From positions 124,001-188,000 of the forward strand of contig JACPOQ010000046.1 of the NCBI GenBank assembly GCA_016191435.1: 64,000 bases of DNA, read 5' to 3'. The notes beneath the pieces were generated by a model. That model was not told where the DNA came from and made no database searches. It saw only the letters and a program-made list of their open reading frames with translations. A program made the translations under genes and the position numbers. The DNA comes from Chloroflexota bacterium (GTDB lineage Bacteria > Chloroflexota > Dehalococcoidia > Tepidiformales > Tepidiformaceae). Of this stretch, positions 1 through 64,000 are shown one piece after another (the first letter of the stretch is position 1; every line of letters begins with the position of its first letter).

Positions 1-382
1 CCAACACGAGCTTTCTCCCCGCGAGTTGCGCCGTGACCGGCGCGTCGTTGTCCGCGCCCCATTCGAAGCTCCGTACAGGCTTGCCCGCCGCCAGGTCCCA
101 CACGATCGCATTGCGCACGGGGATGCGCCGGCCGCCAGTCTCCGTAACCCTGGCGACGCTGCCGTACACGGCCAGCCGGTGCGACCAGTCAATCGGTGTC
201 GCGCTTGCCGCCGGCGACGCGCCCCCCGTCGGTTCAGGCGCGGGCGTCGCGGAGGCCCCCGCCCCTGTGGTCGCGGCAGTGCCGGGCGTGGCCGTCGCCC
301 TGGGCTTCGCATCCCCGCCGCAGGAGGCGACCGCCATCCCGGCCAGTAAGGCAACGGCAAGCGCTCTTACTCGCAATCGCAT
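1..382 (-). CDS. Putative lipoprotein, truncated by window start (MRLRVRALAVALLAGMAVASCGGDAKPRATATPG...)
   Basis: Reverse-strand reading from CAT at 380-382 gives a signal peptide with lipobox-like VASC and a Thr/Pro/Ala-rich linker; open to the window edge. Confidence 0.75.
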   Translation of the reverse strand, partial: MRLRVRALAVALLAGMAVASCGGDAKPRATATPGTAATTGAGASATPAPEPTGGASPAASATPIDWSHRLAVYGSVARVTETGGRRIPVRNAIVWDLAAGKPVRSFEWGADNDAPVTAQLAGRKLVL

Positions 383-561
383 TTCGCCTCACTCTAAGCC
401 GTCCGGCCTTTGCAGTGTCCAACGCCGGTCGATATGCCCGGGTTCCGGCCAATGCCCAACGCCCAACGCCCGTCGGCTACGCCGACATCCTTCGCCCCGG
501 CCTAACGATTTCCGCCCCGGCCCGCCTGCCTGTATAACGGGAGGACACCAAGGAGTACCCA

Positions 562-1776
562 GTGGCACGAATGAAATTCGGCGTCTTCCTCGCCCCGCAC
601 CACCCGATCGGCGAGCACCCCACCCTTCAGATCCGGCGCGATGTCGAGCTCGGAGTCCACCTCGACAATCTCGGTTTCGATGAGTTCTGGGCCGGCGAGC
701 ACCACTCCGGCGGCTGGGAGACCATCGGCTCGCCCGAGCTCTTCCTCGCCGCCGTCGGCGAACGCACGAACCGTATCATGCTCGGCACCGGCGTCGTCTC
801 CCTCCCCTACCACCATCCCTTCAACGTTGCCCAGCGCATGGTCCAGCTCGACCACCTGAGCCGTGGCCGCGCGATGCTCGGCGTCGGCCCGGGCGCCCTG
901 CCCTCCGATGCGCGCACCCTCGGCATCGCCCCCATCACCCAGCGCGACCGCATGGACGAAGCCCTCGGCGTCATCATCCGCCTCCTGCGCGAAGACAAGC
1001 CTTTCAGCTACAAGAGCGATTGGTTCGAACTCAACGACGCCATGCTGCAGATAAAGCCGCTGCAGGAGGACATGCCCATCTGCTCCGCCTCGAGCCTCAG
1101 CCCGGCGGGCATGAAGATCGCGGGCAAGTACGGCGTCGGCGTCATCTCCGTCGCGAGCAACAGCGATGAGGGCCTCGCCGCCCTGCCCACGCAGTGGGGT
1201 TTCGGCGAGACCTACGCCCGCGAACACAACCAGGTCATCGACCGCAAGAACTGGCGCGTCCTCTCCCAGTGGCACATCGCCGATTCGCAGGAAGAGGCAA
1301 TCGCCGATGTTGCCGAGGGCCTGAAGCGCTGGCACAACGAATACAACGTCGACATCCTCGGCCGCCCCGGCGCCAACCACACCGAAAGCGGCGAAGCCAT
1401 GGCCCGCGCGATGGTCAAGTCCGGCGCGGCGATCTTCGGCACCCCGGACGACGCCGTCCGCCAGGTCAGGCACCTCCAGGAGATCAGCGGCGGCTTCGGC
1501 ACGCTCCTCGGTTTCGCCCACGACTGGGCCCCGCGCGACAAGCAGCTCAAGAGCTACGAGCTCTTCGCCCGCTACGTCATCCCGCAGCTCCAGGGGCTCA
1601 TCGAGCCGGTGCAGGCGAGCGCCAACCAGTTCATGGAGCACAAGAGCGAGCTGATGGAAGGCGCAGGCCAGGCCGTGCTCGCCGCTATCCGCGCGCACAA
1701 CGCCACCCACCCCCGCCAGCAAAAGAAGGAAGGGACTGATGGCGGCGTGGTATCGTTCGCGGCCGGGAAGCAGTAG
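562..1776 (+). CDS. LLM class flavin-dependent oxidoreductase (luciferase-like monooxygenase)
   Basis: MKFGVFLAPHHPIGEHPT..., DEFWAGEHHSGGWE, GTGVVSLPYHHPFNVAQRMVQLDHLSRGR motifs; GTG start. Confidence 0.93.
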   Translation: MARMKFGVFLAPHHPIGEHPTLQIRRDVELGVHLDNLGFDEFWAGEHHSGGWETIGSPELFLAAVGERTNRIMLGTGVVSLPYHHPFNVAQRMVQLDHLSRGRAMLGVGPGALPSDARTLGIAPITQRDRMDEALGVIIRLLREDKPFSYKSDWFELNDAMLQIKPLQEDMPICSASSLSPAGMKIAGKYGVGVISVASNSDEGLAALPTQWGFGETYAREHNQVIDRKNWRVLSQWHIADSQEEAIADVAEGLKRWHNEYNVDILGRPGANHTESGEAMARAMVKSGAAIFGTPDDAVRQVRHLQEISGGFGTLLGFAHDWAPRDKQLKSYELFARYVIPQLQGLIEPVQASANQFMEHKSELMEGAGQAVLAAIRAHNATHPRQQKKEGTDGGVVSFAAGKQ

Positions 1777-1793
1777 CTCCCGCGGAGGTTTTC

Positions 1794-2942
1794 GTGACCA
1801 CCATCACCCCCACCCAGGCCAAAGAGACCGTCGAGCGGATGGCCGCTGCCGCGACCGAGTTCCTCGCGGCGCTCACACCCGCCCAGCGCGCGAAAGCAGC
1901 GCTCCCCTTCGAACTGGAAGGCGAGCGCACGCACTGGCACTACACCCCGGTCGCCCGCGCCGGTGTGCCGCTCATCGAGCTCGGTCCGCAGCAGCGGCGG
2001 CTGGCGCACCGCCTCCTCTCCACGGGCCTCAGCGACGGCGGCTACGTCACTGCCGCGACCATCATCGGACTCGAAAACGTCCTCCTCCGCAACGAACGCT
2101 TCCCCGCCCACCCCTACCGGCACTACGACGGCGACAGCATCGGCCGCGACCCGCTGATGTACGTCGCGGCTGTGTTCGGAGAACCCGGCGGCGCCGCGCC
2201 GTGGGGCTGGCACTTCGGCGGCCACCACGTTTCGGTGAACTACACCATCGCCGAAGGCAGCCTGCTCGCCCCTACGCCCACGTTCTTCGGCGCGGACCCC
2301 GCCGATTCCGAGGCCGTCGGGGCGCAGGTGCTGCGCCCGCTCGGGGCCGAGGAGGACCTTGGGCGCGAGCTCTTGCACCTGCTCGACGGCGAGCAGCAGG
2401 CCGTCGCCATCCTCTCGCCCGCCGCGCCGCTCGATATCGTCCAGAGCAACCGCCCGCGCATCGAGGACGGCGCGGCGCCCCTTCCCCTCTGGCAACTCAT
2501 GTCGCCAATGCCGGAAAACCTCGCCGAGGCCCTTCGGCGCACCACCGCCCGTTACGAGGCCGAAAGCGGCTTCGGGCCGGCCGCCCTCGAAGCCGTCCGC
2601 TATGGCGCCACGCCGAAAGGTCTCGCCGCCACGAAGATGAACGCCGGGCAACGGGCCGCGCTGATCGCCCTCATCCAGCAGTACATCGGCCGCATGCCCG
2701 ATGAGGTGGCCGCGTTCGAACACGCCCGCCTCCGCGCGGCCGGCATCGAGCAGGTGCATTTCGCCTGGGCCGGCGGCATCCAGCGCCGCCAGCCTCACTA
2801 CTACCGCCTCCAGGGCCCGCGCTTCCTCGTCGAATACGACAACGTCCAGAACGGCGCGAATCATATCCACGCCGTCTGGCGCGATCCCGAAGGCGACTTC
2901 GGCCGCGACCTCCTCGCCGAACACTACGCCGCCCACCACTGA
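1794..2942 (+). CDS. DUF3500 domain-containing protein
   Basis: Full-length resemblance: FELEGERTHWHYTP, GWHFGGHHVSVNYT, HIHAVWRDPEGDFGRDLL. Confidence 0.85.
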   Translation: MTTITPTQAKETVERMAAAATEFLAALTPAQRAKAALPFELEGERTHWHYTPVARAGVPLIELGPQQRRLAHRLLSTGLSDGGYVTAATIIGLENVLLRNERFPAHPYRHYDGDSIGRDPLMYVAAVFGEPGGAAPWGWHFGGHHVSVNYTIAEGSLLAPTPTFFGADPADSEAVGAQVLRPLGAEEDLGRELLHLLDGEQQAVAILSPAAPLDIVQSNRPRIEDGAAPLPLWQLMSPMPENLAEALRRTTARYEAESGFGPAALEAVRYGATPKGLAATKMNAGQRAALIALIQQYIGRMPDEVAAFEHARLRAAGIEQVHFAWAGGIQRRQPHYYRLQGPRFLVEYDNVQNGANHIHAVWRDPEGDFGRDLLAEHYAAHH

Positions 2943-3006
2943 CGAATTCACGATTCACGATTCCGTGACGCCCGGCCTCAGCACTCAGCACTCAGGACTC
3001 AGCACT

Positions 3007-3786
3007 TTGGAGACCCTGACCGTCACCCGCGACACCGCCCTACCCGGCCTTGTGACGGTCACGCTCGACCGCCCCGAAAAGCTGAACGCCATCAGCTTCC
3101 GCATGCATAGCGAACTGCAGGAAGTCTGCCGCCAGCTCCAGGACGACCCCGAGGCGCGCGTCGTCATCTTCACCGGCGCCGGCCGCGCCTTCTCCGCCGG
3201 CGCAGACCTTGGCTCGCGCAACGGCGCCGCCGGTGCCACGCCGCTCGCCACGCCCGCGCGCGATGAGACGCCGCTCGCCGAACGCCTGCGCGCCAGCGCC
3301 GGCAGCCGCACCAGCGCCGCCCTGGAGGGGCTCGACCAGGTGACCATCGCCGCCGTCAACGGCCTGGCGATTGGCGGCGCCGTCGTCTTTCTCGCCTGCC
3401 TCGATATCCGCATCGCCGAACAATCGGCGTGGTTCTCCATCCCCGAAGTCGACCTCGACATCCCGCTGACCTGGAACGCCCTGCCGCGCCTGATGCGCGA
3501 ACTCGGTCCTGCCCGCACGAAGGAGCTCGTGCTCATGTGCGACCGCTTCAGCGCCGAGGACGCCTGCCGCTGGGGCTTCGTCAACCGCGTCGTCCCGGAC
3601 GGTGAATCGCTCACGAACGCCCGCGAGATGGCCGCCCGCCTCCTCGCGAAGGACCCCATGTCGGTCGCGTTGACCAAGTCCGAGTGCAACGCCCTCGCCG
3701 CCGAGATGGTCCCCACCGCCCCCTCAAACCACGACCGCGACTACCTCATCCTCGCCCGTCTCCTCGGGAAAGAGCGTAAGAAGTAA
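3007..3786 (+). CDS. Enoyl-CoA hydratase/isomerase family protein
   Basis: TLDRPEKLNAISFRMHSEL, FTGAGRAFSAGADL, AAVNGLAIGGAVVFLACLDIRIA; start (TTG 3007) uncertain because the track ORF extends upstream. Confidence 0.85.
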   Translation: METLTVTRDTALPGLVTVTLDRPEKLNAISFRMHSELQEVCRQLQDDPEARVVIFTGAGRAFSAGADLGSRNGAAGATPLATPARDETPLAERLRASAGSRTSAALEGLDQVTIAAVNGLAIGGAVVFLACLDIRIAEQSAWFSIPEVDLDIPLTWNALPRLMRELGPARTKELVLMCDRFSAEDACRWGFVNRVVPDGESLTNAREMAARLLAKDPMSVALTKSECNALAAEMVPTAPSNHDRDYLILARLLGKERKK

Positions 3787-4025
3787 CGCGCGCGCCGACC
3801 TCTCGGTAGTCGTGGCGCTCTGCCACCACTGATGCGACCTCCAATGTTTCCGTCGACGCCCGCTGTCCACCCGCTTCCGTAGCTCCCCAAACCTCTTGCG
3901 CACCGCCCCAGCATCGGCCGTCAGGCCCCGGGAGCAGCGGCGAGGTGTTTGACAGAGCGGAGATCGGCGTGCCGGGCTATGATGCCGACTGGCCCGGCCC
4001 TTTCGCCGCGGGAACAGACTCGTCA

Positions 4026-4775
4026 ATGACCGAGCGCGTGTACTTTTCCGAGCAGCAACACTCTCTTCGTCGCCCTGCGGCCGGGCTCGTACGAAACGAG
4101 ATCCCCGAGCGCGTTCGGTTCGCCGTCATCATGGCGCTCCGCGTGGATTTCGTAGAGGACCAACTCGCGCAGTTGTGGCTGAGTGTCGTCCGGCAGCTCC
4201 ACTGGGACCCTGAGCTCATCGCCGAAGATCGCTACGGAAACAACGATGCCGAACGCAACGCGTCACGCCTTCTTAACCAAATACGCGACTCTGACTACGC
4301 GGATTTCTTGGATCTAACAGGCGCCTTGTTTTACGCCATGCAAGACGGGGAGCTCGCGAGGGTAGATTCCAACTATCACAACGTTTTGAATGAGGCGTTC
4401 GTTCGACACCACTCGGCATACTGGCAGGACAAAGATGGCAAGATACTCGAACCTGGTTCGACCGTCTCGGAAACTGCAATCGAACAAGCGCGCGGCATAC
4501 TCACAAGTGCCGAGATGAACGGCCCTGACCGGCAGTTCCAGGACGCCATCCTCGGGCTCCGCGAGCGGCCGATGCCGAAGTTCGAATCAGCGCTCGCCAA
4601 CGCCGCCAATGCATTGGAAGGCGTAGCGCGCATCGCCCTCGGCGACCGGAACATCGCCTTTGCCGATGCGGTCCGACGGATCAGCAAGGAGAAGGGCCTT
4701 CATCCGGCGCTAGCCGGAATACCAGTCCGAACCAAAGACGCCCTGGAGGGCGCCTTTGCTCCGGGAGGTTCTCAC
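4026..4775 (+). pseudogene. AbiJ-NTD-like / abortive-infection-type protein, apparently 3' truncated and fused in frame to the downstream methyltransferase
   Basis: FSEQQHSLRRPAAGLVRNEIPERVRFAVIMAL... plus C-terminal FESALANAANALEGVARIALGDRNIAFADAVRRISKEKGLHPALA, resembling Abi-type C-terminal domains; the expected remainder is missing. Confidence 0.45.
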
Positions 4776-5813
4776 ATGCCAGTCGACGACTCAGCTGCCA
4801 TACGGTTGCGCCGGATGATAGACGGATACCGAATTTCGCAGGCGATCGCGGTGTTTGCGACGCTCGATCTCGCCGACGTTATCGGCGACGAAACACATCA
4901 CGTTGACGAACTGGCCCGCTCGACCGGCACTGATGTTGGCGCACTGTATCGGCTCCTCCGCGCGCTTGCAGCTGTGGGAGTCCTGGACGAGCGTCCCGGC
5001 AGGCACTTTGCACTGACGGAGATGGGCGCTTGCCTGCGTTCCGGCGCCGCGGAGCCGGTTGGCGGGTGGGCCAGGCTGGCCGCCCGGCCGTACTTCTGGG
5101 AGACGTGGGGGAGTCTCCTGCACTCGGTTAAGACCGGCGAGAACGCGTTCGTGCCCACGCACGACGGGATGCGGGTCTGGGACTGGCGCGCCCAGCACCC
5201 GGATGAGAGCGCCATATTCGGCAACGCGATGCGGGCGAACTCGCGCGTCCAGGCCTAGGCCGATGTCGCCGCCTTCGACTTTGGCCGGTTCGGCGGCGTC
5301 GCCGACATCGGCGGAGGGAACGGCACCTTCCTCGCCACGCTTCTGACCGCCTTTCCCCGGGTCCAGGGCGTGCTCTTCGACCAACCGCACGTGGTGACCG
5401 GGGCGAGCACCATCCTGGAGGCGGCGGGAGTCGCCGGCCGATGCACCGTCATTGGTGGCGATTTCTTCCAAAGCGTCCCGGGCGGGGCTGACGCCTACGT
5501 GTTCAAGAACGTCCTGCACGATTGGGAGGATGATGAGTGCGTTCGCATTTTGGGCGCTGTACGAAGGGCGCGCGAACAGGCGACGGTGCTCATAGTTGAG
5601 TGGGTCGTGGGCCCTCCGAACGAGGACGCAGACGCGAAGTTAAGCGATCTCAACATGCTCGTCATGCCCGGCGGGCGTGAGCGGACACTGGATGAATGGG
5701 ATCGGCTGCTCGATGCCGCCAGCTTCCAACGGGTCGGCGTCTCTCTTTCCCGCTCCGGGCGAAGCATTATGGAGGCAAGAGCCATCCCGCCCGCCGAACT
5801 CGGACTGCTCTGA
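4776..5813 (+). pseudogene. SAM-dependent O-methyltransferase (acetylserotonin/hydroxyneurosporene type) interrupted by in-frame TAG at 5256-5258
   Basis: N-terminal dimerisation/winged-helix domain, then after TAG ADVAAFDFGRFGGVADIGGGNGTFLATLL; VFKNVLHDWEDDECVRIL. Both halves in the same frame; GGAGG 7 nt before ATG 4776. Confidence 0.8.
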
Positions 5814-5906
5814 AAATCGCCCCGGGGACCGCGCCAACCGCCGCCCACCACCCCCTTTCGAACGCGCCGCCGAGCTGCCGCGCCACCGGCATTCAGTTGT
5901 CCTCGC

Positions 5907-5935
5907 TTGGCCGCTTGCTGACGCGCGCGGTTCCG
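5907..5935 (+). repeat. Dispersed motif TTGGCCGCTTGCTGACGCGCGCGGTTCCG, copy 1 (others 11712-11740 and, inverted, 52351-52378)
   Basis: Near-identical at three intergenic/gene-end sites. Confidence 0.85.
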
Positions 5936-5966
5936 GTACTCAGGCCCCGGGCCTCGGGTCTCGGGC

Positions 5967-6953
5967 CTAGAAGTACACCGCGTCCGTGTACAACCCGCGG
6001 CCCTTCGCGCCCGCTGGTTCCGCGATGCCCGGCGTCCAGAAATCCATCGCACTGGCGCCCGCCGCCAGCGGCGCGAGGAGCGCGTGCGCCGGCCGCGATT
6101 CAGATGCGAACAACCCCAGCTCCGTCATGCCGCGTTTGGCCGACCAGCCGCACCACGCGCGCAGCAGCGCAAGAAACCGCGGCTCGGCGCCCGCGATGTA
6201 CCCGTAGTCCAGCACGGCGCCATCGCGCAGTTCGTGCCACGGACCGGCGCCCACACGCGCCCGCGTCGATAGCGATTCCCCCTCCGGCCACAGGCCGAGC
6301 ACCGCCCCATCGTCGATCCAGAGGCGATCCCAGCCATACTGCGCAGGTGCCCGCTCCAGCCGCGCCCGCAGCGATTCGGCCGTATAGGGAAGGAACATCT
6401 CCTCGCCGGCGTGCGTGGCGTTCAAAATCGCGGCGACGGTGTGCGCGTCCGCGGGTGTGGACGGCCTCCCGGCTGGCGCCCCCGCGAGCGCGGCGCAATC
6501 GAACCGCAGCCGCACCGGCCCGAAGCTCCAGCGATTTGTCGCCGCCTTTGCGAACGCCTGGGACGTCGCGTTTTCCGGCCCAATGTAGAAGTACGTCGTA
6601 TCGCTCGGCCGCGCTTTCAAGGTCTCAGTCATCGCGTCCCCGCAGGCCCGGCCCACGCCCATCCGCTGGAATTCCGGCCGCACCCGCGCATGGTGGATGT
6701 ACGTCGCCGTGATCGGCCGCCCGCCAATGGCTGCTCCGTGCCGCGCGGCGCAGTACACGGCGGCCGGCTCGCCATCCACCTCGGCGAGCAACACAGTTAC
6801 ATCCTCCATCAGCCGTGCTGCCGCGAAGTAGTCGGTCCCACGGTCGATAACCAGCTGGCGTTCGCCGAAGACCAGTGGCGACCGCCGCTCGACCTCCGCG
6901 AGCAGGGCCGCGTCGGCCTCGGTGGCGATGCGGACGCTCACCCGTGCGCTCAT
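5967..6953 (-). CDS. GNAT family N-acetyltransferase
   Basis: ARVRPEFQRMGVGRACGDAMTETL acetyl-CoA binding motif. Confidence 0.82.
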   Translation of the reverse strand: MSARVSVRIATEADAALLAEVERRSPLVFGERQLVIDRGTDYFAAARLMEDVTVLLAEVDGEPAAVYCAARHGAAIGGRPITATYIHHARVRPEFQRMGVGRACGDAMTETLKARPSDTTYFYIGPENATSQAFAKAATNRWSFGPVRLRFDCAALAGAPAGRPSTPADAHTVAAILNATHAGEEMFLPYTAESLRARLERAPAQYGWDRLWIDDGAVLGLWPEGESLSTRARVGAGPWHELRDGAVLDYGYIAGAEPRFLALLRAWCGWSAKRGMTELGLFASESRPAHALLAPLAAGASAMDFWTPGIAEPAGAKGRGLYTDAVYF

Positions 6954-7298
6954 GCCCGCATTCTACGTGCAACGGCCTGCGCCTCGCCGCCCACGACCCT
7001 CGCGGCGGCTGCACAATGGTCGACATAAACCCGACAGTACCTGCAATGTAGTAAGCCTGCGCTTGTATCGTCTGCTTTGTCCCGCGAGCGATTGTTATAT
7101 AACTGCAACACCGAAACGGACCAACTGCCCTATGCACGGGCGGTTCACCCCCGGCAAGCAGGATGGAACTCACGGCGTTCGAGACAGCCGGCTTGCAAGA
7201 ATTGTGACGAAACCGTCATCTCTTTTTGCACAGGACCGGTCGACAGAAGAAAAACATGCTTGTTACTATCCGGGCCAGCCTTCAGCAGGAGCCGAGCA

Positions 7299-7829
7299 TT
7301 GCTACTTCATCAACGCGTGGCCGTTGGGGCCGCGGCTGTGATCGTCGCGACCGCCGGGTGGGCGCTCATCGGCCAGGGGACGGTGCGTCCGGTTGAAGCC
7401 GCGCCGGCCCAGGCGACCAACACGCCGACCAACACGCCGACGAACACGCCCACCAACACTCCAGCCAACACGGTGACGCCCACGGCCACCGGCACAGCGA
7501 CGAATACGCCGACCGCGACCGCAACGGCCACTGCGTCCGTGACGGCGACGCCCACTTCCACGAGCGCCGCGACCTCGACGCCCACGCGGACGTCCACGCC
7601 GTTCCCCACGGCCGTGCCGTCTACGGCCACTCCCAACGCTACGGCGACCGCCGCCGCCAGCGCGACCGCGCTGGCTAGCGCCACCCCGAGCGTGACGCCC
7701 ATCGCGCCAAGGACGGGAAGCGGCACCGGCGGCTCAGGTGGCTTCTCGCCGCTCCTGGCAGTCGTCCTCGGCACGCTGGGCCTTGGCGCCAGCGGCCTCG
7801 TCCTCGGCCTCCGCCGAAGCGGGCACTAG
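7299..7829 (+). CDS. Thr/Pro-rich cell-surface protein with N-terminal signal and C-terminal transmembrane anchor
   Basis: TNTPTNTPTNTPTNTP low-complexity stalk; GSGTGGSGGFSPLLAVVLGTLGLGASGLVLGLRRSGH C-terminus; TTG start inferred. Confidence 0.65.
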   Translation: MLLHQRVAVGAAAVIVATAGWALIGQGTVRPVEAAPAQATNTPTNTPTNTPTNTPANTVTPTATGTATNTPTATATATASVTATPTSTSAATSTPTRTSTPFPTAVPSTATPNATATAAASATALASATPSVTPIAPRTGSGTGGSGGFSPLLAVVLGTLGLGASGLVLGLRRSGH

Positions 7830-8554
7830 TCCGGCATATACTCGCCGCGGGCCGATTCCATCGGCTCGCCGGCGAGGCGGGCGGCGAGCCACTCGAGCAA
7901 AAGGCGGTCCACCTGGACTTTCGCCTGGATGAGTGAGTGGCCCGTGTCCGCGAACAGCACGATCTTCTTCGGGTCCAGCGCCCGCCGGTAGATGTCCTCG
8001 CTCGCTTCGTGGTCGAGGACGCCGTCCGCAGCGCCGTGCACGAGCAGCAGCGGCCGCCCGAGCTGCTCCACCTGGCGCGTGCCATACAGCTGTGGCGAAA
8101 GCGACGCCACGGCCCGCACGATCGGGGACAGCTGCCCGGCCTTTATCACCACTGCTCCGCCAAAGCTGTGCCCCACGAGCGCGATGTCCGTCGCTCCCAG
8201 CCCGCGCAGGAACGAGCACCCCGCCAGCGCATCGAGCACGCACTCCTCGAACTCATTCGGCTTGCGGTACTCGACGCGGAGCGTCGTGATCCCCTCGGCC
8301 GCGAGCGCGCCCGCGAGCCGCGCGTAGAGGCCGTCCGCCGGGCCCTGCAGCCCGCCCATCGCGCCGCCCACGCACACCACGGCTGCCGTCCCGCCCTCGA
8401 CCGCGTGGAGGATGCCCTCGATGTCTCCCCGCGTCGTGTCGAGCAGCACGCGGAAGCTCCCCGGCTCGTCACCAGGCGCGGCCGCCACGCGGTTGAGCCG
8501 CAGGTTCAGGTCCTCCGCCGGCTCTTCCGGCTCGTCCCACATGTTTCCCGGCAT
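7826..8554 (-). CDS. Alpha/beta hydrolase (dienelactone hydrolase-like)
   Basis: VALVGHSFGGAVV nucleophile elbow; late Asp (LVHGAADGVLDH) and His (DTGHSL). Confidence 0.85.
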   Translation of the reverse strand: MPGNMWDEPEEPAEDLNLRLNRVAAAPGDEPGSFRVLLDTTRGDIEGILHAVEGGTAAVVCVGGAMGGLQGPADGLYARLAGALAAEGITTLRVEYRKPNEFEECVLDALAGCSFLRGLGATDIALVGHSFGGAVVIKAGQLSPIVRAVASLSPQLYGTRQVEQLGRPLLLVHGAADGVLDHEASEDIYRRALDPKKIVLFADTGHSLIQAKVQVDRLLLEWLAARLAGEPMESARGEYMPD

Positions 8555-8706
8555 CGCCTCCGACTATACGAGCCCGCCGCCCCCGCGACGTAGCATTACG
8601 CCATCACCCACTCGGCACTCGGCACTGGGCACTCCGGCCTCGGCACTCTGACCTCGGCACCCCGGCATCGCGACTTACGCTCCCGGCTGCTAGCATCCGA
8701 CCCGAG

Positions 8707-10608
8707 ATGTGTGGAATTGCTGGCATCCTCCGTGCCGGCGGCGAGCCAATCCCGCCCGGCCAGATCGAGGCGATGATCGCCACGCTGCGCCATCGCGGCC
8801 CCGATGGCGACGGCCGCTTTTTCGCGCCCGGGATTGCCTTCGGCCACACCCGCCTTGCCATCATCGACCTCTCTGCCGCGAGCGATCAGCCCATCATCGA
8901 TGACGTCGCGGGCCTCTCCCTCACCTTCAACGGCGAGATCTACAACTACGTCGAACTGCGTTCGGAGCTGCGCGCCCTCGGCCACCAGTTCCGCTCGCAG
9001 GGCGATGGCGAAGTCCTGCTGCGCGCTTACGAGCAGTGGGGCGTCGAAGCGCTGCCGCGGCTCAACGGCATGTTCGCGTTCGCGCTCTGGGATAGCCGCC
9101 GCCGCCAGCTCCTGCTCGCCCGCGACCGCTTCGGTGAGAAGCCCCTCTACCTCGCGCGCTCGCCCCGCGGCGTCGTCTTCGGCAGCGAAATGAAGGCGAT
9201 CCTCGCCGTGCGCCCTGAGTTGCGCGTGGCCAACCGCAAATCCGTCTTCCGTTACCTTTCGCGCGGCGACCTGGACCTGGACCAGGAAAGCTTCTTCGCA
9301 GGCATCGAGGCGCTGCCTGCCGCCCACTACCTGCTCCTTGATGCCGATGGCGCCGGCCGCGCGAAGCGCTACTGGCGCGCCACGTCCACGTCCGTCTCGC
9401 TCTCGCACCGCACCGCCGTTGAACGCTACCGTGAGCTGCTCTTCGATGCCGTGCGCATCCGCCTCCGCAGCGACGTGCCCGTCGGCAGCAGCCTCAGCGG
9501 CGGCCTCGATTCGTCCAGCATCGTCGCCACCATCAACGCCGAAAAAGGCAACCAGGAGATCCACCAGAGCACTTTCAGCGCGCGCTTCAAGTCGCGCGCG
9601 CACGATGAGGGCCACTTCATCGACCTCATGACCTACGAGGTCGACGCCGAGCCCCACGTCGTCTGGGTCGAACCCGACCGTTTCGCCACCGAATTCGAAC
9701 TCGTCCAGTGGCACCAGGAAGAGCCCATCGCCAGCGCCAGCCCCTACGCGCAATGGATGGTGATGCGGCTCGCGCAGGAGCGGGGAGTCACCGTCCTCCT
9801 CGATGGGCAGGGCGCCGATGAGTCCCTCGCCGGCTACGACCAGGCGCATGGCATGTTCTGGGCGCACTGGCTCCGGCGCGGACGCCTCGATAAGGTTGGC
9901 CGCGAAACGCTGGCCTTTGCCCGCCGCTACCACGGTGGCCTCGGCGACCCGGCGCTCTTCAGCGCCTACTACCTGCTTCCCGGCCGCCTCCGCGACGGCC
10001 TCGCCGAGCTCTACTACCGCTCCGCGCAGGTCGTTTCGCCGTCACTGCACAGCGAATTCTCGCCCGCCCACGTCGATACCTACGAGCCTTTTCCCGACCG
10101 CCTGCGCAACGAGCTCGTCCGCTGGCAGGCCACCACCCAGCTCCCCGAGTTCCTCCGCTACGCCGACCGCAACAGCATGGCCTTCAGCCGCGAAGTCCGC
10201 CTCCCGTTCCTCGATCACCGGCTCGTCGAATACTGCTTCGGCCTCCCGCCGGACCTCGTCCTCAGCCGCGCCGTCACGAAGGTGGTGCTCCGCGAAGCGA
10301 TGCGCGGCATCGTCCCCGACGAGATATTGGACCGCAAGGACAAGCTCGCCTACGCCCCGCCCCAGAAGCAGTGGATCCACGGCGCCCTCCGGCCATGGGT
10401 TGAAGCGCAGCTGGTCTCCGCCGAATCCCGCACCGACGTCTTCAACCCGCGCGCCGTGCTCAACCTTCGGGAGCGGCTCCGCACGGACGGCGGCGAGACG
10501 CTTGCCTGGCGCGTTGCGAGCACCGAGGCCTGGTACCGGACGCTCATCGACGAGTCCGGGCCCGGCACGTCCCGCGGCCGTGCGGAACTTAGCGCACTTA
10601 GCTGGTAA
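8707..10608 (+). CDS. asnB: Asparagine synthase (glutamine-hydrolyzing)
   Basis: MCGIAGILRAGG N-terminal Cys, RHRGPDGDG, SLSGGLDSSSIVA PP-loop. Confidence 0.95.
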   Translation: MCGIAGILRAGGEPIPPGQIEAMIATLRHRGPDGDGRFFAPGIAFGHTRLAIIDLSAASDQPIIDDVAGLSLTFNGEIYNYVELRSELRALGHQFRSQGDGEVLLRAYEQWGVEALPRLNGMFAFALWDSRRRQLLLARDRFGEKPLYLARSPRGVVFGSEMKAILAVRPELRVANRKSVFRYLSRGDLDLDQESFFAGIEALPAAHYLLLDADGAGRAKRYWRATSTSVSLSHRTAVERYRELLFDAVRIRLRSDVPVGSSLSGGLDSSSIVATINAEKGNQEIHQSTFSARFKSRAHDEGHFIDLMTYEVDAEPHVVWVEPDRFATEFELVQWHQEEPIASASPYAQWMVMRLAQERGVTVLLDGQGADESLAGYDQAHGMFWAHWLRRGRLDKVGRETLAFARRYHGGLGDPALFSAYYLLPGRLRDGLAELYYRSAQVVSPSLHSEFSPAHVDTYEPFPDRLRNELVRWQATTQLPEFLRYADRNSMAFSREVRLPFLDHRLVEYCFGLPPDLVLSRAVTKVVLREAMRGIVPDEILDRKDKLAYAPPQKQWIHGALRPWVEAQLVSAESRTDVFNPRAVLNLRERLRTDGGETLAWRVASTEAWYRTLIDESGPGTSRGRAELSALSW

Positions 10609-10703
10609 GCTTTCTCTTCGCATGACCCGGCCGGCGCGCGCGGTCCTCCGGGATCCGCCGCGCCACCGAGATAGCCAGTTTTACCGAGAGGATTGCCCAG
10701 CAC

Positions 10704-11606
10704 ATGCCCATTTCCTTTGAGGGCCAGGTCGCCCTGGTCACCGGCGCCGGCGCCGGCCTCGGCCGCGCCTACGCCATGGATCTCGCCCGTCGCGGCGCCA
10801 GGGTCGTCGTCAACGACCTCGGTGGCGACCCCCACGGCCTGGGCGAAAACCGTTCCGCCGCCCAGAAGGTGGTCGACGAGATCAAGGCCGCCGGCGGCGA
10901 CGCGACCCCGAACTACAACTCCGTCGCCGATTACGAGGGCGGGTTCAACATGGTCAAGACGGCCATCGACACCTACGGCCGCCTCGACGTCGTCATCTGC
11001 AACGCCGGCATCCTGCGCGATGTCGCCTTCCACAACATGAGCGAAGACGACTGGGACAAGGTCTTCGCCGTCCACATCAAGGGCTCGTTCACCGTGCTGC
11101 GCGCCGCCTGGCCCGTCTTCCGCCAGCAATCCTACGGCCGCGTCGTGCTCACGACCTCGTCCTCGGGCATCTACGGCCAGTTTGGCCAGGCCAACTACGG
11201 CGCCGCCAAGACCGCCATGCTCGGGCTCATGAACGTGCTCAAGCAGGAAGGCGCGAAATACAACGTGACGGTCAACACCATCGCCCCCGTGGCCGGCACC
11301 CGCCTCACCCAGACCGTCATGCCGCAGGAGATGGTGGACAAGCTGAAGCCGGAAATGGTCGCGCCCGCCGTTGTCTACCTGGTCTCGAAGGAATGCACCG
11401 ATAGCGGCCTCGTGATCGAAGCCGGCGCGGGCAACTTCAACCGCGCTGCCATCGTCAAGGGCCCGGGCATCCGCCCCGGCATGGACGACATCAAGGATGC
11501 CGAGTGGGTCCAGGCCAACTGGGCGGCGATCACCAGCCTCGAGGGCGCCGAGCCCCAGTGGCGCACCGGCCAGTCGCTGAAGGACTACCTCGCCAGCAAG
11601 GGCTAA
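10704..11606 (+). CDS. SDR family oxidoreductase (3-hydroxyacyl-CoA dehydrogenase, MFE-2 like)
   Basis: VTGAGAGLGRAYAMDLARRGARVVVNDLGGD, NAGILRD, YGAAKTAMLG. Confidence 0.92.
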   Translation: MPISFEGQVALVTGAGAGLGRAYAMDLARRGARVVVNDLGGDPHGLGENRSAAQKVVDEIKAAGGDATPNYNSVADYEGGFNMVKTAIDTYGRLDVVICNAGILRDVAFHNMSEDDWDKVFAVHIKGSFTVLRAAWPVFRQQSYGRVVLTTSSSGIYGQFGQANYGAAKTAMLGLMNVLKQEGAKYNVTVNTIAPVAGTRLTQTVMPQEMVDKLKPEMVAPAVVYLVSKECTDSGLVIEAGAGNFNRAAIVKGPGIRPGMDDIKDAEWVQANWAAITSLEGAEPQWRTGQSLKDYLASKG

Positions 11607-11770
11607 ACCGGTTCGCGAATCAGACCCGCGCCCGGTAAGGAGCGCCCGGCCGAACCCCTGGCCCTCAAAGCCTCGGGTTCGGCGCCGGCCGTGATCAGTT
11701 CGACCCAACGTTTGGCCGCTTGCTTACGCGCGCGGTTCCGTTTCACGCCGTCCGTGAATCGTGAATCGCT

Positions 11771-12688
11771 TCAGCCCGTCTTCCGGCCCTGCTCCCGTGC
11801 CGCCCGGTACGCGGTCGCGAAATCCGCCGCCTCGCCCGCGGGATAGTAGTCCCGCACCAGTTGGCGCCGCAGCGATTGGCTATCGGCGGCTGGCCGCCGT
11901 GCGTTCGGCGCCACGACACCGTCGGGCACCATGTCGCCACCCGCCGCGCTGAGGAAATCGAGCGGCCCGCGAAACCGGCTGCGTTCGAACTGCAACGCCG
12001 ACACCTGGATGCCGACGTAGAGCGGGAGGCGTGTGCCCTCGCGCGCCGGCAGCGGCCGGTTCCCGACGGCCAGCGTCGCGCGGTCCGCGAACAGCTTCGC
12101 CTGCTCCACGTCGCACTGCAGCAACACGACCGCGAAGCGGCCACGGTCGAGGCAGGCGAGGAAGTCCGAGGTGCGCGTGATCCGCTGCAGCGTTTCCGAG
12201 ACCTGAGCGATTGCTCGCGTCGTGGTCCCCCGTCCCCAGAGTGATTCCAGCTCCGAAAGCTGCGAGATTTCGATCACCGAAAGCGTCAAAGCGTGCTGGT
12301 AGCGCTCGGTGCGGGCGATATCGCGGACCAGCTGGTCGATGATCTGCTGGCGTCCAGGCAGGCCGCTCTCGCGGTCGTGCCCCGGCTCCTCCAGCGGATG
12401 ACGCGCCTCCGGGGCGTCATCCTGGCCGGCGAGCGCGAGCGCCACCCCCCAGCGTGCGAACAGCAGCAGCGCGCCCGTGGACACGAACAGCAGCGCCCCG
12501 AGCACCACCGAGTAGCGCAGCGCCACGGCCATTTCGCCCAGGCCGAGCACCACGAACACGCCCAGCGCCAATCGCTTGTTCAGACGCTCGCCTACCGCGC
12601 GCCGTGGCGCGCGCCCAGGCGCCGTGTCGCCGGACTGGTCGTTCGCACGCCCCGCGCGGCGCCTGGTGGAGGTGAGCAGCTTCTTCAT
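11771..12688 (-). CDS. GGDEF-like domain membrane protein with degenerate active-site motif
   Basis: Two N-terminal TM segments; RESGLPGRQQIIDQLVRDIARTERYQHALTLSVIEI; signature loop reads LDRGRFAVVL instead of GGDEF. Confidence 0.75.
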   Translation of the reverse strand: MKKLLTSTRRRAGRANDQSGDTAPGRAPRRAVGERLNKRLALGVFVVLGLGEMAVALRYSVVLGALLFVSTGALLLFARWGVALALAGQDDAPEARHPLEEPGHDRESGLPGRQQIIDQLVRDIARTERYQHALTLSVIEISQLSELESLWGRGTTTRAIAQVSETLQRITRTSDFLACLDRGRFAVVLLQCDVEQAKLFADRATLAVGNRPLPAREGTRLPLYVGIQVSALQFERSRFRGPLDFLSAAGGDMVPDGVVAPNARRPAADSQSLRRQLVRDYYPAGEAADFATAYRAAREQGRKTG

Positions 12689-12757
12689 TCGACCCGATTA
12701 TCGTCCCGCGACAGACTGTTGGCCGTTGCCATCGCGTGACAGCCGGGCGACACCTGG

Positions 12758-12852
12758 GGGCGTGTGGGCGTGTGGGCGTGTGGGCGTGTGGGCGTGTGGG
12801 CGTGTGGGCGTGTGGGCGTGTGGGCGTGTGGGCGTGTGGGCGTGTGGGCGTG
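12758..12852 (+). repeat. Perfect 8-bp minisatellite (GGGCGTGT)x~12
   Basis: GGG tracts at period 8 from 12766 to 12848, no mismatches. Confidence 0.97.
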
Positions 12853-13052
12853 CTCTCGCCGGCTTTCTTGTCAATCGCCAACGGCCAAAGGCCACGCCGC
12901 AACCCGTTTCGCCAGGTCCATTCCGAGCGCCGCTTCCTTGCCCCCCGCGATCCCATCTACGAGGCCGAAGTCCTCGGCGAGGCGATAATCGCTCACTGCC
13001 TCTGTTCTACGCCGCCCGCACCCCGGCTGATCACCTCGGATACAATCACCCG

Positions 13053-13997
13053 GTGCTCGTGCCCACAACCCTGCCTGCCGTCCAGTCCTTCGAGCCGTGG
13101 CTGCGCTCCCTGCCTGGCTTCGAATCCGCCCGCGTGCGCGCGATCGTGCCCGTCACCGGCGGCGCCTCGAACATCACCTGCCACGTGACGCTCGAAGGCG
13201 CGCCTGCGGCCGCCGTTGCGCTCCGCGTCCAGCGCGAGCGCGGCATTTTCGAACCGTACGACGTGCTCCGTGAAGGCCGCGTGCTCAGCGCTCTCGCCGG
13301 CTCGCCCATCCCGGTGCCGCGCTTGCTCGCCGCCGAGGCCGAGCCCGGCTTCCTCGGCGCGCCGTTCATTGTGCTCGAATGGGTGGATGCCCCACACATG
13401 GGCGAGGCCGGACCCGAGGCGAGCTTCCCGGCCTTCACCGCCGCCGTCGCGGCCATCCACGCGCTGGATTGGCGCGGCCTTGGCCTCGGTTTCCTCTCCC
13501 CGCCCGCCTCGCCCGCGCTGGCCCTCGCCGCCGAACTCGCCGCCGTTGCCGCCCGCCGCCGCGCCTTCGCCCCGCAATCGGCACTGCTCGCCCATGCCGA
13601 ATCCGCCCTCCGCGCCTCAATCCCCGGGGACGGCCGCCTCGCGCTCTGCCAGGGCGACATCAACGTCTTCAACTACCTCTTCCGCGGCGGCAACGTCGTC
13701 GCCGTCGTCGATTGGGAGCAGGCACGCATTAGCGACCCGCGCTCCGATGTCGGGCAGCTTGTCGCACTTTCGCACCTCAAGGGCGCGCCCTTCGGGCCCG
13801 CCGCCGAGATGCCTTTCGTGCGCATGTACGAAGCTTCGGCCGGCGTTTCGCTCGGCGCGATGGAGTTCTTCCGTGCCCGCTGGCTCTGGGAGCTCGGCGT
13901 CATCTACCACGGCTGGAAGGCGTTCAACGACTCCGAGCCCTGGTACGGCTTCGACGACCTCACCCGGCTGCTCGAGCTCGCGCTCACCGAACTCTGA
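13053..13997 (+). CDS. Phosphotransferase family protein (APH-like kinase)
   Basis: VTGGASNITCHVTL, LCQGDINVFNYLF, VVDWEQARISDPRSDVGQL; TACAAT 6 nt before the GTG supports the start. Confidence 0.87.
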   Translation: MLVPTTLPAVQSFEPWLRSLPGFESARVRAIVPVTGGASNITCHVTLEGAPAAAVALRVQRERGIFEPYDVLREGRVLSALAGSPIPVPRLLAAEAEPGFLGAPFIVLEWVDAPHMGEAGPEASFPAFTAAVAAIHALDWRGLGLGFLSPPASPALALAAELAAVAARRRAFAPQSALLAHAESALRASIPGDGRLALCQGDINVFNYLFRGGNVVAVVDWEQARISDPRSDVGQLVALSHLKGAPFGPAAEMPFVRMYEASAGVSLGAMEFFRARWLWELGVIYHGWKAFNDSEPWYGFDDLTRLLELALTEL

Positions 13998-14962
13998 TGG
14001 ACTGGCGCGAACGGCTCCTCGCCTACCTTCGCCGCCGGCTGCCCGCCGCCGATGACGTGACCATCGCCCGGCTTTCGGGCATGCCCGCCGGCGCGAGCAA
14101 CGAAACGGTCGGCGTGGACCTGCGCCTTTCCTGCGACGGCCACGAATTCGAGCTCCCGCTGGTCCTCCGCCCGCAGCGCCACCACGGCATCCTCGCGCCC
14201 TACGATATCGGCCGCCAGTTCGCGGTCATGCGCGCGCTCGCCGCCACGGATGTCCCCGTGCCGCCGGTGCTCTGGTACGAACGCGACCCGGCAGTCCTCG
14301 GCGTCCCCTTCTTCTTCATGGGTCGCGTCCACGGCGAAACGTTGCCGTTGTTCTGGTACGGCGGGTCCCACGCCCGCCTCGCCGCCGCCGCCGAGACGCT
14401 GGCCCGCATCCACGCCGTCGATTGGCGCGCCGCCGGGCTCGGCTTCCTCCTCCCGGACCCCGCCGTCTCCCCGTTGCCCTCGCCACTGCACACCGAGCTG
14501 GCCCAGTGGCGCGGCCGCGCCGAACACCTCCGCGTCGCGCACAGCCCCCTGCTCATCGCGCTCGGCAGCTACCTCGCTGCCAACGAGCCCGCCGACGCCC
14601 GCCACGCGCTCCTCCATGGCGACCCCAACCCCGGGAACTACCTCTTCCGCGGCGATTCCGTGGTGGCCGTCCTCGATTGGGAGCTCGCTGCCATCGGCGA
14701 CCCCCGCTCCGACCTGGGTTTCTATGCCGCGTTGCTGACCGTCTTCGGCGGCATGCCGGGCGACGGCGGGCGCTCTGTCCTCTCGGAGGCGTACGAAGGC
14801 ATGACGGGCACGCCCCAGCACAACCTCGCCTACTACGAGGCGCTCGGGCTCTACCGCATGGCGATTGTGATGAGCGGCTGGGGCGGCTTCGGCGGCTTCT
14901 ACGGCCAGGACGCTATCGCGCGGCGCCTTTCGGTGCTGGCCGGCCCGCGTTGGGCAGGGTGA
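13997..14962 (+). CDS. Phosphotransferase family protein (APH-like kinase), paralogue of the preceding gene
   Basis: MPAGASNETVGVDL, LLHGDPNPGNYLF, VLDWELAAIGDPRSDLGFY; TGATG overlap with upstream stop. Confidence 0.87.
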   Translation: MDWRERLLAYLRRRLPAADDVTIARLSGMPAGASNETVGVDLRLSCDGHEFELPLVLRPQRHHGILAPYDIGRQFAVMRALAATDVPVPPVLWYERDPAVLGVPFFFMGRVHGETLPLFWYGGSHARLAAAAETLARIHAVDWRAAGLGFLLPDPAVSPLPSPLHTELAQWRGRAEHLRVAHSPLLIALGSYLAANEPADARHALLHGDPNPGNYLFRGDSVVAVLDWELAAIGDPRSDLGFYAALLTVFGGMPGDGGRSVLSEAYEGMTGTPQHNLAYYEALGLYRMAIVMSGWGGFGGFYGQDAIARRLSVLAGPRWAG

Positions 14963-16442
14963 ACACGAACGTCGTGCCCCGCCCCGTCTCGCTCGTCGCC
15001 CAGATTTCGCCGCCGTGCGCCCGGACGATCTCGCGCGTGATCGCGAGCCCGAGGCCGTGGCCCTTGCGCGCACCCGTGCCGTTGCCGTTGACGGCGCCGT
15101 TCTCGCTGGCGTTCGCCTTCGCGCGGTAAAAGCGCTCGAACAGGTGCGGCACGTCGTCCGGAGGGATGCCCTGGCCAGTGTCGCTCACCGTCACCTGCAG
15201 CAGCCCCGGCTGCACGTTGCGCGATGCCAGCAGCACCGATCCCCCGGCCGGCGTGTGCCGGAAGGCGTTGTCGAGCAGGTTGTTCAGCACCTGCTCCAGC
15301 CGGTCGAAGTCGCCGCGAATGTGCGTCACCCCGCCGGCGTTCACCTCGAGCCGCACATGCGACTCTTCGCTCCGCAGCGCAAACACCTCGCCGACGTGCT
15401 CGAACAGCTCCACCAGGTCCACGTCCTCCTGCCGCATGGATACCTGCCCGCTTTCGATGCGCGAGAGGTCCAGCAGCTCCTCGACCAGGCGGAGCACGCG
15501 GTTCGATTCGTTCGAGATGATGCGCGCCGAGCGGTCGATCCCCGCCGTGTCGTCGATCGTGCCGTCGACCATCGCCTGGCTGAAGCCGCGGATGGAGGTT
15601 AGCGGCGTCTTCAGCTCGTGCGAAATGTTGGCGAGGAAGTCGCGGAGCGTCTGCTGGCTGCGCTGCACCTCCTCCGTCATGCGGTTGAAGTTGGCCGCCA
15701 GGTCGCGCACTTCGGCCGGGCCGGTCGCCGGGACGCGCTGGCGGTAGTTGCCGCGCGCCACGCTCCGGGCCGCCCGCGCGATGTTCCTTAGCGGCGCTGC
15801 CACGCTCTGCGACAACAGGAAGCCGAGCAGCAACGCCGCCGCCAGGCCGATGAGCCCCGAGAACGCCAGCCGCGGCATCAGGTCACCGAGCACCTCGCCC
15901 AGCTCCGCCGCCGGTTCCGCGACGATGATCGCCGAGGCTTCCGTGCCCGGGAACGAATCGAGCACGCTCTGGCTCAACGGCATGCTCACGCAGAGCAGCG
16001 GCGCCCCGCCCGGTGGGTCGATGCGGCAGCGTTGCGCCTGCGGCGAGGCCGAATTGTTGCCTTTCGCGGGCGCTGCTTCCTTTACCACCGCGCCCGTGAG
16101 CGGCGGCGCTGGGCCCGCCTCTGCGATCACCTTGCCGCTTTTGTCCACCACCGCCACGCGCGTCTGGCCGGCGATGCCGTTGTCCTGGCGCCCGTTGAAG
16201 AAGTTGGCGAGCAGCAGCAGAAGGTAGTCCCCGGGCGGGGGCGATTCGCCGCTCGCCCTGGCAATCTGCAGCTCCGCGTGCGCCTGCTGGTTGATCAGCC
16301 CGCCGATGTCCTCCAGGTTGCCATACGAAATCTCGTCCCGGTAGCCGCCGAGCAGCAGGAACAGGCTCAGGGCCGCGAACCCGAGCGTTACCCCAATGAT
16401 GATGAGGTACGTGACAAACAGACGTACCTGGAGGCTTCCCAT
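14913..16442 (-). CDS. HAMP-domain sensor histidine kinase (PhoR-like by context)
   Basis: LRDFLANISHELKTPLTSIRGFSQAM H-box, VLNNLLDNAFRHTPAGG N-box, VSDTGQGIP, GHGLGLAI. Confidence 0.92.
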   Translation of the reverse strand: MGSLQVRLFVTYLIIIGVTLGFAALSLFLLLGGYRDEISYGNLEDIGGLINQQAHAELQIARASGESPPPGDYLLLLLANFFNGRQDNGIAGQTRVAVVDKSGKVIAEAGPAPPLTGAVVKEAAPAKGNNSASPQAQRCRIDPPGGAPLLCVSMPLSQSVLDSFPGTEASAIIVAEPAAELGEVLGDLMPRLAFSGLIGLAAALLLGFLLSQSVAAPLRNIARAARSVARGNYRQRVPATGPAEVRDLAANFNRMTEEVQRSQQTLRDFLANISHELKTPLTSIRGFSQAMVDGTIDDTAGIDRSARIISNESNRVLRLVEELLDLSRIESGQVSMRQEDVDLVELFEHVGEVFALRSEESHVRLEVNAGGVTHIRGDFDRLEQVLNNLLDNAFRHTPAGGSVLLASRNVQPGLLQVTVSDTGQGIPPDDVPHLFERFYRAKANASENGAVNGNGTGARKGHGLGLAITREIVRAHGGEIWATSETGRGTTFVFTLPNAGRPAPKGAAR

Positions 16443-16466
16443 GCTGTCCCGCCCTCCCCAACGACC

Positions 16467-17144
16467 TCAGGAGGCTTCGATGAGCTTGTAACCCACCCCG
16501 CGCAACGTCTCAATGGAGACGTGTGCGCCGGCGAGCTTCGACCGCAGGTGTTGCACGTGGACATCGACGGTGCGCGTTTCGCCCGCGAACTCGTATCCCC
16601 ACACGGTTTCCAGCAACTGTTCGCGCGTCAGCGCGATCCCCGGGTTCTCCACGAACGCGATCAGCAGGTCGAACTCTTTCGTGCGAAGTGTCAGCATCTC
16701 CTCATCGATGCGCGCTTCGCGGCGAGCTTTGTCCACCGAAAGGTTCGCGACCGTGATCGCGTTTTGCGGCTTCCGGCCGCCTTCGAACCGCCGCAGGATC
16801 GCCTTTACGCGCGCCACGAGCTCGCGCGGGTTGAACGGCTTGGTCATGTAGTCGTCGGCGCCCAGCTCCAACCCGACGATCTTGTCTACATCGTCGCTGC
16901 GGGCGGTGAGCATCAGGATGGGGACATCGTGCTGGCGGCGCAGTTCGCGGCACACCTGGAAGCCGTCCATCCCGGGCATCATCACATCGAGGATCACCAT
17001 CGCCGGCTCTGTCATGCCGAAATAGGCGATCGCTTCGTTCCCGTTCGCGGCGCACTCGACGCTGAAGCCCTCTTTTTCGAGGTAAAGCGCGGCGAGGTCA
17101 CGGATATTCTGTTCGTCGTCCACGACGAGGATCTTCTGGGCCAT
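16467..17144 (-). CDS. OmpR/PhoB-family response regulator
   Basis: KILVVDDEQNIRDLAALYLEKEGF; VILDVMMPGMDGF; winged-helix C-terminus TRTVDVHVQHLRSKL. Confidence 0.93.
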   Translation of the reverse strand: MAQKILVVDDEQNIRDLAALYLEKEGFSVECAANGNEAIAYFGMTEPAMVILDVMMPGMDGFQVCRELRRQHDVPILMLTARSDDVDKIVGLELGADDYMTKPFNPRELVARVKAILRRFEGGRKPQNAITVANLSVDKARREARIDEEMLTLRTKEFDLLIAFVENPGIALTREQLLETVWGYEFAGETRTVDVHVQHLRSKLAGAHVSIETLRGVGYKLIEAS

Positions 17145-17478
17145 GGAGCGGGGCGCCTTGTCTCTGCGGCCGGCAGGATTCGAAATCAGTATGCGCCGAG
17201 GGCTCCCGGCACGCCACCCGGGTGGCCCGGGTCGGGGTTGGCGCGCCTGGAGCCCTCGACACCCCGAAGGGTGAACCGGGCGAAGCGGGCCGTAATCGCT
17301 CCGCCGTCCCATTTAGCATGGCCCATCGTCGTAAGCCCCCCGTGTGCGCCAGGCAATTCGTTTGTAAAAAATACCCATTTGGGAGGGAAAGTTCCGCAGC
17401 CGGGGACCGGGGGCTCCGGTCCCGCCCCTCTCCAATCTCCTCGGCCCCCTCGGATCTCCAGGCCCCACCACTCGGCCC

Positions 17479-17496
17479 CTTAATCCTTCGTTAAAC
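17479..17496 (+). promoter_or_regulatory. Candidate Pho box: CTTAATC-N4-GTTAAAC direct repeat, 11-bp period, upstream of pstS
   Basis: Two 7-mers with PhoB-type 11-bp spacing ~70 bp upstream of pstS ATG. Confidence 0.35.
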
Positions 17497-17565
17497 CAGC
17501 TTTCCTAACCTCGGCCACGACGGCGGGATGCCCGCGCGATGAAATAGGGAGAGGTACCAATACAC

Positions 17566-18744
17566 ATGACGACGCTTTTCAGGGGGCGCAAAGGCCCGCT
17601 GCTCTGGTTACTGGCAGCCGCGGCGCTCGTGGCGCTCCTCGCCGCAGCGTGCGGCGGAGACGACGACAGCAACACCCCAACCGCGGCTGCGACCACCGCC
17701 ACCGGCGGCTCCCCCGCCGCCTCGTCCACGGCCGGCACTATCGCCGCCGACGTCGGCAAGAACGACAAGGCCGATATCACAGGCGCCGGCTCCACCTTCG
17801 CCGCTCCCATCCTCCAGGCCTGGTTCGATGACTACAACAAGCTCGTCGCCAAGGGCGTCAAGGTCAATTACCAGAGCATTGGGTCCGGCGGCGGCGTCCA
17901 GCAGTACACAGAGAAGACGGTGGACTTCGGCGCATCGGATGCGCCCCTGAGCGATGCCGAGCTTGCGAAAGCCCCGGATACACTCAACCTTCCGTTCGTG
18001 CTCGGCAGCGTCGTCGTGACCTATAACCTCGATGGTGTCACCAAGCCCCTCAAGTTCGATGGCGCCACGGTGGCGAAGATTTACCTTGGCGACATCAAGA
18101 AGTGGAACGACCCCGCCCTCACCGCGCTGAACCCCGGGGTCCGCCTCCCGGACAAGGAAATCGTCCCGGCCTACCGCTCCGATGGCTCCGGGACGAGCTT
18201 CGTTTTCACGGACTGGCTCTCCAAGGTCAGCCCCGATTGGAAGTCGAAAGTTGGCACGTCGAAAAACCCGAGCTGGCCCGCCGGCCAGGGTGGAAAGGGC
18301 AACGAAGGCGTCACGACCATCGTCAAGCAGACCCCTAACTCGATCGGCTACGTCGAACTCACGTACGCGCTGATCAACAAGCTGCCCTTCGCCGACGTGA
18401 AGAACAAGAGCGGCGCATTCGTCACCCCGTCCATCGAAACCACAGCCGCCGCGGCTGCCGGTGTGCAGCTCCCGGCCGACTTCCGTGTCTCGATCACCGA
18501 TGCCGAAGGCGCCAAGGCATATCCGATCGCGTCCTACGTATATGCCCTTATCCGCACGTCATCCGACGGCTGCAGCAAGTACAGGCCGGTGGTCAACGCT
18601 TTCTGGTGGATCCTCCATTCAAAGGATGCGTCGGCGACGGCATCTGGCCTGAACTACGTGCCGCTGCCTCCCGAGACAGTCGCGAAGCTAGACCCCGCGC
18701 TCAAAGCGCTGAAATGTGAGGGACAGTCGGCCCTTCCACAATAG
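17566..18744 (+). CDS. pstS: Phosphate ABC transporter substrate-binding lipoprotein
   Basis: ITGAGSTFAAPILQAWFDDY, YQSIGSGGGVQQ, DFGASDAPL, SDGSGTSFVFTDWL. Confidence 0.95.
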   Translation: MTTLFRGRKGPLLWLLAAAALVALLAAACGGDDDSNTPTAAATTATGGSPAASSTAGTIAADVGKNDKADITGAGSTFAAPILQAWFDDYNKLVAKGVKVNYQSIGSGGGVQQYTEKTVDFGASDAPLSDAELAKAPDTLNLPFVLGSVVVTYNLDGVTKPLKFDGATVAKIYLGDIKKWNDPALTALNPGVRLPDKEIVPAYRSDGSGTSFVFTDWLSKVSPDWKSKVGTSKNPSWPAGQGGKGNEGVTTIVKQTPNSIGYVELTYALINKLPFADVKNKSGAFVTPSIETTAAAAAGVQLPADFRVSITDAEGAKAYPIASYVYALIRTSSDGCSKYRPVVNAFWWILHSKDASATASGLNYVPLPPETVAKLDPALKALKCEGQSALPQ

Positions 18745-18761
18745 GACCCGGGCGAACACGA

Positions 18762-18801
18762 TAGCCGCCGGCCGATGGGGACAACCACCGCCCGGCGGCT
18801 A
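18762..18801 (+). other. Inverted repeat TAGCCGCCGG...CCGGCGGCTA between pstS and pstC
   Basis: 10-bp perfect stem arms (18762-18771 / 18792-18801). Confidence 0.6.
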
Positions 18802-18867
18802 CCGCGTCCGCGGCAATAACATGTTCTCCCGCCTGTGGCGGAGAAGGATTCCGGAGATCGAATCGGT

Positions 18868-19842
18868 ATGGCGATAGAGAGTGTCCCCGCCCCGCTAGCG
18901 CGCCGCGGTCTGAGGAACCGGCTGAAGGCGGGCGATTGGATCTTCACCACCCTGGTTTCGGCAACGGCCGCCCTTGTGGTCCTCATCGTCCTCGGGCTCT
19001 TCTACGAACTCATCAGCCGCGCGCTGCCCTCCATCCGCAAATTTGGCCTGCCGTTCCTCTGGGAGACGCAGTGGAATCCTGTCCGGGAGACGTTCGGTGC
19101 GGGCACGTTCATCGTCGGGACCCTCATCACATCTGTCGTGGCGCTCGTGCTCGCCACCGTGCTTGCGGTCCTCGTGGCGCTCTTCCTGGTGGAGATAGCG
19201 CCGCCCTGGCTCAGCCGGCCGCTCTCCTACCTGGTCGAGCTCCTCGCGGCGATCCCCAGCGTGGTGTACGGCCTCTGGGGCGTCTTCGTCATGGGCGTGT
19301 TCATCCGCGACTATTTCGGCCCCGTCGTCGTGGACACGCTTGGCTGGATACCGTTCTTCGATGGCACACCGCTGATCACGGGCATTTTCTCCGCTTGTCT
19401 GATCCTCACGATCATGATCCTGCCAACGATTATGGCCGTCTCTCGCGATGTCATTGCCGCGGTCCCCAATAGCCAGCGCGAGGGCATCATGGCGCTCGGA
19501 GCCACTCGCTGGGAGGCCATCCGGATCGCCATCCTTCCCTATGCTCGCTCGGGCGTGATGGGCGGCGCCATCCTCGGTCTCGCACGCGCGGTCGGCGAAA
19601 CACTCGCCGTGACCCTGGTCATCGGGAACAAGGTGGCGATCCCCAGCACGATTTTCGATCCCGCCTACACAATGGCAAGCGTGATCGCGAACCAGTTCAC
19701 CGAAGTCGAAAACGATATGCACCGCTCCGCTCTCATCGAGATCGCGCTTGTGCTGCTTGTGATCACCTTCGTCATCAACGTCGTTGCGCGGTTGCTCGTG
19801 TGGCGCGTCACCAGGGGCCAACGCGTGCTGGTGCAAGAATGA
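18868..19842 (+). CDS. pstC: Phosphate ABC transporter permease
   Basis: ELLAAIPSVVYGLWG, permease motif EGIMALGATRWEAIRIAILPYARSGVMGG. Confidence 0.93.
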   Translation: MAIESVPAPLARRGLRNRLKAGDWIFTTLVSATAALVVLIVLGLFYELISRALPSIRKFGLPFLWETQWNPVRETFGAGTFIVGTLITSVVALVLATVLAVLVALFLVEIAPPWLSRPLSYLVELLAAIPSVVYGLWGVFVMGVFIRDYFGPVVVDTLGWIPFFDGTPLITGIFSACLILTIMILPTIMAVSRDVIAAVPNSQREGIMALGATRWEAIRIAILPYARSGVMGGAILGLARAVGETLAVTLVIGNKVAIPSTIFDPAYTMASVIANQFTEVENDMHRSALIEIALVLLVITFVINVVARLLVWRVTRGQRVLVQE

Positions 19843-20726
19843 ACCCGCGATCCGGCGCTTCCCAGTTGTTCCTTGCCAGCGAGGGCCTCTACCGCCGGAG
19901 ACGCCTGGCGAATCGAGTCATGACGGCGGTCATGGGCATTGCCGCGGCGATTGCCGTGATCCCGCTCTTTTTGATCCTGTTTTACCTCCTTCAAAAGGGG
20001 CTTCGCGGCCTGAGCCTCGACTTGCTGACCCAGGATCCGAACAGGCCGGGCCGCCCCGGGGGCGGCGTCCGCAACTCGATCGTCGGGAGCGGCATCATGG
20101 TCGGCCTCGCGACGGCTATCGGCGTGCCGATAGCCATAGGCTGCGGAGTCTTCCTCGCCGAGTTCGGCCAGAACCGTGCCGGGCTGGTGATCCGCTTCCT
20201 TGTCGATGTTATGGCCGGCATCCCATCGATCACCGTCGGCCTGTTCATCTACGGACTCATCGTCTTGCCGCAGAAGCAATTCACCGCGTTCGCCGGCGCG
20301 GTCGCGCTCGCCATCATCCTCCTGCCCGTCGTCGCCCGGATTACCGAGGAGATGGTGCTGCTGGTGCCCCGTTCAGTCCGGGAGGCTGCGTACGCGCTCG
20401 GCGCGCCGCGCTGGAAGACGACGCTCCGCATCGTATTGCCGACGGCCCTGCCCGGTATCATTACTGGTGTGCTGCTTGCTGTCTCGCGGATTGCCGGCGA
20501 AGCCGCTCCGCTCCTCTTCACCGCACTGGGAAACCAGTTCAATTCCACCAATGTCTTTCATGCGATGGATGCGCTGCCGCTTCGCATCTTCGTGTACGCT
20601 GTCGGCCCCTACGACTACTGGCACGAACAGGCCTGGGCGATGAGCCTCCTGCTCGTGACCATCATCCTGTTCATCAGCCTCGCCGTGCGTGCCATCTTCG
20701 GCTCCCGCGTGACGGTGCGCCAGTAG
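19839..20726 (+). CDS. pstA: Phosphate ABC transporter permease
   Basis: VDVMAGIPSITVGLFIYGL, REAAYALGAPRWKTTLRIVLPTALPGI; ATGA overlap with pstC. Confidence 0.93.
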   Translation: MNPRSGASQLFLASEGLYRRRRLANRVMTAVMGIAAAIAVIPLFLILFYLLQKGLRGLSLDLLTQDPNRPGRPGGGVRNSIVGSGIMVGLATAIGVPIAIGCGVFLAEFGQNRAGLVIRFLVDVMAGIPSITVGLFIYGLIVLPQKQFTAFAGAVALAIILLPVVARITEEMVLLVPRSVREAAYALGAPRWKTTLRIVLPTALPGIITGVLLAVSRIAGEAAPLLFTALGNQFNSTNVFHAMDALPLRIFVYAVGPYDYWHEQAWAMSLLLVTIILFISLAVRAIFGSRVTVRQ

Positions 20727-20744
20727 CGGCCCGGGAGGTTTAGA

Positions 20745-21620
20745 ATGCCAGATACACACGTGGAAAGTGGTACGGCGGCCGCCTCCGCCATCGGAGTTCA
20801 CATCGTCAGGACAGAGGAAGAAGCCGCTGCTTCGGCCGCCCCCGCACAGCGCGTCGCCATCCGGGCGGAGAATGTGGAGGCCTGGTACGGGCCAAAGCTC
20901 GCTGTCGCAGGCGTGAACATGGAAATTCGCGCCAATTCGGTCACCGCGCTTATCGGCCCATCCGGTTGCGGTAAGTCCACCCTGATCCGGACCTTCAATC
21001 GCATGCATGAGTTCGCCCCGGCCGCTCGCGTCGGCGGCGCCGTCTTCCTCGATGGCGAGAACATTTACGAGCGTGGCATCGACCCCGCCCGCGTGCGCCA
21101 GCGCGTGGGCATGGTCTTCCAGAAGCCCAACCCGTTCCCCACCATGTCCATCGCTGAGAACGTCGCTGCCGGCCTGCGCTTCCTCGGCGTCCGTTCGAAG
21201 TCCGAAATCAACGACCGCGTCGAGCGCGCGCTCAAGGTGTCGGCCCTCTGGGAAGAAGTCAAGAACGACTTGAAGAAGCCCGGCATGGCCCTCTCCGGCG
21301 GCCAGCAGCAGCGCCTCTGCATCGCCCGCGCTATCGCCGTCGAGCCCGAAGTCGTGCTCATGGACGAGCCGTGCTCCGCCCTCGACCCGATCGCCACGCT
21401 CAAGATCGAAGACCTCATGCGCGAGCTCGCCGTCCAATACACGATCGTGGTCGTGACGCATAATATGCAACAGGCCGCTCGCGTCAGCGACCGCACGGCA
21501 TTTATGCTCGCTGGCGAGGACCATGTTGGGAGACTCGTTGAATACCGTTCGACCGAGGAGTTGTTCACCCGGCCGCAGGACAAACGTACGGAGGACTACA
21601 TCACCGGGCGTTTCGGCTAG
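20745..21620 (+). CDS. pstB: Phosphate ABC transporter ATP-binding protein
   Basis: Walker [46 protein letters not shown]. Confidence 0.96.
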
Positions 21621-21632
21621 AAAGGCCGGCTC

Positions 21633-22298
21633 ATGACGCGTGACCTCTTCTCGCGCGAGATCAGTGAGCTCCAGGACGAGGTGCTGATTCTCGGCTCGAT
21701 GGCCGAAAAGGCCATCCTCGATTCCATGGAAGCCCTTCGCGACGGCGATATCCGGTGGTCCCAGAAGCTCGTCGAAGACGATCAGCGCATCAACGCCAAG
21801 CGCTTCGAGATCGAAGAGCGCTGCATCTTCGTGATCGCCTCCCAGCAGCCCATGGCCACGGACTTGCGCGCGCTCGTCAGCATGCTCTTCATCATCACGG
21901 ACCTCGAACGCATCGCCGACCACGCCGAGGGCATCGCGCGCATCAATGTCATGCTCGGCGATGAGCCCCTCCCCCGCCGCCTCGGCTACATCCCCTCGAT
22001 GGCCGACCGCTCCGTCGCCATGCTGCGCGATAGCCTGAAGGCCTACATCGAACAGGACACCGCCCTCGCCCGCCAGATCTGCGAAGCCGACGACGAAGTC
22101 GACCGCCTCCACGACCGCGTCTACGAGGATTCCACCGCCGCGATGATCGCCGACCCGCGTACCATCCAGCGCAACACCTACATGCTCTGGACCTCGCACA
22201 ACCTCGAACGGATCGCCGACCGCTGCACGAACATCTGCGAGCGCGTCATCTACCTCGTCACCGGCAACATGGAAGAGATCAACGTCTCGAAGTACTGA
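21633..22298 (+). CDS. phoU: Phosphate signalling complex protein
   Basis: MTRDLFSREISELQDEVLILGSMAEKAI; RIADHAEGIARI; NLERIADRCTNICERVIYL. Confidence 0.95.
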   Translation: MTRDLFSREISELQDEVLILGSMAEKAILDSMEALRDGDIRWSQKLVEDDQRINAKRFEIEERCIFVIASQQPMATDLRALVSMLFIITDLERIADHAEGIARINVMLGDEPLPRRLGYIPSMADRSVAMLRDSLKAYIEQDTALARQICEADDEVDRLHDRVYEDSTAAMIADPRTIQRNTYMLWTSHNLERIADRCTNICERVIYLVTGNMEEINVSKY

Positions 22299-22491
22299 GC
22301 GAGGCCACCAGGACGGCGGGCGAAGCAATTCCTCAGTGCCCTCCTCGAGCGTTGTAGGCACACGCCGAGCCATTCAGGTTGGGAGCGGATCCGAACCTCG
22401 TAAGTGGGCGAACGCGAGAGATGCATGACGCAGCCCGGAGGCGGCTTGCCCTGAGAGCGCCCTTTTTCATTAATATTGTCACTAGCAGCTA

Positions 22492-22520
22492 TTGACAGCT
22501 GAATTGCGAAATTCTAACAT
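22492..22520 (+). promoter_or_regulatory. Sigma70-type promoter TTGACA-N17-TAACAT
   Basis: Perfect -35, 17-bp spacer, 4/6 -10; 6 nt before the GTG start at 22527. Confidence 0.75.
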
Positions 22521-22526
22521 GCCGAC

Positions 22527-23015
22527 GTGTTTTTGGCGCGGTACCTCGAATGGGCGGTCTCAATTATCACGGCAAGCGCCCTTGCCGTCGCGGCGTTTCA
22601 CAAGCTTTCAAACCCCAGGGCCGCAAAGGTGGCAATAGCCATCACGGGGGTGCCAATCCGGGCAACAGGCCTGGTAGCAGCGACCGCCGCCGGCTTAGAA
22701 TCGGCGGTGGCGTTGGGACTTCTGATCTTAGGCCCATTTGGTAACGTCGCTGCCGCAGTTCTACTTATTACTTATCTGCCGGTTGCTGCTTCCGGCCCCT
22801 GCAAATGCATCCCGGGTCCCAAGTGGCTAAACGCCAGACCTGTCGCCCGAAATCTGACATTAATCACCGCCAACATGGCTGTTGTGTTAGGTCAAGAGCG
22901 ATGGAGCCCTCTTCCACTTCGGCTTCTGAGTCTCGGTCCTATCGCAGCCTTTTCATTCGCGCTGTATCTGTATTTCGATCGGAGGACAACTCGTGTTGCT
23001 GATGTCGCGTACTGA
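22527..23015 (+). CDS. MauE/DoxX-like redox-associated membrane protein
   Basis: Four-TM protein with AAFHKLSNPRAAKVAI and SGPCKCIPGPKWLN Cys pair, as in MauE-like proteins. Confidence 0.7.
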   Translation: MFLARYLEWAVSIITASALAVAAFHKLSNPRAAKVAIAITGVPIRATGLVAATAAGLESAVALGLLILGPFGNVAAAVLLITYLPVAASGPCKCIPGPKWLNARPVARNLTLITANMAVVLGQERWSPLPLRLLSLGPIAAFSFALYLYFDRRTTRVADVAY

Positions 23016-23619
23016 TCTCCTCTTGATCGCCAGTTCGGCGTTGCTTTGGCTCGTAGTGATGTTTGGCGTACTACTCCTGCTGGTGCTGCTGAGAATCGTT
23101 GGCAGTATTCAACTGGCCCATTCGGGAGAAGTCCGCGCCGAGCGGCTCAGTGCCCGACCGCAGGTGGGCGCGCTGATTCCGGCATTTTCGGCGGTAAATT
23201 TAAGTACACGCGAACCTATCATTCGCGCAACCTTACTAGGAAACCCCACCCTTCTCATCGTCGTTACGCCAGGGTGCTCCGCATGCGACAACGCCGTGGC
23301 TTGGGCTCAGGCATCGCTTCAAGACCGCACCATCGTCCTTATCTCCGCGCCCCTTGAGCAAAGTTCAAGAGCCGCGCGGATTTGGGGCGAGCGGCAGCAT
23401 TTAGCCTACTGTGCAGCCGAAGATATCGATCAGACGCTCAGCGTTCCGTCGACTCCGTTCGCTATTCGCCTCGACGAGATTGGCACCATAACTGCGGCTC
23501 AGCCGATCGTCGACCGGGATGATTGGGACTCTTTAATGACAGCCAGCGCAGTCCAGCGAACGCTTTGGGGCGGGCCCGACACTGTGAATGGCGAGAGTCT
23601 TGCTAAGACCCAGCCGTGA
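22993..23619 (+). CDS. MauD/TlpA-like membrane-anchored thioredoxin-fold protein
   Basis: N-terminal TM, VGALIPAFSAVNL, LLIVVTPGCSACDN (CxxC), overlaps the upstream gene. Confidence 0.72.
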   Translation: MLLMSRTDLLLIASSALLWLVVMFGVLLLLVLLRIVGSIQLAHSGEVRAERLSARPQVGALIPAFSAVNLSTREPIIRATLLGNPTLLIVVTPGCSACDNAVAWAQASLQDRTIVLISAPLEQSSRAARIWGERQHLAYCAAEDIDQTLSVPSTPFAIRLDEIGTITAAQPIVDRDDWDSLMTASAVQRTLWGGPDTVNGESLAKTQP

Positions 23620-23644
23620 AAGTGAAAGAAGAGGCGCCCGCAGC

Positions 23645-24040
23645 ATGATTACTACGAAAGCGGAAACTTGCCTGATTTCAGTAAGTCGGCGCGTAGCGAC
23701 CGTGTCAACGAGTCGACGTCGAGTTCTCAAACTCGGTGCGGCGACTGCGGCGGCGACGGCCGCGGTATTCCTTCGCGGCGTTTCGCCCGCCCTAGCGGCG
23801 TGTACTTGCCCGGCTTGCACAACGAAGCCATGCCCCTGCTGCGCCTCGTGTGGATTCTGCACTGGCGAGTGCTGTGCCGGTGGAGCTTGCCAATGCGGGG
23901 CCGATCTGGGTGGGTGGTTTTGCTGCTATCCAGGACTTTGCGCAACGTTCTTCTGTAGGGACTGCGCTAGCATTTGCGGCGCAGGGACGTGCCCCTGTAT
24001 CTGCCTTAGCGGGCCGTTCGGCGGCTGTTCACCGTGCTAA
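23645..24040 (+). CDS. TAT-exported ultra-cysteine-rich protein (23 Cys in the ~80-aa mature region)
   Basis: Twin-arginine signal TSRRRVLKLGAATAAATAAVFLRGVSPALA then ACTCPACTTKPCPCCASCGFCTGECCAGGACQCGADLGGWFCCYPGLCATFFCRDCASICGAGTCPCICLSGPFGGCSPC. Confidence 0.82.
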   Translation: MITTKAETCLISVSRRVATVSTSRRRVLKLGAATAAATAAVFLRGVSPALAACTCPACTTKPCPCCASCGFCTGECCAGGACQCGADLGGWFCCYPGLCATFFCRDCASICGAGTCPCICLSGPFGGCSPC

Positions 24041-24117
24041 GCCTAGAAGGCTTCAAGGCGGGGTTGATTGCGGTGATAGCCGGTTGGTACGCGCTTTCCG
24101 CGATTCCTGGAGGGTGA
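24034..24117 (+). CDS. Possible 27-aa hydrophobic peptide (VLSLEGFKAGLIAVIAGWYALSAIPGG)
   Basis: GTG start overlaps the stop region of the Cys-rich gene; single-TM-like composition. Confidence 0.3.
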   Translation: MLSLEGFKAGLIAVIAGWYALSAIPGG

Positions 24118-24171
24118 AGCCTCTCAACAGCCGAGGTTCTCGGCTCGACACCGTCACGAAGGTACGTTTAC

Positions 24172-24672
24172 ATGGCGATCTTCGCAGCCACGACCATTTC
24201 CGTCGCAGTCACCTTCGGGTTTGCCTTAGGGATGCTTGGGTCCGCCCTTCGAGCCACGACCGGCACAGTGGAATTCGTTCCAGCCGCGGTTCTCATTGGC
24301 TGTTCGCTGGGCGCCTGCATCATCACCTTGCGCAGCGAACAACTGCCTCGGTGGTGGTGGACCGCGGGTCCCGCGCCCGGAGCTGCACTAACCGGACTAG
24401 CGTTCGGCATCGGGGGGTTCATCGTTGCCGGGCGCGCCCAATATCCTTTTCTTCTGGCCGCCTGTGTAGCCGCCGCAGATGCGAGAATCGCGGCGCTCGG
24501 GACGGGCATCGCAGCAAGCGTGCTTGTAACTGGCATCGTTGGTCTTGCCACGTCCGCAACGCAGCCCAGAAACGAAGCAGCCGGATCTATTGCCATGGGC
24601 GGGCAAGCCCGAAGTTCGATCACGCTCTTTTGGCGAATGGCATCCGGGAAGTATTGGAGGGGTTCACGATGA
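24172..24672 (+). CDS. Hypothetical integral membrane protein
   Basis: Multiple hydrophobic segments; ATGA overlap with the next ORF. Confidence 0.6.
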   Translation: MAIFAATTISVAVTFGFALGMLGSALRATTGTVEFVPAAVLIGCSLGACIITLRSEQLPRWWWTAGPAPGAALTGLAFGIGGFIVAGRAQYPFLLAACVAAADARIAALGTGIAASVLVTGIVGLATSATQPRNEAAGSIAMGGQARSSITLFWRMASGKYWRGSR

Positions 24673-25136
24673 GGTATGAGCAGTTCAAATCTGCCGCTGA
24701 GCTTTGGCAGGCGGTGCCATTTGCCCCTATTGCGTCCGAAGGTCTCCTCCCGCGGCTCGGCTTCAAGCTCCGGGCGACTATTCGGCATCTAGGGGAGAAC
24801 GTTGATGCGGCTTTTCTAACGTACGCCCCCGACATCGACACCAGTTCGCTCAATCCCATCGCCCGCGATCTAGTGATCGTGGGCAAGGGCCACGGGAGTA
24901 GGTGCGCGCTCGTAGCGAGCGAAGGCCCACCGGGCCGCATTGGCCGCCACATCCTGCCTGACGGTCGAATCGCAACATGGGGAGCCGGGTTGCCTCCTAC
25001 TTGGAAGAATTTGCGGCCTGCATGGGTAAGTTGGGCTTCGAGCGAAGGCCAGACTTGCAGAGTTGAGAGCGGCGACATCCTCCTCCAGACGCTCATCGAC
25101 ATTGCGGATCACCTGTCGTCTCAGCCGGGAGGGTAG
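24669..25136 (+). CDS. Hypothetical protein
   Basis: ATG at 24669 overlaps upstream TGA; in-frame tail of track ORF 23850-25136; no family recognised. Confidence 0.6.
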   Translation: MRYEQFKSAAELWQAVPFAPIASEGLLPRLGFKLRATIRHLGENVDAAFLTYAPDIDTSSLNPIARDLVIVGKGHGSRCALVASEGPPGRIGRHILPDGRIATWGAGLPPTWKNLRPAWVSWASSEGQTCRVESGDILLQTLIDIADHLSSQPGG

Positions 25137-26142
25137 CGCTCTGCGCGTCCATTTTCTGGCAGTATGTGCTCTCTTTGGCGCCGTCGTCGCCTGGCTCTTG
25201 TTGGTTCAGCCGTTTGCATCGCAAAATGACGACCCGCTCATAGATCGAGCGAGGATTCTTCGCGAGCGTCCGCTGATGGTAACGTTCACTCCTCGTGACC
25301 GGAGTCTCGGGCCGCCGGCCTACACCATCTGGCTCGTAGGCCCGGATACTTGGGTTTGGGATCAGGACATTTCGAGCGACGAGCTTCGCCAGTCGATAAT
25401 CGTTCGTGGCGGAATGTCGCTGCTGCAGGTCGCACCGTCGTGTTTCGTGGGCGCGGGCACCGTTTCCCTTCCCCCAATCCCCGGCTTGACGTTTGCAGAG
25501 ACTGGAGCAGAAATGTGGAACCGCGCCGAATCCAAGGATACAGTGCGCTACCGAGCTCGGCCAATTGCTGGTTCCGCGACGGTAGATGTGACCGAGACAG
25601 TTGATTCGCGGTCGAGATCCATCCGAGCAACACTCGGACCTTCAGCCGTGCCGGCCTTGGACGGGACATTCCAAGTCGCACCCGTTAGCCCATCGGGGGT
25701 TCCCTCGGCGCTTGCAAGTGCAGCTAGCTCCCCGATCGCCGTCATATCCCTCAGTAGTCGGCTGGTGCGATCCGGCGTCACCGATCCGGTCGTTCCGACT
25801 GAAGTCATGGTTCCTGAAGCCTGCCCCGCGCACGCGTTCACCCGGGAAACGTTGGCGATACGAGGTGTCGAGCGGCCCTTGGCGCAGCCGGTGACCTTCG
25901 ATGTGGCGCAACGCGGACGGTGCTTTACAGCGGAGGGCGTACGGCCTCTCGATTCCGCAATCGAAATGAACGGTCCTGCGGACGACATACTTCGCCTTGG
26001 AATGAGCGTCGTGCCGGCCGCTGTCACGATTACGGGAGGCGAACGATTCTTGGTCGGGGACAATTCGACGCAGGTGTTCGCGGCTATCTTAATTAACAAA
26101 TGTCAACTTCCAGATGGGACCGAGTGTTGCACCATGGGCTAG
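25063..26142 (+). CDS. Hypothetical exported/membrane-anchored protein, C-terminal Cys motif (NKCQLPDGTECCTMG)
   Basis: Single N-terminal TM (VHFLAVCALFGAVVAWLLLVQPF); exact start unclear (likely ~25108-25150). Confidence 0.6.
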   Translation: MRAATSSSRRSSTLRITCRLSREGSALRVHFLAVCALFGAVVAWLLLVQPFASQNDDPLIDRARILRERPLMVTFTPRDRSLGPPAYTIWLVGPDTWVWDQDISSDELRQSIIVRGGMSLLQVAPSCFVGAGTVSLPPIPGLTFAETGAEMWNRAESKDTVRYRARPIAGSATVDVTETVDSRSRSIRATLGPSAVPALDGTFQVAPVSPSGVPSALASAASSPIAVISLSSRLVRSGVTDPVVPTEVMVPEACPAHAFTRETLAIRGVERPLAQPVTFDVAQRGRCFTAEGVRPLDSAIEMNGPADDILRLGMSVVPAAVTITGGERFLVGDNSTQVFAAILINKCQLPDGTECCTMG

Positions 26143-26342
26143 TGGCAGCGCTACGTGGTCGTCGTTTGGCGGTGCACCGGGGAGAGTTCCCGGAGTATGC
26201 CAGACGAACCAGCTCTCCCGAATGCGACTGATGGGATGCTTTGCGGGCGCGAGATCCTCGGTTGTCGCTCCCAGCGGCATGCTCGCCCGGCGGCCAGGCC
26301 GTGCCTATAAGCGCCCGGTTTGCTAGCATGGTTCACTGCGCG

Positions 26343-26418
26343 GCGGGTGTAGCGTAGTGGTTAACGCGTCTGGTTGTGGCCCAGAAGATCGAGGGTTCGA
26401 ACCCCTTCACTCGCCCCA
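26343..26418 (+). tRNA. tRNA-His (anticodon GTG), CCA encoded
   Basis: Cloverleaf by eye: acceptor GCGGGTG/CACTCGC, anticodon loop TTGTGGC, T-arm GAGGGTTCGAACCCC, extra G-1 opposite C73. Confidence 0.97.
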
Positions 26419-26512
26419 GGACTTCCTTCGGCACGCCCGTCCGGCCCCGGGGCCCGCGCAACGGACCCGGTAACCGCCGTCCAACGAAGCGCTCGATGTC
26501 GTCGCGGCTGCC

Positions 26513-27865
26513 TCACCCGTCGAGGCGCGTGATCAGCGCCGCCGCCAGCGCCACGGAGAACAGGTAGCTGAACGCGTCCGTGAACATCGTCACGAAGATG
26601 CTGGATGAGAGCGCCGGGTCCACGCGGAACAGCTTTAGCACCAGCGGCACCAGCTGCCCGATGGGCGCCGCGAGCGCGCTCGTGCTGGCCATGGAGCTGA
26701 GCAGGATCAGGCTCAACGTCAGGTTCTGTTCGAAGAGATAGGCAACGGCGCCCAGCAGCGCGCCCACGACCAGCCCGTTCACCAGCCCGATGAGCATTTC
26801 GCGCGCGACGATCCCGCCAAGCGTCCGCCGCGGCTCGTGGAGCGCCAGCGAGCGCACCATGATCGTCGCGGTCTGCGTCCCGGTCACGCCCGCCTGGTTC
26901 GCGATCGCGGGTGCGAACGCGAACAGGATGACCGCGCGCTTCACGGTATCGCTGAACAACACCAGGATGAGCGTCGCCACGAACGCCGTGCCAAGGTTCA
27001 CCACCAGCCACGGCAGCCGGAACCGCACCGACCGTACCCATGGCGTCAGCGCCCCCTCCTGCTCATCGAGGCCGACCATGCGGTACATGTCCTCGGTCGC
27101 CTCTTCCTGCAGCACGTCGATCAGGTCATCGGCCGCCGTCACGCCCTCCAGCCGCCCTTCGGCATCCACGACCGGCACCGCCAGCAGGTTGTAGCGCTGC
27201 ATCGTCCGCGCGACTTCCTCCTGGTCGGTCTCGGTGCTGACCGCGCGCACGTCGTGCATCGTGATCTCTTCGAGCTTCGTGCGCGGGTCCGAGACGATCA
27301 GGTCGCGCAGGCTCACCGTACCCTGCAGCCGCCGTTCGTCATCGATGATGTACAGGTAGTAGGCCTTGTCGCTCGGCGGCCGCAGCACGCGCAGGTAATC
27401 GAGCGCCTGAGCCGCCGTGATCCGCTCGTGCAGCGCCACGAAGCCGCGGCTCATGATGCCGCCGGCCGATTCTTCGCTGTAGCGCAGCAGTTCCGCTACT
27501 TCGTCGCCGCGGTCCAGCGCCGCGAGCGTCTCCGCCTGCTCCTCCGGCTCCAGCTGCCCGATGACGTCGGCGGCGACGTCGTCTTCCACTTCGTCCAGCA
27601 CGGCCGGCAGGTCCGCGAGCCCGACGCCCCGGATCAGGTCACGCAGCTCGTCGTCTTCGACCTCTTCGAAGAGCAGGCCGACGATGTCCGTGGGCAGGTA
27701 ATCGAGGATTTCGCGCCGGCCATCCTCGTCGAGCGAGAGCACCAGGTCGGCCAGGTCCGCGGGGTGAAGGCTCGTGACGAGGGCGACAGCTTTCGCCCAC
27801 TCGCCACCTTCGATCAGGGCGCGAGCGTCATCCAGCAGGTCGCGGGTGACGACGTCCTCGGCCAA
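26513..27865 (-). CDS. mgtE: Magnesium transporter MgtE
   Basis: MgtE N-domain, CBS pair, TM domain with NQAGVTGTQTATIMVRSLAL. Confidence 0.94.
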   Translation of the reverse strand: MAEDVVTRDLLDDARALIEGGEWAKAVALVTSLHPADLADLVLSLDEDGRREILDYLPTDIVGLLFEEVEDDELRDLIRGVGLADLPAVLDEVEDDVAADVIGQLEPEEQAETLAALDRGDEVAELLRYSEESAGGIMSRGFVALHERITAAQALDYLRVLRPPSDKAYYLYIIDDERRLQGTVSLRDLIVSDPRTKLEEITMHDVRAVSTETDQEEVARTMQRYNLLAVPVVDAEGRLEGVTAADDLIDVLQEEATEDMYRMVGLDEQEGALTPWVRSVRFRLPWLVVNLGTAFVATLILVLFSDTVKRAVILFAFAPAIANQAGVTGTQTATIMVRSLALHEPRRTLGGIVAREMLIGLVNGLVVGALLGAVAYLFEQNLTLSLILLSSMASTSALAAPIGQLVPLVLKLFRVDPALSSSIFVTMFTDAFSYLFSVALAAALITRLDG

Positions 27866-28077
27866 GAGACCACCCTCGGGCGGCCGCCCGAGCGGCGCCC
27901 GCCATCGCTACGTTGCCGGCGTTTATGTACCTGCATAGCAAGTTCTGGGCTGAACGTAATGCCGCCCTTGTGAAGGGTCAATCTGCCCTTGCAACTGCTA
28001 ATCCGCATGAGCGCCTCTGCAGCCAACTCATGCTCTATACTCGCGCAAGCCGGCCCAACACAGGAGGAACATATCCC

Positions 28078-28989
28078 ATGCGCATGAAACGTCTCCTGCC
28101 CATCGCGGCAATCGCGGCGGCAATCCTCGTTGCCGTCCCTGTCGCATCAGTCCTGGGCGATACCCTCGGAAGTTCGCCGGCCGATGAGACCGCCTCCGCC
28201 GTGCTCGGGAACGGCTTCACCTACCAGGGCCGCCTCACTGAATCCGGCGCCCCCGCCAATGGCACCTACGACCTCCGCTTCATCCTCTACGACGCAGAAA
28301 CGGGGGGCGCCCAGGTCGGCACCGAAGTCGAGCAGAAGGACGATGTCACCGTCACCAACGGCATCTTCAACGTCGTCCTCACCTTCAGCGCCACTGCCTT
28401 TAACGGCGACGCTCGCTGGCTCGAAATCGCCGTCCGCGCCGGCAGCGGCACCGGCACCGCCGGCTTCACTGTGCTCTCGCCGCGGCAGCCAGTCTCCCCG
28501 GCGCCGTACGCACTCTTCGCCAAGGCCGCGAAGGCGGTGACGCTGCCGTTCGCCGCCACCGCAGCGGACGCCGGCGCCATCCTCGATATCTCCAACACCG
28601 GCGCAGGCACGGCCGCGAAGTTCACCGCCGGCACGGGCCTCGCAGCGCTCGAAGTGAGCGGTGCCGTCAAGGTCTCTGGCACGAACCCCGCGGCCCTGGT
28701 CGTCACGCCGGTGCTCTCCGGGCTCACCCAGAACGTCTGCGCGACAGGCACCGCGGCCGGCACGGGCCTCATCATCAGGAACGCCCTCACCGATGGTGAC
28801 GCCAACGCCATCCTCCTCGTGACGCCGCAGAGCACCGCCGCCACCCCCGCCCTCCCCTCGGCGCCCTTCGTGCTGAAATACGCGCCCGACGCTTCCATCT
28901 GCAGCGGCGCCGGGAGTAACTGGGTGATCCTCGCGGCCGATACCCTCGCCGTGACCGACAAGTTCAACGTCCTGGTGATCAAGCAATGA
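28078..28989 (+). CDS. Hypothetical secreted protein
   Basis: AGGAGGA SD then MRMKRLLPIAAIAAAILVAVPVASV signal; FTYQGRLTESGAPANGTYDLRFILYDAETGG. Confidence 0.8.
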   Translation: MRMKRLLPIAAIAAAILVAVPVASVLGDTLGSSPADETASAVLGNGFTYQGRLTESGAPANGTYDLRFILYDAETGGAQVGTEVEQKDDVTVTNGIFNVVLTFSATAFNGDARWLEIAVRAGSGTGTAGFTVLSPRQPVSPAPYALFAKAAKAVTLPFAATAADAGAILDISNTGAGTAAKFTAGTGLAALEVSGAVKVSGTNPAALVVTPVLSGLTQNVCATGTAAGTGLIIRNALTDGDANAILLVTPQSTAATPALPSAPFVLKYAPDASICSGAGSNWVILAADTLAVTDKFNVLVIKQ

Positions 28990-29264
28990 TGCCGCGGCGC
29001 GCGCTCCTGCTCAGTGGCGGCGCCGTCGCCGGCCTCGCCGTCACCGTTGCCGCGCTCGCCCAATCCGCGAGCGGCTGGGACCTCTCCCGGTTCGCCTATG
29101 GCGGCGGCGGGACCAGCACCGGCTCCGTCTACACGGTGCAGGGCATCAGTGGCCAGCCCTTCGCCCTCACCTCGACGGGCGGCAACTGGACAGTGAACGC
29201 TGGCCTCCTCGGCGGCATCCTGGAGAAGTTCAAGCGGTTCGCGCCGTTCGTCGGCCGGGACTGA
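28986..29264 (+). CDS. Hypothetical small secreted protein
   Basis: ATGA-coupled to the previous gene; signal peptide; Gly/Ser-rich. Confidence 0.7.
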   Translation: MMPRRALLLSGGAVAGLAVTVAALAQSASGWDLSRFAYGGGGTSTGSVYTVQGISGQPFALTSTGGNWTVNAGLLGGILEKFKRFAPFVGRD

Positions 29265-29442
29265 GGGATCCACCGATTGCCCGGACCCTGAGCCTTCCGT
29301 GCCTGGTAGTTCGAGCCGCCCGCGGCGCCGGCGGGCGGTGAAGCCGCCGTCCGGCCGTCACCGCCGGGCCCTTTGGCCATTGTCATCCCGGCCCAACTCC
29401 GCAATTCTCGGATGATAGTCCCATCCCCGGAGACCGCTGCCC

Positions 29443-30729
29443 ATGCAAGTGCTTTCCCGCGAAGACGCGCTCGCCCATGTTCGTTCCGGCGACCGCGTCT
29501 ACCTGCACGGTGGCGCCGCTACCCCGCACCCGCTGCTGGATGCGCTCGTCGCCCGCGCCCCCGCACTCCACGACGTCGAAGTCGTCCACATGCACACGGA
29601 TGGTCCGGCGCCGCACCTTGCCCCCGCGATGGAAGGCCACTTCCGCCACAACGCCCTCTTCATCGGCCCGAACGCCCGCCAGGCCGTCCAGGAGGGCCGT
29701 GCCGACTACACCCCGGTGTTCCTGTCGGATATCCCCGCGCTCTTCGCCCCGGGCGCGGCCCTGCCCCTGGATATCGCGTTGATCCATGTCACCCCGCCGG
29801 ACGCCGATGGCAACTGCTCGCTCGGCGTCTCCGTCGATTGCGCGCTCGCGGCCGCCAAGGATGCGCGCCTCGTGATCGCCCAGGTCAACCGCCTGATGCC
29901 GAGGACGCACGGGCACGCCGTACCCGCCGACTGGATCGACATCTCCGTCGAAATCGATTCGCCGCTGCCCGAAAGCCCTGCCTCCGAGACCACGCCCGAA
30001 GCCGATGCCATTGGCGGCCACGTCGCGGCGCTTATCGAAGATGGCGCAACGCTCCAGATGGGCATCGGCGCCGTGCCCAACGCCGTCCTCGCCGCACTCG
30101 GCGGCCACCGCGATCTCGGCGTCCACACCGAGATGTTCACCGACGGCCTGCTGCCACTGGTGAAATCGGGTGTTGTCACCGGCGCGCGCAAGCGGCTCCA
30201 CCCGGGCGTCATCATCTCGGCCTTTACTGTGGGCAGCCAGGCCATCTTCGATTTCGTCAACGACAACCCGGGCGTCGAGCTGCGGCCGGTCGATTACACG
30301 AACAACGTCGACGTGATCGCCGCAAACAACAACATGGTGGCGGTCAACGCGGCGCTCAGCATCGACCTCACGGGCCAGGTCGTCTCCGATTCCATCGGGC
30401 CCCGGCTGTATAGCGGCATCGGCGGGCAGGTCGATTTCATCCGGGGCGCGGCCCGCTCCGAAGGCGGCGTGCCCATCATCGCGCTGCCGTCGACGGCCCG
30501 CGGCGGCAGCATCAGCCGCATCTGCGCCGAGATCGCCGCCGGCTCGGGCGTCGTCACCACCCGCGGCGATGTCCATTGGGTCGTCACCGAATACGGCGCC
30601 CGCAACCTCCACGGGCGCACCATCCGCGAACGCGCGGGCATGCTGATCGAAATCGCCCACCCGAAATGGCGCGCCTCGCTCGAAGAAGCCGCCGGCCAGC
30701 TCGGCTACCTCGGCGGCCGCTGTCCCTGA
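29443..30729 (+). CDS. Acetyl-CoA hydrolase/transferase family (4-hydroxybutyrate CoA-transferase-like)
   Basis: GVHTEMFTDGLLPLVKSGVVTGARK, IGGQVDFIRGAARSEGG, VVTEYGARNLHGRTIRERA. Confidence 0.93.
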   Translation: MQVLSREDALAHVRSGDRVYLHGGAATPHPLLDALVARAPALHDVEVVHMHTDGPAPHLAPAMEGHFRHNALFIGPNARQAVQEGRADYTPVFLSDIPALFAPGAALPLDIALIHVTPPDADGNCSLGVSVDCALAAAKDARLVIAQVNRLMPRTHGHAVPADWIDISVEIDSPLPESPASETTPEADAIGGHVAALIEDGATLQMGIGAVPNAVLAALGGHRDLGVHTEMFTDGLLPLVKSGVVTGARKRLHPGVIISAFTVGSQAIFDFVNDNPGVELRPVDYTNNVDVIAANNNMVAVNAALSIDLTGQVVSDSIGPRLYSGIGGQVDFIRGAARSEGGVPIIALPSTARGGSISRICAEIAAGSGVVTTRGDVHWVVTEYGARNLHGRTIRERAGMLIEIAHPKWRASLEEAAGQLGYLGGRCP

Positions 30730-30737
30730 AGCGGCGT

Positions 30738-30818
30738 CACCCTCAGCCGCGGGCCGCCTCCAGCGCGAGCCGCGCCTGCTCCACCGCCGGCAGCGCCCCC
30801 TCGACCACGCGGACGGCC
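30738..30818 (+). repeat. Direct repeat DR1: partial duplicate of the 3' end of the SDR gene at 33832-34443
   Basis: ~75/81 identical to 33827-33907, by-eye alignment. Confidence 0.92.
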
Positions 30819-30917
30819 GCGTGGGTTTAGCTCGCACGCGGCCTAGCCATTCTGGAGTCGGCGAGTGTAGAGTGAACCGCATTCCGACCACCACTTCGTG
30901 AGCGAAGAGCGGGGCAG

Positions 30918-31457
30918 ATGAAAGACTACTACGGAATCCTTGGGTTGCCCCGGTCTGCTGGCCCCGATTCGATTAACGATGCGAAGCGTCGACTGTCTTT
31001 TCTCTACCACCCTGACTCCCGCGCGAAGGATATGGACGGGAGCTGGGCTGACGAACGAATTCGAGAGATCAACGAGGCTTGGGACGTACTGAGCGATCCC
31101 GCACGCAGGGCCGCATATGACCGCGCAACCCCATCCACGCGCAACGCTACGGCACTGCCAGTCCTCGCCGTCTCTCCTCTTGAAGTCGAGCTTATCGGGA
31201 TCGCTCCCAACGGCCTCGCGAGATTCGCGGTCGACATTGTTCAAGTCGGCGGACCTCCTTTTGACGCCGCCATTCACGACCTCGAGATTGGTTGGGGTAT
31301 GCCCTGGGACAAATCTCAGTTGCGATACGACGCCGGCGGGAGTGTGAGTCCGCCATTGACCTTGACGTTCGAGATGGATCTATCCGCGAGCGGGTTCAAT
31401 TCCGATACTGAGTATGTTGGCGACTTCGTGGTCAACGCGGTCGCGAGGGCTAGCTAG
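30918..31457 (+). CDS. J-domain (DnaJ-like) protein with C-terminal beta-domain
   Basis: DYYGILGLPRSAGPDSINDAKRRLSFLYHPDS, EINEAWDVLSDPARRAAYDRA. Confidence 0.87.
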   Translation: MKDYYGILGLPRSAGPDSINDAKRRLSFLYHPDSRAKDMDGSWADERIREINEAWDVLSDPARRAAYDRATPSTRNATALPVLAVSPLEVELIGIAPNGLARFAVDIVQVGGPPFDAAIHDLEIGWGMPWDKSQLRYDAGGSVSPPLTLTFEMDLSASGFNSDTEYVGDFVVNAVARAS

Positions 31458-32198
31458 TTGGAGCCCGACGAAGTTACGAAGACCACAACCTTGACATCCT
31501 TGGGCCAAGGAGCCAAATCGGTAGCCCGGTTGAACCTTTCAGAAATCGCTGCCGAACAGAAGGCGTCGAAACCGAAGGTCGACATCGTATTCGTGATTGA
31601 CACCACGGGAAGCATGAACGACAAGATCGCTGGGTTAGTCGGGACTCTGCAGATCCTTGCTGACTGCCTGGGCGAAAAGAGCGCAGACTGGACGGCGGCG
31701 GTCGTTGCCTTTGGTGACCTCACCGTCCCTGGGGACACAATCGCAGCTACCCCATTCACAGCTTCTGTTCCGATGCTCAAGCGTTCGTTGGGGAACCTTC
31801 CCCATAACCATGGCGGCGGCAATGAAGGCGAGTCCTCATTTGAGGCGCTCCAAAAGGCGATAGTCCTCCGCGGGTTCCGCCGCGACTCCATCAAAGTCGC
31901 GGTCCTGATAACCGACGAACCTGCCCTTCAGCACACGGTCACGAGCCGAGATGTTTCAAAGTCCGTGCGCTCCGCGGAGATGATCTTGTTCGTTGTGTCA
32001 CCTTCTCTGAACTACTACCGGCAACTCGCGAAGGACAACGGAGGGGAGTGGTTTCAGGTATCGGCAACTACCAACCTCAAGGCGATACTCGCCCTGTTCG
32101 ATAAGCTGAGCCGTTCCGTTGCCATCGCCGTCGAGAAGGTCCACTTGCTCGGTGGCGGGAGTGTGGAAGCCTACCTCAGCCTCCCAAAGGGCAAGTAG
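31458..32198 (+). CDS. von Willebrand factor A domain protein
   Basis: VDIVFVIDTTGSMNDKI MIDAS (DxTGSM), HGGGNEGESSFEALQKAI; TTG start directly follows the upstream stop. Confidence 0.85.
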   Translation: MEPDEVTKTTTLTSLGQGAKSVARLNLSEIAAEQKASKPKVDIVFVIDTTGSMNDKIAGLVGTLQILADCLGEKSADWTAAVVAFGDLTVPGDTIAATPFTASVPMLKRSLGNLPHNHGGGNEGESSFEALQKAIVLRGFRRDSIKVAVLITDEPALQHTVTSRDVSKSVRSAEMILFVVSPSLNYYRQLAKDNGGEWFQVSATTNLKAILALFDKLSRSVAIAVEKVHLLGGGSVEAYLSLPKGK

Positions 32199-32201
32199 CC
32201 C

Positions 32202-33701
32202 GTGGCCAAGTTCACCCTTCGGGTTCGAACGGGGAGTCGAACGCTTGATCCCTCCTCTGGAGCGCCTGCGCCCGCCCCGGGACCTGCGGCACCTCCGCCC
32301 CCGCTGACGACATCCCCGCAACGGAAGAGAATGTACCTCGCTCTGGCCATCGGTTCTGGCGTTCTGCTCGTTGCTCTCGGCTCCGTCGCCATAGCCGCGG
32401 GTTCTAGCGCGGGCCCGTCCCGACCGGCTGTTGACCCATCTGCATTAACTGAATTTGCTACCCCGCTGCCAACGTGGATCCCAAGGCCCGCGTCTGTGGA
32501 GCCCACAGCCGTTCCGTTCGCCGGCACGTCGAGCGCTCCAAGTTCGAGATCAATCGCCGGGACATGGCGGCTGGTGGACAGTCCAACCTTCGGACCAGAC
32601 GCCGGGGAAACCTTCTCGTTCGATATTAGCCTTCAAGAATCGGGGGTTAGAGTCAGCGGTGAAGCACTGGGCACGGATTTTGCAATCTCAGGTACCCGCG
32701 AAGGTGATCGTGTGCGCGTCGAGTTCGCTCGATCCGGAGGTCGCGGGTACTTCGATTGGATGATTACTTCGGACGGACGGCTCTCCGGAACATACGAGGA
32801 TTACGGAGCGAAAAACGGCGGCACGAGCGTCGGCGTCCGAGTCGATTCGGCCCGAACTCCCACGCTGCCAGCTCTGCAGTCGCCGACCGTCAGTTCCGCA
32901 GGTGCTCCGCCTGCCCCGACGGCGGTGCCAGCAGCGAACGCGACTGTCACACCGCCTTCGCGCTCGCCGAGTGCGACGCCGTCGACGCCAGCGCCTACAT
33001 CATTCGGCGGTCGCTCGCCGGCCGCAACCGCCACGACGCAAGCGACGTCAACGCCAGCGTTGGACGTGGCGCCGAGAAGCAGTTTTCCTGATGGTGCCTA
33101 TGCAGTGCCCGCTGAGGTCCCTCCAGGAACGTACCGAAACGGCGGCGGGGTATTTTGCTCCATCTATAGGAATGGAGCTCTGTTAGACTACGGCAGCGGA
33201 TCGTTTATCGTTACGGTCGACTCCAGTTGGTCCATTTTCCGCTCCACTGGCTGCGGCACGTGGGCGCCTGCCACGTCAGGAGGCGCCAGAGGCAGCTTTC
33301 CAGATGGCGCCTATGCGGTGCCCACTGAGGTTGCTCTAGGAGCGTACCGAAACAGCGGCGGGGGATTTTGCTCCATCTACAGGAATAGAACGCTGTTGGA
33401 TTACGGCAGCGGACAGTTCATCGTTACGGTCGACTCTGGTTGGTCCATTTTCCGCTCCACGGGCTGCGGCACGTGGGCGCCTGCGACGCCCGGAGGCCAG
33501 AGAAGCAGCTTTCCGGATGGCGCCTATGCGGTGCCCACTGAGGTTCCTCCAGGAGGGTACCGAAACAGCGGCGGGGGATTTTGCTCCATTTACAAGAACG
33601 GAACTCTGTTAGACTACGGCAGCGGACAGTTCCTCGTCCAAGTCGACAGTACTTGGTCGATCTTCCGATCAACCGGATGTGGCACTTGGACGAGGCAGTG
33701 A
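32202..33701 (+). CDS. Single-TM protein with Pro-rich cytoplasmic N-terminus and three ~71-aa C-terminal repeats
   Basis: TM MYLALAIGSGVLLVALGSVAIAA; repeats SSFPDGAYAVP.EVPPG.YRNSGGGFCSIY...DYGSG.F.V.VDS.WSIFRSTGCGTW. Confidence 0.82.
   Translation: MAKFTLRVRTGSRTLDPSSGAPAPAPGPAAPPPPLTTSPQRKRMYLALAIGSGVLLVALGSVAIAAGSSAGPSRPAVDPSALTEFATPLPTWIPRPASVEPTAVPFAGTSSAPSSRSIAGTWRLVDSPTFGPDAGETFSFDISLQESGVRVSGEALGTDFAISGTREGDRVRVEFARSGGRGYFDWMITSDGRLSGTYEDYGAKNGGTSVGVRVDSARTPTLPALQSPTVSSAGAPPAPTAVPAANATVTPPSRSPSATPSTPAPTSFGGRSPAATATTQATSTPALDVAPRSSFPDGAYAVPAEVPPGTYRNGGGVFCSIYRNGALLDYGSGSFIVTVDSSWSIFRSTGCGTWAPATSGGARGSFPDGAYAVPTEVALGAYRNSGGGFCSIYRNRTLLDYGSGQFIVTVDSGWSIFRSTGCGTWAPATPGGQRSSFPDGAYAVPTEVPPGGYRNSGGGFCSIYKNGTLLDYGSGQFLVQVDSTWSIFRSTGCGTWTRQ
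33078..33698 (+). repeat. Three in-frame ~213-bp tandem repeats (start ~33078, 33291, 33504)
   Basis: Nucleotide and protein repeat, see ORF 32202-33701. Confidence 0.9.
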
Positions 33702-33826
33702 GTCGCGTCCGGAGCGAACAACCGTTCTCCCGCACCTTAGTGCATTCGTACAAATACACCTTGGGTGAACTTTTGGACGGGACACGAGTAGGGCATCTCC
33801 GCTGGAAACGCGCCGTTAGTCGTGAG

Positions 33827-33907
33827 CACCCTCAGCCGCGGGCCGCCCCCAGCGCGAGCCGCGCCTGCTCCGCCGCCGGCAGCGCCCCATCGACGACGTG
33901 GACGGCC
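33827..33907 (+). repeat. Direct repeat DR2 (3' end of SDR gene)
   Basis: Matches DR1 30738-30818. Confidence 0.92.
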
Positions 33908-34443
33908 ACGCCGGCGCTCTCCCACTCCGCCGCGAGCCGCGCGGCCATGCCCGCGAGTCCTGCCTTCGCCGCGATGTAGGCGACATCGCCGCCCGGCGCC
34001 GCCCCGATGAGCACGATCGTGCCGCCGTGCGCGCGTTCCATCAATCGCCCGAAGGCCTGCGCGGCGAGAAACGGCGCCGTCAGGTTCCGGTCGAGCGCGA
34101 CTCGCCACTCCTCGCGCGAGAGCTCTTCCAGCGGCGCCGCGCCCGCCGCATCGTGGGCAGCCACGAGCACGTCCACGCGCCCCATGCGGTCGCAGACTTC
34201 GTCGGCGAACGCGGTTACCTCGACCGGGTCCGTCGCATCCATCAGGCGGAGAAACTGCTCCCGCCCGAGCACCCATACTTCGTTCGCGATCGAGGCCATG
34301 GCGAACTCGTTCGCCTGCGACTTCTCCTGCGTCGCGAGCGCGAGGTCCGCGCCCGCTTCCGCGAACGCCACCGCGAGCGCGCGGTCGCGCTCGCTTCCTC
34401 CGCCAATGATCGCGACGACCTTCCCCGCCAGTGGCGCGCTCAC
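33832..34443 (-). CDS. SDR family protein
   Basis: LAGKVVAIIGGGSERDRALAVAFAEAGADLALATQ; DVLVAAHDA; weakly conserved catalytic region. Confidence 0.75.
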   Translation of the reverse strand: MSAPLAGKVVAIIGGGSERDRALAVAFAEAGADLALATQEKSQANEFAMASIANEVWVLGREQFLRLMDATDPVEVTAFADEVCDRMGRVDVLVAAHDAAGAAPLEELSREEWRVALDRNLTAPFLAAQAFGRLMERAHGGTIVLIGAAPGGDVAYIAAKAGLAGMAARLAAEWESAGVAVHVVDGALPAAEQARLALGAARG

Positions 34444-34691
34444 CTTGTCAGCACCAGGACCAGCGGCACCAGCAGCCCGAGTAGCACGAGCAACGAGAGC
34501 GCGATGGAGATGCTCTGCCAGTCCCGCGAGCCGGCCCGCCCCTGGTAGTACCGCTCCTCCCAGGAGCCATCCATCAGGTCCATGTCGCGCGCGTCGGGCC
34601 CCAGGTCTGGCCCGAAATCGTCGTACTCCCCGGCCTCGCTCCCGCCGAGCGTGATCGTGTCCTCGTCCTCGTCGTCGCCCGTGTGTTGCAC
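34440..34691 (-). CDS. Hypothetical C-tail-anchored acidic protein
   Basis: Asp/Glu-rich N-terminus, C-terminal TM ISIALSLLVLLGLLVPLVLVLTR; start uncertain (track ORF to 34820). Confidence 0.55.
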   Translation of the reverse strand: MQHTGDDEDEDTITLGGSEAGEYDDFGPDLGPDARDMDLMDGSWEERYYQGRAGSRDWQSISIALSLLVLLGLLVPLVLVLTR

Positions 34692-34713
34692 GCCGTCGAT
34701 GGTAACAAACGCC

Positions 34714-35421
34714 TCAATCGTCGTCCTTCTGCTCGATGATGATGACGCGCGCCGCGCCATGCGGACCACGCCCTGGCCCACCGCTCCCGGCTCGCGGCCC
34801 TGGCTCATCGGCCGAGTCACCGCTGTCGAACAGGTCCCATTCGAACCGCCGCGCCCAGTGGAAGTCGGTCATGCCGACGGTCATCGCCGAGAGGATGAAC
34901 GCGACCGGCGCCAGCCAGTACCAGCCGTCCCCCGCGAGCATCACGCCGGCGGCAATGCCCCACCAGAGGATGGCCGCGAATGCCCGCGCGTTGCGGCGGC
35001 TGTTCGCCACCGAGCCAGCCGTGAGAAACGCGAAGATGCCGATCCACGCCGCTCCGGGGTCGTCGTTCACCACGATCACGGTGCCCACGGCCAGCCAGGC
35101 GGCTGCGATCGCGAGGCCGTGCGCCCAGCCGTCGCGCCGCATCGAGCTATAGACAAGCGCGGCCGTCGTCAGGAACGCGAAGATCGTGATCCAGCCGGCG
35201 CCCGCGTCGTAGCCCGTAACCATCGCCGCCCCGGTCCACGTCCCGGCCACCGCGATCACGCGCGGCAGCCCGAGCCTCCGCCAGAAGCTCACGCCCACGG
35301 CGAAGGTCGCGAGCATCGCAAAGACCAGCGTCCACCACGCGTCCGGCTGCGCGATGACCGCCGGGATCATCGCCGCCCAGATGGCGATGACCGCCAGCAC
35401 GGAGGACGCCTTAATGCTCAT
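34714..35421 (-). CDS. Hypothetical multi-pass membrane protein
   Basis: MSIKASSVLAVIAIWAAMIPAVIA... repeated TM segments. Confidence 0.7.
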   Translation of the reverse strand: MSIKASSVLAVIAIWAAMIPAVIAQPDAWWTLVFAMLATFAVGVSFWRRLGLPRVIAVAGTWTGAAMVTGYDAGAGWITIFAFLTTAALVYSSMRRDGWAHGLAIAAAWLAVGTVIVVNDDPGAAWIGIFAFLTAGSVANSRRNARAFAAILWWGIAAGVMLAGDGWYWLAPVAFILSAMTVGMTDFHWARRFEWDLFDSGDSADEPGPRAGSGGPGRGPHGAARVIIIEQKDDD

Positions 35422-36329
35422 TTCAGATAGCCATTCTCGTCCCGCAGCTCCGGCCCCTCGACACGCGCCCGCCCGTCGCCGAACTTCGCATCCCGCCAGG
35501 TGAGCGCGGACTTCAGTCCCTCGGTGCTGGCGATGCGCCCGAACTCCTTCATGCTCGGCGCGAGGTGTGCCCGCGCGTCGTTCTCGGTCGCCAGCCGCTG
35601 CATCGTGCGCGCGCCCATCAGCTCCAGCCCCAAGTTCACGATGCGCTTGTTCGCCGTCAGCAGCTCGGTGTCGATCATCGCCATGCGGTCGACCAGCCCC
35701 TCGACCTCGGCCTCCAGGTGCTCGATCGGCACCGACTTCAGCACGAGGCCGATCTTCGCCGCCTCCGCCCCGCTGATGGTGTCGCCCGTCAGGAACAGCC
35801 GCTTGGCCCACTGCGGCCCGCAGTTGTAGAGCCACATGTTGTTCGGGAGCGCGCCCATCGCGCGCGCCGGCGGGAAGCCGATGCGGCAGTCGTCGGCGGC
35901 GATGATGATGTCGCACAGCAGCGCGATGTCCGTCCCGCCGGCCAGGCAATGCCCGTGGATCTGCGCGACCACCGGCTTGTGCATATCGAAGATGACCATC
36001 CGCAGGCGCTGCGCTCGCTCCATTTGCCAGGAGTCGTCATCGAAGGTGCGCGCCCCGCGGTAGACGGCCGTGTATTCGTCCTCGTCGTTGCCGCGCTGGG
36101 GCGCCCGCCCGCTGGCCATCGGCGTCAGGTCGTAGCCCGCGCTGAACGCCCGCCCGTTGCCACGGATGATGACCGCGTGCACGGCCGTATCGTTGTCGGC
36201 GTCCCAGAGCGCCGCGTTCAGTTCGGTCTGCAGCTCGAACGAGAGCGCGTTCAGCTTCTCCGGCCGGTTGAACGTGATCCGCGCGCGGCCGCGGTCGACC
36301 TCGTAGATGAGCGTCTTGTAGTCGGGCAC
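35418..36329 (-). CDS. Crotonase/enoyl-CoA hydratase family protein
   Basis: ITFNRPEKLNALSFELQTEL, IRGNGRAFSAGYDL, QIHGHCLAGGTDIALLCDI. Confidence 0.92.
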   Translation of the reverse strand: MPDYKTLIYEVDRGRARITFNRPEKLNALSFELQTELNAALWDADNDTAVHAVIIRGNGRAFSAGYDLTPMASGRAPQRGNDEDEYTAVYRGARTFDDDSWQMERAQRLRMVIFDMHKPVVAQIHGHCLAGGTDIALLCDIIIAADDCRIGFPPARAMGALPNNMWLYNCGPQWAKRLFLTGDTISGAEAAKIGLVLKSVPIEHLEAEVEGLVDRMAMIDTELLTANKRIVNLGLELMGARTMQRLATENDARAHLAPSMKEFGRIASTEGLKSALTWRDAKFGDGRARVEGPELRDENGYLK

Positions 36330-36573
36330 CCTGGCCTCCTCGTGATGTAGTGAAGATGCCGCATTCTACGCCGCGCCCCGGCTGCGCTGCCTGCGACGGG
36401 CGCCGCCTTCGCCGGCGCTCAGCCCCGTGGCCACCAACACCCGCGAGCCTGGACCGGCCCGGGCAGGAGACGGCTTTCTTTCGGGGATCCCGATGGCAAG
36501 GCCATGCCCCTCATGTCACGTTTCATGCGCCGGCCGGACATCTCGTGTCGCCGCGGCGGCGTACGCTGCGGAG

Positions 36574-39513
36574 GTGAACCTCTCCGAGGCGCTCCAGCGA
36601 GTGGCGGACGCACGCGCCGCCGATCCCCTCCGGCCCATCACCTTCGCCGCTCCCAGCCGGATCGCTGCGCTGGCCATGCGCCGCGACCTTGCCCGGCGCA
36701 CACCGCACACCGCCGTCCGCTTCGAAACACTCCCCCGCCTGGCCGAGCTCGCGGGTTCCGGCGAACTCGCTGCCAGCGGCCTCCGCCCCCTCGCCCGGCC
36801 TATCGGCGATTACGCCGCGGGCGTGGTCGCGAAGGACGCCGGCGGCGTATTCGCGGGGGTGGCCCGCCTGCCTGGCTATGCGCGCGTCCTCCGCCGCCAC
36901 TTCCAGCGCCTCCGCCGCGGCGGCATTCGTCGCAGCAGGGACCTGCGGGCCGCGCCCGATGGCCCGGCGACGCATGAGTTCCTGCGCGCCTACGACGCCT
37001 TCCGCGACCTGCTCGCGCCCTTCTATGACGACGAGGACCTGTTCGACGCGGCGGCCGCCGCTGTCCGCGCCGGCCACGCCGGCATCGCCGCCGACCTCGG
37101 CGACATCTACCTCGTCCCGCCCGGACCGCGCACGGCGGGCGGCGACGCGTTCGTCCGCGCGCTCGCGGCCTCCGGCGCCCCCCTCCACGAGCTCACCGGC
37201 GACCCTGTCGCCCACGAGCCCACGTATACCCTCCACCCGGACCCGGCGTCGGAGGCCGAAGCCGCCGCCCGCGCCGTCCTCCGGCTGCTCGAAACCGGCG
37301 CGAGCTTGCACGAGGTGGCCGTGTTCCACGGCGGCGACCGTGCCTACGCGCCGCTCCTCGCAGGCGTCTTCGACCGCGCGGGCATTCCCGCGGCGCGCGC
37401 GCCGGGCCGTCCCCTCACCGAATCGCCCGCGGGCCGCGCCGCGCTCGCGCTGCTGCAGCTCCCCGCCCACGACTACTCGCGCGTCGCCGTGTTCGACTTC
37501 TTCGCGCTCGCCCAGGCTCCGGCGACCCTCACCGCTGGCGGCGGCACGGTGCGCCTCCAGCCGACCACGTGGGACCGTCTCTCCCGCGACGCCGGCGTCA
37601 CCCATGGCACCGAGCGCTGGCAGGCCGCGCTTGCCGCTTTCGCCGCGGACGCGCGCCGCCGCGCCGCCACCGAGGACGATGCCGGCTGGCGCGCACGCCA
37701 CGAAGTTGATGCCGCCACGGTCGAATCGCTCGCCATGCTCGTCCACGATCTCGCCGCGATGCTGGAACCGCTGCGCGCCAGCCAGCCGGCGGCGGCCTTC
37801 ATCGAACGCCTGAAGCGAGCCGTGACTACCCTCATCCGCCCCGATTCCGATGGCTTCGCCGAAGTGGTCGACGAGATCGACCAGCTTGGGACGGTCGCCG
37901 CGATCGGCGGCAGCTTCGACCTCGCAGCCTTCACCACCGCCTTCGAGGCCAACCTCCGCGCCGCGACGACCCGCGACCGCGGCCTCGGCGAGGGCGTGCT
38001 CATCGCCGATTACCGCGCCGCGGCCGGCCTCGCGTTCCCGCACGTCATCGTTTGCGGCGCATACGAGGGCTCATTCCCGCTGCGTGCCACGGTCGAGCCG
38101 GTCGTGGACGACGCCTGGTGGGCCCTCGCCCACGCCGCCCACCCGTTTATCGAGGACACGGCAACCCGCCTGCGGCGCGACCGCGATGCCGCCCTCCGCT
38201 GCCTTGCTTCGGCAACGCAGTCGCTGTCCATCACCATCCCGCTCGCCAGCAGCTCTGGCACGCGCGAGCACTACCCGTCACCCGTGGTCGCCGGCGTCGT
38301 CAGCAGCTTCGCCGGCGGACCGGTGACCGCCTCCGAACTGCGCCGCCGGGGCACACCCGGTTCGCCGCTCGCGTCGGCCGTCACCGGTCCGGCGCTGGAC
38401 GCGTTCGAACAGGAGTTGCGGCAGGCCATCTCTTCGCGCCAGGCAGGAATATGGACGGAGCCGGCCGGCCACCGCCTGGCGCTGCCGGTTGCCCTGCGCC
38501 GCGCCCGCCGCGAGCCGCGGCTCACGGAGTGGGACGGACTCGTGGACCTGGGCGAACCGCTGCTCGCCGCCGGCCGCCAGCTCTCCCCGACCTCCATCGA
38601 GCAGTACGCCACCTGCGGCTTCCGCTTCTTCCTTCGCAGCATCCTCCGCCTCGATGCGCCCGAAGACCCCGAGGAACGCCAGACCATGGATTCCGCCACC
38701 CGCGGCACCATCGTCCACGCCGTCCTCGAACAATTCTTCAAAGAACAGCTCGTCCACGGCCGCCCGGCCCTGGGCGAGGCCTGGACCGCCGCCGACCGCG
38801 AACGCCTGCTGCAGATCCTGGAGGACGAGATGGCCGTCGCGGAAGCCCGCGGCCAGGTTGGCCTCCCGATCTTCCACCGCCACGAATTGCTCACGCTCCG
38901 CGCCGACCTCGAGCGTTTCCTTGGCGAGGACTCCACGCAGCGCCTGGCCTTCGGCGCCATCCCCAGCCGGTTCGAACAGCCATTCGACGCGGTCGAGATC
39001 GGCGGCCACCTGTTCCGCGGCTCCCCCGACCGCATCGACCGCTCCGCCGATGGTAGCCGCGAGTGGGTGATCGACTACAAGACGGGCAGCAGCAAATACC
39101 ACGAGATCAGCGCGGAAGACCCGTTCAGGGGCGGCACGCAATTGCAGCTCGGCGTCTACGCCGAGGCGCTCGCCCGCGAGGCCCGCGCCGCCGGCCGCAC
39201 GCTGGATGTGACCGGCCTCTACTGGTTCATCACGCGGCGCGGCGAGTTCCGCGCGCTCGAATACGACCACTCAGCCGCCAACGCCGTCCGCCTCGGGGAG
39301 ATCGTCGGTGCTATCGGCGGCGGCATCGAGCGCGGCGTCTTCCCCGCCATCCCCGGCGACGAGGACCGGAATTCGTTCGCGAACTGCAAATACTGCGATT
39401 TCGACCGCGTCTGCAGCCGCCGCCGGCTGGCCGACGCGACCCGCCGAGCCGGCGATGACACGGTCGCTCCCTGGGCCAACGTCGCCGAGATCGCGAAGGG
39501 CGCCCGCCAATGA
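36574..39513 (+). CDS. AddB-like ATP-dependent nuclease subunit with Fe-S PD-(D/E)XK nuclease domain
   Basis: VIVCGAYEGSFPLR; C-terminal nuclease EWVIDYKTGSSKYHEI; FeS cysteines YATCGF... and NCKYCDFDRVC. Confidence 0.85.
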   Translation: MNLSEALQRVADARAADPLRPITFAAPSRIAALAMRRDLARRTPHTAVRFETLPRLAELAGSGELAASGLRPLARPIGDYAAGVVAKDAGGVFAGVARLPGYARVLRRHFQRLRRGGIRRSRDLRAAPDGPATHEFLRAYDAFRDLLAPFYDDEDLFDAAAAAVRAGHAGIAADLGDIYLVPPGPRTAGGDAFVRALAASGAPLHELTGDPVAHEPTYTLHPDPASEAEAAARAVLRLLETGASLHEVAVFHGGDRAYAPLLAGVFDRAGIPAARAPGRPLTESPAGRAALALLQLPAHDYSRVAVFDFFALAQAPATLTAGGGTVRLQPTTWDRLSRDAGVTHGTERWQAALAAFAADARRRAATEDDAGWRARHEVDAATVESLAMLVHDLAAMLEPLRASQPAAAFIERLKRAVTTLIRPDSDGFAEVVDEIDQLGTVAAIGGSFDLAAFTTAFEANLRAATTRDRGLGEGVLIADYRAAAGLAFPHVIVCGAYEGSFPLRATVEPVVDDAWWALAHAAHPFIEDTATRLRRDRDAALRCLASATQSLSITIPLASSSGTREHYPSPVVAGVVSSFAGGPVTASELRRRGTPGSPLASAVTGPALDAFEQELRQAISSRQAGIWTEPAGHRLALPVALRRARREPRLTEWDGLVDLGEPLLAAGRQLSPTSIEQYATCGFRFFLRSILRLDAPEDPEERQTMDSATRGTIVHAVLEQFFKEQLVHGRPALGEAWTAADRERLLQILEDEMAVAEARGQVGLPIFHRHELLTLRADLERFLGEDSTQRLAFGAIPSRFEQPFDAVEIGGHLFRGSPDRIDRSADGSREWVIDYKTGSSKYHEISAEDPFRGGTQLQLGVYAEALAREARAAGRTLDVTGLYWFITRRGEFRALEYDHSAANAVRLGEIVGAIGGGIERGVFPAIPGDEDRNSFANCKYCDFDRVCSRRRLADATRRAGDDTVAPWANVAEIAKGARQ

Positions 39514-42500
39514 GCGACCCCTTCACACGCATCCGCGAATCGCTGAGGGAGAGCCTCTTTGTCGAGGCCGGCGCCGGCACCGGCAAGACGAAGGCGCTCG
39601 TCGATCGCCTCGTGGCGCTCGTGGAGGCCGGCATTGCCGTCACGGAGATCGTCGCCATCACGTTCACCGAAAAGGCCGCCGCCGAGCTGCGCGAACGCGT
39701 GCGCGCCGAACTTGAGAAGGCGCGCAGTTCGGGCGGCGCGCCGGCTCGGCTGGCGGCGGCGCTCGAATCGCTCGACGCGGCCCCGATCTCCACCATCCAC
39801 GCCTTCGCCGCCGGACTCGTCCGCGGCTTCGCCGCCGAGGCGGGAGTCGACCCCGATTTCTCTGTCATCGATGAGGTCGCCGCCGGCCGCCGCTTCGAAC
39901 AGCGCTGGCGCGAGGAGCTCGAGCACCTCGGCGGCGACCCCGCCGCGTGCGAGGCGTTCGCCCGCGTCCTGCGCCTCGGGCTAACGCCCGATTCCATCGA
40001 GACCTTCGCCCGCGAGCTCTGGCAGCGACCGGACTTCGCCCGCCGCGCGCTCGCGGCCGCGCCCCCGCTTCCGCCCACATGGCCCGATCTCCGTGCCTGG
40101 AGTGGCGATTTCCGCGCCGAGCTCGCCGGCGCCCGGCCCGCGGCGACCGCCGCCCTGCGCCTGGCCTCGGTCCAGAACCTCCTCGACTTGCTCACCAATG
40201 CCGGGCCCGAAGAACGCGAAGCCCTGCTCGCCGGCAGCGGCCTCGCCGACCTTCGTTTCGGGGCCGGCAACAGCGAGACGAAACCGGTCATCGCCCTTGC
40301 GAAGCAGATCCAGGAGGATTTGGGCGCGGTGCTCGACGGCCTCCGAGCCGAGGCCCTCCACGCGATCCTGCCCGCCACCGCCAGCTTCGTCTTGCGCGAG
40401 CGCACCGGGCGCTGCCGCGATGGCGCCCTCACCTTTGATGACCTCATCAGTCTCGCCCGCGACCTCGTCACCGATAACTCGGACGTACGCGAGCGTCTCC
40501 GCAGCCGCTACCACACCTTCCTCATTGATGAGTTCCAGGACACCGACCCGTAGCAGTTCGACATCGCCCGCGCCTTCGCCACCAGTCCGGGCGGCGCCCC
40601 CGAGCCCGGCCGCCTCTTCCTCGTCGGCGACCCGAAGCAGTCCATCTACCGCTTCCGCGGCGCCGATATGGCCATGTACAACGACGCCCGCGAGCAGACC
40701 GCCGCCAACACCTCCGTCTCTCTCGTCGCGTCCCACCGCACGGCGCCGGCCATCCTCTCCTGGGTGAATGCCGTTTTTGGCCGCCTCTTCCCGGGTGACG
40801 ACCTCGCGATTGCGCCCGCCTACAGCGAAATGACCGCCGTCCGCAGCGACTCCCCGGCCGGCCACCCGGTCTCGCGCATCGGCGACGCGCGGCCCCTGAG
40901 AGCGGCCGAAGTCCGGCGCACCGAGGCGGCACACGTCGCTGGTGTTTGCCAGGCGGTGGTGACCGAAGGCTGGCTGGTGGGCGACCGCGGGGGTGCGCCG
41001 CACCGCCCCGCGCGCTTCCGCGATATCGCCATCCTCATCCCCACCCGTACCGGCCTGCCGGACCTCGATCACGCCTTCGAACAGGCGGGCATCCCCGTCC
41101 GCGTGGACGGCGGCAGTCTCGTTTTCCAGACTCAGGAGCTCCGCGACCTCATCAACATCCTCGCCGCGACCGACGACCCCGCCGACTCCATCGCCGTCGT
41201 GGCTGCCCTGCGCAGCCCGGCGTTCGCCTGTTCCGACGCCGATCTCGCCCGTCACAAGCTGGCGCACGGCAGCTTCAACTACCTCGCTCCAGAAAACCCG
41301 CCCGGCCCGGTCACCGCTGCGCTCCTGCGCCTTCGCGCCTTCCACGACCTGCGCCCCACGACCTCTCTCGCCGGTCTCGTCCAGGCTATCCTCGGCGAGA
41401 CCGGCATCGTCGCCTCCGCCATCCTCGACACCGCCGACCGCGACGCCTTCCGCCGTGCGCGCTTCACCGTCGAACAGGCGCGCGCGTTCGAAGCCGATGG
41501 CCCGCAGCCGCTCCGCGCACTCGTCGATTGGCTCGAAGAACGCAGCTCCCGCCCGATCGTTGACCATGAGGGCGCCGGCCTCGACGAAGACGAAGACGCC
41601 GTCCGCATCATGACGGTCCACGGCGCGAAGGGCCTCGAGTTCCCCGTCGTCATCATGGCCGGCTTCGGCACGCAACCGCAGGCGGTGCTACCGCCGACCT
41701 GGGCCATCGAGCGCGCCAGCGGTGAGCTCGCCGTATGCATCGGCCCGAAATCCCGGGGCCAGTTCAGCTACGGGCCTGTGGCCGGCGTTCTCGCGCAGGA
41801 ACTCCGCCACGCCGAGGCCGAACAGGTGCGCCTGCTCTACGTCGCCGCCACGCGCGCCCGCGACCACCTCATCGTCTCCTTCTATAAAGGCCAGCGCGGG
41901 AACGCCTCCGGCGTCGACCGGCTGCTCGCGGTGCAGGCGGCGGACGGGCTTCCGGTGCTCGCTGCCCCGGACAACGCCGCCCACCAGACGCCTGGGCGCC
42001 TCAGCGGGATCGTGGTCGAGCCATCCCCCTTCCGGGATGTGGCCACCGCCGCCGCCGCCCGCCGCGAACTCGTGGCCGCCAGCTACCGCCTCCGCGTCAC
42101 GAGCGCGACCGCACTCGCGGGCCGCAAGGAGGCCCGCGCCGATGACAGCGAGCCATGGTCCCACGGCCGCGGCAGCACGCGCCTGGGCCGCGCCGTCCAC
42201 GCCGTCATCCAGTCCGTCCCACTGTCCGCGAGCCCCGGCGTCGTCGCGGCATTCGCCCGCGCCCAGGCCGTCGCCGAAGCCATCCCGGACCGCGAAGCCG
42301 ACATCGTCCGGCTGGTGCGCCGCGCGCTGGAGTCGCAGGCCATGGCCCGCGCCCGCGCCGCCGCCAGCAACGGGGGCCGCGCCCTCCGCGAGGTGCCGTT
42401 CGCCGTCGAGATCGACGGCACGATCGTCGAAGGCTTCCTCGACATGCTCATCGATGGCCCGGGCGGCCTCGAAATCGTCGATTGGAAGACCGATGGCATC

Positions 42501-42722
42501 ACCGCCGGCGAAGTCGATGCCCGGCTGGACCACTACCGTCTCCAGGCCGGCCTCTATGTCCTCGGCATCGAGCGCGCGACGGCGCACCGCCCCACTCGCG
42601 TCACCTACGCGTTCCTTTCGCCCGCCATCGAACGCGACCTCGGCGACACCGCCGCGCTCGCCGCCTTCGCCGCCAACGAGCTTGCCGCCGGGCGCGGCCG
42701 GCAGCCGGCGCCTCCGGGCTGA
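39510..42722 (+). pseudogene. AddA/UvrD-type helicase-nuclease interrupted by in-frame TAG (40551-40553)
   Basis: VEAGAGTGKTKALVDRL Walker A; FLIDEFQDTDP-TAG-QFDIARAF; GDPKQSIYRFRGAD; MTVHGAKGLEFPVVI; C-terminal GLEIVDWKTDGI nuclease; same frame on both sides. Confidence 0.88.
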
Positions 42723-42941
42723 GGCCTTCCCCGATAGGTAGGCGCCATAAATCTGTGCTATTCTGATCACAAGTTGTTTGCGACGAACGTAACGAAGCCC
42801 GGTGTCCTGCGGCTTGCCTCTCTTCCCGGCCTCTCTGCCTCTCCCGTTCGTCCCTCCGCCTCGGTGCTGCGGGTGCCCGATCGTGGCCCGCGCCAGGTGA
42901 GGTGGGACAACTGACAACCGCTCCCGAAAGGAAACCACCCA

Positions 42942-44363
42942 CTGTTACGCACGCTGTTCCGCCGCAAGAAGGCAGAAACAACCGCTGAGGCCCACGCCTC
43001 TCCCGCCACCATCACGCCATCCGCTCCCGTAACGCCCGCCAGGGCCGCCGCCGGGACTACACATTCCATCCCAGCCGACCACGGCAGCGAAGATGCTCCC
43101 GCCCGCCGGCCCCATCGGCGCCGCGGAGGCCGCCGCCGCTCCAGCGGCGAAGCCCTCACCGAAGACGGCGCCACCATCACCCCGGCGCCCGCAGCCTCCC
43201 CCGCGCAGCGCCACCTTCCCCGGCCGCTCGCGCCCATCTCCGAAGCCTTCCAGGAACTCGGCGTCGATGACACCGGACTCGCCGCCATCGCCGCGCTCGG
43301 CTACGAGCTCCCCACGCCCATCCAGGTGCAGGCACTCCCGCTGATGCTCCAGGGCGAAGACGTCGTCGGGCTCGCGCAGACCGGCACGGGCAAGACTATC
43401 GCCTTCGGCCTCCCCCTGGCCCGCGCCATCGATACCGATGACCCACGGGTGCAGGCGATCGTCCTCGTCCCCACGCGTGAGCTCGCCAACCAGGTGCGCG
43501 AAGTGATCGAGCACCTCGGCAAGTTCTACGGCTTCACCACGATTGGCCTCATGGGAGGCAAGCGTCTCCAGTCCGACTTCACCGCCCTCGAACGCGGCGC
43601 CCACGTCGTGGTCGGCACGCCCGGGCGTGTCATCGATCACATCAAGCGCGGCACGCTGCCCCTCGGCGCCGTCCGTTTCGCCGTCCTCGATGAAGCCGAC
43701 CAGATGCTCGACATCGGCTTCGCCCGCGACATCGACTACATCCTCCGCATGTGCCCGAAGGACCGCCAGACCGGCCTCTTCAGCGCCACCATGCCGGAGA
43801 GCATCGGCCGCCTGGTCTACCGCTACATGCGCAAGGCGCAGCGCGTCGCCATCGCCCCCGAGCAGAAGACCGTCGAAGGCGTGGCCCAGTACTGCGCCGA
43901 GGTCTCCGAACGCGACAAGTTCGTCGCCCTTCGCCACCTCTACGAGACGATGGAGCTCGGCCGCTCGCTCGTCTTCCGGCGCACGAAGATCGGCGTCGAC
44001 CGCCTGACCGGCCAGCTCCAGTCCTGCGGCGTCCCCGCCCGCGCCATCCATGGCGACCTCCGCCAGGGCGAACGCGACCGCGTGATGGCCGACTTCCGCG
44101 CCGGGCGCCTCGAGTTCCTCGTCGCGACGAACGTCGCCGCCCGCGGCCTCGACATCCCCGATATCGAGCACGTTATCAACTACGACGTGCCCCAGAACTC
44201 CGAGGAGTACATCCACCGCATCGGGCGGACCGCCCGGGCCGGCAAGAAAGGCTCCGCCGTCACGTTCGTCAGCGAGTGGGAGCTCGATGACTGGGACCGC
44301 ATCGTCTCGGTGGTCGGTGATGACGCCGTCGAACGGCTCAAGCTGCCGGCCCGCTGGGACTAG
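42942..44363 (+). CDS. DEAD-box RNA helicase; N-terminus without canonical start (candidate CTG at 42942)
   Basis: GYELPTPIQVQALP Q-motif, AQTGTGKT, LDEADQML, SATMP, HRIGRTARAGKKG; track ORF begins too late (43326). Confidence 0.88.
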   Translation: MLRTLFRRKKAETTAEAHASPATITPSAPVTPARAAAGTTHSIPADHGSEDAPARRPHRRRGGRRRSSGEALTEDGATITPAPAASPAQRHLPRPLAPISEAFQELGVDDTGLAAIAALGYELPTPIQVQALPLMLQGEDVVGLAQTGTGKTIAFGLPLARAIDTDDPRVQAIVLVPTRELANQVREVIEHLGKFYGFTTIGLMGGKRLQSDFTALERGAHVVVGTPGRVIDHIKRGTLPLGAVRFAVLDEADQMLDIGFARDIDYILRMCPKDRQTGLFSATMPESIGRLVYRYMRKAQRVAIAPEQKTVEGVAQYCAEVSERDKFVALRHLYETMELGRSLVFRRTKIGVDRLTGQLQSCGVPARAIHGDLRQGERDRVMADFRAGRLEFLVATNVAARGLDIPDIEHVINYDVPQNSEEYIHRIGRTARAGKKGSAVTFVSEWELDDWDRIVSVVGDDAVERLKLPARWD

Positions 44364-44435
44364 CGCCAACGGCGCCGGCAACGCGAGAGCCCGGCCGGCA
44401 GTGCCGGGCTTTCTCTTCCCCGCTACAATCGCCCC

Positions 44436-44654
44436 GTGTTCCGCCAGCTGTTCGATAACTTTGCCCGCGACTGCGCCGGCCGCATCGCCCGCGGCGAAGG
44501 CCTCGACGCCGAGAGCGCCGACGCTTTCGCCCTCTACCTCGATGCCCTCGAACTGACCGGCCACCGGCTGCTCGGCAAGTACGCCGGCCCCGACCCGTCG
44601 TTCGACACGTTTACCGGCCGCTGCGGGCTGCCCGTGGTCCTGTTGCGGCGTTAA
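44436..44654 (+). CDS. Hypothetical 72-aa protein
   Basis: GTG start 6 nt after TACAAT. Confidence 0.5.
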   Translation: MFRQLFDNFARDCAGRIARGEGLDAESADAFALYLDALELTGHRLLGKYAGPDPSFDTFTGRCGLPVVLLRR

Positions 44655-44725
44655 AAGCTCGCATCGCGGCCTTCCCAACCTGATACGCTTGTCTCGGCGT
44701 CCCCATCGCCTGCCGGGGCCTTCGC

Positions 44726-46255
44726 GTGCCGGATGATTCGCCTCTGCCCGACCCCCTCACGCCGTCCGACCGGATTGTGCTCGATGGTCTGCGCGCCGGC
44801 CGCCTCGATGCCGAGACCGCGGTCGAGCTGGGCATCTCCGTGGGCGATGTGCGGCTCCGCATCGAACGGCTCAGCCGCCGGTTCGGTGTTGCCTCTCGCG
44901 CTGGCCTGGCCGGGCTCCGTGAGGACGCCGTGCCGTTCCCGGCCGAACCCCCCCTCAGCGGTCCGCCTGGTTTCCAGGCGGCGATGGGGCAGCGCCCCTT
45001 ACGGCTCGAAGCGGCTGCTCCTCCCCTGCCGGTGCCTGCAGCCGTGGCGTTGGAGGCGGCGGGGCCCGGATCGCCCCGCCCAGGCCTCCTCGTCGCGCTC
45101 GTCCCCGTGAGCGTGCTCCTCGCTCTGATCGTGTTCGTGGCCGCGACCTCGGGCGGCCGCCAACGGGCGCCGGCCGCGAGCGCCGAGCTGCCCGCGTTCG
45201 TTGATCCTACGGCCACGGCCACGCTCCCGCCGCTCCCGAAACCGTCCGCCCTGCTGGGCCAGGCCGAACGCGACCTCTTCCGCGAACCCGATGGCTTCCC
45301 TGGCGACGCCGCGCTCTACATCGTCAGCCGCTGCCGCCTCTGCGACCACCCGATCACCGGCCTCGACCGCATGACCGCCGACACCGGCGGGACCATCCGC
45401 CTCGAAACGCTCTTCCAGGTCCAACCCGGCCCCGCCGGCTACATCTCCTCCATCTGGGTCGCCCCCGATGCCACCGAGGTCTTCGCCGCCTTCTGCCCCG
45501 TCGCTGATTGCAACCGCACACCCGGCGCGCGGAATACCATCAGGCGATCAACCGACCTGGGCACGACGTGGACCGATATCGCCACCGTCGAAGGGGATGT
45601 GACCATCATCGGCCTCACCAACGGGTACGATGCCGGCGAGCTCAACGGCGCCAACTCCGCAAGCGCCAGGCTGCTCGTGGAACGGGACTCGCCTGCAAGC
45701 GGCGCGCGGACGTTCCTCCTCCTGCCGGCCGGTGTCGAAGTCCAGCCGCCGTCCCTCCACCCGGATGCCCGGCCGGTGATCGCCTGTGGCGTCCTGGCGT
45801 GGCTTCCCCGCGATGGTTTCGCCTTGAAGACGGGCAACCTGAGCTATCTGATTTCCTGGCCGCTGCTCAAGGCGCGTCCGCTCGCTGCCGTCCTCCCGCC
45901 TGCGTGCAACAACCAACAGCAGCGCTTTGCCTACAACTGGTACGAAAACGCGCCGCTCCCCGCCCCGAATTCCGTCATCACCATGCTCGGCGTCGATGGC
46001 GCCGTGCCCCACATGTACTCGTTCGTCGGCGTCATCTGGCCGGCCGCGTGGATCGATAGCTCGCGCCTCGTCGCGAACGTCGACTTCCCGTCGGCGTACG
46101 TCACAGGCGTGCGCCCGGGCGGCGCTGCCACCCGCCCCGCCGTCGTCGATGTCGATGCCGGCACCGTCTACCGCCTCCCCAACCCGCCCGGCCGCCCCAA
46201 CTACTTCAGCGAATGGAACCAGGTCGTCGCCGCCGTGCTAACGGACGGCCGCTGA
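44726..46255 (+). CDS. Membrane-tethered protein with N-terminal LuxR/sigma-region-4-like HTH and extracytoplasmic domain
   Basis: LTPSDRIVLDGLRAGRLDAETAVELGISVGDVRLRIERLSRRFGVASRAGLAGL; TM LLVALVPVSVLLALIVFVAATS; sialidase-like RRSTDLGTTWTDIA. Confidence 0.7.
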   Translation: MPDDSPLPDPLTPSDRIVLDGLRAGRLDAETAVELGISVGDVRLRIERLSRRFGVASRAGLAGLREDAVPFPAEPPLSGPPGFQAAMGQRPLRLEAAAPPLPVPAAVALEAAGPGSPRPGLLVALVPVSVLLALIVFVAATSGGRQRAPAASAELPAFVDPTATATLPPLPKPSALLGQAERDLFREPDGFPGDAALYIVSRCRLCDHPITGLDRMTADTGGTIRLETLFQVQPGPAGYISSIWVAPDATEVFAAFCPVADCNRTPGARNTIRRSTDLGTTWTDIATVEGDVTIIGLTNGYDAGELNGANSASARLLVERDSPASGARTFLLLPAGVEVQPPSLHPDARPVIACGVLAWLPRDGFALKTGNLSYLISWPLLKARPLAAVLPPACNNQQQRFAYNWYENAPLPAPNSVITMLGVDGAVPHMYSFVGVIWPAAWIDSSRLVANVDFPSAYVTGVRPGGAATRPAVVDVDAGTVYRLPNPPGRPNYFSEWNQVVAAVLTDGR

Positions 46256-46301
46256 CCAGAAACGCACTCCAATCGCGAATCGCGAATCGTCAATCGTGAA
46301 T

Positions 46302-47057
46302 CTACTCCGCCACCGTATTGCGCAGCACCCCGGCGCCCGCGACTTCGATTTCCACCACATCCCCCGGCTTGAGCGCTTTCGGCTCGCCCGGCGTGCCGCT
46401 GTAGATGATGTCGCCCGGCTCGAGCGTCATCACGGCGCTCACGAAGCGCACGATCTCGGGGATATCGAGGATCAGCTCGCCGGACATCGCGTGCTGGGCC
46501 AACTCGCCGTTCACGCGCGTCGTCAGCTCGATCGTGTCGTGCGCGAGCCCGGTCACGATGCTCGGCCCGAAGACGCCGAAGGTGTCGCTGCCCTTCGCCC
46601 GCCACCACTGCCCGTCCGCCCGTTGCCACTCACGCGCCGAGACGTCGTTGCCGCAAGTGTACCCGAAGACCGCCGCCTGCGCTTCCTCACGCGCCGCCTT
46701 GCTCACGCGCTTGCCGATGACGATCACGATCTCGCCCTCCGGGTCCACGCGCCCCGCACCCGCCGGCAACACGATCGCGTCGCCCGGCCCCGCGATGCTT
46801 GAAAGCGGCTTGAAGAATAGCGTCGGCGGGTTCGGCGCCGCCCGCCCTTGCAGGTGGCTGCTGTAGTTCAATCCCACGCAGACGATGTTCCGCGGCTCGC
46901 AGGGCGGCAGCAGCCGCACCGCGCTCGCCTCGATCGTCTCGCCTGTCCGCTCCGCCGCCTCCCAGAACGGCTCCGTGATCGCCGCGATGCGCTCGCCCTC
47001 CAGCAGCCCCGCGCCCACGCTTCCATCCTTGCGCGCGAAGCGCACATAGTTCGCCAT
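46302..47057 (-). CDS. Fumarylacetoacetate hydrolase family protein
   Basis: VGLNYSSHLQGRA, PTLFFKPLSSIAGPGDAIVLP, EGEIVIVIGKR. Confidence 0.93.
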   Translation of the reverse strand: MANYVRFARKDGSVGAGLLEGERIAAITEPFWEAAERTGETIEASAVRLLPPCEPRNIVCVGLNYSSHLQGRAAPNPPTLFFKPLSSIAGPGDAIVLPAGAGRVDPEGEIVIVIGKRVSKAAREEAQAAVFGYTCGNDVSAREWQRADGQWWRAKGSDTFGVFGPSIVTGLAHDTIELTTRVNGELAQHAMSGELILDIPEIVRFVSAVMTLEPGDIIYSGTPGEPKALKPGDVVEIEVAGAGVLRNTVAE

Positions 47058-47127
47058 GGTTTCGTCTCCTTCGTGGGCCGCAGTCTACTGGAGACCTGCC
47101 CCCTGGGCCCCGCCGGACGGGAACGGG

Positions 47128-47805
47128 TTAGCCGTCCGCGAGCAGCGTATCCAGCGCGGCCGCGAGCTCCGCCACCGACCACACCTCCGCATCCGGCACT
47201 TCGTCCCAGGCCCGCGGCTGTTGAGCGATATGCCGCCCGGTCCGGAACAGCACGGTGCGCATCCCCAGCACGTTCGCCGGCACCACGTCGTTGTCGATGC
47301 GGTCGCCGACCATGACGCACTCGCCCGGCGCCACCCCGAGGTCCTCGCAGGCGCGCAGGAAGAGCCGCACGTCCGGCTTCCGGTAGCCGTGAGACCCCGA
47401 CACCTCGCGGTGCGCGAACAGCTCCCCGATCCCCGCCGCATCGAGCACCGGCAATATCGCCGCCGGCTGGTTGGCGGCGAGCCCCAGCAGCAACCCGCGC
47501 CTGTGCAACTGTCGCAGCAGGTCCGCGATCCCCGGCCGCAACTCGAACTGACCGTCTGTGATCCGGCGCTCCGCGATTCGCCGGCGCGCCGCCGGCCGGC
47601 CCTCCGTCAACCGCCAAAGGATCGCCGCGTACGCGTTTGGCGCGAACCGTTCAACGGCCCATTCAGCCGCAGCCGCCCACGCCTCGCCGCTCACCACGAC
47701 ACCTTCCGCCGCCAACGCCTCCCGCATCTGCCGGTCGAGCGCCGCCTCGTGCAGCACCTCCGTATTGATCGGCCCACCGACATCCCACAGCACAGCCCGG
47801 ATCAC
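47128..47805 (-). CDS. HAD family hydrolase
   Basis: RAVLWDVGGPINTE, GLAANQP, KPDVRLFLRACEDLG, MVGDRIDNDVVPA. Confidence 0.85.
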   Translation of the reverse strand: MIRAVLWDVGGPINTEVLHEAALDRQMREALAAEGVVVSGEAWAAAAEWAVERFAPNAYAAILWRLTEGRPAARRRIAERRITDGQFELRPGIADLLRQLHRRGLLLGLAANQPAAILPVLDAAGIGELFAHREVSGSHGYRKPDVRLFLRACEDLGVAPGECVMVGDRIDNDVVPANVLGMRTVLFRTGRHIAQQPRAWDEVPDAEVWSVAELAAALDTLLADG

Positions 47806-47862
47806 GCCCACAACGGCCTCCTTTGCGAACTCGCAACCATACTGCCGCGCACCGCACCCGGG

Positions 47863-47946
47863 ACTGCTCTGAAAATCGCCGCCGTGCCGGAGCCGCAGCC
47901 ACCCCGCGGCCCCGCCATTTTCATCCCCCGGTTGTGGCTCCGCGCG
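47863..47946 (+). repeat. Short derivative of the dispersed ~250-bp element (both termini, internal deletion)
   Basis: Starts ACTGCTCTGAAAATCGCC, ends ATTTTCATCCCCCGGTTGTGGCTCCGCG. Confidence 0.7.
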
Positions 47947-48198
47947 ACTGCTCTGAAAATCGCCCCCGAGCGCGCCACTCGCAGCCCACCACCTCCCGGT
48001 AGTCGTGGCCCTCTGGGGCCACGGGTCATGGATCCCAGGTCCCGGGACCAGCGACCGGCGCTCGAATGCGGGCACACGTGGATCAGCGGGCGAGCGCAGC
48101 GCGCGAGACTGCGGCGACTGCAGCCCACAACCGCCACGAGTGTGAGTCCCGTTTTCGTCCCTGGTTGTGGCGCCACGCCATCACCGGCTCGGAACTAC
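47947..48198 (+). repeat. Dispersed non-coding repeat, copy A
   Basis: ~85% identical by eye to 58229-58483. Confidence 0.92.
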
Positions 48199-48236
48199 CC
48201 CAGCACTCAGCCCTTCCCCTTGGTACAGTCACTCCT

Positions 48237-49490
48237 ATGCCCGCCGCTGCCCCGCCCGCTATCCTCGCCGCGTTCCGCGACCGCTTCGGCGCTGCCCCGG
48301 ACGTGATCGTGCGCGCGCCCGGCCGCGTCAACCTCATCGGCGAGCATACCGACTACTCCGGCCTCCCGGTGCTCCCCATCGCCATCGAGCAGCACCTGCT
48401 CATCGCCGCGCGCGCCCGCGACGACGCAACCATCGCCGCAGTCTCCGCGCGTTTCGAAGTCGATGCCCACCTCGTCCGGGATGCGGCCAGCGAAGAAGTG
48501 GCCGCCCCCTGGCACCGCTACCTCCGCGGCGCGCTCATCGAACTCGCCGCCACCGCTCCCGGCCGCGGCGCTGACCTCTACATCGGTGGGGACCTCCCCG
48601 CCAACAGCGGCCTGAGCTCCTCCTCCGCGTTCACGGTCGGAGTGCTGGCGGCGCTCTCCGCCGCCTGGGGGCACCCCCTCGAGCGCGAGGATCTCGCCGT
48701 TCGCGCCATCGCCGCCGAGCGCCACGTCGGCGTCGAGACCGGAGGCATGGACCAGGCCGCCGTCACGTTCGCCCGTGCGGGCCACGCTCTCCGCATCGAT
48801 TTCGACCCGCCGCTCCGCCGCCAGGTACCCCTGCCGGCGGAACTGGTCCTGATTGTCGCCAGCTCCGGTGTCGAGGCGCCCAAGGGCGGCGCCGCCTGCG
48901 ATGCCTACAACGAGCGCGTCGTTGGCGCCCGTCTCGCCGCGGCCATGCTCGCCGACCAGGTGGGGCTCGATACCGGCACGCCGCCGCGCCTCTCCGACGT
49001 CTCAGCGGTGGAAGTCGTCGAAATCCTCGCCGAGGACCTCCCCGAGAAGGTCTCCGCGGTCGAGGTCGCGCACGGCGTGGCCGTCGATGTCGAGCATCTC
49101 GTGCGCCTCACCGCCGCGCGCTTCGACCACATGGCGAAGGTGCCGGTGAAGCGCGTCGCTCGCCACATCCTCAGCGAAGCCGGGCGCGTGGACGCCGCCG
49201 AGCAGGCGCTCCTCGCCGGCGACCTCCCCGCCTTCGGCAAGCTGCTCGATGCCTCCCACGATAGCCTCCGCCAGGACTTCCGTTGCAGCACATCCGAGCT
49301 CGACCGGCTCTGCGCCGCGATGCGCAAGGCCGGTGCGCTCGGCGCGCGCCTTACGGGCGCAGGCTTCGGCGGCTACGCGCTCGCCGCCACCACCCGCGAC
49401 CGGGTGGACGCGGTCATGGCCGCCGCCGTCGCCGCCACGGGCGGTCCCGCGTTCGAAGTGCACGCCTCGGACGGGCTCGCATGGCTGTAG
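48237..49490 (+). CDS. galK: Galactokinase
   Basis: RAPGRVNLIGEHTDYSGLPVLPIAI, GDLPANSGLSSSSAF, TGAGFGGYALA. Confidence 0.95.
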   Translation: MPAAAPPAILAAFRDRFGAAPDVIVRAPGRVNLIGEHTDYSGLPVLPIAIEQHLLIAARARDDATIAAVSARFEVDAHLVRDAASEEVAAPWHRYLRGALIELAATAPGRGADLYIGGDLPANSGLSSSSAFTVGVLAALSAAWGHPLEREDLAVRAIAAERHVGVETGGMDQAAVTFARAGHALRIDFDPPLRRQVPLPAELVLIVASSGVEAPKGGAACDAYNERVVGARLAAAMLADQVGLDTGTPPRLSDVSAVEVVEILAEDLPEKVSAVEVAHGVAVDVEHLVRLTAARFDHMAKVPVKRVARHILSEAGRVDAAEQALLAGDLPAFGKLLDASHDSLRQDFRCSTSELDRLCAAMRKAGALGARLTGAGFGGYALAATTRDRVDAVMAAAVAATGGPAFEVHASDGLAWL

Positions 49491-50218
49491 TCACGCGCGC
49501 CGTCATCTTCGCCGCCGGCCGCGGCACGCGCCTCGGCGCGCTCACCGCCGAGACGCCAAAGCCGCTTCTGGACGTCGGCGGCAAGCCGATCGTCGTGCAC
49601 ATCATCGACGGCCTCATCCGCGCGGGGATCACCGAGCTCGTCATCATCACCGGTTACCGTGCCGCCCGGCTGGAGGCCGAGCTCGGCAACGGCGCCGGCT
49701 CCGCGATCGCCATCGACTACGTCCGCCAGGAGCAGCAGGACGGCACCGCGCACGCGCTCCTGCTGGCGCGCGAGCTGCTCGCCGATGAGCCGTTCTTCTG
49801 GAGCTGGGGCGATATCCTCGTCGAGTCCCTGAGCTACCGCCGCGTCCTGCGCGCCGCGGCACTCGCCGATGGCGTGCTCGGCGTCAACGATGTCGATGAC
49901 CCGTGGGCCGGCGCCGCGGTGTATGTGGGCGCCAACGGGCGCATCGGGCGCATTGTCGAAAAACCGCCGAAGGGCACCTCCCGCACGCGCTGGAACAACG
50001 CCGGCTTCGGCGTCCTCGGCCCCGAGATCTGGCCCGAGATCGAGCGCCTCGAACCATCCGCCGCGGGCGAGTACGAGCTCCCCCGCGCCATCGCCGCGCT
50101 GATCGCCGGCGGCGCGAACATCGTCGCTATCCCCGTCGAAGGCCCATGGTTCGATATCGGCACGCCAGAAGACCTCGCCGCCGCGCGCATGGCCTACAGC
50201 AAGGGGCGCACGCCGTGA
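49481..50218 (+). CDS. Sugar-phosphate nucleotidyltransferase
   Basis: VIFAAGRGTRLGALTAETPKPLLDVGGKPIV; WFDIGTPEDL. Confidence 0.93.
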   Translation: MAVVTRAVIFAAGRGTRLGALTAETPKPLLDVGGKPIVVHIIDGLIRAGITELVIITGYRAARLEAELGNGAGSAIAIDYVRQEQQDGTAHALLLARELLADEPFFWSWGDILVESLSYRRVLRAAALADGVLGVNDVDDPWAGAAVYVGANGRIGRIVEKPPKGTSRTRWNNAGFGVLGPEIWPEIERLEPSAAGEYELPRAIAALIAGGANIVAIPVEGPWFDIGTPEDLAAARMAYSKGRTP

Positions 50219-52158
50219 CCATCGCCCTCCCCTGGGGCCTCGATTTCGAACCGCAGCCGGCCGGGCCGGGGCTCGCGCTCGCCGGCGCCTTCGACTCCGC
50301 CGCCTCCGAGCTCCGTCTCACCCTCACCAACACGAGCGCCGAAGCCGCGCACCCCACGGCCGTGCGGCTCAGCGCGGCTCCCGGTTTTGCCGCCGCCTCG
50401 GGCTACGCCTGGGTCCAGGGCCGCTACATGCAGACCGATGCTTTCATCCGCAACTTTGGCGCTGCGCCCGTGACGGGCTACGACGGCGATGCCGTTGATG
50501 TCGCGGCGGACGCTGTCCGGTACACAAGCCGCGAAATGGTGGCGATCTCGCTGCCCGTGCGCGCCACCCCGGCAGTCGCCATCGGCTCACTCGCGATGGA
50601 CCGCTTCTTCTTCGACATCACAATCGAACTCGAAGCGGACGAGACCATTATCCGCCGCATCGACATCGCTTTCGATCTCACCGGCGTCGAGCTCGCGCCG
50701 GGCGAATCGCTGGCGCTGCCCCCGGTGCTCGTGCTCGAAGGGCGCGACACGCAGGCGCTCGTCGAGCAGTACGCGGACGCCGTCGCCGCGCGCATGCACG
50801 CCCGCGTGCCGGCCGAAGTCCCCACCGGCTGGTGCAGCTGGTACCAGTTCTATAACCGCGTCACGGAAGCCGACGTCATCCGCAACCTCGAGGCCATGCG
50901 CGATTCCAGCCATCCCGCCACCTTCGTCCAGGTCGACGACGGCTACCAGTCCTGCACCGGCGACTGGCTGGCGCCCAATGGCAAGTTCCCGTCCGGCATG
51001 GCCGCGCTCGCCGCGCGCATCCGCGACGCGGGCTACCGGCCCGGGCTCTGGCTCGCGCCGCTCCTCCTGCACGAGGATTCCGCCGCGCTTCGTGATCACC
51101 CGGAGATGGTCCTCCGGCGCCACGATGGCTCGCCGTTGTTCGTGCAGACGTGGCTTGGCCGCGCCGCCGTGCTCGATTGCACCCACCCGCTGGCCGAGCA
51201 ATGGCTCCGCAATGTCGTCGCTACCGTCGTTCACGACTGGGGTTACGGCTACCTGAAGCTGGACGCGCTCGCCTTCGCCGCTGTTTCGCCGGCAGAGGTC
51301 CGCTATTACGCCGCTGGCACGACAGCCCCGGCGAACCTCCGCCGCGGCCTCGAAATCATCCGCGCCGCCGCCGGTGCCAGCACCTTCATCCTCGGCTGCA
51401 CCTGTCACTTTGGCCCGGCCATCGGCCTCGTCGATGCGATGCGCGTCGGCCCCGATGTGAAGGCCGCCTGGTCCGATGGCTCGCACCCCTCGGTCAAGCA
51501 TGCCTTGCGCATGGCGCTGGCCCGCAACTGGATGCACGGCCGCTGGTGGGCGAACGACCCGGATTGCCTCATCGTCCGCGACACCGAAACGGAGCTATCG
51601 GAGCCCGAAGTCAGGTTCCTCGCGACGGGCATCGCTCTCAGCGGCGGCATGGTCGTCGCCGGCGCCGACCTCCCTGCCCTGCCCCCGGCGCGCCGCGACA
51701 TGGCGCTCGCCCTCTTCCCGCCCACGGGCAGCGCCGCCCGCCCCGTGGACCCCGCGGATGGCCCCGTGCCCTCCGTCTGGCGCGCCGGCCTCGGCGAGAA
51801 GCGCGCCCTCGTGGGCGCGCTCAACTGGGACGACACCGCCCGCTGGCTCGTGACGGGCGAGCTCTTCGCACCCGGCGAGATCGCGTTCGACGTCTGGAGT
51901 GGCCGCCTCCTCGGCATGGGCGACCAGCTCCTGCGCCCGCACGAGGGCGTGCTCTGGCAGGTCACGGGCGCCGGCAAGACGCCGCGCGTTGTCGGGGACA
52001 GCGGCAGCCTCACCTATGCGAACCTCTTCCAGCGCCAGGTCAGCGGCCGCATCCAGGTCCGCAACGACAGCGATCGTGCCCGGACGATCGCCATCGAAGC
52101 CCGCGGGCGCGTGTTCGAAGTCGAGCTCGCGCCGGGCGAAATGCGCTGGTTCGACTGA
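50215..52158 (+). CDS. Alpha-galactosidase (GH36-like)
   Basis: GWCSWYQFYNRVTEADVIRNL, QVDDGYQ, YLKLDALAFA. Confidence 0.9.
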   Translation: MTIALPWGLDFEPQPAGPGLALAGAFDSAASELRLTLTNTSAEAAHPTAVRLSAAPGFAAASGYAWVQGRYMQTDAFIRNFGAAPVTGYDGDAVDVAADAVRYTSREMVAISLPVRATPAVAIGSLAMDRFFFDITIELEADETIIRRIDIAFDLTGVELAPGESLALPPVLVLEGRDTQALVEQYADAVAARMHARVPAEVPTGWCSWYQFYNRVTEADVIRNLEAMRDSSHPATFVQVDDGYQSCTGDWLAPNGKFPSGMAALAARIRDAGYRPGLWLAPLLLHEDSAALRDHPEMVLRRHDGSPLFVQTWLGRAAVLDCTHPLAEQWLRNVVATVVHDWGYGYLKLDALAFAAVSPAEVRYYAAGTTAPANLRRGLEIIRAAAGASTFILGCTCHFGPAIGLVDAMRVGPDVKAAWSDGSHPSVKHALRMALARNWMHGRWWANDPDCLIVRDTETELSEPEVRFLATGIALSGGMVVAGADLPALPPARRDMALALFPPTGSAARPVDPADGPVPSVWRAGLGEKRALVGALNWDDTARWLVTGELFAPGEIAFDVWSGRLLGMGDQLLRPHEGVLWQVTGAGKTPRVVGDSGSLTYANLFQRQVSGRIQVRNDSDRARTIAIEARGRVFEVELAPGEMRWFD

Positions 52159-52159
52159 C

Positions 52160-52414
52160 GTGGCGACGCCGCCTGGGGACCGGCCCGCGCCATCGCCGCC
52201 GGCTGGCGGCCCGGACTCTGCGCCGCCACAGAAGGTCTGCCCGCGCTGCGGCACCGCGTTCCCGCTTGGCTCGCTCTGCCCCACCTGCTACGACATGGGC
52301 CCCGTGCCGCCACCACCCTCCCCGCGTGACAAACCCGCGGGCGAGGCGAGGAACGACGGCGCGCGTCAGCAAGCGGCCGCGCACGTGTGCCACTTCGCGT
52401 ACAGGCAATCGTGA
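52160..52414 (+). CDS. Small zinc-ribbon protein; C-terminus runs into a dispersed repeat
   Basis: KVCPRCGTAFPLGSLCPTCYDM CxxC...CxxC. Confidence 0.55.
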   Translation: MATPPGDRPAPSPPAGGPDSAPPQKVCPRCGTAFPLGSLCPTCYDMGPVPPPPSPRDKPAGEARNDGARQQAAAHVCHFAYRQS

Positions 52415-52426
52415 ATCGCGAATCCT

Positions 52427-52972
52427 CTACACCTGCCGCGGCGCCCCAACGAGCACCGAGTACATCACGCACGGCCCCGGACCACGGTTCCGCCACGCGT
52501 GCCGTGTCCCCGTCTGGATGACGATGTCGCCCGGCTTCAGGTGCACCTCGGCGCCGTCGTCCAGCTCCAGGTACAGCTCCCCGGACATGATGATGTCGTA
52601 GTCGACGGTGTCCGTGGTGTGCATGCCCGGGTGGTCGCGCTCCATCGCCTCGGCCAGGCCGGGCAGCTCGCGCGCCTGCGCCTGCATCAGCTCCTCGATG
52701 TCGGTGCCTGGCTCGACGCCGGCCGAATCCGGGGGCAGCACCGAAATCAGGAAGCGCGTGCCCGCCGGCCCCGGCACGAACGTGGTCATCTGTGCGGTCG
52801 GGTCTTCGCTGCCGGGCACCGCCGTCATATTCCAGTCCGTCGCCCACACCGCCGCAATCGCGAAGTCCGGCATCCCCGGGAGCCGCACGACGCGCGGCAC
52901 CTCGCCGTCGCTCGCGATGACTGCCTTCCCATCCGGCGCATTCCCGGTCACGACCCGTCGCGCAATTCCCAT
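52427..52972 (-). CDS. Cupin domain-containing protein
   Basis: MHTTDTVDYDIIMSGELYLELDDGAEVHLKPGDIVIQTGTRHAWRNRG. Confidence 0.88.
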   Translation of the reverse strand: MGIARRVVTGNAPDGKAVIASDGEVPRVVRLPGMPDFAIAAVWATDWNMTAVPGSEDPTAQMTTFVPGPAGTRFLISVLPPDSAGVEPGTDIEELMQAQARELPGLAEAMERDHPGMHTTDTVDYDIIMSGELYLELDDGAEVHLKPGDIVIQTGTRHAWRNRGPGPCVMYSVLVGAPRQV

Positions 52973-53099
52973 CGTCGTCCTCCCGGTAAACTCTGTCCGC
53001 GGCACTATACCGCGCCCGGCGGCTGCGGGGTCGCGCCGTGGCGTTCGACAGCGTTCCGTTACCGTGTCAGGCTTCCGGGAAACCGTCACGGAGTCCAGC

Positions 53100-54110
53100 A
53101 TGCTCGAATACCGGCCGCTCGGCCGCACCGGGATCAAAGTCAGCAACCTCTGCCTTGGCTGCATGATGTTCGGGGGCCGCACCACGCCCACGGACGCCGC
53201 CAACATCATCCATCGGGCCCTCGATGCCGGCATCAACTTCCTCGATTCGGCGAACGTCTACAACCTTGGCCGCAGCGAAGAAGCCACCGGGGCCGCCCTC
53301 AAGGAGAGCGGACGCCGCCACGATGTCGTCCTCGCGACGAAGGTTCACGGCAAGATGGGCGAAGGCCCCAACGACCTCGGCAACACCCGCCGCCATATCA
53401 TCGACCAGTGCGAGCAAAGCCTTCGCCGCCTCCAGACCGACTACATCGACCTCTACCAGGTCCACCGCCCGCAGCCGGACGTCCCCATCGACGAAACGCT
53501 CCGCGCGCTCGATGACCTCGTGCGCTCGGGCAAAGTGCGCTACATCGGCACCAGCACCTTCGCCGCCTGGCAGGTCGTGGAGTCCCTCTGGGCATCGAAG
53601 GAGTACGGCCTCAACCGCTTCGTCTGCGAACAGCCGCCCTATAACATCCTGGATCGGCGCATCGAACGCGAGCTCCTGCCGATGGCCCATACGTACGGCA
53701 TCGGCGTCATCCCCTGGAGCCCGCTCGGCGGCGGCCTGCTCACGGGCAAGTACCACCGCGGTGAGCCGCCGCCCGAAGACACCCGCTTCGCCGATATCGG
53801 CACCAACCGCATGCGCGCCCGGCGCTGGACCGAGTCTTTCTTCGATGTGGTGGATGCGTTGGAGCCGCTCGCGCAGGCGAAAGGCTGCACGGTCGCGCAG
53901 TTCGCGCTCGCCTGGTGCGTGCAGCAGCCGTTCGTCACCAGCCCGATCATCGGTCCGCGCACGATGGAGCAGTTCGAGGACAACTTCGGCGCCCTCGCCA
54001 TCGAAATTACGGACGAGGACCGCAAGGCGGTCGATGCCGTCGTCCCGCGTGGCGGCGTCGTCTCGCCCTTCTACGAAGGCGACTTCGGCCCCCACCCCTT
54101 CCGTGTCTAG
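53100..54110 (+). CDS. Aldo/keto reductase
   Basis: MLEYRPLGRTGIKVSNLCLGCMMFGG, FLDSANVYNLGRSEE, DLYQVHRPQPD. Confidence 0.95.
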   Translation: MLEYRPLGRTGIKVSNLCLGCMMFGGRTTPTDAANIIHRALDAGINFLDSANVYNLGRSEEATGAALKESGRRHDVVLATKVHGKMGEGPNDLGNTRRHIIDQCEQSLRRLQTDYIDLYQVHRPQPDVPIDETLRALDDLVRSGKVRYIGTSTFAAWQVVESLWASKEYGLNRFVCEQPPYNILDRRIERELLPMAHTYGIGVIPWSPLGGGLLTGKYHRGEPPPEDTRFADIGTNRMRARRWTESFFDVVDALEPLAQAKGCTVAQFALAWCVQQPFVTSPIIGPRTMEQFEDNFGALAIEITDEDRKAVDAVVPRGGVVSPFYEGDFGPHPFRV

Positions 54111-54225
54111 CCACAGGCCCCGGCGCCCGCGCCTCCTGTGGCGGCTGCGAGAGGCTGAAAAGGCGCCCGCGGGGCACCGTTGAGATGGTTCCGGCTGAGA
54201 GCTAACAGCTAACAACACACGAAAA

Positions 54226-54267
54226 CGCGGAGGAAACTGAGACCTTTCGGTCTCCGCGTCCTCCGCG
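54226..54267 (+). other. Two-segment perfect inverted repeat between convergent genes
   Basis: CGCGGAGG-aaact-GAGACC-TTTC-GGTCTC-cgcgt-CCTCCGCG; both stems perfectly complementary. Confidence 0.85.
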
Positions 54268-54288
54268 TCTCGTTGTTGGCCGGTCCGG

Positions 54289-54516
54289 CTACCCGCGCGG
54301 GAGCGCGAGCCGGATGCGGTCCAGGATGCTGCGGTTGCGCCGTTCCGCGGCCGCTTCGCGCCGCGCCGCCCGCGCGTCCGCCTTCAGCTCCGCGAACACG
54401 CGCTCGTGCTCGGCCCTGCGGCGCAGCCATTCCGGCTCCGCATCCCCCGGCATCAGGGTGTGCGGCGAACGGTGGCGGGCGAATTCTTCCAGTGTGTTCA
54501 GTGAGTAGGGAAACAT
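54289..54516 (-). CDS. Hypothetical 75-aa charged protein
   Basis: MFPYSLNTLEEFARHRSPHTLMPGDAEPEWLRRRAEHERVFAELKADARAARREAA... Confidence 0.55.
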   Translation of the reverse strand: MFPYSLNTLEEFARHRSPHTLMPGDAEPEWLRRRAEHERVFAELKADARAARREAAAERRNRSILDRIRLALPRG

Positions 54517-54710
54517 CTCGACCTCTCTGCCTCTAACGGGGGCAGCGCCGTCTTTTGAATCTGTGGACCCTCGCCTGTGGAGGCGTTGCTGTTCTGTGCG
54601 GCTGCGGTCATCTGGCGCAGAGCGCGCCTGGTATCGGCGTTGCGCCGGTCATCTGCTCTGCTGAACACGATCGGGTGCTGGCCCGAAAACACTGCGTCCA
54701 TGTGTGTCAT
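54498..54710 (-). CDS. Hypothetical small protein
   Basis: MTHMDAVFSGQHPIVFSRADDRRNADTRRALRQM...; start chosen inside longer track ORF. Confidence 0.4.
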   Translation of the reverse strand: MTHMDAVFSGQHPIVFSRADDRRNADTRRALRQMTAAAQNSNASTGEGPQIQKTALPPLEAERSRCFPTH

Positions 54711-54925
54711 TGGTGTCTGTTCTCTTTCTATCTGGCGAATACTTGGATCTGGAATGGTCGAATGGCACGAGTTCCCTGTGGTAACAGGATCCCCCTGGCA
54801 CGCTGCCTGTTGAGCAGCTGCCTGTGCATTCCTAAACACGCACGCATGCATTTGCGCTATGCAGCAGCGCCGCACGCTTGCGCGTAAAAGGGCAGAGTTG
54901 GCTACCGCGACTGATCCCGCGAGGG

Positions 54926-54959
54926 AAACAAAAACGCCGTACCACGTCCGGTACGGCGT
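54926..54959 (-). terminator. Rho-independent terminator (minus strand)
   Basis: Minus strand ACGCCGTACC-GGACGT-GGTACGGCGT followed by TTTTGTTT. Confidence 0.9.
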
Positions 54960-54984
54960 CGAAGCCGGCTCACCGGAGTGGTGG

Positions 54985-55035
54985 CTAGAATCCGTCGTAC
55001 CCGCGGAGGCTGGCCGTTACGATCTTCTTATCCAT
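54985..55035 (-). CDS. 16-aa peptide minigene MDKKIVTASLRGYDGF
   Basis: AAGGAG SD upstream of ATG, stop TAG, then terminator 25 nt downstream; nothing else encoded between. Confidence 0.6.
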   Translation of the reverse strand: MDKKIVTASLRGYDGF

Positions 55036-55184
55036 CTGGCGTCTCCTTGCGGGAATCCCGCGCTCGTTCTAGTAACGAGAGTAACTGCCGGTAGGTTAAC
55101 AGGCAACGCGACAATTGAGAGGATCCAATTTCGCATTCCGAAACAACGCATTGGCGGCCGGCGTGGCGCCGCTAGCGCGCGTGG

Positions 55185-55418
55185 TTAGCTCTGGGTCCGG
55201 CCGTCCCCGGCCGGGCACTGCTGCTGCCAGGCCGCTGCCGAATCGAGCGGCTGCGGCGGTGCCGCCTGCTCGAACACCTGTGGCTCGGCGGGCACGCTCC
55301 TGGCCTCGATGGCTACACTGTCGCCGCTCGGCGCGCCCGGCGTGAACGCGACCGCCAGCAAGGGCAATGCCGCAAACGGCAGCGGCAGGAGCAAGCTCAA
55401 GAGGATCGGTCGCTTCAT
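55185..55418 (-). CDS. Hypothetical small secreted peptide
   Basis: MKRPILLSLLLPLPFAALPLLAVAFTPGAPSG signal-like N-terminus. Confidence 0.5.
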   Translation of the reverse strand: MKRPILLSLLLPLPFAALPLLAVAFTPGAPSGDSVAIEARSVPAEPQVFEQAAPPQPLDSAAAWQQQCPAGDGRTQS

Positions 55419-55479
55419 ATCCGTTCTCCGGGCGCCATGGTATCACAGAATGGCAAGTCGGCCCTCGCATCAGTCTCAT

Positions 55480-55899
55480 CTACGCTTCGCGCCGCCGCCG
55501 ATGCGCCGCCCGCGCGCGTGCCGCCGCCCCCACGAACGCGAGGCTCAGCCCCGCCCCCAACGCATCGAACCCGAAATCCGTCACGTTCGAATCCCGTCCC
55601 GGCACGAACGACTGGTGGTATTCGTCGCTCGCCCCGTAGGCCGCGGCCCCTGCCCAACAGGCCAGCAACACCACGCCCAGCCGCGCTCGAGGCCATACCG
55701 CCAGCGCGGCCCAGGCCGCCAGCGCCGCGAGCACGGCGTACTCCGTCATGTGCGCCGCATTCGACGTCCACTCGCGCCCCGTCTGTCCCGGCGGGTTCGA
55801 AAAGCTCGAAAACACGAAGATCACCGCCGCCCACGCCACCACCGCCGCCGCCCGCACCCACACCGGGGCCGTGTCTGCCGCGCCAACCACCTTCCGCAT
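55480..55899 (-). CDS. VanZ family protein
   Basis: VIFVFSSFSNPPG, AHMTEYAVLAAL, YGASDEYHQSFVPGRDSNVTDFGFDALGAGLSL. Confidence 0.9.
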   Translation of the reverse strand: MRKVVGAADTAPVWVRAAAVVAWAAVIFVFSSFSNPPGQTGREWTSNAAHMTEYAVLAALAAWAALAVWPRARLGVVLLACWAGAAAYGASDEYHQSFVPGRDSNVTDFGFDALGAGLSLAFVGAAARARAAHRRRREA

Positions 55900-56045
55900 C
55901 CCCCAACCATATCGCGCGGCCTCACTCAGGACTCAGCACTCAGAACTCAGCACTTCGCTGACCTCCCCCTCGAACGTCACGCCCGCCTGCGCGATACTAT
56001 CCCCGCGGCCGCTCGGAACTCAGGCCCCGGAACTCGGAACTCGCC

Positions 56046-56975
56046 TTGCTCCCTTCGTTCACCCTCACCCAGCTCACCGCCGGCGCGCCCGGTATCGAAA
56101 GCGCCCTCACCGTCGGCGTGCTGGATGGCGTGCACCTGGGCCACCAGGCCCTCCTCGGCCGGCTCCGCGATGAGGCGCGTAAGCGCGCCCTCTCGCCGGG
56201 CGTCGTCACGCTCCACCCCCACCCTCTCACCGTCCTCCGCCCCGAGACACGGCCCAGTTACCTCACCACCCTCGAGGATCGCATCGAGCTCATGCGCCAG
56301 GCCGGCGCCGATTGGGTCATCCCCCTGACCTTCACCTCCGAAGTGTCAGAAATAACCGCCGAGGACCTCGCGACCACCTTCTACGAGCACCTGCGCATGC
56401 GCCTCATGGTGCTCGGCCCCGACGCATCCTTCGGCCGTGGCGCGCCAAAAGACACCGCCGCCCGCATGCAGGCGCTTGGCGCTCAGCTCGGCTTCGAAGT
56501 CATCCAGGTCGAGCCGCTCATGCACGACCACGAGCGCTACAGCTCCACCGCCGTGCGGAAGGCACTCGCGGCCGGCGACATGGAGCGCGTCACGTCTCTG
56601 CTCGGACGCTCCTACCGGCTCGGTGGCCCCGTCGTCCGCGGCTTCGAACGGGGCCGCACCATAGGCTTCCCCACCGCCAACATCTCCGTCGCCGCCGACC
56701 GCGCCCTGCCCGCCCTCGGCGTCTACGCCAGCCGTGCCCACGTCCTTGGCCGGGACCTCCCGGGCGCGACCAACATCGGCACCCGCCCCACCTTCGATGC
56801 CGGCCACGTCTCGGTCGAAACGCACCTTATGGACTTCAAAGGCGACATCTACGGCGAGCGCATGGAGATCGACATCGTCCACCGCATCCGTGCCGAGACC
56901 GCCTTCGCCAGCGTCGATGAGCTCATCGCCCAGATCGGCCGCGATGTCGAAGCGGCCCGTGAGCTGCTCCGGTGA
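56046..56975 (+). CDS. ribF: Bifunctional riboflavin kinase / FAD synthetase
   Basis: LTVGVLDGVHLGHQALL, RGFERGRTIGFPTANI, GATNIGTRPTF. Confidence 0.94.
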   Translation: MLPSFTLTQLTAGAPGIESALTVGVLDGVHLGHQALLGRLRDEARKRALSPGVVTLHPHPLTVLRPETRPSYLTTLEDRIELMRQAGADWVIPLTFTSEVSEITAEDLATTFYEHLRMRLMVLGPDASFGRGAPKDTAARMQALGAQLGFEVIQVEPLMHDHERYSSTAVRKALAAGDMERVTSLLGRSYRLGGPVVRGFERGRTIGFPTANISVAADRALPALGVYASRAHVLGRDLPGATNIGTRPTFDAGHVSVETHLMDFKGDIYGERMEIDIVHRIRAETAFASVDELIAQIGRDVEAARELLR

Positions 56976-57033
56976 TTCACGATTCGCGGTTTTCGCCGCA
57001 CGATTCCGGGACCGGCCGCCGGTGACGCGTGCC

Positions 57034-58227
57034 ATGCCAACCCCCGATGAGCAGTTGCCGACGCTGATGAGCGGCGTCGAGTACGGCGACGGCATCCTCC
57101 GCCGCCAGATGGAGCGCGAGCTGCGCGCCTTGCTCGAACTCGACCGGCCGCTGCGCGTCTACCTGGGCATCGACCCCACAGCCACGTCGCTGACGCTCGG
57201 GCACACCGTCCCGTTGCGAAAGCTGCGCCAGTTCCAGGAGTTCGGCCACCACGCCATCTTCCTCATCGGCGACTACACCGCGCTCATCGGCGACCCCAGT
57301 GACAAAAACAAGCTCCGCCCGATGCTCACACAAGAGGACATCCAGCGGAACGAACGCACCTACTTCGACCAGGCGGCAAGGCTCCTCGACCCCACGAAGA
57401 CCGAGCTGCGGCACAACTCGGAGTGGCTCGGCAAGCTCGATTTCCCGCAGATCATCTCGCTCATGTCGAAGTTCACTGCCGCCGAGATGCTTCGCCGCGA
57501 CAATTTCCGCAAGCGCTTCGATGACGGCGACCCCGTCTTCCTGCACGAATTCCTCTACGCCGTCATGCAGGGCTACGACGCCTATGCCCTTGAGTGCGAC
57601 GTGCAGGTCGGCGGCACGGAGCAGCTCTTCAACCTGATGGCAGGCCGCAAGATCCAGGAGGACGCCGGCCAGAAGCCGCACGTCCCCGTGACGCTGCCCA
57701 TCCTCGTCGGCCTTGATGGCAAGGAGCGCATGTCGAAATCGAAGGGCAATCACATCGGCGTCGACGACCCGCCCGAGGAACAGTACGGCAAGGCCATGTC
57801 CATCCCCGATGAGGCCGTCATGTCGTTCTTCGTCCTCGCCACGTCCGTCCCGCGCGCGGAACTGCCGGCGATCGAAGCCGAAATCGAACGCGCGCCGATG
57901 GTCGCGAAGAAGCGCCTCGCCCGCACCATCGTCGGCGAGTTCTACGGCGAGCCCGCCGCCCTTGCCGCCGAAGCCCGGTTTGAGCGCACGGTTCAGCGCC
58001 GGGAAGCCCCCGAGGAGATGCCCACGTTCGCCGTCCACGGTGGCGAATCGCTTGTAGACGTCCTCACAGCCGCCGGCCTCGAGCCGTCGAAGCGCGAAGC
58101 TCGCCGCCGCCTCGAACAGGGCGCGGTCACCATCGATGGCGAACCCGCCACCCTCACCGGCGTCGCCCGCCCCGGCGCCGTCCTCCAGGTCGGCAAGCGC
58201 CGCTGGCTCCGCCTGGTTTCGAACTGA
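57034..58227 (+). CDS. tyrS: Tyrosine--tRNA ligase
   Basis: YLGIDPTATSLTLGHTVPLRKLRQFQ, KMSKS-type KERMSKSKGN, C-terminal S4-like domain. Confidence 0.95.
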   Translation: MPTPDEQLPTLMSGVEYGDGILRRQMERELRALLELDRPLRVYLGIDPTATSLTLGHTVPLRKLRQFQEFGHHAIFLIGDYTALIGDPSDKNKLRPMLTQEDIQRNERTYFDQAARLLDPTKTELRHNSEWLGKLDFPQIISLMSKFTAAEMLRRDNFRKRFDDGDPVFLHEFLYAVMQGYDAYALECDVQVGGTEQLFNLMAGRKIQEDAGQKPHVPVTLPILVGLDGKERMSKSKGNHIGVDDPPEEQYGKAMSIPDEAVMSFFVLATSVPRAELPAIEAEIERAPMVAKKRLARTIVGEFYGEPAALAAEARFERTVQRREAPEEMPTFAVHGGESLVDVLTAAGLEPSKREARRRLEQGAVTIDGEPATLTGVARPGAVLQVGKRRWLRLVSN

Positions 58228-58228
58228 A

Positions 58229-58483
58229 ACTGCTCTGAAAATCGCCTTCAGGGCCAGTGCGATCGCGGGCAACGGCGTTCCCGGTAGTCGTGGCGCTCTG
58301 GCGCCACGGGCCATGGCTCCCACGTCCCGGGACCAGCGACCGACGTTCGAATGTGGGCACACGTGGATCAGCGGGCGAGCGCCAAGCGCGAGACCGCGGC
58401 GACCGCAGCCACCCACCGTCACGAGCGCGACTCCCGTTTTCGTCCCTGGTTGTGGTGCCACGCCACCACCGACTTAGAACCAC
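58229..58483 (+). repeat. Dispersed non-coding repeat, copy B
   Basis: See copy A 47947-48198. Confidence 0.92.
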
Positions 58484-58587
58484 TGACACGTCGCGATTTG
58501 CGCCGTCCGCCTGCCGCGCGCTCCTTGAGCCGCTCGCGTTAACCATGGGCGCATGGCTGTAGCGCGCATGGCGGTAGACTCGGGAGA

Positions 58588-59631
58588 GTGAAGATACGTG
58601 CGAGGTACCGGGTTGCGACCGTCCTCGTGGGCGCCGGGCTCGCGCTGGCATCGCTCGCCTTCATCGCCGCCGGGTTCCATTCCGCGGGCCTGGACTTGAA
58701 GTACCGCACCCCCGCGATGCAAGTCGCGCGCGACGGCGTGTGGCCGACACCGCCGCCACGGCCATCGCCGACACCCACGCCGATCCCGCCGGCGTTCCGG
58801 CAATGCTACGGTTCGCGGCCCGCGGACGCCGGTGGCTTCGACCTGCTGCCGGCGGCCGAGACGTCCGTGCTTTCGAACTGCCAGGTCGTCGCGTACTACG
58901 GTTACCCCGGCATCCCTGGACTCGGCGTGCTCGGCAAGGGCACCAGCGAAGAGATGATCGCGCGGCTCAAGGCGCAGGCGGCGGAATTCGATGCCGTCAA
59001 CGGTTCGCGGTCAGTCGTGCCCGCGCTGCAGCTCATCGTTGCCGTGGCCCAGCCGGACGCGCAGGGCGCCGCTATCTGGCGCATGCCCACCGAGGTGCTC
59101 GAGGGACAACTGGCGCTGGCGAAGGCCAACGATCTGCTCGTGATCCTCGATGACCAGGTCGGGCACAGCACCGCCGAGGCCGAGGTCGCCTCCCTCTTGC
59201 CCAACCTGCTGGACCCGCGCGTCCACCTGGCAGTGGATCCCGAGTGGTCGTTGCCCATCGGTACGCGGCCGGGGGACGAGATCGGGGGCCTGGACGCGGC
59301 CGACATTAATCGTGCCCAGGCCCTGATGCAGGAGTACATCACGGCGAACCGGCTCTCGAACAAGATGCTCATCGTGCACCAGTTCACCCCGGACATGATC
59401 CGGAACAAAGAAGAGCTCCAGCGCTTCCCGAACGTCGACCTGGTGATCGATATGGATGGCTTCGGCGGCCAGGGCATCAAGCTCGCGCACTACCAGCAGT
59501 TCGTCGCCGCGGACGGCGCGCCCCACGGCGGCATGAAGCTCTTCTACGACCCCGCGCTCGATACCAACCTCTTCACACCCGCGGAGGCTTCGGCGATCTC
59601 GCCCCAGCCCGATGTCATCATCTACCAGTAG
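58588..59631 (+). CDS. Hypothetical exported protein with Pro-rich linker
   Basis: N-terminal TM/signal, TPPPRPSPTPTPIPP linker, globular C-terminus. Confidence 0.75.
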   Translation: MKIRARYRVATVLVGAGLALASLAFIAAGFHSAGLDLKYRTPAMQVARDGVWPTPPPRPSPTPTPIPPAFRQCYGSRPADAGGFDLLPAAETSVLSNCQVVAYYGYPGIPGLGVLGKGTSEEMIARLKAQAAEFDAVNGSRSVVPALQLIVAVAQPDAQGAAIWRMPTEVLEGQLALAKANDLLVILDDQVGHSTAEAEVASLLPNLLDPRVHLAVDPEWSLPIGTRPGDEIGGLDAADINRAQALMQEYITANRLSNKMLIVHQFTPDMIRNKEELQRFPNVDLVIDMDGFGGQGIKLAHYQQFVAADGAPHGGMKLFYDPALDTNLFTPAEASAISPQPDVIIYQ

Positions 59632-60742
59632 CCTCGGGCGACCGCCTTCCCCGCGGACGCGACACATCCGGCGGCGGCTGCGCGAGCCACTCGAGCAGGA
59701 AAATGCCGCCGAGGCCGGCGATGAGCGTCACCACGATGATGAGTGCGATCCGGCCCTGCAGCGTGTCGCCCACCGCCTTGGACGCCGAGTACGTCACCGC
59801 GAGGTCGGTCTCCGCATCCGCGGCCGTAACGATGGCGTTGCTGAGCCGCACGGCGCTCTCGTTGCGAGTCCGCCCGAGCGCCCGCAGGTTGTCGAGCTGG
59901 CCGAGCAGGACGGCGTCCATGGCCGTCTCGGAGAGCGCTGCCCGCTGCGCACGCACGTCCGTGATCGCCGCTTCGAGGCTCTGTCGCCGGGCCTGGAGCG
60001 CGTCCGGGGCTTCGGCGTCGCCCACGGGCCGGCCGAGCAGGCCCGTCGCTGCAAGCCCGGTCGGCGTGCCGGCGGTGAGTGTCGCGGCGACCTGCGCGAG
60101 CTCACCGGTCAGCTCCGCTTCCTTCCGGTTCAGGTTGGCCAGGAAGTCCGGGTTTTCGCGGGCGAGCTCATCGAACGGCATGCCGCGGCCTTCGACGACC
60201 CGGCGCGCGGCCCCCGATGCCGCCTCGAACTCCTTCTCCGTGGCGGCAGCCACCGCACGCTTGGAATCGATGTAGCGCTGGCGGAAGAGCCCCTCGGGCG
60301 CGGTGTACTCCTCTGTGAACACGCGCACAAAGTCACGCACGTACTTCTCCGCGGTCAGCTTGCTCGCATCAGCGATCGTAACCGTGAGCGCGCCGCGGCT
60401 GACGCCCTCTTCGACGCTCTCCGGCGCCAGCGAAATCGCGAAGCGCGAGTAGTCGAAGCCTGGCACGCCGGTGGCCTCGGCGACCTTCAGTTTGAAGCGG
60501 TCGTCCCGAGTCATTCCCTGGGCTTCGTAGATGCGCAGCCCGCGGTCCCCGCCGTCCACGAGCGTGTGCACGGTCGTATCGAGCGTCAGGCTCGCGGTCG
60601 CACTGCTGGCGCCCGCGGCCTGGCGCGAGGCGAACACCAGCAACACGCCAAGCGCGAACGCCGGCACGAACAGCCAGGCACGCCCCCGCACGATCCGCAC
60701 GTCGCGCCGCACGCCCTCGGAGAAGCCGGTGCCGCTGTCCAC
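59618..60742 (-). CDS. Wzz/chain-length-determinant-like membrane protein
   Basis: N- and C-terminal TM segments flanking a periplasmic helical region. Confidence 0.55.
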   Translation of the reverse strand: MDSGTGFSEGVRRDVRIVRGRAWLFVPAFALGVLLVFASRQAAGASSATASLTLDTTVHTLVDGGDRGLRIYEAQGMTRDDRFKLKVAEATGVPGFDYSRFAISLAPESVEEGVSRGALTVTIADASKLTAEKYVRDFVRVFTEEYTAPEGLFRQRYIDSKRAVAAATEKEFEAASGAARRVVEGRGMPFDELARENPDFLANLNRKEAELTGELAQVAATLTAGTPTGLAATGLLGRPVGDAEAPDALQARRQSLEAAITDVRAQRAALSETAMDAVLLGQLDNLRALGRTRNESAVRLSNAIVTAADAETDLAVTYSASKAVGDTLQGRIALIIVVTLIAGLGGIFLLEWLAQPPPDVSRPRGRRSPEATGR

Positions 60743-60900
60743 AGTGTCCGCATGCTAGGCGCGCCCGCGGCTAGCGGCCATCCGCGGGCGACGGGCCAAC
60801 ACCCCGTACCACCAGTACCGCCCGCGTCAGCTAGCGGCCGGGTTCGATTTCACACCAGGCTCCAGGCCCATGCCTGCTCGCGCCCGCTGCCCCGCTCGCT

Positions 60901-61122
60901 TCAAAGCAGCTCGATGAACTGCTCGATGGACAGTTCGGCTTGTTTCAGGACAGCGAGAAGCATCGGCCTGCTCATATCGCGTCCATGCAGCGCCACGGTA
61001 GTCCGCAAGCCGTTCGGGTGAATCAGGAATACGTGACTACCGCGTTGCCGTGTTTGCACGAAGCCTGCACGTTCCAGGGCCTGAACGACTTGCCCGGGCC
61101 GGACTGAAGGGAGATCTGGCAC
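60901..61122 (-). CDS. hicA: Type II toxin HicA
   Basis: VVQALERAGFVQTRQRGSHVFLIHPNG...VALHGRDMSRPMLLAVLKQAELS, active-site His in GSH. Confidence 0.93.
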   Translation of the reverse strand: MPDLPSVRPGQVVQALERAGFVQTRQRGSHVFLIHPNGLRTTVALHGRDMSRPMLLAVLKQAELSIEQFIELL

Positions 61123-61355
61123 TACGAGGCCTGGGCAAATAGCCGCACGAACTTGTCCGGGATGGCCAGGCCTGCTTCGAGCGAACCTTCAACGTACAGG
61201 GCTAACGCCTCGCGGATATTGCGGAACGCCTCGTCGAGCGTTTCGCCTTCAGAGAAGCAGCCGGGAAGCTCCGGCACCGCGGCAAAATACCCGCCGCCTT
61301 CGACCGGTTCTATCCGGTACGCCACGCCGTTGTGCGTGAGCTCGATCGCATCCAT
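61122..61355 (-). CDS. hicB: HicB-family antitoxin
   Basis: YRIEPVEGGGYFAAVPELPGCFSEGETLDEAFRNIREALALYVEG. Confidence 0.93.
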   Translation of the reverse strand: MDAIELTHNGVAYRIEPVEGGGYFAAVPELPGCFSEGETLDEAFRNIREALALYVEGSLEAGLAIPDKFVRLFAQAS

Positions 61356-61373
61356 TCCCCGAGGATACACCCC

Positions 61374-63674
61374 CTACCCCCGCACTCGCTCCAACAGCAA
61401 CCGCGCCGCCTTCTTCGCCGCGCTGCGCGTCTCCACCTGCGGCCCCACACACCCCGGGCAGCCCCACTCGCATTCGCACGACCGCACCAGTGCCAGCGAC
61501 GCCTCCACGAGGTCTTCGCGCACATCGAAAATCTTGTCCGCGAGCCCCACGCCGCCCGGGACGGAGTCGTACAGGTACACGCACGGCAGCTCCGAATGCG
61601 GCGCCCGCACCTGCGCTTCGCCACCGATGTCGCGTGGGTCGCAGAGACAATAGATGGGCGCCAGTTCGCGCATGAGGTGCAGCACCCCACCGAGCCCGGC
61701 CGCGATCTGTTCGCGGTCGAGCCCCTTCGTCGCGCGCTCATCGAAGCTGAGCCAGTAGGCGCTCGTGTGCATGTTGGCCTCGGGGATAGCGATTTTCCCC
61801 CAGCCCACGTTCTCGTGCGTGTTCAGCTTCACCTTCTTGAAGATGGTCGCGAGGAACGTGATCGCGACCTCGCCCACTTCGTGCGTGCCCGCGGCCGCCG
61901 GCTCGGCGCGGGAGCCATCGAGCACCTTCAGCTCGACCGCGAGCTGCGCGTCGGTGTAGTAGTCGACCGCGACCGGCGTCACGTACGCCTTCTTGTCGTC
62001 CCAATCGAGCCACTCCACCTGGTACTGCTGCCCGCGATGGATGTAGATGGCGTCCTCGTGGATGAGCAGCGGCGCGCTCGGCCGGTCGCATTCGCCGATG
62101 ACGCGCGGCTGCGGCCCCTGCTCGATGATCACGAAATTGTCGGTGCTCGCCGTCCGCAGGCTCACCTGCTCCGCCGGGTATGCTTCGGTCATCCAGTGGT
62201 AGCGGTCCCCTGAGCGCTGGAGGATGTTCTCCTCCGCGAGGATATCGAGCAGCTCATCGGTGTGCGCGCCGAAGACCTCGCCGATGGTGAACGGCAGCTC
62301 GAAGGCCGCGCACTTCAGGTGGCTGCCGAGGATGTAGAGGTTGTCGGGGTCGATGAGCCCACGTTCGACGCTGCGGTCGAAGATGAAGTCCGGGTGCGCC
62401 GCGACGTACTGGTCGAGCGGGTTCGACGACGTGACCAGCACCGAGAGGCACGCCTCGTTCCGTCGCCCCGCTCGTCCGAACTGCTGCCAGAGGCTCGCCA
62501 GCGACCCCGGGTAGCCCATAACGACGCTCGCGCCCATCCCGCCGATGTCGATCCCCAGCTCGAGCGCGTTGGTTGCGACCACGCCACGCACGGAGCCATC
62601 GCGCAGCCCGCGTTCGATAGCGCGACGCTCGTTCGGCAGGTAGCCGCCGCGATAGCCGGCGATGCGCTCGCCGTCGCCGGGCTTGCTGCGGAGGGCGTCC
62701 CGCAGGTAAGTCAGCAGCAATTCGACCCGCATCCGGCTGGGCGCGAAGGCGATCGTCTGCACCCCCGAGCGGATGAGCCGCGCCGCGATATCGCGTGTCG
62801 CCTTCAACGATGACTGGCGGATGCCCAGCTCGCGGTTCACGACCGGCGGGTTGTAGAGCACGACCACGCGCTCACCCTGCGGTGCGCCGTTGTCATCGAT
62901 TAGTTCCACGTTGTCGCCGACGAGCGCCCGCGCCAGCTCCGCGGGGTTGGCGATGGTCGCCGAGCAGAGGATGAACGCCGGGTCGGAGCCGTAGAACTGG
63001 CAGATGCGCCGCAAGCGCCGGAGCACGTTCGCGAGGTGGCTCCCGAACACCCCCCGGTACGTGTGCAGCTCATCGATCACGACGTATTCGAGGCTCTCGA
63101 ACAGGCGTGTCCACTTCGTGTGGTGGGGCAGCACCGCCGTGTGCAGCATGTCCGGGTTGGTGAGCACGATGTGGCCAGCCTGGCGCACCGCGCGCCGCGC
63201 GTCCGCAGGTGTATCGCCGTCGTACGTGAACGTCCCAATATCGGCCCCGAGGCTGGTGATGAGCCCGTGGAGCTCGGTCAGCTGGTCCTGTGCCAGCGCC
63301 TTCGTCGGGAAGAGGTAGAGCGCCCGCGCGCTCGGGTCCTTGAGGATGCGGTCGAGCACAGGGACGTTGTAGCAGAGCGTCTTGCCGCTCGCCGTCGGCG
63401 TCACGATGACCGCGTTGCGGCCGGTGAACGCGTGCTCAATGGCGCGCGCCTGGTGCACGTACGGCATCCCGATGCCGCGCCGCGCCAGCGCCGCTACCAG
63501 CCGCGGCTCCAGCCCCTCCGGCCACGCTGCGTACCGCGCCTCCAGCGCCGCCATCCGCCGCACAGTGACATCCGTCGGCTTCGCCTGCAGGTGCGCGACC
63601 AGCGCCTCGGCGACGAGCGCCGGCGGGATCGGCCGCACGGTCGGCACGGGGTAGGCCGGGGGCGGCTTAACCAC
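61374..63674 (-). CDS. DEAD/DEAH-box helicase with C-terminal DUF1998 zinc-binding domain (YprA/MrfA-like)
   Basis: VTPTASGKTLCYNVPVLDRIL, VIDELHTYRGVFGSHLANVLRRL, C-terminal CECEWGCPGCVGP. Confidence 0.92.
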   Translation of the reverse strand: MVKPPPAYPVPTVRPIPPALVAEALVAHLQAKPTDVTVRRMAALEARYAAWPEGLEPRLVAALARRGIGMPYVHQARAIEHAFTGRNAVIVTPTASGKTLCYNVPVLDRILKDPSARALYLFPTKALAQDQLTELHGLITSLGADIGTFTYDGDTPADARRAVRQAGHIVLTNPDMLHTAVLPHHTKWTRLFESLEYVVIDELHTYRGVFGSHLANVLRRLRRICQFYGSDPAFILCSATIANPAELARALVGDNVELIDDNGAPQGERVVVLYNPPVVNRELGIRQSSLKATRDIAARLIRSGVQTIAFAPSRMRVELLLTYLRDALRSKPGDGERIAGYRGGYLPNERRAIERGLRDGSVRGVVATNALELGIDIGGMGASVVMGYPGSLASLWQQFGRAGRRNEACLSVLVTSSNPLDQYVAAHPDFIFDRSVERGLIDPDNLYILGSHLKCAAFELPFTIGEVFGAHTDELLDILAEENILQRSGDRYHWMTEAYPAEQVSLRTASTDNFVIIEQGPQPRVIGECDRPSAPLLIHEDAIYIHRGQQYQVEWLDWDDKKAYVTPVAVDYYTDAQLAVELKVLDGSRAEPAAAGTHEVGEVAITFLATIFKKVKLNTHENVGWGKIAIPEANMHTSAYWLSFDERATKGLDREQIAAGLGGVLHLMRELAPIYCLCDPRDIGGEAQVRAPHSELPCVYLYDSVPGGVGLADKIFDVREDLVEASLALVRSCECEWGCPGCVGPQVETRSAAKKAARLLLERVRG

Positions 63675-63806
63675 GGCTCACAGCCATCATCCCTCGCACC
63701 TCAGCCCGAATCCGCACGGATGTTCGCATTATGGCGGCGCCGGAGCACGCGGTCAACGCCGGCATCCCCATAGCCGCGCCCACAGCTCATGCGGTAGCCG
63801 TGCGGC

Positions 63807-64000
63807 TCAAGACTGGCGCGGCTCGCTTGGAACCGCCGTGGCCACGGACGGTTCCCGGAACTGGATGCGGACGAACGGCTCGACGGAAATGCCCCACGCG
63901 CCACCGATTGGGTCGTCGATGTCGTCGATCACCTCGAGCACGAGCAGGCTGACCGCCGCCGTGAAGCCCACGACCACCATGCCCACAACAAGGTGTTCGA
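63807..64000 (-). CDS. Bestrophin-like/DUF4239-type membrane protein, truncated by window end
   Basis: Minus-strand EHLVVGMVVVGFTAAVSLLVLEVIDDIDDPIGGAWGISVEPFVRIQFREPS... Confidence 0.65.
   Translation of the reverse strand, partial: EHLVVGMVVVGFTAAVSLLVLEVIDDIDDPIGGAWGISVEPFVRIQFREPSVATAVPSEPRQS

Follow-up and report, generated by a model that had tools for sequence, protein, structure and literature searches.

A horizontally acquired gene cluster in a Chloroflexota bacterium that may encode a divergent mau-derived maturation module for a cysteine-rich exported protein

In Paracoccus denitrificans, the mauFBEDACJG cluster encodes MauE, MauD and MauF together with MauA, the TAT-exported, cysteine-rich light chain of methylamine dehydrogenase (MADH), which has 12 cysteines and two TTQ tryptophans. 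Families containing MauE, one of them with both MauE and MauD, were also found in Streptomyces by decRiPPter in 2020, beside precursors with at least eight cysteines and no other mau genes, and the adjacency of MauE/MauD to cysteine-rich precursors has already been proposed as marking a candidate RiPP class (PMC7794033). A further arrangement is found on the Thermomicrobium roseum megaplasmid (NC_011961) and in a Candidatus Dormiibacterota MAG (PLJM01000008), where MauE, MauD, a MauF-like protein and a TAT-type cysteine-rich protein are encoded without PF06433 or MauG. One of the T. roseum proteins already carries the RefSeq name 'methylamine dehydrogenase light chain'. The locus described here lies in a window of 64,000 nucleotides from a Chloroflexota bacterium, and shares with the P. 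denitrificans cluster a MauE-like, a MauD-like and a MauF-like protein, a TAT-exported cysteine-rich protein with a leader resembling that of MauA, and the E-D-A gene order. It differs in having no MauB, amicyanin or MauG, in its cysteine-rich protein having 23 cysteines and a counterpart of only one TTQ tryptophan, in its MauF-like protein corresponding only to the C-terminal half of MauF and being encoded downstream, and in the addition of two orphan genes.

Six tightly packed genes, all called as open reading frames on the forward strand, occupy positions 22527-26142 of the window, and their layout is as a sequence-only reading of the same DNA had described it: genes for a MauE-like protein, a MauD-like protein with a PGCSACD motif and a TAT-exported cysteine-rich protein, followed by three others. 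The single promoter that this reading assigned to them is less secure. A weak sigma-70-like candidate, TTGACA-17-TAACAT (22492-22520, forward strand), lies 6 nt before the GTG start of the first gene; as one site of this type was found where 1.1 would be expected by chance, it does not establish transcription from a single promoter, and the cysteine-rich gene is separated from its two neighbours by 25 and 131 nt. The suspicion that the block is acquired DNA of lower GC content is upheld. The GC3 of its genes is 0.56-0.67, against 0.81-0.94 (0.805-0.944) in 16 neighbouring genes, and it separates phoU (21633-22298, forward strand), the orthologues of which are 75-82% identical in two relatives, from tRNA-His(gtg) (26343-26418, forward strand). 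The distance from the phoU stop codon to the tRNA is 4044 bp here, against 53 and 73 bp in these two relatives, in which the directly adjoining genes represent the empty site. Hence the block is foreign, horizontally acquired DNA; no convincing attachment-site repeats were found around it.

The homology of the first two genes to mau genes is of unequal strength. The MauE/DoxX-like membrane protein (22527-23015) matches PF07291 with an E-value of 1.4e-4 and 22.6 bits, under the cut-off of 27, and its score was reached by 4 of 1998 shuffled sequences, so that this homology is weak; it has a CxC motif, PCKCIPG, where P. denitrificans MauE has CGCF. The overlapping gene (22993-23619; overlap 23 nt) encodes a membrane-anchored, thioredoxin-like protein with an N-terminal hydrophobic segment and a PGCSAC active site, of which C95 and C98 are invariant in the alignment. 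Its match to TIGR02661 (E 3.9e-13, 49.3 bits) is far under the equivalog cut-off of 188.6, while its score of 82.8 bits was reached by none of the 1623 scored shuffles, which identifies it, by profile comparison, as a homologue of MauD but not an equivalog. Its placement in a MauD tree is unsupported (support 0.21), and a contig scan with MauD detected no further MauD loci.

Of the three partners that the sequence-only reading had left without a family, two remain orphans and one can be related to MauF. The polytopic membrane protein encoded at 24172-24672 aligns with the C-terminal membrane region of MauF (hhalign probability 80.6%, E 1.3e-5; 1.9% for a PstC control), and its MauF-type score of 10.1 bits was reached by none of 2000 shuffles. 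It is thus MauF-like, the similarity being remote and the N-terminal half missing. The polytopic neighbours in the loci of relatives are identified as MauF homologues by a stronger profile match: an HMM built from them without MauF gives P. denitrificans MauF 53.8 bits, with shuffles scoring at most 4.2.

The presumed client of these proteins is encoded at 23645-24040, as a precursor with the leader SRRVATVSTSRRRVLKLG, the match of which to the TAT family PF10518 (E 0.0042) falls short of the cut-off. The mature part (23801-24037) comprises 79 residues, of which 23 (29%) are cysteine and one is tryptophan; many of the cysteines form CC and CxC pairs, and their odd number leaves at least one unpaired. 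This composition would also suit a secreted metal-binding protein of metallothionein- or bufferin-like type, the cysteines of which ligate metal while MauE and MauD keep the thiols in the right redox state. That explanation seems improbable, as the partners are relatives of the mau proteins that mature a disulfide protein, and the inserted block has no recognised metal regulator, transporter or metal-resistance gene.

The sequence-only reading held the client not to be recognisably MauA, and searches of Pfam, including PF02975, and of the PDB indeed gave no match. Against an HMM of MauA only, the mature sequence scored 20.3 bits, which was also reached by 110 of 1000 shuffles and is not significant; when intermediates were added to the HMM, the score became marginal (reached by 9 of 1000 shuffles, or 2 of 1000 with cysteines fixed). 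The hhalign probability against the MauA profile is 6%, yet the unforced local match falls exactly on the W/D segment of the client. The single tryptophan is there aligned with MauA Trp57, and CRDC, in an itself uncertain alignment, with the YRDCC that contains Asp76; Trp108 and Asp32 have no counterparts. Lacking a second TTQ tryptophan, the client cannot carry TTQ. A search with its own sequence found nothing beyond this genome, and an AlphaFold2 model made with ten relatives reached a pLDDT of 43; for the orphan encoded at the end of the cluster the value was 36, and both models are too poor for fold searches. By sequence alone, the client is therefore not demonstrably MauA, and its kinship with MauA rests mainly on gene context and leader.

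The context is nevertheless informative. The triplet of MauE, MauD and a cysteine-rich TAT protein recurs across many Chloroflexota, so that the conservation of gene neighbourhood, on which the sequence-only reading had staked its proposal, is borne out. A script detected a cysteine-rich ORF with a TAT-like leader near MauD at 12 of 22 loci, within the fetched flanks (236 kb of control DNA gave three unrelated matches), and three more were recognised by eye. A second module binned in the same assembly, on contig C97, comprises MauE, MauD, a cysteine-rich TAT protein and a MauF-like protein; its cysteine-rich protein matches the MauA profile with an hhalign probability of 96.8%, over the leader and N-terminus only. 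In T. roseum and three other genomes, the corresponding proteins are genuine homologues of the MADH light chain and have both TTQ tryptophans; the matches include PDB chain 3c75_L (E 8e-12) and PF02975 (37.5 bits, over the cut-off of 25), and leave-one-out HMMs gave 69-82 bits, a level reached by none of 1000 shuffles. In the Dormibacteria MAG the protein is a clear light-chain homologue with both tryptophans, and its contig, already known, was the only match in a contig scan with the light-chain-like protein. A PF02975 scan of 246 genomes gave only noise below the cut-off, control genomes included. Since several relatives' proteins are true light-chain homologues, the client in the window most likely derives from MauA and is probably a descendant of the MADH light chain.

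The absence of a heavy chain and of MauG was also confirmed. Neither the heavy chain MauB (PF06433; positive control 701.7 bits) nor MauG (PF03150; positive control 147.4 bits) was found in this assembly, which is approximately 90% complete, and both were absent from all seven Chloroflexota entries tested with a positive control. Gene 5 (24669-25136), translationally coupled through ATGA, encodes a soluble protein with no family, no PDB relative and no match in 60 other genomes. Gene 6, ending at 26142 and starting with TTG at 25102 or at 25063, encodes an N-terminally anchored exported protein with the C-terminal tail NKCQLPDGTECCTMG, for which an own-sequence search in relatives found nothing beyond this genome save one weak 55-residue match. 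Neither resembles the propeller, lipoprotein or ABM-like neighbour families of relatives. In relatives, the position of gene 6 is taken by the gene for a partner that is propeller-like or a lipoprotein; in T. roseum and the Dormiibacterota MAG, unlike the window, the two-tryptophan protein is followed by propeller-like exported proteins. Compared with MauB as possible homologues, these propellers gave no match, nor did they match any PDB chain. That relatives with both tryptophans have propeller-like proteins by the light-chain-like gene could suggest that the cluster encodes a real but strongly diverged dehydrogenase of the TTQ type, the unrecognised heavy chain of which would be the product of gene 6. 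Such an enzyme is extremely improbable and already disfavoured: the client has no Trp108 counterpart, there is no MauG, and gene 6 is unlike the relatives' propellers.

The published Streptomyces families share with this locus MauE/MauD homologues beside a cysteine-rich precursor in the absence of the mau enzyme, and the 23 cysteines exceed the eight set as a minimum there (PMC7794033); together with the MauF-like partner, this precedent means that the candidate novel system of the sequence-only reading is not wholly novel. The Streptomyces precursors are predictions, whereas the precursor here has a TAT leader, its cluster encodes a MauF-like protein, and its relatives can be recognised as MADH light chains. 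They give some weight to the view that the client is a RiPP- or bacteriocin-like disulfide-rich exported peptide of other descent, having recruited MauE, MauD and perhaps MauF as oxidative maturation enzymes. MauD homologues are found with very diverse cysteine-rich clients, for example beside FtsX-like ABC genes in Ktedonobacteria-like genomes, or at one locus with a 12-cysteine C-terminal tail on another protein, and sporadic modules of foreign composition fit a mobile trait. This view appears unlikely, though not remote, as relatives with the same gene order have true light-chain homologues with MauF-like neighbours, and nothing in the window cluster was recognised as an ABC exporter, a protease or a modifying enzyme. 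TAT export of a precursor of about 130 residues is, furthermore, unusual for RiPPs.

The cluster is thus best regarded, with somewhat better than even confidence, as a diverged maturation module of mau origin that arrived by horizontal transfer and serves a light-chain-like client. The MauE-like and MauD-like proteins would form a membrane thiol-disulfide relay which, with the MauF-like protein, would stabilise and oxidatively fold one dedicated client, a TAT-exported protein of 23 cysteines that would have kept a Trp57/Asp76-like core, lost the second TTQ tryptophan and no longer belong to a methylamine dehydrogenase. The client may have its extracytoplasmic partner in the anchored orphan encoded at 25102-26142. 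The earlier observations are therefore confirmed and their interpretation partly supported: the gene triplet speaks for a module dedicated to the exported protein, with oxidative folding as its presumed function. It is conceivable, but highly improbable, that the single tryptophan gives rise to a new protein-derived cofactor, such as a Cys-Trp quinone or hydroxytryptophan, independently of MauG and with the anchored orphan as catalytic partner; the idea takes as its basis a tryptophan at the Trp57 position by CC, the Asp76-like residue and the odd number of cysteines.

If the module is mau-derived, the MADH assembly set of MauE, MauD and MauF would have an existence beyond methylamine oxidation, as a mobile unit whose client changes fast and is extremely rich in cysteine. 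The loci would be graded: at one end stand light-chain homologues that have both tryptophans, but with neither a heavy chain nor MauG recognised, and at the other end clients with a single tryptophan. This raises the question of whether TTQ-like cofactors may exist without MauG, and would allow the part that MauE, MauD and MauF play in forming disulfides to be tested in the absence of the enzyme.

All six open reading frames of the window cluster are present on the forward strand where the sequence-only reading had placed them, but not all of them overlap, with 131 nt separating the Cys-rich gene from the membrane-protein gene, and the promoter candidate at 22492 is explained equally well by chance. 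The first gene encodes a MauE-like protein (22527-23015; PF07291 E 1.4e-4, under the cut-off) and the second a MauD-like protein in which PGCSAC is present (22993-23619; TIGR02661 E 3.9e-13, far under the equivalog cut-off). The third (23645-24040) encodes a protein with a twin-arginine leader, whose 79 mature residues include 23 Cys and one Trp. No relatives of gene 5 (24669-25136) were found in 60 other genomes.

MauD searches yielded 22 MauD loci, all of which were scored for a nearby Cys-rich ORF. One with a twin-arginine leader was found at 12 of the 22 by script, and at 15 of the 22 by eye, against a control rate of three such ORFs, unrelated, in 236 kb; the MauD-Cys-rich neighbourhood is thus conserved. 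A search of 40 related genomes with the window protein's own sequence recovered no relative. The number of Cys in these clients varies, with 20 in those of G476 and G639 and 16 in that of G579 (all related assemblies), and 14 in the family at loci L012-L017, whose clusters, at times with two copies of the client, include a conserved twin-arginine protein and an acyl carrier protein, with beta-ketoacyl synthase genes near. A second MauE-MauD-CysTAT-MauF-like module (L080/L087; 277-4093 of contig C97), with a 20-Cys client, is binned in the same assembly as the window, G000; a lipoprotein and an ABM-like monooxygenase (PF03992 E 0.0017, under the cut-off) lie downstream. As C97 is a 17 kb contig assigned by binning, its membership of the window organism is uncertain. 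Two loci in Ktedonobacteria-like genomes (L047 and L048) have MauE/MauD and small Cys-rich TAT proteins, adjoined by large ABC permeases that resemble FtsX, together with an ATPase. In G048 (L083, contig C37, 3083-4909), a fused MauE-MauD protein adjoins a twin-arginine protein with approximately 12 Cys in its last 30 residues.

Some of these clients can be linked to methylamine dehydrogenase (MADH). The G476 protein (Candidatus Dormiibacterota contig PLJM01000008) scores 37.5 bits against PF02975, over the cut-off of 25, and its PDB match, with the leader counted in, is to the MADH light chain at an E of 8e-12. Proteins of G639, G048 and Thermomicrobium roseum fall in the same light-chain group; leave-one-out scores for G048, G639 and MauA were 69-82 bits, with shuffles reaching at most 43. 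Trp57, Trp108 and Asp76, as counted along the P. denitrificans MauA sequence, are all kept in the G639, G048 and T. roseum proteins, the two Trp being the TTQ residues of MauA. The absence of a heavy chain or MauG was upheld: neither PF06433 nor MauG was detected in any of six Chloroflexota assemblies or, for T. roseum, on its plasmid, the one replicon covered, while both were detected on the P. denitrificans plasmid used as a positive control.

The polytopic neighbours of the light-chain-like genes correspond to MauF in its C-terminal half; scored with an HMM trained without MauF, the P. denitrificans MauF reached 53.8 bits, with shuffles at 4.2 or below. Gene 4 of the window (24172-24672), previously considered an unknown partner, scores 10.1 bits against the MauF-like HMM (the top of 2000 shuffles being 9.4) and 80.6% against MauF by hhalign (E 1.3e-5; phosphate permease control 1.9%), and on these profile comparisons belongs to the MauF-like group. 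The slot of the anchored protein (25102-26142) is held in relatives by a lipoprotein (the f66 family and C97) or by a protein (G639 and G476) termed 'propeller-like' from a by-eye reading, Pfam and PDB being without a match. The anchored protein showed no similarity to these proteins, and that it is a partner of the client is a guess from position. On the T. roseum megaplasmid NC_011961 (L084, 1001-10352), four light-chain-like genes, one apparently frameshifted near 4930, are followed by propeller-like anchored proteins; a fusion of propeller and MauE comes next, with MauD and a MauF-like gene. This locus looks like a TTQ-type enzyme family, with heavy chain and MauG not recognisable on the plasmid.

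That the window client is not recognisably MauA was confirmed. Its score of 20.3 bits against a MauA-only HMM is equalled by 110 of 1000 shuffles, and hhalign with the MauA profile gives 6%, the unforced segment being W-x-C-C ... R-D-C on Trp57-Asp76; the protein is accordingly not classed as MauA. When the intermediates G579 and G000b were added to the model, it was equalled by 9 of 1000 shuffles, or 2 of 1000 with Cys positions held. The C97 protein reaches 96.8% against the MauA profile, across the leader and N-terminus only. AlphaFold models of the Cys-rich and anchored proteins were of too low quality for use. Three things make descent of the window client from MauA likely: the MauD and MauF-like genes on either side of it, its leader, and the existence of intermediates, that of C97 being one. 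The counterpart of Trp108 is missing, and TTQ is excluded in this client because this one Trp is lacking.

The block is firmly identified as an insertion by the combination of codon usage and an empty site, in agreement with the suggestion that it is acquired DNA of lower GC. GC3 is 0.56-0.67 in its six genes, compared with 0.805-0.944 in sixteen neighbours, and phoU and tRNA-His, 4044 bp apart in the window, are directly adjacent in two family members (53 and 73 bp in G017 and G008). Neither an integrase nor an att-like repeat was found at the block. The modules of C97 (GC3 0.70-0.76 against 0.88-0.95 in neighbours) and G048 (0.44-0.50 against 0.90) also look foreign in their hosts; among the three, an empty site is known for the window copy only. 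Elsewhere in the window, another low-GC block (30918-33701; GC3 0.62-0.70), encoding a DnaJ-domain protein, a VWA protein and a 499-aa unknown, has possibly been acquired too.

Parts of this picture have precedent. One T. roseum protein is named 'methylamine dehydrogenase light chain' in RefSeq, and the decRiPPter work has put forward MauE/MauD as maturation factors for precursors rich in Cys that are encoded away from mau clusters (PMC7794033). The window cluster shares MauE/MauD and a Cys-rich precursor with such systems, but adds a MauF-like gene. What is new is the joint MauE-MauD-client-MauF-like module without heavy chain or MauG, the foreign composition of such modules in several genomes, and the graded series of clients from two-Trp light-chain homologues to the 23-Cys, single-Trp form. 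The same paper describes MauE and MauD as both essential for methylamine metabolism in P. denitrificans, and notes a suggested role of MauE in forming light-chain disulfides (PMC7794033). Based on family and motifs, MauD (CxxC) and MauE (CxC) would constitute a membrane thiol-disulfide relay, which together with the MauF-like protein would serve the folding of one exported client with up to 11 disulfides.
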